From a virus, in IMG/VR virus record IMGVR_UViG_3300023179_000323, positions 1 to 32,606 of that record: 32,606 bases of DNA. One strand, given 5' to 3'. Below the pieces are notes generated by a model. That model did not search any database and was not told where the DNA came from. It worked only from the letters and a program-made list of their open reading frames with translations. Position 1 is the first letter of the stretch, and each line of letters opens with the position of its first letter. The position numbers and the translations under genes were made by a program. Of the stretch, positions 1 through 32,606 are shown one piece after another.

Positions 1-99
1 TGGCCGTAGCTGCTCGCGGGGGCGTACCTAATTACCTGGCCGTCGACGATTTGGCGAAAACGCTGTTGACCGTTCGCCGCCGCGACGTAGGCTACCGGA
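1..99. other. Window-edge sequence upstream of the HNH gene
   Basis: No gene can be called with confidence here. One plus frame (from base 3) is open from the edge to the stop at 285-287 and could be the tail of an upstream gene, but it would overlap the HNH gene by almost 190 bases and past about base 90 it reads like an arginine-rich shadow. The other two plus frames stop at 7-9 and 29-31, so an upstream gene could also end there. Confidence 0.3.
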
Positions 100-1218
100 G
101 TGTGCATCGCGGACAGCGGAGCATGTGCCAGGGACGGCACTGCCTGCCCGGTGTGCGGAGGCGTCGTCCCGCCTTCGCTCGGGACGAGGCCGCGCAAGTA
201 CTGCTCGCCGCAGTGCCGTCGCGAGTGCAAAGCCGAGGCCAAAAGGCTACGCGAACGCACTGTCTTCAGGGTCTGGCAATGCGTTAGATGCGGCAAGCCG
301 TTTCAGGCGTCGCGACAAAAGCAGCACTGCTCGCGGCAGTGCCAGTACAACGGCGTCGGCAAGAAGCACGGTGCCGTCATCGCCTGCAAAGGCTGCGGGG
401 CCGAGTTTCGCAAGACTCGCCAGACAACGCTTTATTGTTCGGCGGCTTGCAGCAAGTCTTCGTCTGCGCAGAAGTACAAGTGCCTCAACTGCGGTGTGGA
501 GTTCAAGAAACGAAAGTATCCCAGCGGCGCGACGTCTTGCCAAACGAAATACTGCTCACGCGAATGTGCATTCGAGGCTCGCAGACTCAAAAAGCCATGC
601 GCCAAACGCCCGCTTGAGGTCGCGAAACGACTCGCGAAATGGTTCTTTTCTTGGGGCGACGACCAGTGGCCGCTTACTGCGGCCTGCGTCGGCTGCGGGG
701 TTAAGTTCAACGCGCAAGCCAGCCCTGAAGGCGTGACGCACGGCAAATGCGAGTCATGCAGGGATCAAAGGCTGTGTCCAGGCTGCGGTTGCTTCCTGAA
801 GCGTGGACGGCGATTCTGCGACCCCTGCGCGGATGCCAGGCAGAGGGAATACCGCAGAAGCTACAGGCGTCGTCACCGAAGAAAGCACGGCAGCAACTGC
901 ACTTTCCGTCAGAGGTGCAGGAAGTACGGCGTGCCGTACGAGCGGGTCAGCAAGCAGGCTGTCATGCGTCGCAACCGCTGGAGGTGCCAACTCTGCGGCG
1001 ACAAGCTGCTCAGGTCATACGAAACCATCGCCGGCACCCGCACTCCGCACCCAAGATCACCAACGATCGATCACATAATTCCGCTCTCCCGCGGCCCTGG
1101 ATCGCCGGGCCATGTCTTCGACAACTGCCAGGCGGCGTGCTATGCGTGCAACTCCGAGCGCGGGGCCGAAGACCTTGACTCATTTGCACGGCGCAAGGGA
1201 AGAAGCAGATACTGTTAG
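100..1218 (+). CDS. HNH endonuclease with six CxxC zinc-module pairs
   Basis: This 372-residue protein has an HNH nuclease domain at its C-terminus: CQLCG at 296-300, the IDH core at 323-325, DN at 341-342 and the closing CYACN at 347-351. The CxxC pairs would hold a structural zinc and the His/Asp residues the catalytic metal. Before it lie about six paired cysteine modules (C16/C19-C35/C39, C61/C64-C77/C81, C96/C99-C113/C117, C128/C131-C152/C156, C196/C199-C217/C220, C226/C229-C240/C243), several with a YCSxxC second half, then an Arg-rich stretch near 248-275. HNH proteins beside terminase genes are known to assist DNA packaging in HK97-type cos phages; that role is inferred here from position. 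The start is the GTG at 100, because a stop in the same frame lies at 88-90. The small terminase begins two bases after its stop. Confidence 0.88.
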   Translation: MCIADSGACARDGTACPVCGGVVPPSLGTRPRKYCSPQCRRECKAEAKRLRERTVFRVWQCVRCGKPFQASRQKQHCSRQCQYNGVGKKHGAVIACKGCGAEFRKTRQTTLYCSAACSKSSSAQKYKCLNCGVEFKKRKYPSGATSCQTKYCSRECAFEARRLKKPCAKRPLEVAKRLAKWFFSWGDDQWPLTAACVGCGVKFNAQASPEGVTHGKCESCRDQRLCPGCGCFLKRGRRFCDPCADARQREYRRSYRRRHRRKHGSNCTFRQRCRKYGVPYERVSKQAVMRRNRWRCQLCGDKLLRSYETIAGTRTPHPRSPTIDHIIPLSRGPGSPGHVFDNCQAACYACNSERGAEDLDSFARRKGRSRYC

Positions 1219-1220
1219 GC

Positions 1221-1709
1221 ATGGCACGCGGACCAGCACCAACGCCGAAGCACATCCTTCAACTGCGTGGCAGCAAGGAAGCCAAGTACCGCGAGGAGCT
1301 CGGCGAGGCCGTTTCGGCGATGCCGACTCCGCCGGAGTGGCTGCGTCCAGCCGCGAAGGAGATGTTCAATTTGGTCTGCGGGTATGCCCTGGGCATGGGC
1401 ACGCTCGCTAAGAGCGACTGCGAGGTCATCGCTCGCTACTCGGCCATCTGGGATCGGTGGCGCGAGGCAGAAATGCAGCTTGCCAAGGATGGCTGCGGTT
1501 ACGTTGAGGTTCTTGCCCCAGACGGCACCCTCCGTTTTACGCGGCCCAGCAAGTGGCAGTATCAAGCCAACGTCTGCCACGAGCAGCTTCGTCAACTTGA
1601 AACCGTCCTGGGTCTCACCCCCGCAGACCGCACCCGCCTGGGATATGGCGCGGTGAAGGTCGTCGCCGACCCCGTGGACGAACTATTCGGTGACACGGCG
1701 ACAGGTTGA
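1221..1709 (+). CDS. terS: Terminase small subunit, P27 family
   Basis: The 162-residue product matches the P27-type small terminase (Terminase_4 family) in length and pattern. It opens with the typical basic and proline-rich MARGPAPTPKHILQLRG, has a P.WL...A...F segment near residues 37-50, and ends in a helical part with LTPADRTRLG near 131-140. The family recognises the packaging start site on phage DNA and recruits the large subunit. The gene starts two bases after the HNH stop and overlaps the large terminase by 20 bases, which is the usual order in HK97-like phages. The assignment rests on family pattern and synteny. Confidence 0.88.
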   Translation: MARGPAPTPKHILQLRGSKEAKYREELGEAVSAMPTPPEWLRPAAKEMFNLVCGYALGMGTLAKSDCEVIARYSAIWDRWREAEMQLAKDGCGYVEVLAPDGTLRFTRPSKWQYQANVCHEQLRQLETVLGLTPADRTRLGYGAVKVVADPVDELFGDTATG

Positions 1710-3210
1710 TATCAAGCAGTTCGCCGGGTTACTACGGCACAGCGAAGGCGACTTCGCCGGCAAGCCGTTCACGCTCCAGCCCTGGCAGGAGCAGTATCTG
1801 GAGCGGCTGTTCAACACCCGCAAACCAGACGGCCGCCGGCAGTATCAGCGGTCGCTCCTGGCGGTGCCTCGAAAGGCCGGCAAGACTGCGACCTGCGCTC
1901 TTATCGGCGCATACGAGGGTTTCTTTGGCGACGAGGGCGGCCAGATTCTGATCGCCGCCGGCGACCGGAAGCAGGCCAGCCTCCTGTTCACGGCGTGCTC
2001 GAGGTTCATCGAGTCCTGCCCCGGCCTGCTCAAGCGGGCGAAAATCTACAAGAACTCGATCGTCATCCCGCACAAGAAGAGCACGATCCAGTTCCTTTCC
2101 AGCGAGCACAAAGGCAAGCACGGCTTTAACCCGTCAGTGGTGATCGTCGACGAGTTTCATGTGCAGCCCAATCGCGATCTGGTCGATGTGCTGGAGAGCG
2201 GCATGGGCATGCGGGCCGAGCCGCTGGTCATCTACGTCACGACGGCCGGCATGGACCGCATCGGCCCCTGCTTTGACGAGTGGCAGCGGGCCATCCGGGT
2301 TCGCGACGGCCTGATCGACGACCCGACGTTTCTGCCGTGCATCTACGCCGCCGACCCGGAGGATGACATCTTCGCCGAGTCGACCTGGGCCAAGGCCAAC
2401 CCGAACTACGGCGTCACCGTCCGCAAGGAGTTCATGGAGCGGGAGGCCGCGCTGGCCCGCGAGAGCGTCGCCCAGGAGATCAAGTTTCGGACGCTGTACC
2501 TGAACCAGTGGACGAGCAACGGCAGCAACAAGTTCTTCCGCACTGGCCTCTGGGAGAAGTGCGGCGCGCCGCTGCGAGACCTCTCCGGCAGGTCGTGCTA
2601 CTGCGGCCTCGACCTGTCGTCGACATCGGACACGACGGCGTTCGCGATGGTCTGGCCCGGCGTCGATGAGCACGGCAACTTCGATGGCACCTATGACATC
2701 GCCGCCCATCTGTTCATCCCCGAGGCCGGCGCCGACCGCGACGAGGCGCCGTATCGCCAATGGGCCAAGGATGGATTCTGTACAATTACGGATGGTGACG
2801 TGACCGACTACGACGTGGTTCGCGACTATGTTCTCTCGTTTTGCGAGAGGAACATCGTTCGCGGTGTAGCCATCGACCGCTGGAATGCCACTCACCTGAC
2901 GACGCAACTGACCAACGAAGGCATCGAAGTCAAGCCTTTCGGGCAGGGCTACGCCTCGATGTCAGCGCCGACGAAGCTGCTTGAGACACTCGTGATCGGC
3001 TCGAAAATCCGGCACGCCGGCAATCCGGCCCTGGCACTACAGGTGTCGAATATGCAGGTGAAGGTCGACGACGCCGGCAACATAAAGCCAACGAAGCAGC
3101 ACTCTCACGCCACAGCCAGGATCGACGCCGCCGTCGCCCTGATCATGGCTCTGGGCATCTCCAGCGGCGAACTGCCCAGCACCGACGAACCCATGCTCAT
3201 GGTGATCTGA
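1690..3210 (+). CDS. terL: Terminase large subunit (Terminase_1 type)
   Basis: This 506-residue protein is the DNA-packaging motor ATPase and nuclease. The N-terminal ATPase shows a deviant Walker A VPRKAGKT at 59-66, Walker B VVIVDEF at 150-156 and a TTAG coupling motif at 184-187. The C-terminal RNase H-like nuclease has its acidic residues at D308 (GLDLSST), D396 (VAIDRWNA) and D479 (ARIDAAVALI). Length and motif order are complete for the family. It starts at a GTG inside the small terminase gene and its TGA shares one base with the portal ATG. It would pump the genome through the portal into the prohead and cut concatemers. There is no sign of an intein or truncation. Confidence 0.96.
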   Translation: MTRRQVDIKQFAGLLRHSEGDFAGKPFTLQPWQEQYLERLFNTRKPDGRRQYQRSLLAVPRKAGKTATCALIGAYEGFFGDEGGQILIAAGDRKQASLLFTACSRFIESCPGLLKRAKIYKNSIVIPHKKSTIQFLSSEHKGKHGFNPSVVIVDEFHVQPNRDLVDVLESGMGMRAEPLVIYVTTAGMDRIGPCFDEWQRAIRVRDGLIDDPTFLPCIYAADPEDDIFAESTWAKANPNYGVTVRKEFMEREAALARESVAQEIKFRTLYLNQWTSNGSNKFFRTGLWEKCGAPLRDLSGRSCYCGLDLSSTSDTTAFAMVWPGVDEHGNFDGTYDIAAHLFIPEAGADRDEAPYRQWAKDGFCTITDGDVTDYDVVRDYVLSFCERNIVRGVAIDRWNATHLTTQLTNEGIEVKPFGQGYASMSAPTKLLETLVIGSKIRHAGNPALALQVSNMQVKVDDAGNIKPTKQHSHATARIDAAVALIMALGISSGELPSTDEPMLMVI

Positions 3211-4865
3211 TGGCGGAGATCGACCTCGCCAGGCAAGCTGCCGCCGCGGAGGACGAGGCCGCCGGCGTGGGCGATGTCATCGAACTGCGCAGCAACCTGG
3301 GCCGCATCTTCGAGGAGATCACCAACACCCGGCGAACCGCCGCCGGCGTGACCGTCAGCCCGGAGACGGCCCTTGAATGCAGCGCGGTTCTGGCCTGCGT
3401 CCGCGTCATCTCCGAGTCGATGGCTGCGATGCCCCTGAACGTCTGCCGTCGCCTGCCCGGCGGCGGCCACGAGCTCGCCACCGACCAGCACCTTCACGAG
3501 GTCTTGGCGTACCAGCCCAACTCGTGGATGACCAGCTTCGAGTTCAAGGAGCTCATGCAGTCCTGGCTTCTCCTCTGGGGCAACGCCTACGCGCTGATCA
3601 AGGGCGGCAGCAAGGGCGGCGTGACCGAGCTCATCCCGCTTCACCCCTCCCGCATGGAGGTGAAGCGGCTCGAGAACGGGAAGCTCCAGTACTCATACCG
3701 GCAGCCGACCACTCCCGAGCAGCCGCTGCCCGAGCCCATCAAGTATCGGCAGGACGAGATTTTTCATTGCCGCTGGCTGAGCTCCGATGGCGTGACCGGA
3801 TATGTGCCGACGGTTCTTTCCCGCGATGCCATCGCGCTGGCGAGGGCGACCGAGATTCACTCGGGGTCGTTCTTCGGCAATGGCGCGCGGGCCGGCACCT
3901 ACATCGAGACCGATCAGCCGCACAAGCCCGAGGCTCTCCAGCGGTTCAAGCAGCAGTGGGACGAGGCCCACCAGGGGCCGGACAAAGCCTTCAAGACCGT
4001 CGTCATGCCGTATGGCTTTCACAAGAAGGCCGACGAGGTCCGCAACGATTCTGCCCAACTGCTCGAGACACGCCGCTTTCAACTCGAAGAGGTGGCGAGG
4101 TGCTACCGTGTCGCGCCGCATTTGATCGGCGACCTGACCAACGTCCGCTACAACACGGTCGAGCAGTCGGCAATCGACTTCGTCACCTTCACGCTGATCC
4201 CCTGGTGCCGGCGGTGGGAGATGGCCTGCCGCCGCGACTTGGTCGTCGACGACAAGAGCTACTTCGTCCAGTTCGACATCAACTCGCTGATGGCCGGCGA
4301 CTACGCCGCCCGGTCGAAGTTCCTCCGAGAGATGTGGAACATGGGCGCGCTGGACATCGATGAGCTCCGCGCCCAGATCGGCTACAACCCGCTGCCTGAC
4401 GACCAGGGCAAGAAGCGGTTCGTGCAGGTGAATATGCAGCTTCTGGAAGCCTTCACTGTCGACAATCCGACGGGCCAGAAGAAGACGGCGGCCCCGCCGC
4501 CGGCCGGCATCGGCGAAGGCGACGGCGACTCGTTCACCATCGACCAGCAGGCCAGGGCGGCCGCCGAGGTCACGTTCAAGACGACGCTTCGGCGTCTCGC
4601 TGCCGTCGAGGCCGCCGGCGTGCTCGACCGCCGCAACAAGCCCGAGAAGATGTCGTCCTGGCTGGATCAGATGACGGCCAGGATGCGGGACGAGCTCAGG
4701 GAATCGGCGGAGGCCGCGGGCCGCGACATCGATCAGTTCGTTTCCGAATGGGTCGGCCGGTCGCGAGAGCTTTTGCTCGAGTGCCACCGCAGCGGCCAGA
4801 AGTACGAAAGTGTCACCGAGGACTGGTGCGACAAGCACCTAGCTACAGATGCCCCAGCCACTTGA
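3210..4865 (+). CDS. Portal protein, HK97 family
   Basis: The 551-residue protein is the dodecameric ring at the capsid vertex through which DNA passes. Family features include the early segment SAVLACVRVISESMAAMPL (about 57-75), NSWMTSFEFKELMQSWLLLWGNAYALI in the clip/wing part, the FFGNGARAGTYI loop and the APHLIGD helix near 306-312. It is longer than many HK97-type portals (about 400-450 residues). The extra C-terminal part, from roughly residue 430, starts with a Pro/Ala linker and continues as charged helices, which could face the capsid interior. It shares one base with the terL stop (TGATG) and overlaps the ferritin-like gene by 17 bases, so expression is probably coupled. Confidence 0.95.
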   Translation: MAEIDLARQAAAAEDEAAGVGDVIELRSNLGRIFEEITNTRRTAAGVTVSPETALECSAVLACVRVISESMAAMPLNVCRRLPGGGHELATDQHLHEVLAYQPNSWMTSFEFKELMQSWLLLWGNAYALIKGGSKGGVTELIPLHPSRMEVKRLENGKLQYSYRQPTTPEQPLPEPIKYRQDEIFHCRWLSSDGVTGYVPTVLSRDAIALARATEIHSGSFFGNGARAGTYIETDQPHKPEALQRFKQQWDEAHQGPDKAFKTVVMPYGFHKKADEVRNDSAQLLETRRFQLEEVARCYRVAPHLIGDLTNVRYNTVEQSAIDFVTFTLIPWCRRWEMACRRDLVVDDKSYFVQFDINSLMAGDYAARSKFLREMWNMGALDIDELRAQIGYNPLPDDQGKKRFVQVNMQLLEAFTVDNPTGQKKTAAPPPAGIGEGDGDSFTIDQQARAAAEVTFKTTLRRLAAVEAAGVLDRRNKPEKMSSWLDQMTARMRDELRESAEAAGRDIDQFVSEWVGRSRELLLECHRSGQKYESVTEDWCDKHLATDAPAT

Positions 4866-5322
4866 CGGCGTCGTCGAAGCCTTGCAGGCGTCCCTTGCCC
4901 TCCACTGGTCGCAGGCGGAGATGTACGACCTTCAGGCCGTGCATCTGTCCCGCTGGGGCTATGCGTCGCTGGGGAAAACCTGGGCGGCGTATGCTGCTGA
5001 AGAGCGGAAGCACATCAAGAAGATTTCCAAGCGACTGGAATACTTCGACGTGCAGCCGTCGCCGACGCATCTGGAGCCGGAACTGCCGCGGCACGACTTC
5101 GAGATGCTCTTGGACTCCAACTACGAGGCCGACACGCAGGCCGCCGAGGTCGAGCGGGCCGGCTTCATGCAGTGCATTCTTGTCGGAGACTCTGTCACGG
5201 CGAAACTGTTCACGAAACTGCGCCGTGGCAGCGAGGAATCGATGGCGAACATCGAGGCGATTCGGAAGGTGATCGAGCAGATTGGCATCGACAACTACTT
5301 GGCGAATCAGGTGACCGCATGA
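4849..5322 (+). CDS. Bacterioferritin-like four-helix protein in the head operon
   Basis: The 157 residues align end to end with bacterioferritin when compared with the family sequence from memory. The WG at 36-37 is followed by a helix carrying ERKH at 52-55, matching the E..H metal ligands of helix B, and the C-terminus QIGIDNYLANQ mirrors the family ending KMGLQNYLQAQ. Key positions differ: the first-helix glutamate ligand aligns with H19, the heme methionine (EMKH) is R53, and the last-helix E..H pair is not evident near 128-132. It is therefore ferritin-like in fold, but heme binding looks lost and ferroxidase activity doubtful. It starts inside the portal gene and ends in an ATGA overlap with the protease, so it is expressed with head proteins. 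It could be a virion or assembly component, or an iron-handling accessory protein. Confidence 0.78.
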   Translation: MPQPLDGVVEALQASLALHWSQAEMYDLQAVHLSRWGYASLGKTWAAYAAEERKHIKKISKRLEYFDVQPSPTHLEPELPRHDFEMLLDSNYEADTQAAEVERAGFMQCILVGDSVTAKLFTKLRRGSEESMANIEAIRKVIEQIGIDNYLANQVTA

Positions 5323-7604
5323 GCAGCGAAATCGAGCGTCGGACAACGGTTCAAGAGGCCACTGTCGAGTATCGCGACATGGGCAACGGCGAGAAAAAGC
5401 CCGTGATTACGGGCTACGCCGCCGTCTTTAACTCCGAGAGCCGCAACCTGGGCGGCTTTGTCGAGACGATTCACCCGTCGGCATTCGACGAAGTGCTCTC
5501 GACGAACCCAGATGTCATCGGCGTGTTCAACCATGACCGCAATCTGCTGCTGGGTCGCACCGGAAACGGCTCGATGCGGCTGATGAAAGACCCGTATGGG
5601 CTCCGCTACGAGATCATGCCCAACGAAAACACCTCCATTGGGCGCGATGTGGTGCAGTGGGTGCAGGATCGGACGGTCGTCGGCAGCAGTTTTGCCTTCG
5701 CGATCAAGCGAGACGGCGGCGATTCGTGGTCTACGGACGCTCAGAAGGGCATTCGGCGGCGTGAAGTGCGAAATATCGGCCTGCTCGAGGACGTCGGGCC
5801 CGTGGTGAGGCCCGCCTACGACTCCTCCAGCGTGGTTGTGAGCCGTCGAGCCATCGAGATGGCGCTCGGCGAGACGTTTCGGCCGATTCAGACGATGGCG
5901 AACGCCGCAAAGCGCGGCCTCAAGCTCGCCCAGAGGCATGAAAACGTCGATTCTCGCCTGATTTGCATCGCCGAGAGGCTCGCCGCCCGCGAAATCGTGT
6001 CTGTCGAGGAGGTTTCGTACCTCTCCGGCGTCTACGAGCGGTGCGTGGCGGCGAAAACGACCGGCTGGTCGGGATCGCCGGCCTGGATCGAGTGGCAACT
6101 GGCCGGCGGAGACTCCGGCGAGAAGTGGATCAGCCGCCGGATGTCGTCGATGGGCTACGAGGACGACCAGATGGACGATCAGTACCGCGCCGACATGGTC
6201 GAGGCCGGCGATTTCGTCTCTTGGGACGAGGGAATGGGCCAGATCGAGTACATCATGCAGGAGGGAACGCTCCAGGGCCAGACGGCGTCGGCCGATTCGC
6301 CGCTGGCGGTGATCACTCCGTTCGACGACGGCGAGCCCGAGGACTACCTCGTGGTCGTCGGCGTGTCGGAACTGACCAAGGTCGACGATCCCGAGGAGGA
6401 TCGGATGGCCGGCGACAAGTCGCAGTCGACGCCCGCGCCCGAAAAGGACCGCGTGAAGGGCAGCGACACGAACCCGGCCGGCTCGGCCAAGAACGCGGCC
6501 GGGAAGATCAGCGTCTCCAATGCCGTTCGTGCTGGCCTCCAGAACAAGGTCCGCGACCACAACAAGGCCATGCGAGAGGACGACAAGCCGGCGTGGACGA
6601 GAACGACGCTGGGGCAGCTTCTGGCGGTCTATCGGCGCGGCTCTGGCGCATATTCGACGAGCCATCGCCCCGGCGTCAGCCGGGCTGCCTGGTCGATGGC
6701 GAGGGTCAACGCCTACCTGTACCTCCTGCGAAACGGCAAGCCGCAGGATTCCAAGTACGTCAGCGACGACGACCTGCTGCCCTCCGGCCATCCGAAGTCA
6801 TCGAAGGAGCGAAGCGTCGAGGTTGAGGTCGAGCAGCGGGAGGTTGACCTCAAGCCGACCAGCGGCATGGCCGCCGCGGCCAAGCGCGGCCTCGAGCTTC
6901 ACGCACAGGGCCGGGCCGGCGACGGCCTGATGCCTGAGACGGTGGCGAACGCCAGGAAGATCGCCAACCGGGAGAACCTGAGCCCCGAGCACATCCGCAG
7001 GATGCGTGCCTGGTTCCGCCGGCACAAGGTCGACAAGCGGCCCGACTGGTCGAAGAAGGGCGCGGAGACCCCGGGGTACACGGCCTTCATGCTCTGGGGC
7101 GGCTCGGCCGCCATGCGATGGTCTGAGGCCAAGGTCGCCCAGATGGAGCGGGAGAGCGGCGCTCGCGACATGGGCGAGGGGATGGAGGAGAACTACCCCG
7201 GCACCATATCGCAGCCGTTCCTCGAGCTTGCCCAAGCTCAGGAGGCCATCGTCGAAAACAACGGCCAGTGGAATCAGGGCTACGTCAACGGCGCACACTA
7301 CATGGAAGCCAGCCCGTTTGCCAAGGATGGCATCGCGTGTGCGAACTGCATTTTCTACGAAGGCGGCGGCGGTTGTGAGATCGTCTCCGGCGAGATCAAC
7401 CCCGCCGGCGTCTGCAAGTTTTGGGTCATCCCCGAGGAACGTATGTCCGAAGAACAGGCGGCATCGAAGACCGAGAAGCCGGCGGAGACGCAGCAGCCCG
7501 CCGAGCGGTCGAATGACGAGAGCATGGACATGGCCGTCAAGCTGGCCGCGCTGAAGGCAACAATTCTTCAGACTCAGTTGCACGGCGCGAGTTCCGGTCA
7601 GTAG
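5319..7604 (+). CDS. Prohead protease with large C-terminal extension and HiPIP-like motif
   Basis: Residues 1-185 of this 761-residue protein form an HK97-type prohead protease (Peptidase_S78): ITGYAAVFN at 30-38, catalytic-type His in FNHD (H72) and Ser in GSSFAF (S124). It would trim the capsid delta domain. The rest is unusual. Two related segments begin AAKRGL at 196 and 520, the second ending with MLWGGSAAMRW near 591-601. Between them lies a segment with VYRRGSGAYSTSHRPGVSR near 437-455. A CANC-x8-C-x12-C motif (C674, C677, C686, C699) followed by FW resembles the cluster-binding end of high-potential iron-sulfur proteins. The start is the ATG at 5319, overlapping the ferritin-like stop (ATGA); a longer upstream start would run through that gene. 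Most family proteases are only about 200-300 residues. The protease call is firm, the extra domain roles unknown. Confidence 0.88.
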   Translation: MSSEIERRTTVQEATVEYRDMGNGEKKPVITGYAAVFNSESRNLGGFVETIHPSAFDEVLSTNPDVIGVFNHDRNLLLGRTGNGSMRLMKDPYGLRYEIMPNENTSIGRDVVQWVQDRTVVGSSFAFAIKRDGGDSWSTDAQKGIRRREVRNIGLLEDVGPVVRPAYDSSSVVVSRRAIEMALGETFRPIQTMANAAKRGLKLAQRHENVDSRLICIAERLAAREIVSVEEVSYLSGVYERCVAAKTTGWSGSPAWIEWQLAGGDSGEKWISRRMSSMGYEDDQMDDQYRADMVEAGDFVSWDEGMGQIEYIMQEGTLQGQTASADSPLAVITPFDDGEPEDYLVVVGVSELTKVDDPEEDRMAGDKSQSTPAPEKDRVKGSDTNPAGSAKNAAGKISVSNAVRAGLQNKVRDHNKAMREDDKPAWTRTTLGQLLAVYRRGSGAYSTSHRPGVSRAAWSMARVNAYLYLLRNGKPQDSKYVSDDDLLPSGHPKSSKERSVEVEVEQREVDLKPTSGMAAAAKRGLELHAQGRAGDGLMPETVANARKIANRENLSPEHIRRMRAWFRRHKVDKRPDWSKKGAETPGYTAFMLWGGSAAMRWSEAKVAQMERESGARDMGEGMEENYPGTISQPFLELAQAQEAIVENNGQWNQGYVNGAHYMEASPFAKDGIACANCIFYEGGGGCEIVSGEINPAGVCKFWVIPEERMSEEQAASKTEKPAETQQPAERSNDESMDMAVKLAALKATILQTQLHGASSGQ

Positions 7605-7752
7605 GCTACAAAAAGACACATTGCTTCGCGGCGGACGTCGCGAAGATCAGTGCGAGCGCTCTGCGGATGCATGAGCGCGGCGCGCTAGCGGGTACACCCG
7701 CCGGCCGCCGCACTGTCGCGTTTGGCCGGCTCAACCAGGAGCAGGCCAAATC
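7605..7752 (+). promoter_or_regulatory. Protease-capsid intergenic region with hairpin and capsid RBS
   Basis: This 148-base gap is one of the two longest in the window. It holds a perfect 7-bp inverted repeat, CTTCGCG at 7624-7630 and CGCGAAG at 7639-7645, with an 8-base loop, and a smaller GC stem near 7688-7701. An AGGAG at 7737-7741 serves the capsid ATG at 7753 with a rather long 11-base spacing. No T-run follows the hairpins, so a terminator is unlikely. The region may set the higher expression of the capsid gene by a promoter or an mRNA end, but no promoter boxes are clear. Confidence 0.4.
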
Positions 7753-9105
7753 ATGGCGTCGAACCTCAAGCGTCTTCAGGACCGTGCCGCGGCTCTCGCC
7801 GCGAAGATGACGGAGCTCGTGAACCTCTCGGAGCGTTCCGAGGAGCAGAACAACGATCTCAAGAAGCTCTCGGTCGAGTGCGACGCCATCAAGGCCGACC
7901 TCGACTTCGAGAACCGGATCGCCGCGAAGGAGGCCGAGCTTCGGGCCGTCGTCGAGCAGGCCGCCCCCGCCCCGGTCGCCGCCCCCGTGGCCGCTCCGGC
8001 CGTCGAGGAGAAGAAGCTCGACATCCGGGCGATCCTCCCCCACCACACCCAGCTTCGTGCGTTCAACGAGCGGGCCGAGGACGTCGAGACGGCGTACAAG
8101 ATGGGCCGGTGGCTCCGGGCGAACATCTTCAAGAACGCCGAAGACCTCCGGTGGTGCAAGGATCACGGCGTCGAGAGCCGTGCCCTGGGCGAGAACTCGC
8201 AGTCTTCGGGTGGCGCGCTGGTGCCCGAAGAGTTCGCGGCCCGCGTGATTCGGCTCGTCGAAAACTACGGAACCTTCGCCGCGTCGAGCGTCGAGAAGGT
8301 GACGATGACCCGCGACACGATGATCGTGCCGAAGCGTGTCACGGGCACGACGGCCTACTTCGTCGGCGAAGGCACGGCGGTCAGCGAGAGCGAGCCGACC
8401 TACGCGAACGTGCAACTCATCGCCAAAAAGCTGGCGTGCGGAACGAGGCTCAGTTCGGAGGTGTTCGAGGACGCACTCGTCAGCCTGGCTGACGCGGTGG
8501 CGACCGAGTTCGCGACGAGCCTGGCCTACAAGACGGACCTCTGCGGCTGGGTCGGCGACGGCACCAGCACCTACGGCGGCATCCAGGGCATCGTGTCGAA
8601 GGTCGACGACGGCACCCACGGCGCTGCGGTGGTCACGGCCGACTCGACCCACACCTCGTTCGAGACGCTGACCATCACCGACTTCACGAAGGTGATGGGC
8701 AAGCTGCCGCTCTACGCCCGCCAGGGTGCCGAGTGGTACATCAGCCCGGCCGGCTACGCCGCGGCGATGGCCCGTCTCCGCTACGCGGCCGGCGGCAACA
8801 CCGTCGCCGACCTGAGCGGCGGGGTGAACGAGACGTTCCTCGGCTACAAGGTCAACCTCGTGCATGTGATGAACAGCACGCTGGGCGCCGACGCCAGCAA
8901 GGTCAAGGTGCTGTTCGGCAACCTGGGTCTGTCGAGCATCTACGCTCGCCGGCGTGACTTTTCGGTGCGGCTGTACGATCAGGTCTACGCCACCACCGAC
9001 CAGCTTCTGCTCCAGGGAACCATGCGGTTCGACATCGTCCATCACTCGCTCGGCGATGCGTCGGTCGCCGGCCCCGTCGTGGCCCTCAAGACCGCCGCGT
9101 CCTGA
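7753..9105 (+). CDS. Major capsid protein, HK97 fold
   Basis: The 450-residue protein forms the icosahedral shell. Residues 1-66 are a charged coiled coil (delta domain), which acts as internal scaffold in this family and is cut off by the protease. An Ala/Pro linker at 71-84 follows. The mature part carries family segments: SQSSGGALVPEEFAARVI, a YFVGEGTAVSESEP stretch in the E-loop and A-domain area, YGGIQGI, and AEWYISPAGYAAAM. No separate scaffold gene is present, in keeping with a built-in delta domain. It lies directly downstream of the protease, the canonical order. The exact cleavage site cannot be fixed from sequence alone, but lies most likely between about residues 85 and 150. Confidence 0.95.
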   Translation: MASNLKRLQDRAAALAAKMTELVNLSERSEEQNNDLKKLSVECDAIKADLDFENRIAAKEAELRAVVEQAAPAPVAAPVAAPAVEEKKLDIRAILPHHTQLRAFNERAEDVETAYKMGRWLRANIFKNAEDLRWCKDHGVESRALGENSQSSGGALVPEEFAARVIRLVENYGTFAASSVEKVTMTRDTMIVPKRVTGTTAYFVGEGTAVSESEPTYANVQLIAKKLACGTRLSSEVFEDALVSLADAVATEFATSLAYKTDLCGWVGDGTSTYGGIQGIVSKVDDGTHGAAVVTADSTHTSFETLTITDFTKVMGKLPLYARQGAEWYISPAGYAAAMARLRYAAGGNTVADLSGGVNETFLGYKVNLVHVMNSTLGADASKVKVLFGNLGLSSIYARRRDFSVRLYDQVYATTDQLLLQGTMRFDIVHHSLGDASVAGPVVALKTAAS

Positions 9106-9138
9106 GCCACCTAACCCCTCACCGGAGAACCCTGAACC

Positions 9139-9561
9139 ATGATCCACTCGCAGATGGAAAAGGTCGTCGGCACCCTGCCCGCGACCGGCTCGTCGGCGGT
9201 GACGCTCGTCACCGATATGCTCGGCTTCGACTACGCCAGCTTCACGGTGATTCGCGGCTCCAACGCCTCGACCGTGTTCGCCAGCGTGCTGAAGATCGAG
9301 GAGTCGGACGACAACTCGTCCTACTCGGCCGTGACCGGCATGACCGGCGGCACCGACTTCACGATCCCGACCGTGGCCGACACCAGCGCCACCTCGATCG
9401 TGAAGCTGGACGTCGACTGCAAGGCCCGCAAGCGTTACCTGAAGGTCACGGCGACCCCCGCCGTCTCCGTTCCGGTGGCGGTGACCGGCCGGCTGTCGCG
9501 TGCGGAAGTCGCCCCGACCTCGGCCACCGAGGCCGGCGTCATCGGCTGGGTCAAGGGCTGA
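9139..9561 (+). CDS. Small probable capsid decoration or head structural protein
   Basis: This 140-residue protein is rich in Thr, Ser, Val and Ala with a beta-strand pattern and no membrane segment. I do not recognise a named family. It sits 33 bases downstream of the capsid gene behind a GGAGA ribosome binding site at 9124-9128, and a strong hairpin follows it, so it is probably expressed at capsid level. That place is typical of decoration or head-stabilising proteins; the role is inferred from context only. The segment KRYLKVTATPAVSVPVAV near 98-115 looks like paired strands. A head-fibre protein is an alternative. Confidence 0.6.
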   Translation: MIHSQMEKVVGTLPATGSSAVTLVTDMLGFDYASFTVIRGSNASTVFASVLKIEESDDNSSYSAVTGMTGGTDFTIPTVADTSATSIVKLDVDCKARKRYLKVTATPAVSVPVAVTGRLSRAEVAPTSATEAGVIGWVKG

Positions 9562-9579
9562 TCGAGTTCCCCGAACAAG

Positions 9580-9612
9580 CCCCGGCGGGAAGCCATCTGG
9601 CTCCCGCCGGGG
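9580..9612 (+). terminator. Strong GC hairpin downstream of the capsid genes
   Basis: A perfect 11-bp inverted repeat (9580-9590 with 9602-9612) is extended inside by GCC/GGC around an ATCT loop, with one bulged A at 9591. No T-run follows, so it is not a classic intrinsic terminator. It could be a terminator of a type used in GC-rich bacteria, a partial terminator, or a 3' stabiliser for capsid and decoration mRNA. The structure is plain in the sequence; the function is inferred. Confidence 0.6.
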
Positions 9613-9666
9613 TGTCAATCAAGCGGGGCGGCCAATGACGGCCGGCAAGACGCAGGGAAGCGCACC

Positions 9667-9688
9667 CGCTCCTTTTTCCAGAGGAGCG
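9667..9688 (+). promoter_or_regulatory. Hairpin enclosing the glycosyltransferase ribosome binding site
   Basis: CGCTCCT at 9667-9673 pairs with AGGAGCG at 9682-9688 around an 8-base loop. The right arm contains almost all of the Shine-Dalgarno GAGGAG (9681-9686) that serves the GTG start at 9693. Folding would hide the ribosome binding site and lower translation unless the stem is opened. Confidence 0.5.
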
Positions 9689-9692
9689 TAAC

Positions 9693-10421
9693 GTGTTTCT
9701 GCGAATCGGCTCGTGCGAGGCGGAGATCAAGGTCGCCGCCATCATGTCGACGCCCCGCCTGGGGTTCACCGACAACTTCTTCTGCGTGGCCTCGGCCCTG
9801 GCACCTCACTGCATTTCGCCGACCAAGATCACCGGAGTCTTCTGGGGCCAGTGCCTCCAGCGGGCAATGGAGGGCGTCGTAGATAAGCACGACGTGATCC
9901 TGACCATCGACTACGACACGGTCTTCAACGGCAAGACGGTCGAGGCGCTGCTCGCCCTTCTGATGCACTCCGGCATGGACGCAATCGCCCCGCTTCAGAC
10001 CAAGCGGGAGAGCAACTCGGTCATGTTCGCGTTGCCCGGCGGCGACGCCGACACGAAGAACACGGTTTCCGGCGACTTCTTCTCCAAGGTGGTTCAGCCG
10101 GTCGCGACGGCGCACTTCGGGCTGACGGCCCTCCGCACCTCTGCCCTGCGGAAGGTCAAGAAGCCGTGGTTCTTGAGCCAGGCGAACGACGAGGGCACAT
10201 TCACCGGCGGCCATGTCGACGAGGACATTTACTTCTGGAGGGCGTGGGAGCGTGCCGGGAACACGCTGGGCCTGGCGACTCACATCAGCGTCGGCCACGC
10301 CGAGCTCATGGTCACCTGGCCCTCCAGAAGCATCGATGGCGGCAAAGTGCAGCAGCACACGACAGAGTACTGGACGAACGGCCAGAAGGCTCCAGAGGGC
10401 GCCTGGGGGGCTGTATCGTGA
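9693..10421 (+). CDS. GT-A type glycosyltransferase-like protein in the head-neck region
   Basis: The 242-residue protein resembles a family-2-like glycosyltransferase of the GT-A fold. The DVILTIDYDTVFN segment at 67-79 contains the DxD motif D73-Y-D75 that binds a metal and the nucleotide-sugar. An acidic HVDEDIYFW at 174-182 fits the acceptor or base region, and H202 in VGHAEL is a candidate metal ligand. There is no signal peptide or membrane helix, so it would act in the cytoplasm. It may glycosylate a virion protein or host glycan; which one is unknown. The GTG start at 9693 has a clear GAGGAG seven bases upstream within a hairpin. Its end overlaps the next gene as GTGA. It is not closely similar to the second glycosyltransferase at 30 kb. 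Confidence 0.72.
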   Translation: MFLRIGSCEAEIKVAAIMSTPRLGFTDNFFCVASALAPHCISPTKITGVFWGQCLQRAMEGVVDKHDVILTIDYDTVFNGKTVEALLALLMHSGMDAIAPLQTKRESNSVMFALPGGDADTKNTVSGDFFSKVVQPVATAHFGLTALRTSALRKVKKPWFLSQANDEGTFTGGHVDEDIYFWRAWERAGNTLGLATHISVGHAELMVTWPSRSIDGGKVQQHTTEYWTNGQKAPEGAWGAVS

Positions 10422-10624
10422 AGGTACGGATACTCAGGAGCTTCGACTGTTACGAGCAGGGGCAGGTCTTCGAGGACTGGCCCGACGGCATGTGCGAGCT
10501 TCTGATCGCCCGCGGCCTGATCGAGCAGTTCAAGCAGCCGCCGGCGGTCGAGGCGGCGGTCGAGGAACGCGACGCTGAGACGGCAGACCTCTCGCCACGC
10601 AGGACGAACAAGAGGACGCGCTGA
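10418..10624 (+). CDS. Small conserved-type phage protein of the neck operon
   Basis: This 68-residue protein starts at a GTG overlapping the glycosyltransferase stop (GTGA) and ends sharing one base with the connector start (TGATG). It begins KVRILRSFDCYEQGQVFEDWPDGMCELLIARGLIEQ, a pattern of short phage proteins with a strand, G-x-V, and a helix near L(I)..G. The C-terminus is charged and probably disordered. Such proteins often lie between capsid and connector genes, but their role is not known to me. The ends are well supported by the tight overlaps. Confidence 0.65.
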   Translation: MKVRILRSFDCYEQGQVFEDWPDGMCELLIARGLIEQFKQPPAVEAAVEERDAETADLSPRRTNKRTR

Positions 10625-11265
10625 TGGACACGATCGTATTCGGCACACCGACGCCGCCGACGGCTACGATCCTGCCGTATCGCAGCCTGGTCCGCATCGT
10701 CAATCCGGTCGTCGAGCCGGTCAGCCTGGCCGAGGCCAGGCGGCACTGCCGCGTGGATACCGAGGCGGATGATTTCTACATCCAGAACCTGATCGCCGTG
10801 GCTCGGCAGTACGTCGAGGATGTGCTCGACATCACTCTGCTGACGACGGTGTGGGAGGCGGCCTACGACCTGTTTCCCGTCTGGAACATCAACCTCCCGC
10901 GGCCGCCGATGATCTCGGGCGAGGTGACCGTCACCTACCGCCGCGGCGACGGCACCTACGGCACGCTGACGAGCACCGCAGGCGACTTCCAGGTCGACTA
11001 TCGGGTCATCCCCGGCCGCATCTACCCCAACTGGGCAACGGCGTGGCCGCCGACTCGAGGCGACGAGAACAGCGTCATCGTCCGCTACTCGGCCGGCTAC
11101 GGCACCACCGGCAGCCAGGCGCCCCCGGTGGCGCGACATCTGATGATGCTTCTGGTAGCCCACCTCTACGACACGCGGCAGCCGGCCGTCCCGGGCGCGG
11201 TGAATTCCGTACCTCAGACTTTCGACACGCTTCTGGCCGCCAGCGGCCTGGGGATTTACCGATGA
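10624..11265 (+). CDS. Head-tail connector protein, gp6-like
   Basis: The 213-residue protein has the helical signature of gp6-like connectors (phiE125 gp8 / HK97 gp6 group): PVSLAEARRHCRVD at about 32-45, then DDFYIQNLIAVARQYVEDVLDITLL. A beta-rich part follows (GEVTVTYRRGDG, VIVRYSAGYG), and a C-terminal helix VARHLMMLLVAHLYDTR. Twelve copies would bind below the portal to extend the DNA channel. It is joined by TGATG to the gene before and ATGA to the gene after. The family match is by pattern; position right after the capsid group supports it. Confidence 0.85.
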   Translation: MDTIVFGTPTPPTATILPYRSLVRIVNPVVEPVSLAEARRHCRVDTEADDFYIQNLIAVARQYVEDVLDITLLTTVWEAAYDLFPVWNINLPRPPMISGEVTVTYRRGDGTYGTLTSTAGDFQVDYRVIPGRIYPNWATAWPPTRGDENSVIVRYSAGYGTTGSQAPPVARHLMMLLVAHLYDTRQPAVPGAVNSVPQTFDTLLAASGLGIYR

Positions 11266-11591
11266 CCTACCGCTGCCGCATCGACGTCGACGCCGTGTAT
11301 CACGATGTCACCGACATCAGCCTGACCGTCGGCTCGCTGGCCGATCACCTGCTGACGACGCCGACGACGGCTTCGCAGTCCTCCGGCACCGTTGGCACTG
11401 CGGCGATCACGATCTCGGGCACGACGCCGCTGTCGACCCTGGTCGTGAAGAACGCCGGCTCCGGCACGCTGCGGCTGGCAGGCGCCATCGACGTTTCGGC
11501 GGGTCGAGTCGCCGTACTGCCGACGACCGCGACGATCACGGTGTCGGCCCCGGGCGGCGGCGGAACGTACTCCTGTCTCTGGATCGGATGA
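11262..11591 (+). CDS. Small beta-rich structural protein between connectors
   Basis: This 109-residue protein is rich in Thr, Val, Ala and Gly with no membrane helix. It contains alternating strands such as TAAITISGTTPLSTLVVKNAGSG and ends TATITVSAPGGGGTYSCLWIG. I do not recognise its family. The start is the ATG at 11262 overlapping the connector stop; the longer open frame upstream lies inside the connector gene. Its end overlaps the head-closure gene (ATGATGA). Its place suggests a neck or head-decoration component. Confidence 0.6.
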   Translation: MTYRCRIDVDAVYHDVTDISLTVGSLADHLLTTPTTASQSSGTVGTAAITISGTTPLSTLVVKNAGSGTLRLAGAIDVSAGRVAVLPTTATITVSAPGGGGTYSCLWIG

Positions 11592-11914
11592 TGATCAACT
11601 CCGGCCAGATGCGAGAGAGGGTGCTGGTGCAGTGCCCCGTGGACCGGCAGAGCACGTTCGGCGAAGCGACCCTGGAGTGGCAGGATGTCGCCGACGTTTC
11701 GGCATCGGTGATGAATGTCAGGGCCGCTGATTACTTCGCGGCACAGCAGGCAGGGGCGATCATCACCCACAAAATCCGCATTCGATATTTGCCTGAGTTG
11801 ACCTTTCAGTGCCGGCTGATCTGGCGTGGCAAAATCATGGAGATCGCCAGCATCATGGAACGCGAGACCCGATCGATCCACGAGATTCTCGCCAGGGAGG
11901 ACGTGGCGCAATGA
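11588..11914 (+). CDS. Head-tail joining (head closure) protein, SPP1 gp16-like
   Basis: The 108-residue protein fits the head-tail adaptor family (Phage_H_T_join): it starts with NSGQMRERVLVQCPV, has the EWQDVADVSASV strand pair, a RAADYFAAQQ helix, then HKIRIRYLPEL and GKIMEIASIME. These proteins form the ring that closes the connector after packaging. Two ATGs lie at 11588 and 11591, and either could be used. The gene overlaps both neighbours by a few bases. Family and synteny agree. Confidence 0.86.
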   Translation: MMINSGQMRERVLVQCPVDRQSTFGEATLEWQDVADVSASVMNVRAADYFAAQQAGAIITHKIRIRYLPELTFQCRLIWRGKIMEIASIMERETRSIHEILAREDVAQ

Positions 11915-12645
11915 TCACCATCGGCGAGGGCGCAGCCCGGATATACGGCGAATCGACGGCCAAGTCGCTGGCCGAAGGGTTCGTCACGATCCGAACCGCC
12001 GGCATCCGCGAGTTGGCCGAGAAGCTCCAGAATCTGGCCCTCAAGGTCGGCAAGCCGGACAGGCTCAAGTCGATCGTCACCAGTGCCGCCAAGCTGATCG
12101 AGCGGGAGTATGCCCAGCAGGTCGGCGATGTGACCGGCGGACTCAAGAAGTCTGTCACGACCCGCAGCAAGGTTTATGAAAGCGCCGCCGTGGCGATCAC
12201 CGGCCCGCGCCAGACGGGGTCTGTTGGATCGACAGACACGCAAGCATCGGGGAATCACGCCTGGCTGGTCGAATTTGGGAGCGGGCGACGCCGGCCTGGA
12301 ACCGAGGGCCGACGGACATACATCAACGTCCACCAGATGATCAACAGGCGGATGAAGCGGCACTCTTCGGCGAACGACCGGCAGTTCGCGAACATGGGCC
12401 GCGGCTACTACTTTTTGATGGGTTCCATCAACGAGCCGACGCGGCGTGCCCGCGAGGGCATCGGATACCCGCACGACTTCGGCTACTCCGGCGGCAGGCA
12501 GCACCCGATCACGCTGCACCCGGGCGAGGACTACGGGGCCATGCCCGCCAGGCACCCGATGGAGCGGACGATCAATTCGCAGCAGCAGCCCGTGTTCAAC
12601 TTTCTTCGCAACGCGATTCAGAACACCATCGATAGCCTGAGCTAA
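11911..12645 (+). CDS. HK97 gp10-like neck/tail completion protein
   Basis: The 244-residue product begins at an ATG overlapping the previous stop (ATGA). An N-terminal helical part (IRELAEKLQNLALKV, then SAAKLIEREYAQQV near 63-76) precedes a segment with HAWLVEFGSGRRRPG, the hallmark of gp10-like proteins. It is longer than most family members (about 120-160 residues) because of an insert and a C-terminal half of about 110 residues with QHPITLHPGEDYG and MPARHPMERTI. It probably takes part in joining head and tail. The stop shares one base with the tail terminator ATG. Confidence 0.78.
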   Translation: MITIGEGAARIYGESTAKSLAEGFVTIRTAGIRELAEKLQNLALKVGKPDRLKSIVTSAAKLIEREYAQQVGDVTGGLKKSVTTRSKVYESAAVAITGPRQTGSVGSTDTQASGNHAWLVEFGSGRRRPGTEGRRTYINVHQMINRRMKRHSSANDRQFANMGRGYYFLMGSINEPTRRAREGIGYPHDFGYSGGRQHPITLHPGEDYGAMPARHPMERTINSQQQPVFNFLRNAIQNTIDSLS

Positions 12646-13070
12646 TGGTCATCTCGCCCGAGAAGCACGTCTTTCGACGACTCATCGCCTCGCCGGAGGT
12701 AGCGAGGCTGGTGGGTTTTCAGATTTACTCGATCGCCGTACCGAAGAACGCCACGCTGCCGTTTTGCGTCTACAAGCGGGCGAACATCACCCGAGAGTCG
12801 ACTCTCGCCGGCCCGGTTTTCCTGCCGGTCGTGAGCCTCCAGATAAGCTCCTGGGCCTTGTACTACGACGCCGTCCGCGAGCTCGCCGATGCCGTGCGGC
12901 TCGTGCTCGATGGACACACCGGCGAAGCGGCCGGATGTATAATCAGCGATATGAGGCTAGTCTCCGAAACGGATGACTTCCTCGACCCGACGGCCGTCGG
13001 AGCGCAGCTTCCTCCGGCCTACGAGGTGCGTCAGCTTTACCAGATTCGCTGGAGTGAATCCGAGGCATAA
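12645..13070 (+). CDS. Tail terminator / tail completion protein, DUF3168-like
   Basis: The 141-residue protein matches the pattern of small tail terminators: an N-terminal helix VFRRLIASPEVARLV, the LPFCVYKRAN strand after a variable loop, LQISSWALYYDAVRELADAVRLVLDG in the middle, and a final strand EVRQLYQIRW. Members form a hexameric ring that stops tail tube growth and joins the tail to the head. It lies between the gp10-like gene and the tail tube genes, exactly where expected. The family call is by pattern. Confidence 0.8.
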   Translation: MVISPEKHVFRRLIASPEVARLVGFQIYSIAVPKNATLPFCVYKRANITRESTLAGPVFLPVVSLQISSWALYYDAVRELADAVRLVLDGHTGEAAGCIISDMRLVSETDDFLDPTAVGAQLPPAYEVRQLYQIRWSESEA

Positions 13071-13072
13071 TC

Positions 13073-13402
13073 ATGGCAATTCCCGTCTCGCAGGCAGTCA
13101 CGCTCTCGCTCAACGGCCTGGGCAGCGTCACCGAAGTCGTGGTCAACGAGACCGCGCCGAACCTCGACACCTCCGACCTCTCGCTGGCCGAGGGTTCGAC
13201 GAGGACGTACATCGCCGGCCTCAAGGATGCCGCCGAAATCACCGTGAACCACATCGGCGGCACGGCGACGATCGGCAACGTGGCCGCCGGCGTCCAAGTC
13301 GGCAGCTTGTCGTTCTCCTACGCGACCGTCATCTCGACCGACGTCAACTTCCGCGTCGGTGAGCTCGTGGCCTACACCACCACCATCCGCGCGTCCAACT
13401 GA
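13073..13402 (+). CDS. Tail-tube-like protein 1
   Basis: This 109-residue beta protein has no membrane helix. It shares a layout with the next two genes: a central D.SDL-type loop near 33, a strand AEITVNHIGG near 53-62, and a C-terminal VNFRVGELVAYTTTIRAS. A small single-domain beta-barrel protein between the tail terminator and tail chaperone is typical of the major tail tube protein. Which of the three paralogues is the main tube subunit cannot be decided. It starts two bases after the terminator gene. Confidence 0.65.
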   Translation: MAIPVSQAVTLSLNGLGSVTEVVVNETAPNLDTSDLSLAEGSTRTYIAGLKDAAEITVNHIGGTATIGNVAAGVQVGSLSFSYATVISTDVNFRVGELVAYTTTIRASN

Positions 13403-13440
13403 CGCCATACGCTACCCGATAACACAAGGAACACCCTCAG

Positions 13441-13758
13441 ATGGCAGCCGCTCGCTCCAGTACTACGGTGACGTTCGCCGCAGTCACCTACACCGCCACC
13501 AGCGCGTCGGTGCGGAAGTCTCGCGATCAGGTCGACGTCACCTCGCTGAACGACAACCAGCGTCAGTACATCGTCTCGCCGCTGTTCGGCACCTCCGAGG
13601 TGCAGCTTGAGTTCCTGGGCTACGGCCCGCGAGCCGGCAACAGCGGCTCGCTCGTGGCCGCTGGAGTGTCCGCCGTCGGCACTGTGGTCAGCAGCAGCAC
13701 GACCTTCCGCGTGAATGAGCCGATTCGCTCCCAGGCGACGATCCAGTTCACGTCCTGA
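13441..13758 (+). CDS. Tail-tube-like protein 2
   Basis: The 105-residue protein resembles its neighbours: DVTSLNDNQRQYIV (about 32-45), SEVQLEFLGYGP and a closing TTFRVNEPIRSQATIQFTS that matches the end of protein 1. It sits behind a 38-base gap with an AAGGA ribosome binding site about 12 bases upstream of the ATG, and its TGA shares one base with the next ATG. It is a good candidate for the major tail tube subunit because it has its own spacing and start signal, but this is inference. Confidence 0.65.
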   Translation: MAAARSSTTVTFAAVTYTATSASVRKSRDQVDVTSLNDNQRQYIVSPLFGTSEVQLEFLGYGPRAGNSGSLVAAGVSAVGTVVSSSTTFRVNEPIRSQATIQFTS

Positions 13759-14123
13759 TGCCCGGCGCGATCCCCACCAGCGGCAAGTTCACGTTCCTCG
13801 GACGCTCTGCCACCGTGGTGTCGCTCAACGTGGAGTCGCCGGTCGCGGAGGTTGTCGACGCCACCGGCGCCTACGACAGCGCGACGTCGGTGGTAAATGT
13901 GCCGACCGGCGCCTACAAGTCGTCGGGGCTGGTAAGCGTGGAGTACATCGGCGCCGACAGCTTCTCTGACTTGGTGACAAAAAGGGGTCTGCTCTTATTC
14001 CTGTCCGAAGCAGCAAGCGTATCCGTCAACTGCATCCTTGAATCTGTGACAATGGAAGTACGCACCGGAGAGTTGGTGCGTGGCAGCGCGAAGTTCATTC
14101 CGACTGACTTTTACGGCTCGTAA
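13758..14123 (+). CDS. Tail-tube-like protein 3
   Basis: This third small beta protein (121 residues) shows the same order of elements: SGKFTFLGRSATV, VVDATGAYDSATSVV, LVSVEYIGADS and a C-terminal MEVRTGELVRGSAKFIP. RTGEL parallels FRVGEL of protein 1. It is less close to the first two than they are to each other. It might be a minor tail, tail-tip or tube-decorating version. It overlaps protein 2 by one base, so the two are coupled. Confidence 0.62.
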   Translation: MPGAIPTSGKFTFLGRSATVVSLNVESPVAEVVDATGAYDSATSVVNVPTGAYKSSGLVSVEYIGADSFSDLVTKRGLLLFLSEAASVSVNCILESVTMEVRTGELVRGSAKFIPTDFYGS

Positions 14124-14137
14124 CATCTGGAGTTTCG

Positions 14138-14509
14138 ATGGCTCTTTCCAAGTCGAAGATTCTGTCGGCCAGCGACGTCAAGCTCGAGAAGGTCAACGTG
14201 CCCGAGTGGGGCGACGACGTCTTCATCAAGACCCTCTCCGGTACCGAGCGGGATATGTTCGAGGACGCCTACTCCCGCGACCGGATGAAGAATTTCCGCG
14301 CCCGCTTCCTCACGCTGACGCTGTGCGACGAGGAGGGGGACCGCTTGTTCGAGGACGGCGACGTCGAACTCCTGGGCAAGAAGTCGGCCGTCGTGCTGAA
14401 CCGGCTATTCGAGAAGGCGTGGAGCCTGAATGCGTTCCGCGGCGAGGACGTGGAATCGCTGGGAAAAGATTCGCCGAGCGACCAGAGCGACGCTTCTACT
14501 TCAAGCTAG
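14138..14509 (+). CDS. Tail assembly chaperone, short form (gpG-like)
   Basis: The 123-residue protein is the unshifted product. It reads as a soluble adaptor: KSKILSASDVKLEKVNVPEWGDDVFIKTLSGTERD near 5-39, followed by helices, a form typical of tail assembly chaperones of the GP13/TAC type. After residue 110 the tail (DSPSDQSDASTSS) is low-complexity, as expected of sequence past a frameshift site. It lies directly upstream of the tape measure gene. These proteins bind the tape measure and recruit tube subunits during tail assembly and are normally absent from mature virions. Confidence 0.8.
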   Translation: MALSKSKILSASDVKLEKVNVPEWGDDVFIKTLSGTERDMFEDAYSRDRMKNFRARFLTLTLCDEEGDRLFEDGDVELLGKKSAVVLNRLFEKAWSLNAFRGEDVESLGKDSPSDQSDASTSS

Positions 14510-14781
14510 CCCTGGCCCTCGGCAAAACGGTCAAGCAGTTACTCAGCGAGGTCGACAGCGAGGAGTTAAGCGAGTGGGCGGCATACGACCAGCGGTGGCC
14601 GCTGCCTGACTCGTGGTGGCAGACCGCCAGGATATGCCGGACGATCATCTGTGCGTCAGGGAACTACAAAAGCCACGACATCCCGAAGGAACAGGCTTTC
14701 ATTCCGGCGGCCGTGTGGCAGTCCCAGACAGAGCAGGAGATGCTGGCGGAGCTCGCGAAGCTGAAGCAGCCGCAGGGGTGA
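14138..14781 (+). CDS. Tail assembly chaperone, -1 frameshift fusion (gpGT-like)
   Basis: A -1 shift at 14461-14467 joins the first 110 residues of the short chaperone to a 104-residue extension read from 14467 to the stop at 14779-14781, giving about 214 residues. The extension contains FYFKLALALGKTVKQLLSEVD and LSEWAAYDQRWPLPD, which resembles the T-type domain (DUF4035-like) of lambda gpGT. It has no convincing start or ribosome binding site of its own, so frameshifting is the natural way to express it. The T domain binds the tail tube while G binds the tape measure. The stop lies four bases before the tape measure ATG. Confidence 0.82.
14461..14467 (+). promoter_or_regulatory. -1 ribosomal frameshift slippery heptamer GGGAAAA
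   Basis: In the chaperone frame the sequence reads CTG GGA AAA GAT, so G GGA AAA fits the X XXY YYZ rule exactly. Both tRNAs can re-pair with GGG AAA after slipping back one base, and translation then runs in the frame that ends at 14781. The lambda G-T site is GGGAAAG, only one base different. No strong downstream stem was found by eye. Confidence 0.85.
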
Positions 14782-14785
14782 GGCA

Positions 14786-17700
14786 ATGGCGAGCGGCTAT
14801 CTCGGCAAAATCAGCGCGATCGTCTCCGCGAACACCGGAGACTTCAACGCCAAGCTGAGTGCTTCGGCCAAGGAGGTCGGCCGGTTCGCCAAGACCGTCG
14901 AGTCGACGCTGGGCGCCGCCTCTAGGCAGGCCGCCGCGAACCTGGCGAACATCTACACGCCGCTCCAGAAGTTCGAGCGTGCTCTTCAGGCGGCTTCCAC
15001 GATGAAGCTGTCGTTCTCCGGGTTCGCCGGAGCGATCAAGAACATCGATCAGTTGAAGACTCGGCTTGAGTCGATAGGCGATCGCCAGATCGGCATCCTC
15101 CTCAAATCCAGCGGACTCAAGGATATTTCGACGTTCCGCGAGGCTCTCAGCGGAATTCGGTCGAAGGAGTTCGACCTGCTTGTGAAGGTCGGCGGCGCCG
15201 AGAAGCTGACCGAGATTCGCAAGCAGATCGCCGCTGGCTCCGGCGAATTCAAGGTCGTCGCGGACATGCGTGACGCCGAGCGGCAGGTTGTCGACCTGAC
15301 GCAAAAGATCGAGGCGGCCAAGAAGGCCGGCACGCTGGTCGAGGTGAAAGTCAGCACGGCCGCGGTCAGGGCCGCCAAGGCCGAACTGAAGGAGTACGTC
15401 GCGGAGATCGCCAGGGCCGAGGGGATCAGGGGCAAGCCGACCTACGAGAGAGTCAGCGAGTCGCTGAATGCCAAGCTGGCGCAGCAGGTTGCGTTCCAGG
15501 CATCGGCGCAGAACAGAGTCGCCTTACGCGACACGCTGCTGGCCCAGGTTCCAGAGTCCGACACGAAGGCCCGCGCCAACATACAGTCCAACTACAAGGG
15601 CGCCGACGAAGAGCTCAAGACGCGAACCGCGGCCGTCAACGAGACGACCGCCGCCCTCGCCAAGCTAGCGGTCGCCGAGGCCGCCGTCGCCTCCGCTCGT
15701 GCCGGCAGGCCGACGGGCGACAGCCCCGAGTACCAGCAACTCAAGGCCCAACTGACCGAGGCGACAGAGAAAACCAAGAAGCTGCGGGCTGAGGCGGAGA
15801 GGAAGATCAGCCTGGCACTCGGGGTCGACGTCTCCGTCGAAGACATCGACAAGCTGCTTTCCGACACCTCGACCAGGGGCGAGGCGCTCGAGAAGATTTT
15901 CGCCCAGATCGGCGTGACCGGGTCGAAGGCTTACGAGCTCATCAAGGCCGCGGCGTCGAACCTGGGCGAAGACGACCTGAAGCGGACGGTCGAGCAGGCC
16001 CGACAGATGATGTCGGTGTCGGAGCAGATCACCAAGCCCATCTCGGAGCTCGCAAAAAGGCTGGGCGCCGCATCCTACGAGGTGCAGTCTGGTCTGAGTC
16101 CAGCCTTCAAGCGGCTGCAAACGCAGGCCGAGTCACTGGCCGCGGTGGTCAGAAAGGGCATCACCCCCGGCAAGGACATCGCGCCTTATTTCGCCGAGGT
16201 CGAGGCCCGACTCAAGCGAACGGAGGCGGCGATCAATCGGGTGCTCGAGGCCGAGGCCAAGCTCGGCACCCTCGCCAAGGGCAACGAGCTTCAGTTCGCC
16301 GCACCGGAGATCAGCGGCCCGATTGGGCGAGCCGCCGACCTGTCGCAGCGTGCGTCGGCCCTGCCGGCGGAAGCGATCCAGGCGAACCCGCAGATCGCCC
16401 AGTCGCTGCAAGAGCAGTACGCGCTGGTGACGAAGCTGATTGCCGCGTATGCGAGGCTTGAGGATCGCAGAACACTGAATCTGGACACCTCTAGGGCGGA
16501 AGCCAACGTCCAGCGGCTACTCGGCAGGATCAGTGGCGTGCAGGGCGGCGCATCCGGGCAGATCGATGCCGCCTTGGCGGATGTTGAGCGATCCGCACGG
16601 CGCACTGCGGACATTCAAGCCACGCAGCGGTTCGTTGCTTCGGACCTGCTGCCGTTCATTGACATAGGCGTCGTTCGCGCAAGGGCGGTCGATGCGAAAG
16701 AGTTGCAGGCTGCTGCGACCCAGATCGATGTCGCCTTGGCGGATGTTGAGCGATCCGCACGGCGCACTGCGGACATTCAAGCCACGCAGCGGTTCGTTGC
16801 TTCGGACCTGCTGCCGTTCATTGACATAGGCGTCGTTCGCGCAAGGGCGGTCGATGCGAAAGAGTTGCAGGCTGCTGCGACCCAGATCGATGTCGCCTTG
16901 GCGGATGTTGAGCGATCCGCACGGCGCACTGCGGACATTCAAGCCACGCAGCGGTTCGTTGCTTCGGACCTGCTGCCGTTCATTGACATAGGCGTCGTTC
17001 GCGCAAGGGCGGTCGACGAGTCCCAGCGACAACGAGAGGATGCCGAGTCTCAGATCGCCGTGCCGCTTGAAGACTTGAGGCGTAGCGCGGCTGGCTTGCC
17101 AGATGCCTTCAGGGGCGTGTCGCTGATGTCGCCGCTCCGGCAAGTCAACCTCCTTGAGGGCGGCATCAACTCAATGATGTCGCAGCTAGAGAGGCTCCCG
17201 CTTCCGATCCGCCAACACTTCCTGCCGGCGATTCAGGCGGCAGAGCAGGAGTTTATTCGGCTCCGCGCCCTCGGCCCGGCGGCGACGGCAGAAGAGATCG
17301 AGAACGCAGCCAACAATATGCGAGCCCTCGGCGCGGCCGCGGGCCGAGCGACGCAAGGCGCTGCTTTTGCGGATCGGCTGGGCGGCCGAAACCAGCAGGA
17401 GCTAAATCTCAACATTCAAGCGCAATCACTCAACGGCTATCAGGCGCAACTGCAAATTCTCATGCAGACTCTGGGAAGAGTCAGCCAAGAGGCGAGAGGG
17501 CCGGCGGTTGCGTCTTTCCTCCAATTGCAAGCGGCGATTCAAGCTGCGTTCGAGAACGGGACTCTTGATACACAAGTCGTTCGGGACCAAATACGTGCGC
17601 TGACGGCAGACACCGTTCAAGCAACTTCACGAGTTGCGAACGTGGGACAGAGAGGACTTGCAAGGCAGCTTGAGCGTGCCGGCGACGTTGGTCGCCGCGG

Positions 17701-20581
17701 CATCGACAATTACAGCCTCGCCTTGAACCAGGCCGCTTACGCCGTCGACGACTTCTTGTCTTCGACGGGTGGCATCGAGTTCAAGCTCCGCGCCATCAGC
17801 AACAACGTCACGCAGCTTGCGTTCATCCTCGGCGGCACGACGGGCCTGTTCATCGGCCTAGGCGCCGTCATCGGCGGCCAATTGGCCGTCGGGCTCTACA
17901 AGTTCATCAACAACGGCCGCACCGCAGAGGACACGACCAAGGCGCTCAACGACGCCTTGGCTCGTCAAAAGAGCCTCGCCGCAGAACTTGCCCAGGCGTA
18001 CCGCTCCCTCGGAGACGCCCTTTCAAGAAACACATTCTCAGCCGGGGCCGAGCAGGCCAAATCGTTCACGAAGCAGCTTGATGAGGCTCGAGACAAGCAG
18101 CAGGCGATTCGTCGCGAGCGGCTGGCCGGCGTGGACGTCGGCGTCCAGGGTGAAAGAGCACTCCAGAACGCCAGGCAGAAAGCGCTTGAGGCGTCGTCGA
18201 TTCCGGGCGAGCGGGCAGGTATTCAGGCTGAGATCAATCTGTCCAGAAACCGAGAGCGGGGCTTGACCGAGCAGGCAGTCAGGCGTGCCGGCCAATCGCC
18301 AAATGTCGAAGACATCCGCGAGGCGCTGCTTGAGTTTGGCAGGCGGCAGACCGCAATAGACCAACTGCGCACAGAAGGCACGGCGACGCCGTCTCGCGAG
18401 CAGCAACTTATCGATCGCATCGCCGCCGAACTGCGGCCGGGCGACAATTTCGGCAACTTGAGCCGACTGCAAGACGCGAGGGGAGTGCTTGCACGCCAGG
18501 CTCAAAAGACATTTCTTGGGTTTAGAACACCCGATGCGAACAACGCTGCGCAGACTCAGCAAGACATAGCTGGGTTCATTGCAAGCATCGAGTCATCGCT
18601 TGAGTCAGGCATCAGCCGGTCGGCGAACAATCTCATCGATGCCTCGCGGCGGCCGGCGTTGCTCCTTGCGCGGGCTCAGTCGGATGTCGCGGCTGCCATA
18701 GAGCGCGGCGTCCCGAGCGCCGGAGAGTTTCAGAAGAGGCTTGACGACCTCGCCGAGAAGCTGGCATCCGCGAGAGAAAAGCTGGATGTGCTCGCCAATT
18801 TCGACCAGGCCACGGCCGAGCAGCGGACGAGGGTGCTCGGGAAAGAAACGCTGACGCCGCAAGAGCGGAAGGCCGAACTTGATAAGGCATCCGCCGAGGT
18901 GGAGGCCGTCAACAGGCAGCGGGCGGCGGTTGAAGAGGGGAGCAGGGCCGCAAGGCTCGGCAGGGGCTTCGGCGGCCAGCGGTCAGAGGCCGCATTGTCT
19001 GGCATCCAGAACAGCGAGCGGTTCGAGAACGAGCGGACATCGACAACGGCGAGGCTGGTGGCCGCAATCGACGCCGAGAAAGAGGCCCGCGGGCGACTGT
19101 CTGATGCGATCGCCAGCGGCAATGCGGCCGAGACCGCGGCCGCAAGGGCTTCCGTTGACCTCGCCGCCAAGCTATCCGATGCAGCCGCGGCCGCCGTTGA
19201 GTTCGCCCAATCGCTAGAACGCTCCCTGGAGCGAACCCGCAAGATCGGCCAGGGCGCACTAAGCGCCTCCGAGCAGGGCGCGGACGCCGCCCAGCGCGCT
19301 CTTACAGAGAACCCGCTCCGCACCGGCAGACTACAGGCAAGGGATGAGGCCGAGCAGCAACTGATCCGCGACCGCGCCAGGATCGGCACCAGCAATAACG
19401 CCTTGGATCGCGCTCGTGCCGAAGCCGCGGCCGACCCGAGGCTCCAGGCACTTCAGGCCGAAAGAGAGCGCATCAAGTCGGAGATGAAGGACGCCGCAGC
19501 GGCCGCTGCCCAGGGCGGCCCCGCGGTTGACCAGGCCAAGGAAGAGGCCCAGAGAAATCGCCTGGTGCAGATCGAGGCACAAGAGGCGACGGTCATCCAA
19601 GAGTTGACAGCCGCCCGCCGGCGTGAGCTTGACGCCATCGCCGCCGCCATCAACGCCCGCGAGAAAGAGCTTGAGCGGTCGAGGCAGCGAGACGCTGAAG
19701 ACCCGACGTTCAAGCGAATTCGTGGGCAGGCTGACCAGGCTCTTGCGGACGCCGAGAAGCGTGCCAGCGAGGCGCAGGATCGATTCTTCAAAAATCCGAC
19801 GGCAGAGAACAGCCAGCGGCGAGATGAAGCGGACAGGCAGCTTCGCGAGCAGCGTGGCCGTCAGCAAGAACTCCAGGACGCGGCGGATCAACGCCGACGG
19901 GAGCTTGAAAACGACCCCGTCATCGCCGCCAACAATGCCCGGATTCAACAAATCGCCGCCGAGCGGGCCAGGATCGCAGAGCAGTCCGCCGGCAGGCCGC
20001 TGAACGCTGGCGAAAACGCCAGGCTCAACGGCGACGTTTTCAATGAGGGACTGATTGCCGAGGAGGCTCGCAGAAGAAAGCAGAACGAGGATCGCATAGC
20101 GGCCGGAATGAAGCCGATTCAGGATCAGATCGAGGCAGACAACCGCAAGCAAGCTCGCCGCCAGCAGGCCGACTCCGGCCGCGACCTGGCCCTCACCGAG
20201 CGAGAAAGGTTTCGCAAGGACATTGAAGAGGGGCTCGGCGCGAACATAAGAGCCAGGGGCGCAGAGATTCAAGCCGGCGGCGGCGACCCAGCGGCATACA
20301 TCAACAAAGCCATCGGCGAATCCATCAAGACCGTCGCGCCGATGCTTTACGAGTTCGATCAAGAGCGCCGCAACGCCCTACTTCAGGGACCGTCGCGAGC
20401 CCGCCTCGACGCCTCCGACGTTTCGACGACTCAAGGACGCGCAGAGCTCAACCGTCTTCTGCGTGGCGAAGACTCGGCGAAGGACGTGAACCTCGCGGAG
20501 CTTCGCAAGCAGACCGATCAGCTTCAAGAACTTATCGAGGTCGTCAAGAACAACCCCCTCCCGGTCGCCGACTTCCAGTAA
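14786..20581 (+). CDS. Tape measure protein
   Basis: At 1931 residues this is by far the largest gene. It follows the chaperone pair and has the usual tape measure features: long Ala/Glu/Arg/Lys/Gln-rich helices and coiled coil, one hydrophobic segment (LAFILGGTTGLFIGLGAVI, about residues 1011-1029) that may cross the host membrane, and internal repeats. A 54-residue unit beginning ALADVERSARRTADIQ is present nearly three times at about 596-744. The C-terminal 800 residues are highly charged. It sets tail length and helps DNA entry. The start ATG at 14786 lies just after GGGGTGAGG. No lysozyme or peptidase domain was noticed, but I could not search for one. By the usual 0.15 nm per residue, the tail would be near 290 nm. 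Confidence 0.93.
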   Translation: MASGYLGKISAIVSANTGDFNAKLSASAKEVGRFAKTVESTLGAASRQAAANLANIYTPLQKFERALQAASTMKLSFSGFAGAIKNIDQLKTRLESIGDRQIGILLKSSGLKDISTFREALSGIRSKEFDLLVKVGGAEKLTEIRKQIAAGSGEFKVVADMRDAERQVVDLTQKIEAAKKAGTLVEVKVSTAAVRAAKAELKEYVAEIARAEGIRGKPTYERVSESLNAKLAQQVAFQASAQNRVALRDTLLAQVPESDTKARANIQSNYKGADEELKTRTAAVNETTAALAKLAVAEAAVASARAGRPTGDSPEYQQLKAQLTEATEKTKKLRAEAERKISLALGVDVSVEDIDKLLSDTSTRGEALEKIFAQIGVTGSKAYELIKAAASNLGEDDLKRTVEQARQMMSVSEQITKPISELAKRLGAASYEVQSGLSPAFKRLQTQAESLAAVVRKGITPGKDIAPYFAEVEARLKRTEAAINRVLEAEAKLGTLAKGNELQFAAPEISGPIGRAADLSQRASALPAEAIQANPQIAQSLQEQYALVTKLIAAYARLEDRRTLNLDTSRAEANVQRLLGRISGVQGGASGQIDAALADVERSARRTADIQATQRFVASDLLPFIDIGVVRARAVDAKELQAAATQIDVALADVERSARRTADIQATQRFVASDLLPFIDIGVVRARAVDAKELQAAATQIDVALADVERSARRTADIQATQRFVASDLLPFIDIGVVRARAVDESQRQREDAESQIAVPLEDLRRSAAGLPDAFRGVSLMSPLRQVNLLEGGINSMMSQLERLPLPIRQHFLPAIQAAEQEFIRLRALGPAATAEEIENAANNMRALGAAAGRATQGAAFADRLGGRNQQELNLNIQAQSLNGYQAQLQILMQTLGRVSQEARGPAVASFLQLQAAIQAAFENGTLDTQVVRDQIRALTADTVQATSRVANVGQRGLARQLERAGDVGRRGIDNYSLALNQAAYAVDDFLSSTGGIEFKLRAISNNVTQLAFILGGTTGLFIGLGAVIGGQLAVGLYKFINNGRTAEDTTKALNDALARQKSLAAELAQAYRSLGDALSRNTFSAGAEQAKSFTKQLDEARDKQQAIRRERLAGVDVGVQGERALQNARQKALEASSIPGERAGIQAEINLSRNRERGLTEQAVRRAGQSPNVEDIREALLEFGRRQTAIDQLRTEGTATPSREQQLIDRIAAELRPGDNFGNLSRLQDARGVLARQAQKTFLGFRTPDANNAAQTQQDIAGFIASIESSLESGISRSANNLIDASRRPALLLARAQSDVAAAIERGVPSAGEFQKRLDDLAEKLASAREKLDVLANFDQATAEQRTRVLGKETLTPQERKAELDKASAEVEAVNRQRAAVEEGSRAARLGRGFGGQRSEAALSGIQNSERFENERTSTTARLVAAIDAEKEARGRLSDAIASGNAAETAAARASVDLAAKLSDAAAAAVEFAQSLERSLERTRKIGQGALSASEQGADAAQRALTENPLRTGRLQARDEAEQQLIRDRARIGTSNNALDRARAEAAADPRLQALQAERERIKSEMKDAAAAAAQGGPAVDQAKEEAQRNRLVQIEAQEATVIQELTAARRRELDAIAAAINAREKELERSRQRDAEDPTFKRIRGQADQALADAEKRASEAQDRFFKNPTAENSQRRDEADRQLREQRGRQQELQDAADQRRRELENDPVIAANNARIQQIAAERARIAEQSAGRPLNAGENARLNGDVFNEGLIAEEARRRKQNEDRIAAGMKPIQDQIEADNRKQARRQQADSGRDLALTERERFRKDIEEGLGANIRARGAEIQAGGGDPAAYINKAIGESIKTVAPMLYEFDQERRNALLQGPSRARLDASDVSTTQGRAELNRLLRGEDSAKDVNLAELRKQTDQLQELIEVVKNNPLPVADFQ
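16559..17016 (+). repeat. Tandem 162-bp repeats (2.8 copies) inside the tape measure gene
   Basis: Copies begin at about 16571, 16733 and 16895 with a 162-base period, equal to 54 codons. As read by eye the copies are identical at the nucleotide level except one C/T difference at the left edge (16570 against 16732). The third copy is truncated at 17016 where the sequence becomes GACGAGTCC. Near-perfect identity, including silent positions, points to a recent expansion. Confidence 0.95.
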
Positions 20582-20584
20582 CAC

Positions 20585-21661
20585 ATGGCACTCGTCAAAG
20601 AAATTGCGCAGGGCAACTCCTTCTCCGAAACGTCGGAGGACGGTCGCGGTGCATTCTCGGCCACGCGGGCCTGGAAGGTCGTGCTCACCACACCCGGAGA
20701 GACCTGGAACATCAACGAACTGACGGGCGTCAACATCGGCGACCCGTACAGCGAACAAAATCCGATCCCCTGCGTGAGCCTCGAGGGCCGCGCCGATGGC
20801 GACTCGCGTCTGGTCAAGATCATCACGGCAACGTACCGAGCCACGCCTGGGTCGGTGGTTCAGGGTGGGGGCGGGACAGACCCGAAGACTCAAGAACCGA
20901 CCGTGCGGCCGCCGCTGTACTCCATGAGCGTTGCGCTCTCAGAGATCGCGGCCTGGGGCGGCCAGAGATACAAAAATGGGGCATGGGTCTGGAGTGCTGC
21001 AACCAATCCGGCAGGCGACTTGGTCGATGGAGTGTCGCGGCTGGAGCCCGTGGTCACGATCAACATCGACCAATACTCACAAACCGACCAGAGCAGCCTC
21101 TTGGGGTACGCCGGCTATGTCAACTCAGACGCTATCTCGTTCTCGCAGCTATCGATCGGCGTTCACTGCTGTATGTTTCAGGGGTTGAGCGTGAACCCGG
21201 TCGTCGAACAGTTCGGCTCAAGAACTTTTCGCGGATTCAAGATCACGTTCACCTTCGGCGTGAGGACGCACTACACATACACTCGCGACGGCAACATGGC
21301 GATCGGATGGGGGATAGCGATACCGCAGACCGGGTTTAATTGCATCAACAACGGCCTCGGAAGAGCCGATGTCGACCAGCAGGCGATTCATCTTCAGCAC
21401 GACAACGGCTTTGTCATCGACCCACCCGCAATCGTCGGCAGGACGGTCGGTCAAAGAGTCAGGGCAATGGTCGCCGTGCCTGCAAGTGAGAACAAGCAGT
21501 GGGTGCAAAGAGTCGCCGCGCAGCCGGTGGCGCTCAACGATGACGGCACGCCTCGTGCAAGCACGGCCAGCCCACCGGTGTATGTCAACCGCATCTGCAC
21601 GCAGCCGTCGATGTCATTCGGCAACGGCTTTTCCGCGTTCGGCATCAACTCGATAGGCTGA
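20585..21661 (+). CDS. Probable distal tail or tail-tip protein, family unknown
   Basis: This 358-residue protein starts three bases after the tape measure stop, the place where siphophages encode distal tail proteins. I do not recognise Dit or Tal signatures. It is beta-rich and soluble, with TRAWKVVLTTPGETWNINEL near 27-46, a Gly-rich loop GSVVQGGGGTDP near 88-99, and LYSMSVALSEIAAWGG near 111-126. A structural role at the tail end is inferred from position only. It may be the hub or the first ring below the tube. Confidence 0.6.
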   Translation: MALVKEIAQGNSFSETSEDGRGAFSATRAWKVVLTTPGETWNINELTGVNIGDPYSEQNPIPCVSLEGRADGDSRLVKIITATYRATPGSVVQGGGGTDPKTQEPTVRPPLYSMSVALSEIAAWGGQRYKNGAWVWSAATNPAGDLVDGVSRLEPVVTINIDQYSQTDQSSLLGYAGYVNSDAISFSQLSIGVHCCMFQGLSVNPVVEQFGSRTFRGFKITFTFGVRTHYTYTRDGNMAIGWGIAIPQTGFNCINNGLGRADVDQQAIHLQHDNGFVIDPPAIVGRTVGQRVRAMVAVPASENKQWVQRVAAQPVALNDDGTPRASTASPPVYVNRICTQPSMSFGNGFSAFGINSIG

Positions 21662-21662
21662 C

Positions 21663-22133
21663 ATGGCAGAGCAAGTGAAGGGATACCTGCTCGGCCCCGG
21701 CCTGGCATCGAAGATCAGGCAGACGATCGCCACGGTCGACGGCACGCCCGTCGGCAGCGGCGTGAGCAAGATACCTATCGACCTCTCCGGCGACCCGGCG
21801 CCGCCGGTGAAGGCGTTTCGCATCGCGACGTTCACGGGAACTTGGAGCCTCGGGTCGGACAAGGCCGTCACGCTCAAGAACGTCGCAGCGACGCCAAACA
21901 CGGTCAGCGCAAAGAACCTGTTTTTCGATATCACCGCCAATGGCACGGCCGACTGCGCAATCGCGAAGGACGGCACAGTCTGGTATCTGGTGCAGGACGT
22001 TCACACTACCGTCGAGGTCGTGACGAACGTGACGCTCGGAACCGCCGGCCTTCAGTTCACTAAGACGCTTTTGACCGTCGTCAGGACGGCGACGGCGAAT
22101 CCAACGAACATCGGAACAACGGCCTGCTCATGA
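21663..22133 (+). CDS. Small tail-region protein, family unknown
   Basis: The 156-residue protein begins MAEQVKGYLLGPGLASKIRQTIATVDGTPVG and continues as a beta-rich domain (AVTLKNVAATPNTVSAKNLFF, then DVHTTVEVVTNVTLGTAG). It starts one base after the preceding stop and overlaps the cysteine-rich gene as ATGA. No family is recognised. The opening GYLLGPGLA, with a charged helix after it, may be an attachment part for the tail tip. A structural or adhesin-adaptor role is likely from context. Confidence 0.6.
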   Translation: MAEQVKGYLLGPGLASKIRQTIATVDGTPVGSGVSKIPIDLSGDPAPPVKAFRIATFTGTWSLGSDKAVTLKNVAATPNTVSAKNLFFDITANGTADCAIAKDGTVWYLVQDVHTTVEVVTNVTLGTAGLQFTKTLLTVVRTATANPTNIGTTACS

Positions 22134-22954
22134 CAATCGCCACGAAGAACGGCGCGATCATCGTCAAGGACGGCAAGCTCGCGGAGAACTGCGGGTGCTG
22201 CGGGGATTGGTATTGCGACCAAGACTACGGCGCATGTTGCGCAGGAACGCAATGCGAAAACAAGTATCGCTGCGATTGCGCGTCGCCGAGCGTATTCAAA
22301 AACTCTGTGCCGTGCGGCAGCAGCGTCTGTGCCTGCGTGTATCCAACGCTTGAGCCACTGCCAGGGGCGATTACTAGCGGCGACAATCCGATGATTGGCC
22401 GCCGCCTGCCGATCGCTTGCACGCTCTCAGACGGCAAGCACACGTTCAGCGGGAACTACTACAATATCCAAACCCCTGACTACGCAAGCCTTCTTGCCTT
22501 CTACGGCTCAGAGGCGTCGGGGTCATTGGCAAGCGATCCGCCTTACTCTTGCGGCAGACCCTGCGCTTACCAAGTCCAAGGAGTCTGGTTGCGGTATCTT
22601 CGCACGCCGTTCACATTGTCCGGCCCGTTCGCTGGCCCATGCTGCGGAGATGTGGTGGATGGAAACACGTTCGTGAATGGATATTTCTCTTGCAAGGCCG
22701 ACGGGTCATGGCTCCTTGATTGGAGCGTAGCCATGTGGTGCTACGCCTGGACTAGAGATTCGTTTTACGGCACCTACTCATACGTCATCGACAATTCTCA
22801 TTTGTATTCTGACGGAGGCTCAATTGTTATCCCTGCTGCTGAAAATGGTTTGCCGACTGCTGGCACGCACTCGCTCTCGTCAGGCAACGGCTCCGGCACT
22901 CCTTGTCAGGGTTATATACTAGGCGCATCGATTTCGATTTCTCATACCTTGTGA
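22130..22954 (+). CDS. Cysteine-rich tail-region protein 1
   Basis: The 274-residue protein has 20 or so cysteines. The N-terminal 70 residues are dense in them (ENCGCCGDWYCDQDYGACCAG, then CDCASPS and SVCACVYP), and more pairs occur later (YSCGRPCAY, GPCCGD, CKADGS, MWCYAW). The rest is aromatic- and Ser/Gly-rich like a carbohydrate-binding or adhesin domain. No signal peptide is seen, as usual for virion proteins. Base composition is visibly lower in GC than the neighbours, a sign of different origin. The GACC motif recalls cysteine repeats in Planctomycetes surface proteins. It is probably a host-recognition protein, but the family is not known to me. Confidence 0.62.
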   Translation: MTIATKNGAIIVKDGKLAENCGCCGDWYCDQDYGACCAGTQCENKYRCDCASPSVFKNSVPCGSSVCACVYPTLEPLPGAITSGDNPMIGRRLPIACTLSDGKHTFSGNYYNIQTPDYASLLAFYGSEASGSLASDPPYSCGRPCAYQVQGVWLRYLRTPFTLSGPFAGPCCGDVVDGNTFVNGYFSCKADGSWLLDWSVAMWCYAWTRDSFYGTYSYVIDNSHLYSDGGSIVIPAAENGLPTAGTHSLSSGNGSGTPCQGYILGASISISHTL

Positions 22955-22960
22955 TAGCGA

Positions 22961-23833
22961 ATGCCTTGCCACCAAGTATCAAGCGGCAATAACGCTCTAG
23001 GCAGTCGCCCAACCTACGCTACTGAGGCTCAGTGCCTTGAGAGGTGCAAGGAAGGCGCGTGCTGCCAAACCGTGAACGGCGTCACGACGTGCAGCGTCAA
23101 GCCGCAGTGCCAGTGCCAGGGTGCGGGGAAGACATTCAAGGGCGTGGGGACGACGTGCGAGTCCACCAACGGGGCGTGCTGTCGTGGCAACTCGTGCAGT
23201 GTCAAGCCGCAGTGCGAGTGTCAAGGCAGTGGAAACACATTCAAGGGCGTGGGGACGACGTGCAGCCCGAATCCGTGCGTGTGTTATTGCCCAGACGGCC
23301 GAACGCTGGTGCCGGACACGCTCGTGTTTACGCTGTCCGGAGGCGTCGGCGTCAAACTTCCGCAACCATGCTTAGGAAACGTCACGGTCGAAGAGTCTGA
23401 TCTACATGCGTTGGATTGGTATTTCCCTCAACTCGCAGGAACGTATGCGTTTCAAAAGGTCAACTGCGACCCAAGGTGGGAGTGGCACGGTGACTCTGGT
23501 GGAACGGCGGCAATATCTACTAACGGTGGGTTTGGGCAAGAGTACTACGATTTTGAGAGTTTTCTCGTGCCAATCATTTTGCCGAACGGCACATCATGCC
23601 TGACGGAATTAAACAGCAGTTGCGGTGGCGGCTTGGGGAGGCGTATTACATTTTTGAACGATATGTGCAGCGGTGGCTCGCGCCAATCCTGCGGAGCGCT
23701 TTGGTGTCAGCAATTTGTACAAGGGACTAATGTGGCTCCATACCAACCCTCCATCGCAATCCACGGACGATGTTCGTATCCACACTCTGATTATGTGCTT
23801 TACGTGATGGATTTCACGTTGTCGCCGGCGTGA
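22961..23833 (+). CDS. Cysteine-rich tail-region protein 2 with two GACC repeats
   Basis: This 290-residue protein carries two near-identical cysteine modules at about residues 32-66 and 72-104. Each has GACC, then CSVKPQCxCQGxGxTF, then KGVGTTC. A CVCYCPDGRTL segment follows, then a beta-rich domain with aromatic residues (ALDWYFPQLAGTY, DPRWEWHGDSGG) and further cysteines near the end. The general form, GACC...C...F.G.GT.C, resembles repeats I know from Planctomycetes proteins. It probably forms a disulfide- or metal-stabilised adhesin at the tail tip together with the preceding gene, which starts similarly with a GACC element. GC is again lower than average. The ATG lies six bases after the preceding stop, with no clear ribosome binding site. 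Confidence 0.62.
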   Translation: MPCHQVSSGNNALGSRPTYATEAQCLERCKEGACCQTVNGVTTCSVKPQCQCQGAGKTFKGVGTTCESTNGACCRGNSCSVKPQCECQGSGNTFKGVGTTCSPNPCVCYCPDGRTLVPDTLVFTLSGGVGVKLPQPCLGNVTVEESDLHALDWYFPQLAGTYAFQKVNCDPRWEWHGDSGGTAAISTNGGFGQEYYDFESFLVPIILPNGTSCLTELNSSCGGGLGRRITFLNDMCSGGSRQSCGALWCQQFVQGTNVAPYQPSIAIHGRCSYPHSDYVLYVMDFTLSPA

Positions 23834-23848
23834 TGAGGGAGTAGGGTT

Positions 23849-24292
23849 ATGCCCGCGCGATGCGCTTTTGTTATTGACGGCGACGCTGATGGAAACAGGT
23901 GTTGGGTGCGCTGCGAAGTATGCGGCGCACGGTTTAGGGTTAATCGGGCTTCCGTACCGACGCTTAATGGACACTGTTCTGGCCGCAGTCGTGGCGAGCC
24001 GCAGGCGACACATCCAAACGTCGGGCAGTTGATCGCCCGCGGCCCCGGAACCGAGCTATCCAAGCTCTTGAAACGTTTCGGCATCGAGCCGACGCCGACG
24101 TGCCCGTGCCGCGACAAGGCCGCGCAGATGGACGCCTGGGGGCCAGACGAGTGCGAGCGGCCAGAGCGGATCGACGAGGTCGTCGCCGTGATGCGAGCCG
24201 AGGCCCAGGCCCGCGGCCTGCCGTTCCTCGACGTCGTGGGGCGGATGCTTGTCAAAAAAGCCATAAAAAACGCCAGAAAATCGCAGTCGTAG
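23849..24292 (+). CDS. Small protein with zinc-knuckle-like N-terminus and conserved helical C-terminus
   Basis: The 147-residue protein begins with a short Cys pair module, CWVRCEVCGARFRVNR at 18-33 and C43, like a zinc knuckle. The C-terminal half reads GTELSKLLKRFGIEPTPTCPCRDKAAQMDAWGPDECE and then helices to a Lys/Arg-rich end. I recall similar stretches in uncharacterised phage proteins but no function. C84, C86 and C97 could be part of a second metal site. A GAGGGAGTAGGG ribosome binding region (23834-23845) lies just upstream. It may be a DNA- or virion-associated protein. Confidence 0.6.
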   Translation: MPARCAFVIDGDADGNRCWVRCEVCGARFRVNRASVPTLNGHCSGRSRGEPQATHPNVGQLIARGPGTELSKLLKRFGIEPTPTCPCRDKAAQMDAWGPDECERPERIDEVVAVMRAEAQARGLPFLDVVGRMLVKKAIKNARKSQS

Positions 24293-24309
24293 TGTCGCCT
24301 GCGGCCGGC

Positions 24310-24377
24310 GGATATCTGCGAAAATGGGGGTATGCAATCTGGTCTTGCACGCTCGTAGGCTACGAGGTGAGATATCC
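24310..24377 (+). promoter_or_regulatory. Nested inverted repeats upstream of 24380
   Basis: An outer pair GGATATCT (24310-24317) and AGATATCC (24370-24377) encloses an inner palindrome CTCGTAG-G-CTACGAG (24352-24366). The ribosome binding region GAGGTGAG (24364-24371) for the ATG at 24380 is shared between the arms. It may be an operator or an mRNA structure that controls translation of the accessory genes downstream. The symmetry is seen; the function is inferred. Confidence 0.45.
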
Positions 24378-24379
24378 CC

Positions 24380-24592
24380 ATGCCCGACAAGCCCGACTTC
24401 ATTACCCCGGCGGACGACGATGACGATTGCGACCACCCGTTCGGCATCCCCGACGACGACGGCTGGATGTCGGTCAAGCGACAGCCCGGACCTGGCGAGC
24501 CTGATCCTGGCGACGGCGACCGAAAGCGCAGCCCAAAGGTTAACAGGGTGGCGAGCAAAACTAAGCGACGAGCATCGCGCCGTCCTCGATGA
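24380..24592 (+). CDS. Small acidic protein; reading frame probably lost after about residue 35
   Basis: The ATG at 24380 has a good GAGGTGAG ribosome binding site. The first 35 residues are acidic and natural-looking (PADDDDDCDHPFGIPDDDGW) with strongly G/C third codon positions. After about 24485 the frame turns into a Pro/Gly then Arg/Lys-rich stretch with poor third-position bias, which looks out of frame. The good coding signal continues one frame over, to 24734. Either this is a short true gene overlapping the next one or the two are one gene with a +1 shift near CAG CCC GGA (24482-24490). Confidence 0.45.
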   Translation: MPDKPDFITPADDDDDCDHPFGIPDDDGWMSVKRQPGPGEPDPGDGDRKRSPKVNRVASKTKRRASRRPR

Positions 24593-24734
24593 CGTCAAGC
24601 GACGCTGGGCCGCCACCAAGTCGTCAACCGGCATCACGGCTGCTCATCTCGCCAGGACGATCTACGAGCAGATGTCAGACTGCAAGCTCCCGAAGCCAAA
24701 GCATCTCGCGGCATGGCTGACCAGCAATCAGTGA
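24420..24734 (+). CDS. Small helical phage protein; start uncertain, possibly fused to the 24380 reading frame
   Basis: From about 24489 this frame codes DLASLILATATESAAQRL, then WRAKLSDEHRAVLDDVKRRW and ITAAHLARTIYEQM, ending LPKPKHLAAWL. This is like short phage proteins with a helix-turn-helix-type end, perhaps DNA-binding. Start codons in this frame (24420, or 24324 upstream) would add a Thr/Ser/Arg-rich segment that looks non-coding. A +1 shift from the frame starting at 24380 would give a natural protein of about 117 residues (24380-24734). A sequencing indel, a mutation or programmed shift are all possible. The end overlaps the phosphoesterase by 22 bases. Confidence 0.5.
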   Translation: MTIATTRSASPTTTAGCRSSDSPDLASLILATATESAAQRLTGWRAKLSDEHRAVLDDVKRRWAATKSSTGITAAHLARTIYEQMSDCKLPKPKHLAAWLTSNQ

Positions 24735-25900
24735 GCATCCTGTCCGCGGCAGCGGCCAGCGTGACGCCGAAGCCCGCTGCGGACGCCGAGCAGGTGACGC
24801 AGCGGCGTGACGGCGACACGCTCGAGGCCAGGAGCACGTCGAAGCGGATCAAGACGGTCGAAGACCTCCTCGAGCACATCGAGGCCGACCTCTCCAAGTA
24901 CGAAGTCAGCGCCTCGGAGGCGACCAAGTGGGAGGTCGCCACGGCCGGCGACGACGGCGAGCCGACGGTCACCGAGCTTCACCGAGTCTGGGTGCGACTC
25001 AAACCCAGGGGCGGGCCGGGAATCAAGGAATGTGTCGAGGCCATGCTGGCGGCCGCGTCGCTGCCGCGGGCGAAACAGAAGCCGCACAAAAGATCGAAGC
25101 GAAGCGATCTGTGGCAGGTGCTGGTCGTTTCCGACTGTCACCTGGGCAAGTACTGCTGGGCCAAAAGCACCGGGGACAAGGACTTCGATCTGGCGATTGC
25201 CGAAGACCTGATCTCCAGCGCCGCCGGCGAGCTCCTTGACGTCGGCGATTCGATGAAGCCGGCGAAACGCACGATCCTGTTTCTCGGCGACCTCTTCAAC
25301 TCCGACGGCCCCGCCGGCATGACCACCAGCGGCACGCCGCAGGACAACGACGGCCGCCTCCAAAAGATGATCAAGGTCGGCTGCGACACGCTCTTAGGAA
25401 TCGTCGAGCGGTCGGCTGCGACCGTCCAGACCGACGCGGTCGTCGTCAACGGCAATCACGACGAGACGCTGACATGGTTGTTTCAGCGAATCCTGATCGA
25501 GCGGTTCCGAAACGATGAGCGGGTGCATATCTCCGACAAGTACACCTCTCGCCAGTACTGCGCATACGGGTCGAACCTGATCGGCGCGGCCCACGGCAAC
25601 AAAGCGAAGAAGCGGCTGCCGCAGATCATGGCGATCGAGGCCGCCGCAGACTGGTCTCGCTGCTGGTATCGCGAGTACCACACCGGCCACTACCACTCGC
25701 AGGCCGCCGAGTGGCAGCGGCCGATCGAGACGCTCGACGGAGTCATCGTCAGGACGGCGCCTTCGATCAGCCCTGCCGATCAGTGGCACGCCACGAGCGG
25801 CTACATCGGCGCGAGGCAGGCAATGGAGACGTTTTTTTATCTACCGGAGGGCGGCTTGCAATCAATGTACGTCGCCGGCCCCGTCAGGAGCCCATCGTGA
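24713..25900 (+). CDS. Calcineurin-like metallophosphoesterase with N-terminal phage domain
   Basis: The 395-residue protein has the full metal-site series of the metallophosphoesterase fold: D141/H143 (SDCHLGK), G192-D193 (LFLGDLFN), GNHD at 247-250, AHG at 293-295 and GHYH at 325-328. The N-terminal part (about 45-98), TVEDLLEHIEADLSKYEVS followed by KWEVATAG and ELHRVWVRLKP, is a segment I have seen ahead of such enzymes in phages. Relatives include SbcD/Mre11-type nucleases and other phosphatases; a DNA-end nuclease role is plausible, not proven. It starts inside the preceding frame and ends in a GTGA overlap with the deaminase, so the three enzymes form one unit. Confidence 0.85.
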   Translation: MADQQSVSILSAAAASVTPKPAADAEQVTQRRDGDTLEARSTSKRIKTVEDLLEHIEADLSKYEVSASEATKWEVATAGDDGEPTVTELHRVWVRLKPRGGPGIKECVEAMLAAASLPRAKQKPHKRSKRSDLWQVLVVSDCHLGKYCWAKSTGDKDFDLAIAEDLISSAAGELLDVGDSMKPAKRTILFLGDLFNSDGPAGMTTSGTPQDNDGRLQKMIKVGCDTLLGIVERSAATVQTDAVVVNGNHDETLTWLFQRILIERFRNDERVHISDKYTSRQYCAYGSNLIGAAHGNKAKKRLPQIMAIEAAADWSRCWYREYHTGHYHSQAAEWQRPIETLDGVIVRTAPSISPADQWHATSGYIGARQAMETFFYLPEGGLQSMYVAGPVRSPS

Positions 25901-26379
25901 GCGACGTAGAGCGGCTGAGAGAGGCGTGCCGGTATGCGGTGGAGCGGTCTGACGACCCGCGCACGCAGGTGGGGGCGGTGCTGGTCAGCGCTTCAGGGCG
26001 GTCGCTGTACGCCGCCAACCGGCTGCCTGCGGGGCTCGCCCGGCACGACCACAGGAAAGAGTCGCCGGCGAAGCACCTGTTCGTCGAGCACGCCGAGCGG
26101 GCGGTTCTCTATCGGGCGGCGGCCTGCGGGATTCCGACGGCCGGCGGACGTCTGTACGCCCCGTGGGCGGCCTGCCACGACTGCGCCAGGGCGATTATCG
26201 CCTGCGGCATCCGCGAGGTGGTCGGGCTGATCGTGCTGAGAAACGCCACGCCCGAGCGGTGGCGGGCCTCCATCTGGACGGCGGATCAGATGCTGACGGA
26301 GGCCGGCGTCGGCATCCGGTGGATCAATGAGCGCATCGGCGTGACGGTGCGGTTTGACGGGAGGGAGATCGAATGCTGA
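25897..26379 (+). CDS. dCMP deaminase-like cytidine deaminase
   Basis: This 160-residue enzyme has the zinc deaminase motifs: HAE at 65-67 (H65 zinc ligand, E67 proton shuttle) and C93-x2-C96 in PWAACHDCARAII. PRTQVGAVLV near 21-30 is the usual substrate-pocket start. It would convert dCMP to dUMP, feeding dTMP synthesis; another deoxynucleotide or modified base cannot be excluded. The start is a GTG overlapping the phosphoesterase stop. The longer frame upstream lies inside that gene and looks out of frame. It overlaps the kinase by seven bases, supporting a shared nucleotide pathway. Confidence 0.83.
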   Translation: MSDVERLREACRYAVERSDDPRTQVGAVLVSASGRSLYAANRLPAGLARHDHRKESPAKHLFVEHAERAVLYRAAACGIPTAGGRLYAPWAACHDCARAIIACGIREVVGLIVLRNATPERWRASIWTADQMLTEAGVGIRWINERIGVTVRFDGREIEC

Positions 26380-26903
26380 TCGGTTTGTGCGGGCCGGCGG
26401 GCTGCGGGAAAACGACGATCGCCGAGTGGCTGCGGGATCATCGCGGATTCAAGATCGTCTGCTTCGCAGACCCTCTGTACGACGCGATCTCTGTCATCAC
26501 CGGCATCCCGGTAGAGGGGCTGAAAGATCGAGCCAAGAAGGAGGCCGAGATTCCCGGCTTGGGCAGGTCTCCGCGGTTCCTCTTGCAAACCCTGGGAACC
26601 GACTGGGGCAGGGACATGGTCAATAGCGACATCTGGGTGCAGGCGGCTATGGCCCGCTCCGGCGACGACGAGGACGTCGTCATGGCGGATGTCAGGTTCG
26701 ACAACGAGGCTGCGGCCATTCAGGCCCGCGGCGGCCAGGTCTTCTATGTTGTCCGACCTGGATGGAGATGCCTGGAGCCAGACCAGGCGTCGCACTCGAG
26801 CGAGCGTGGCATCGACATCGCAAGAATCGCCGGATACATCGACAATTCAGGAACCGTCGATCAGGCGGCGGCAAATCTGCTGGAGACTATAATCCAGAGA
26901 TAG
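26373..26903 (+). CDS. Deoxynucleoside monophosphate kinase-like P-loop protein
   Basis: The 176-residue protein has a P-loop GPAGCGKT at 7-14, an acidic FADPLYDAI segment near 31-39, RFLLQTLGTDWGRDM near 68-82 and ADVRFDNEA near 105-113, the pattern of phage dNMP kinases related to T4 gp1. It would phosphorylate deoxynucleoside monophosphates to diphosphates with ATP. Overlap with the deaminase suggests dUMP/dTMP flow towards dTTP. The start ATG has no ideal ribosome binding site, so it may depend on coupling to the deaminase. Confidence 0.82.
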   Translation: MLIGLCGPAGCGKTTIAEWLRDHRGFKIVCFADPLYDAISVITGIPVEGLKDRAKKEAEIPGLGRSPRFLLQTLGTDWGRDMVNSDIWVQAAMARSGDDEDVVMADVRFDNEAAAIQARGGQVFYVVRPGWRCLEPDQASHSSERGIDIARIAGYIDNSGTVDQAAANLLETIIQR

Positions 26904-26942
26904 ACTACAGGTGCAGTGATTGCCCGCCCAGGGAGGGGCGCC

Positions 26943-27248
26943 ATGAGCGAAAAGACGCCCCTTACGGCCTGGGAGGCCGCTCTCCGGGCCGCTGAGCGGT
27001 TCGGTGTTCCCGTCGTGCTCTTGGGCGTGCTGATCTGGTTCCTGCGAGACGCGGCAGTGACACTCCACGGCACGGTTCTCGTGCCGATCGTAAAGTCGCA
27101 TACCGAGTTCCTTGACTCGACGCGGGAGACGCTCGAGGAGATGAGCCGCACGCAGCAGCAGCAGGCGTCGACCATGCAGGAGCTCGCCGCCGGCCAGAAC
27201 GAGATCAAGTCTGTGATCGTCCGCAGGGTCGGCCAGGAGTCGAAATAG
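26943..27248 (+). CDS. Small single-span membrane protein with coiled-coil tail (possible holin)
   Basis: The 101-residue protein has one hydrophobic helix, VPVVLLGVLIWFL at about 22-34, and then a Glu/Gln/Ser-rich helical part (ETLEEMSRTQQQQ) ending in charged residues. A strong GGGAGGGG (26931-26938) precedes the ATG at 26943 by four bases; a longer frame from 26916 is less likely. Size and topology fit a small holin-like or membrane accessory protein. No endolysin is next to it, which weakens a lysis role. It is the only clear small membrane protein in the window. Confidence 0.6.
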   Translation: MSEKTPLTAWEAALRAAERFGVPVVLLGVLIWFLRDAAVTLHGTVLVPIVKSHTEFLDSTRETLEEMSRTQQQQASTMQELAAGQNEIKSVIVRRVGQESK

Positions 27249-27250
27249 CC

Positions 27251-27616
27251 GTGCTTTTTACGCAGCTTCCAAGTGACTTGGGCTTGAGCTTCGTGACAGG
27301 CGATGAGCTTGCGATCACGCTGGATTTTGATCGCTCGCTGGTCGGATATTCAATCACCGCCCCGATCTATGTGACCAAGGTCTATGCCTCTCAGGGCGGC
27401 GGCCAAGGGTTCGTGACGACGGTCGGCGCAACGGCGACGAGCTTCGTTATCCAGAACACGGACCTGGCGGCAGGGCAGATCACGATCGGCCTGTCTGAGC
27501 AACAGACATCGTCGCTGTCGCCGGCGATCGCGTACCGCTGGTATATGCGCTGGGTCGATCCCGGCATGGTGACCCGCACCGTTCTCTCGGGCGACGTCAC
27601 GGTCGTCAGTCCATGA
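27251..27616 (+). CDS. Small beta structural protein paired with a fibre (copy 1)
   Basis: The 121-residue protein starts with a GTG two bases after the membrane protein stop. It has a LDFDRSLVGY strand, then AAGQITIGLS, and ends TRTVLSGDVTVVSP. A second version lies at 31433-31759 with LTGY, AAGQVNVALS and QRTALSGTVEVVA in the same order, so the two are paralogues. Such domains occur next to baseplate or fibre genes in phages (baseplate upper protein-like), and each here is followed in ATGA overlap by a fibre-like gene. It probably links a fibre to the tail tip; this is inference. Confidence 0.65.
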   Translation: MLFTQLPSDLGLSFVTGDELAITLDFDRSLVGYSITAPIYVTKVYASQGGGQGFVTTVGATATSFVIQNTDLAAGQITIGLSEQQTSSLSPAIAYRWYMRWVDPGMVTRTVLSGDVTVVSP

Positions 27617-28974
27617 GCGACATCAAAGTCACGATCGTCGCCGCCACCAATGTTTCGGCGGCCATCGTCAACAACGACGTCGTCAACGTGGAGCTCGGCG
27701 GCTCCACGGCCGTCAGCGTGACCAGCGGCCCGTGCTACGGCATTGGCGGGATGACGTCGCTGCTTGTGCAGGCCGGCGCGAACATCACCATCACGACCAC
27801 TGAGGGCGCCTTCACCGTCGCCGGCCGGAATATCCCCGTAACGTCGGTGCAGGGAAGAACAGGCGTGGTCGTGCTGACCCGCGCCGACCTGACGGCGGCC
27901 GCCGCCAGTCACACGCATCAGATTACCGACATCGCCGGCCTGACGGCCGCCGCGGCGTCAAGTGCGCCGGTTCAGTCTGTGCAGGGGAGAACGGGATCGG
28001 TCACGATCGTCGCGGTCGATCTGTCCGACTTCGCAACCGAGGCAGCGAAGTACGGGCCGGTGACTCAGGTTGCCGGCAGGACGGGCAGCGTCACTCTGGC
28101 TGTGGCTGACATATCCGACTTCGCCACACAAGCAGCGAAATACGGGCCGGTCTCAAGCGTCCAGGGAAAGACCGGCACTGTCGTGCTGACAAATGTCGAT
28201 CTGACCGCGGCAGCCGCGACGCACACTCATGCCTACGCCGCCGTCTCGCACACGCACGCTACCACCGATATCGTCGGGATAACGAGCATCGCATCGGCGG
28301 CAGCGCCGGTGCAGTCGGTGCAAGGGAGAACGGGTAACGTCACGATCGTGGCGACAGACCTGTCCGACTTCGCCACACAAGCAGCGAAATACGGGCCGGT
28401 CTCAAGCGTCCAAGGAAAGACCGGCACCGTCGTGCTGACGAATGTCGATCTGACCGCGGCGGCTGCGACGCACACTCATGCCTACGCCGCCGTCTCGCAC
28501 ACGCACACGACGGCCGACATCTCCGGCCCGCTGGTGACATCTGTCAACGGGCTGACCGGCGGACTGTCGATCGTCGCAGGCAGCAACGTCACCGTATCGA
28601 CGGCCGTTGGCAATGTGATCCTGGCGGCCGCGCAAGGCCCGCAGGGGCCGGCGGGATCATTCGGCGACCCGCAGACGATTCAACCAAAAACAACGTCGTA
28701 TACGCTGCGACTGACTGACGTCGGGACGCTGCTGACGTTCGCCGGCGGCACATCGGCGATAACTGTGACCGTGCCAAACGAAAGCTCGGTCGCTTGGGCA
28801 GCAGGAAGCCACATTGATGTCGCCAGGCTTGATTCGTCTCCGGTGACCTTCTATGGCTCCGGCGGTTCGTACATATACGCGACACCAGGCCCGTCGCTGA
28901 GGGACTTGGGCTCTGGCGCGTCACTTGTCTACCTGGGCAGCGACAAGTGGCTGATGGTCGGAGACCTCGCGTGA
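27613..28974 (+). CDS. Tail fibre with fibre repeats, HxH motifs and collagen-like segment
   Basis: The 453-residue protein is a probable trimeric tail fibre. About seven repeats of the form SVQG(R/K)TGxVxL...DL lie between residues 75 and 325; this is the phage fibre repeat type (SVNGKTG-like). Interspersed HTH motifs (SHTHQ, ATHTHAY, VSHTHAT, VSHTHTT) fit metal-binding HxH sites of phage fibres. A short collagen-like GPQGPAG near 343-349 precedes a C-terminal domain (about 350-453), TSYTLRLTDVGTLLTF and SGGSYIYATPG, as the likely receptor-binding head. Part of the repeat region is duplicated at the DNA level with a 249-base period. It begins in ATGA overlap with the small beta protein and ends in GTGA overlap with the next adhesin. 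Confidence 0.85.
   Translation: MSDIKVTIVAATNVSAAIVNNDVVNVELGGSTAVSVTSGPCYGIGGMTSLLVQAGANITITTTEGAFTVAGRNIPVTSVQGRTGVVVLTRADLTAAAASHTHQITDIAGLTAAAASSAPVQSVQGRTGSVTIVAVDLSDFATEAAKYGPVTQVAGRTGSVTLAVADISDFATQAAKYGPVSSVQGKTGTVVLTNVDLTAAAATHTHAYAAVSHTHATTDIVGITSIASAAAPVQSVQGRTGNVTIVATDLSDFATQAAKYGPVSSVQGKTGTVVLTNVDLTAAAATHTHAYAAVSHTHTTADISGPLVTSVNGLTGGLSIVAGSNVTVSTAVGNVILAAAQGPQGPAGSFGDPQTIQPKTTSYTLRLTDVGTLLTFAGGTSAITVTVPNESSVAWAAGSHIDVARLDSSPVTFYGSGGSYIYATPGPSLRDLGSGASLVYLGSDKWLMVGDLA
28114..28505 (+). repeat. Direct repeat within the tail fibre gene, 249-base period
   Basis: A stretch of about 143 bases starting TCCGACTTCGCCACACAAGC at 28114 recurs at 28363 with only a few silent changes (for example CCAGGG against CCAAGG). 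The period equals 83 codons. The unit encodes one fibre repeat with an ATHTHAY...VSHTH metal-motif element. It indicates recent expansion of the fibre. Confidence 0.85.
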
Positions 28975-30023
28975 AGGGTCACTTGGGGTTTCCCTGCCGA
29001 ATTTGCGCCGTCCCGAGTGCGCCGACAAACCTGCGTCAGGTGGGGGTTGGCACTCTCGGGAGTTCCCTTTTGGCGACGCTGGCCTGGGACGCGCCGAGCT
29101 TGATTGGCGGAGGCCCGATTCTTGGCTATCGCGTTGAGCTTGCGACGGATGCGAACGCGACTGCGTGGACAATAGCAACAGAAACCGAGCCAAACATTCG
29201 GCAGTTTACGTTGTCGTGGTGCGCTGGGCAGGGGCTCGTGCGAGTCTCCGCACGCAATCGCTGCGGCTGGGGCAACTCGGATCAGTTTAGCGACTGGGTA
29301 TTTTCCTCTGCTACCGCGGTTACGCTACTCACAAGCTCCACAACGCTGGTGCCGCCATGCTGGGCGACCAGCGTGAAATTCTGGTGCGTCGGCCGTGGCG
29401 GGACATGGCCCGCCGGCGGTTCGGCCGGAGGGCTTGCGTGGAAGACATGGACCCGGGAGCCGACCGATGCGTGGGGCGAATTCGTGTGCATCGTCCGCAA
29501 CGCACCGCAGGGCGATCAGAATGCGTTGTCCAGCGTCTCGCACGCCGGCACGACGGTCATCGGCTACGGCTCAAACGGACCCGACAGCGGCTACTACTCC
29601 GGCGGAGATGGCGGCGTGAACGGCACGAGCGGCGGAAACGCATTTCAAGCTGGACTGCCGTCGATCACATATCCATTTTCGGGGGCCGCTCAATACAGCG
29701 GAAACTACAACTTCGGCGGCGCAATCGGCGGCGCTGTTGGCACAGATGGCACGGGAGCCTCGATCTTTCAAGCTCCGATTTCGCCGTGCTACCGTCACTC
29801 GGCAGTGAATCGCAGCGGCCTCCTCGAGGCCGTCTCGCTCCTCGGGCTTCGCGCCACCGAAGAGTGCGTCGAGGAGGCGGCCTTCGGCTCGGGCGGCATC
29901 AACTTCACGATGTCAGTCTACGGCGGAACGCAGCGGGTGGACTTTTCCGCGGGCTACGGCGGCGGCGGTTTTGATTCAACAAACCCCGGCGGGCCGGGAT
30001 GCATTGTGGTGAAATACTCGTGA
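28971..30023 (+). CDS. FN3 domain plus glycine-rich tail fibre adhesin
   Basis: The 350-residue protein begins at a GTG overlapping the fibre stop. Residues 14-110 form a fibronectin type III domain: PSAPTNLRQVG, LATLAWDAPS, GYRVELATD, GLVRVSARNRCGWG. From about 118 the sequence becomes Gly/Ser/Asn-rich with VKFWCVGRGGTWPAGGSAGG, YYSGGDGGVNGTSGG and a closing GYGGGGFDSTNPGGPGCIVVKYS; this kind of polyglycine domain ends many phage adhesins and tail fibres. It probably contacts the host surface. The stop overlaps the glycosyltransferase start. FN3 domains in phage are common on virion surfaces and may bind carbohydrate. Confidence 0.8.
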   Translation: MKGHLGFPCRICAVPSAPTNLRQVGVGTLGSSLLATLAWDAPSLIGGGPILGYRVELATDANATAWTIATETEPNIRQFTLSWCAGQGLVRVSARNRCGWGNSDQFSDWVFSSATAVTLLTSSTTLVPPCWATSVKFWCVGRGGTWPAGGSAGGLAWKTWTREPTDAWGEFVCIVRNAPQGDQNALSSVSHAGTTVIGYGSNGPDSGYYSGGDGGVNGTSGGNAFQAGLPSITYPFSGAAQYSGNYNFGGAIGGAVGTDGTGASIFQAPISPCYRHSAVNRSGLLEAVSLLGLRATEECVEEAAFGSGGINFTMSVYGGTQRVDFSAGYGGGGFDSTNPGGPGCIVVKYS

Positions 30024-30901
30024 GCATCGCGGTCTGCCTCGCTTTCTACTCGCCCTGTGACTACGAGTTGCCGAAGCGGCATCTCGCGCGGACGCTTGAG
30101 TGGCTCGCAGGCGAGGGCGTAGAGGCGGTACTGGCTCAAGTCGTTCTGCCAGGGCAGGCACCGCAGCCGGTGCCGGCTGGCATCACGTCGCTCGTCTACG
30201 AGTCGGCGGATGTCATGTTCTACAAGGAGAATTTGTGGAACCAAGCGGCGAAGGCCGCGGTCGCAGACAAGCTACTGTTCCTTGACACAGACGTTGTCTT
30301 CAGCGCCGCCGACGTCATCAAGCAGACGGCGGCACTCCTTGACCGGGCCGATGTCTGCCAGTCGTTCGGCACGGCCGTCTGGCACGACCGCGACCGCAAG
30401 ATCGTCAACGCCCGCCGCAGCGCCGCATTCGCGATCTCTCGTGGCTACGAGCCAAATGGCAGGTACTACCATCCCGGCTTCTCGTGGGCGATGACTCGAC
30501 GAGCCTTTGAATTCATGGGCGGCTTTTACGACCGCCACATCCTCGGTGGCGGCGACCTCGGGATGGCATTCGCACTTGATCTGCGGTGGGTCGGCGTCGA
30601 CCTGCGGACCAGAAACCCGCTTGACGCTCATTTCGCGGCTTCGCCGAGCTACGGGATGTACCGGATGCGGGCGGCGAACCTCTGCCTGCGTGTCGGTTGC
30701 CTTGAGGACGTCGATGCCATTCACCGCTGGCATGGCGATTCCGATGACCGGCAGTATTGCTCCAGGGGCACTTTTCTGCCGCTGGAGCCGGGCCAGGAGT
30801 ACCCGCTCCGCTACCGCGAGGACGGCCTGCTTGAATGGACCGACTCGACTGCGTCCGAGGCCGTGCAGAAGTACTTCGCCAGCCGTCGCGAGGACGGCTG
30901 A
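30020..30901 (+). CDS. Glycosyltransferase of GT-A fold in the tail-fibre region
   Basis: The 293-residue enzyme starts with a GTG overlapping the adhesin stop (GTGA); an earlier in-frame start lies inside the adhesin. It shows SIAVCLAFYS as the first strand, the DxD motif D89-T-D91 in KLLFLDTDVVF, HPGFSWAMTRRAFEFMGGF at 151-169, GGGDLGMAF at 176-184 and HRWHG at 235-239. These match the nucleotide-sugar and acceptor parts of a GT-A (galactosyltransferase-like) enzyme. No membrane helix is seen. It may add sugar to tail fibres or change host surface glycans. It is joined by TGATG to the methyltransferase. Confidence 0.8.
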   Translation: MSIAVCLAFYSPCDYELPKRHLARTLEWLAGEGVEAVLAQVVLPGQAPQPVPAGITSLVYESADVMFYKENLWNQAAKAAVADKLLFLDTDVVFSAADVIKQTAALLDRADVCQSFGTAVWHDRDRKIVNARRSAAFAISRGYEPNGRYYHPGFSWAMTRRAFEFMGGFYDRHILGGGDLGMAFALDLRWVGVDLRTRNPLDAHFAASPSYGMYRMRAANLCLRVGCLEDVDAIHRWHGDSDDRQYCSRGTFLPLEPGQEYPLRYREDGLLEWTDSTASEAVQKYFASRREDG

Positions 30902-31425
30902 TGGACAGCCTGCGGTTCTTTCCCCGCTGGCGGCCCGATGATCCGTATCAGGTGATCGGCCTGTTGCGCATGATCAACGACATCCTGGCGGCCAACCCCG
31001 CGGCCTCCAGGTGGCTTGAAATTGGCTCCTACCGAGGGGAGTCGGCGACCATCTTCCTCGGTTTTCCGCAGATCGTCACGCTTGACTGCGTCGATCAGTT
31101 GGCCGCTGCGGCTGATATCCTGCGGAGCAAGTTTCCCAGGGAGATCGCCGCCGGCCGCTGTCGCGTTCGCCAGATGTCATCTGCGGCGTTCGCCAGGCAG
31201 GCAGGCGAGCTTGATGTCGTCTATATCGACGGCGATCACAGCTATGAGGCTGTGCGGGACGATATCGCGGCCTACTCGGTCAAGCTTTCGCCGGGCGGCT
31301 TCCTCGCAGGCCACGACTATCACAGCGGCTATCCGGGGGTGATAAAAGCGGTCGACGAATGGCGGGAAAACAGACCCATGTCGGTCTACGGAGATGGGAG
31401 TTGGTGCGTGCGTATGCCCATATAA
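30901..31425 (+). CDS. Class I SAM-dependent methyltransferase (Methyltransf_24-like)
   Basis: The 174-residue protein has the SAM-binding motif EIGSYRGESA at 40-49, VYIDGDHSYEAVRDDI at 107-122 with the family-typical DGDH, and PGGFLAGHDY at 131-140 followed by GVIKAVDEW. This layout is that of small Methyltransf_24 proteins, often found with glycosyltransferases and glycan clusters. The ATG shares one base with the glycosyltransferase stop; the longer frame upstream is inside that gene. A sugar O-methyltransferase is the most natural guess, but the substrate is unknown. Confidence 0.82.
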   Translation: MDSLRFFPRWRPDDPYQVIGLLRMINDILAANPAASRWLEIGSYRGESATIFLGFPQIVTLDCVDQLAAAADILRSKFPREIAAGRCRVRQMSSAAFARQAGELDVVYIDGDHSYEAVRDDIAAYSVKLSPGGFLAGHDYHSGYPGVIKAVDEWRENRPMSVYGDGSWCVRMPI

Positions 31426-31432
31426 TGAGGCT

Positions 31433-31759
31433 ATGGCCGCGACATACTCACAACTCCCAGGCGCGATGTCGCTGGCCTTCAGGCGGGCCAACTCATTTGC
31501 TACGGCTATAGACTTTGACGGGGTCGCTTTGACCGGATACACGGTCACGGCGACAGTCGTGAGCCTGGTCACAGGCACCGCCGTGGCGTCATTTGCGACC
31601 ACAGTGACCGATGCCGCTGCCGGCCAGGTCAATGTCGCCCTGAGCGACACGCAGACGGCAGCCCTGGCAGCCGGCACATACGCCTGGCAGCTTGACTGGA
31701 TCGCCCCGGGAGGCGTCCAGAGGACGGCCCTCTCCGGCACTGTCGAGGTGGTGGCATGA
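31433..31759 (+). CDS. Small beta structural protein paired with a fibre (copy 2)
   Basis: This 108-residue protein is a paralogue of the product at 27251: both have an LDFD/IDFD strand, TGY or VGY, AAGQ(I/V), an LS..QT..L helix, Y.W, and RT.LSG.V.VV at the end. The chosen ATG at 31433 has GAGG at 27-30 in the same decade but short spacing, so a start within the preceding methyltransferase end (31394) is possible, though its added residues look out of frame. It overlaps the next gene by ATGA, as copy 1 does with its fibre. Confidence 0.65.
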   Translation: MAATYSQLPGAMSLAFRRANSFATAIDFDGVALTGYTVTATVVSLVTGTAVASFATTVTDAAAGQVNVALSDTQTAALAAGTYAWQLDWIAPGGVQRTALSGTVEVVA

Positions 31760-32031
31760 GCGGGATCACGGTCAGCGTCGTCTCGCAGCCGATTGCGGCC
31801 AGCGCGAGCAGTGGCGGCATCTCGGCGAAGGTGACCTCAAGCACCATCTCTGCCGCGGCCAGCGGCGGCGTCGGCCCTCGGGGGCCGGCTGGAACAGCCG
31901 GCGCAGGGCTTGGCGATCTGGTCGATGTCAACATTGCCAGCGTTGCGGAGGGCGACCTGCTTCGCTACGGCAGCGGCAAGTGGAGAAACTTCCCCGAAGC
32001 GAACGTCGTCATCGACGGCGCTAACTTTTAG
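31756..32031 (+). CDS. Short fibre-like protein with collagen-type motif
   Basis: This 91-residue protein begins MSGITVSVVSQPIAASASSGG, like the start of the fibre at 27613 (MSDIKVTIVAATNVSAAIV), then has a collagen-like GPRGPAGTAGAG near 40-51 and DLVDVNIASVAEGDLLRYGSGKW, a stretch common in phage fibre and neck proteins. It lacks the long repeats of the larger fibre, so it looks like a truncated or short form. It may act as an attachment piece for the fibre encoded next. Confidence 0.62.
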   Translation: MSGITVSVVSQPIAASASSGGISAKVTSSTISAAASGGVGPRGPAGTAGAGLGDLVDVNIASVAEGDLLRYGSGKWRNFPEANVVIDGANF

Positions 32032-32048
32032 CGCAAGGAGGCGCTGTC

Positions 32049-32606
32049 GTGGCAAATCAGATCAGAATCCGCCGTCGAGTATCGGGCAACGCAGGCGCGC
32101 CTGCCACTCTCCTGAATGGGGAGCTCGCATTCAACGAGGTCGAGGGCGTCGGCTATTACGGCAAGGGATTGGGTCAGGACGGCAACGCCACGAGCGTCAT
32201 CGCCGTCTTTGGCGACGGTGTCTTCGCCACCAAGTCGTATGTGGCCTCTGCCGTCTCCGGCCTTGGCGGTGTCACGAGCGTCGGCCTGTCGCTGCCGGCG
32301 ATCTTCACCGTCAGCGACTCGCCCGTGACCTCGAGCGGCACGCTGTCGGCCACGCTCGCCACGCAGACGGCGAACTACGTCTGGGCGGGTCCGACGACCG
32401 GCTCCGCGGCAGCGCCGACGTTCCGCGCTCTCGTTGCCGCCGACATTCCGTCGCTGACTGCCGCGAAAATCAGCGATCTTGCCACGGTCGTGCAGGCATA
32501 TCGCCTGGATCAGTTCGCAGCACCCACGTCGAGCGTCAGCTTCAACTCGCAGACGATCACGAACCTCGCCGATCCGACGAACGCACAGGATGCCGCCACG
32601 AAGGGT
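32049..32606 (+). CDS. Tail fibre protein, N-terminal part (runs off window)
   Basis: An open frame from the GTG at 32049 runs without stop through the window edge for 186 codons. An AAGGAGG (32035-32041) lies seven bases upstream, the strongest ribosome binding site in the fibre region. The product starts ANQIRIRRRVSGNAGAPATLLNGELAFNEVEG, a usual opening of phage fibre or collar proteins, and later has PTFRALVAADIPSLTAAKI and TITNLADPTNAQDAATKG, both common in tail fibres. The C-terminal receptor-binding part is not in the window. Confidence 0.82.
   Translation, partial: MANQIRIRRRVSGNAGAPATLLNGELAFNEVEGVGYYGKGLGQDGNATSVIAVFGDGVFATKSYVASAVSGLGGVTSVGLSLPAIFTVSDSPVTSSGTLSATLATQTANYVWAGPTTGSAAAPTFRALVAADIPSLTAAKISDLATVVQAYRLDQFAAPTSSVSFNSQTITNLADPTNAQDAATKG

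Follow-up and report, generated by a model that had tools for sequence, protein, structure and literature searches.

A bacterioferritin-like gene with an altered metal site in the portal-protease slot of a group of related phages

In the bacterioferritins (Bfr) of cells the diiron site is formed by six ligands, E18, E51, H54, E94, E127 and H130, which are also visible in our alignment. Mixed bacterioferritins containing a ferroxidase-poor subunit, such as Shewanella SoBfr12 (structure 9iig), are known as cellular pairs. Another member of the superfamily, the encapsulin cargo EncFtn, is encoded near a shell of HK97 fold. In phages, ferritin-type proteins in general are already known, as can be seen from two papers (PMC8008677, PMC10892097). 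The Dps and Mn-catalase genes of gut phages were read as oxidative-stress helpers; they too are ferritin-superfamily genes of tailed phages, but they belong to other subfamilies than the gene described below, and the part of that paper considered here describes no fixed head-operon slot for them (PMC8008677). In Vi01-like phages the ferritin-like protein gp217 is encoded near structural genes and was detected by mass spectrometry, and the iron-entry role proposed for it found no support in the host that was examined; unlike our gene, that of gp217 adjoins a tail gene, and its assignment was made with Phyre2 at 22% identity (PMC10892097). A literature search found no paper joining bacterioferritin or Dps with a prohead protease.

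The gene studied here lies in a window of 32 606 nucleotides, the whole stretch of viral DNA that was analysed (IMG/VR record IMGVR_UViG_3300023179_000323). It occupies positions 4849-5322 of the + strand and encodes a protein of 157 amino acids. Pfam identifies its neighbours, all on the + strand, as genes for the terminase large subunit (TerL, 1690-3210; PF20441, E 9e-43), the portal (3210-4865; PF04860, E 2e-90), the prohead protease (5319-7604; Peptidase_S78, PF04586, E 1e-34) and the major capsid protein (7753-9105; Phage_capsid, PF05065, E 2e-31), and a TerS gene is found among them as well. The preliminary description had placed the gene between portal and protease and overlapping both, and so it does: it shares 17 nt with the portal gene, and its stop codon overlaps the protease start in the ATGA at 5319-5322. 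The protease itself is unusually long (761 amino acids) and differs in length from one relative to another; its long C-terminal part has matches to DUF5824 and phrog_2859. On the 3′ side of the capsid gene, a conserved ORF at 9693-10421 matches the glycosyltransferase family PF13632 barely over threshold (28.4 against 27 bits). In two relatives, L035 (6118-8707) and L036 (6156-8184), the interval between protease and capsid is about 2-2.6 kb and contains no gene homologous to one of the window.

The protein scores 40.1 bits against the Ferritin family PF00210 (gathering score 24.5, E 4.3e-10), and bacterioferritins of the PDB are matched at E 2.6e-10 with the single sequence and at 1.5e-16 with the family profile. 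It reaches only 37.1 bits with the NCBIfam bfr equivalog (TIGR00754), far under the cut-off of 125.55, and no PHROGs model matches it. An AlphaFold2 model, built from 42 family sequences (mean pLDDT 94.7, pTM 0.87), shows four long helices plus a fifth that is short, and superposes on bacterioferritin with a Z of 24 and an rmsd of 1.1 Å over 155 residues (Foldseek, VIA-align). Nearly all top matches with these programs are bacterioferritins, together with a few bacterial ferritins, which rules out an unrelated helical bundle; the closest one for Foldseek is 9iig. The four-helix ferritin fold that had been proposed, together with the family assignment, was thus upheld in the two analyses that could have contradicted it, structure prediction and profile search, and no better match elsewhere was encountered. 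Concerning Dps, the model lacks a BC-loop helix and has a fifth helix; bacterioferritins fill the list of matched structures, but the non-listing of Dps there excludes nothing. Weak Foldseek matches to the model (E 4e-3 to 2e-2) were also obtained with three BFVD entries, A0A6J7WIS1, A0A6J7WPK9 and A0A6J7XDU5, which are uncultured-phage proteins named prohead protease and in which the protease may be fused to a domain of the ferritin-like or Dps-like kind.

Identity to solved Bfr structures is 20-25%. Residues 2-157 of the model are nearly collinear with residues 1-156 of BfrB, with an offset of one residue, so that positions can be mapped directly from one protein to the other. What is shared with the bacterioferritins (TIGR00754; P. 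aeruginosa BfrB, E. coli Bfr) is the fold, the length, this alignment and, in Bfr numbering, residues W35-G36, E51, H54, Y25, R61, E128, E135 and the C-terminal IGIDNYL. The W36-G37, E52-R53-K54-H55 and Q144-IGIDNYLANQ-154 segments from which a bacterioferritin pattern had first been recognized are indeed present. What differs is E18 (His in the phage protein), E127 (Ser), H130 (Ser or Ala), M52 (Arg) and the positions for docking of Bfd; the three peculiarities that had been noticed at the outset, namely an arginine in place of the haem methionine, a histidine as first-helix ligand and an E..H pair that was not evident in the last helix, are real ones.

We counted residues in 59 distinct viral proteins of the family, a number that includes close relatives and so does not stand for 59 independent observations. 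Instead of the six-ligand set of Bfr, these proteins have H, E, H, D/E, S and S/A. His19 (codon 4903-4905, + strand), which replaces Glu18, is found in 59/59, as are E52 and H55, the equivalents of Glu51 and His54, within the Glu52-Arg53-Lys54-His55 stretch (5002-5013, +). Position 95, equivalent to Glu94 and an aspartate in the window (5131-5133, +), is D in 21 and E in 38. In the segment Ser128-Glu129-Glu130-Ser131 (5230-5241, +) the ligands Glu127 and His130 are lost, with serine at 128 in all 59 proteins and S (45) or A (14) at 131; E129, present in 58/59, adjoins the lost Glu127 and aligns with the cage contact Glu128, which is not a ligand position. The position of the haem ligand Met52 is occupied by Arg in 58 proteins (R53) and by Leu in one. 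L68, E81 and E85, the Bfd-docking residues of BfrB, are changed in the viral family to Q/E/A, H and mostly G, and in the same region a new motif, Arg81-His82-Asp83 (5089-5097, +), is present in 59/59; H32 and R35 are invariant as well. The salt-bridge residues of the cage are kept: R62, E129 and E136, corresponding to R61, E128 and E135 of Bfr, occur in 59/59, 58/59 and 58/59, respectively. In Bfr these contacts hold the 24-mer stable, their mutation giving dimers (PMC3179174). R30 and Y114, likewise important to Bfr assembly, are unconserved across the viral proteins. Judging from the sequences, one half of the diiron site is rebuilt with an extra histidine and the other half is removed, a residue pattern from which a mononuclear metal site can be inferred.

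Scans of IMG/VR yielded about 60 relatives (46-99% identity), all of the sequences being metagenomic contigs, many of them fragmentary. One scan of prokaryote genomes (genome_contigs) gave no cellular sequence above 31% identity, and a recent capture from a host was set aside on this basis; a phage record, MT835709.1, with 27% identity, was left aside because it is a metagenomic scaffold without annotation. The search of a phage collection brought up no close isolate, and the portals of named phages are less than 40% identical to that of the window phage. Almost all viral relatives of the gene sit between a homologous portal and a homologous protease. The sole family member outside the head slot, in L069 (2012-3821), is just 3′ of a tyrosine integrase gene, on a 10.6 kb contig without portal or protease match. 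In a survey of the slot seeded from portal and capsid relatives, 89 distinct portals had a readable junction with the protease gene: 50 junctions contain the Bfr-like gene, with a gap of 450-549 nt, and 39 are empty, with gaps of -25 to +49 nt that leave no room for another gene. A ferritin in this position had been thought rare; within this phage group it is carried by more than half of the distinct relatives. No compensating ferritin was found elsewhere in 10 slot-empty records of 12-70 kb, which are possibly incomplete.

On the portal tree, a quick tree from which the direction of change was not inferred, presence and absence change seven times, at least five of these changes being forced by well supported branches. 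When L072 is compared to L111 and L112, a scarred loss is observed: the initial codons of the gene persist, fused in frame to the protease, whose own ATG is now ACG. The junction of L219, compared by eye to those of L012 and L013 (part of L219 being misplaced in the automatic alignment), has the appearance of an exchange from start codon to start codon at short stretches of common bases. Proteins with D95 and E95 form the two sides of a branch with 99% support, and the type changes nine times on the portal tree. The portals of L027 and L065 are 98% identical and their Bfr-like proteins only 51% identical; this mismatch and the nine changes of type indicate that recombination in the slot has replaced one allele by another. 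Computed within types, dN/dS is 0.22 for the Bfr-like gene and 0.20 for the portal gene. A purifying selection similar to that on the portal argues that the gene has a function, and the ratio, together with the Pfam, PDB and structure matches, speaks against a chance reading frame of the kind that GC-rich DNA produces, a possibility that we reject.

Bfr-like genes, here with a complete set of ligands, are also encountered among the genes for head or packaging in two unrelated phage types. One is represented by L275 (IMGVR_UViG_3300042876_000259), a 52.8 kb contig with a lambda-type portal (PF05136), in which the order is portal, endolysin-like gene, Bfr-like gene, ClpP-type head protease, decoration protein and capsid; the slot (2567-8344) is comparable to that of the window, but the head module is not homologous. 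In the other, L075 (3478-5588) and L276 (2748-4851), a Bfr-like gene with canonical ligands is located just 5′ of TerL and an SU10-type portal. With few examples of each, convergence on a function across different phage modules is suggested; another possibility is that this part of the genome is just permissive to inserts.

What could the product do? The explanation we prefer, tentatively and at somewhat less than even chances, is that of a late-made, accessory and haem-free Bfr derivative, which would bind metal at the rebuilt site. Since its gene overlaps those of portal and protease, the protein is probably translated alongside them, and so late in infection. Retention of the four-helix fold and of the 24-mer salt-bridge residues makes it probable that it still builds a cage or enters an existing one. 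Having lost the haem ligand, the docking site for the iron-releasing partner Bfd and the Glu127/His130 half of the ferroxidase centre, it would use the half-site His19-Glu52-His55, conserved in every member and with Asp/Glu95 nearby, to bind iron or another divalent metal at single-metal sites. Metal would be sequestered in this way without fast O2-driven mineralisation, and free iron or oxidative damage might be buffered during packaging of the genome, a benefit that would be limited to some hosts or conditions. Retention of the ligand positions argues for metal, because the residues of a dead site should have drifted, and loss of the ferroxidase, haem and Bfd features argues against ordinary storage and release of iron; the conserved His and Glu could, however, serve packing instead. 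Two observations fit this explanation less well: R30 and Y114 are not conserved, and the wide allele swapping is explained no less well by interaction with a variable partner in the host than by simple buffering. Our best reading is a Bfr-derived metal binder acting either alone or mixed with host Bfr.

The second of these modes may be taken further, into a protein whose role is to be a partner of host Bfr, co-assembling through the conserved contacts and altering the uptake or release of iron by the host store. We hold this to be unlikely, yet the first of the alternatives to be considered. Cage contacts have been retained while the features for catalysis and release are gone, natural mixed cages exist, one of them being the top Foldseek match, and allele swaps among near-identical phages would suit matching to a variable partner. 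On the other hand, the low identity to solved bacterioferritins and the changed R30 and Y114 contacts are not what such a partnership would lead one to expect. The phage product also differs from subunits of the SoBfr12 type, with which it shares the idea of a subunit specialised in a mixed cage, in that no partner subunit is encoded by the phage and in that His18 and Ser127 (Bfr numbering) make a different pattern. Slightly less probable still is a bolder version, that of a phage-converted mononuclear His2-carboxylate metalloprotein built alongside the head, which would either ride with it or alter the host iron store by co-assembly; allele swapping would then reflect an arms race, and ferritins would have entered head modules more than once on account of a functional link between the assembly of heads and the handling of metal.

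A metal-free scaffold, in which the fold has been turned to a binding function, directed for instance at a host defence, with His and Glu in structural roles, appears improbable. The invariant surface-region motif R81-H82-D83, H32, R35 and the conserved R53 would be in line with it, and gain, loss and swapping recall accessory or anti-defence genes, but it does not account well for three ligand-position residues kept in all members and a position 95 that is always acidic. More doubtful is the virion or head-assembly role put forward in the preliminary description, where the ferritin fold would serve as a structural piece or as cargo in or around the head. The strict position of the gene, the Bfr-like genes in head and packaging regions of unrelated phages and the precedent of gp217 speak for it. 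Against it, 39 of the 89 relatives lack the gene next to homologous portal and protease genes, the state has changed repeatedly and a near-identical lineage has deleted the gene, so that an essential role of this kind is unlikely; in addition, slot-empty records revealed no substitute, and no tail or loading peptide extends beyond the Bfr length, in contrast to the EncFtn cargo, whose short subunit has two helices and carries a loading peptide at its C-terminus, the window protein having four long helices and ending at the Bfr C-terminus. Least probable of all is an ordinary ferroxidase-active Bfr acting as auxiliary metabolic gene with its ligands merely shifted, in spite of the PF00210 score and of an acidic E129 next to the lost Glu127, because equivalents of Glu127 and His130 are missing in every member, E129 is the cage contact and the score is so far below that of the Bfr equivalog.

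The usual interpretation of ferritin-type genes in phages is that they are auxiliary genes for stress or iron. The new parts here are the rebuilt metal site and the behaviour of the slot: a large family displays one consistent redesign of the Bfr site, a nearly fixed slot in the head operon, clean presence or absence in close relatives and allele swapping. This constitutes a natural experiment: the gene is present in some phages and missing from near-identical ones, it exists as two allele types, and in unrelated phages a counterpart with intact ligands occupies a comparable position. Should the site bind a single metal, the protein would stand out as a mononuclear ferritin of an unusual kind; should the protein join host Bfr, it would represent a phage intervention in the iron stores of the host.
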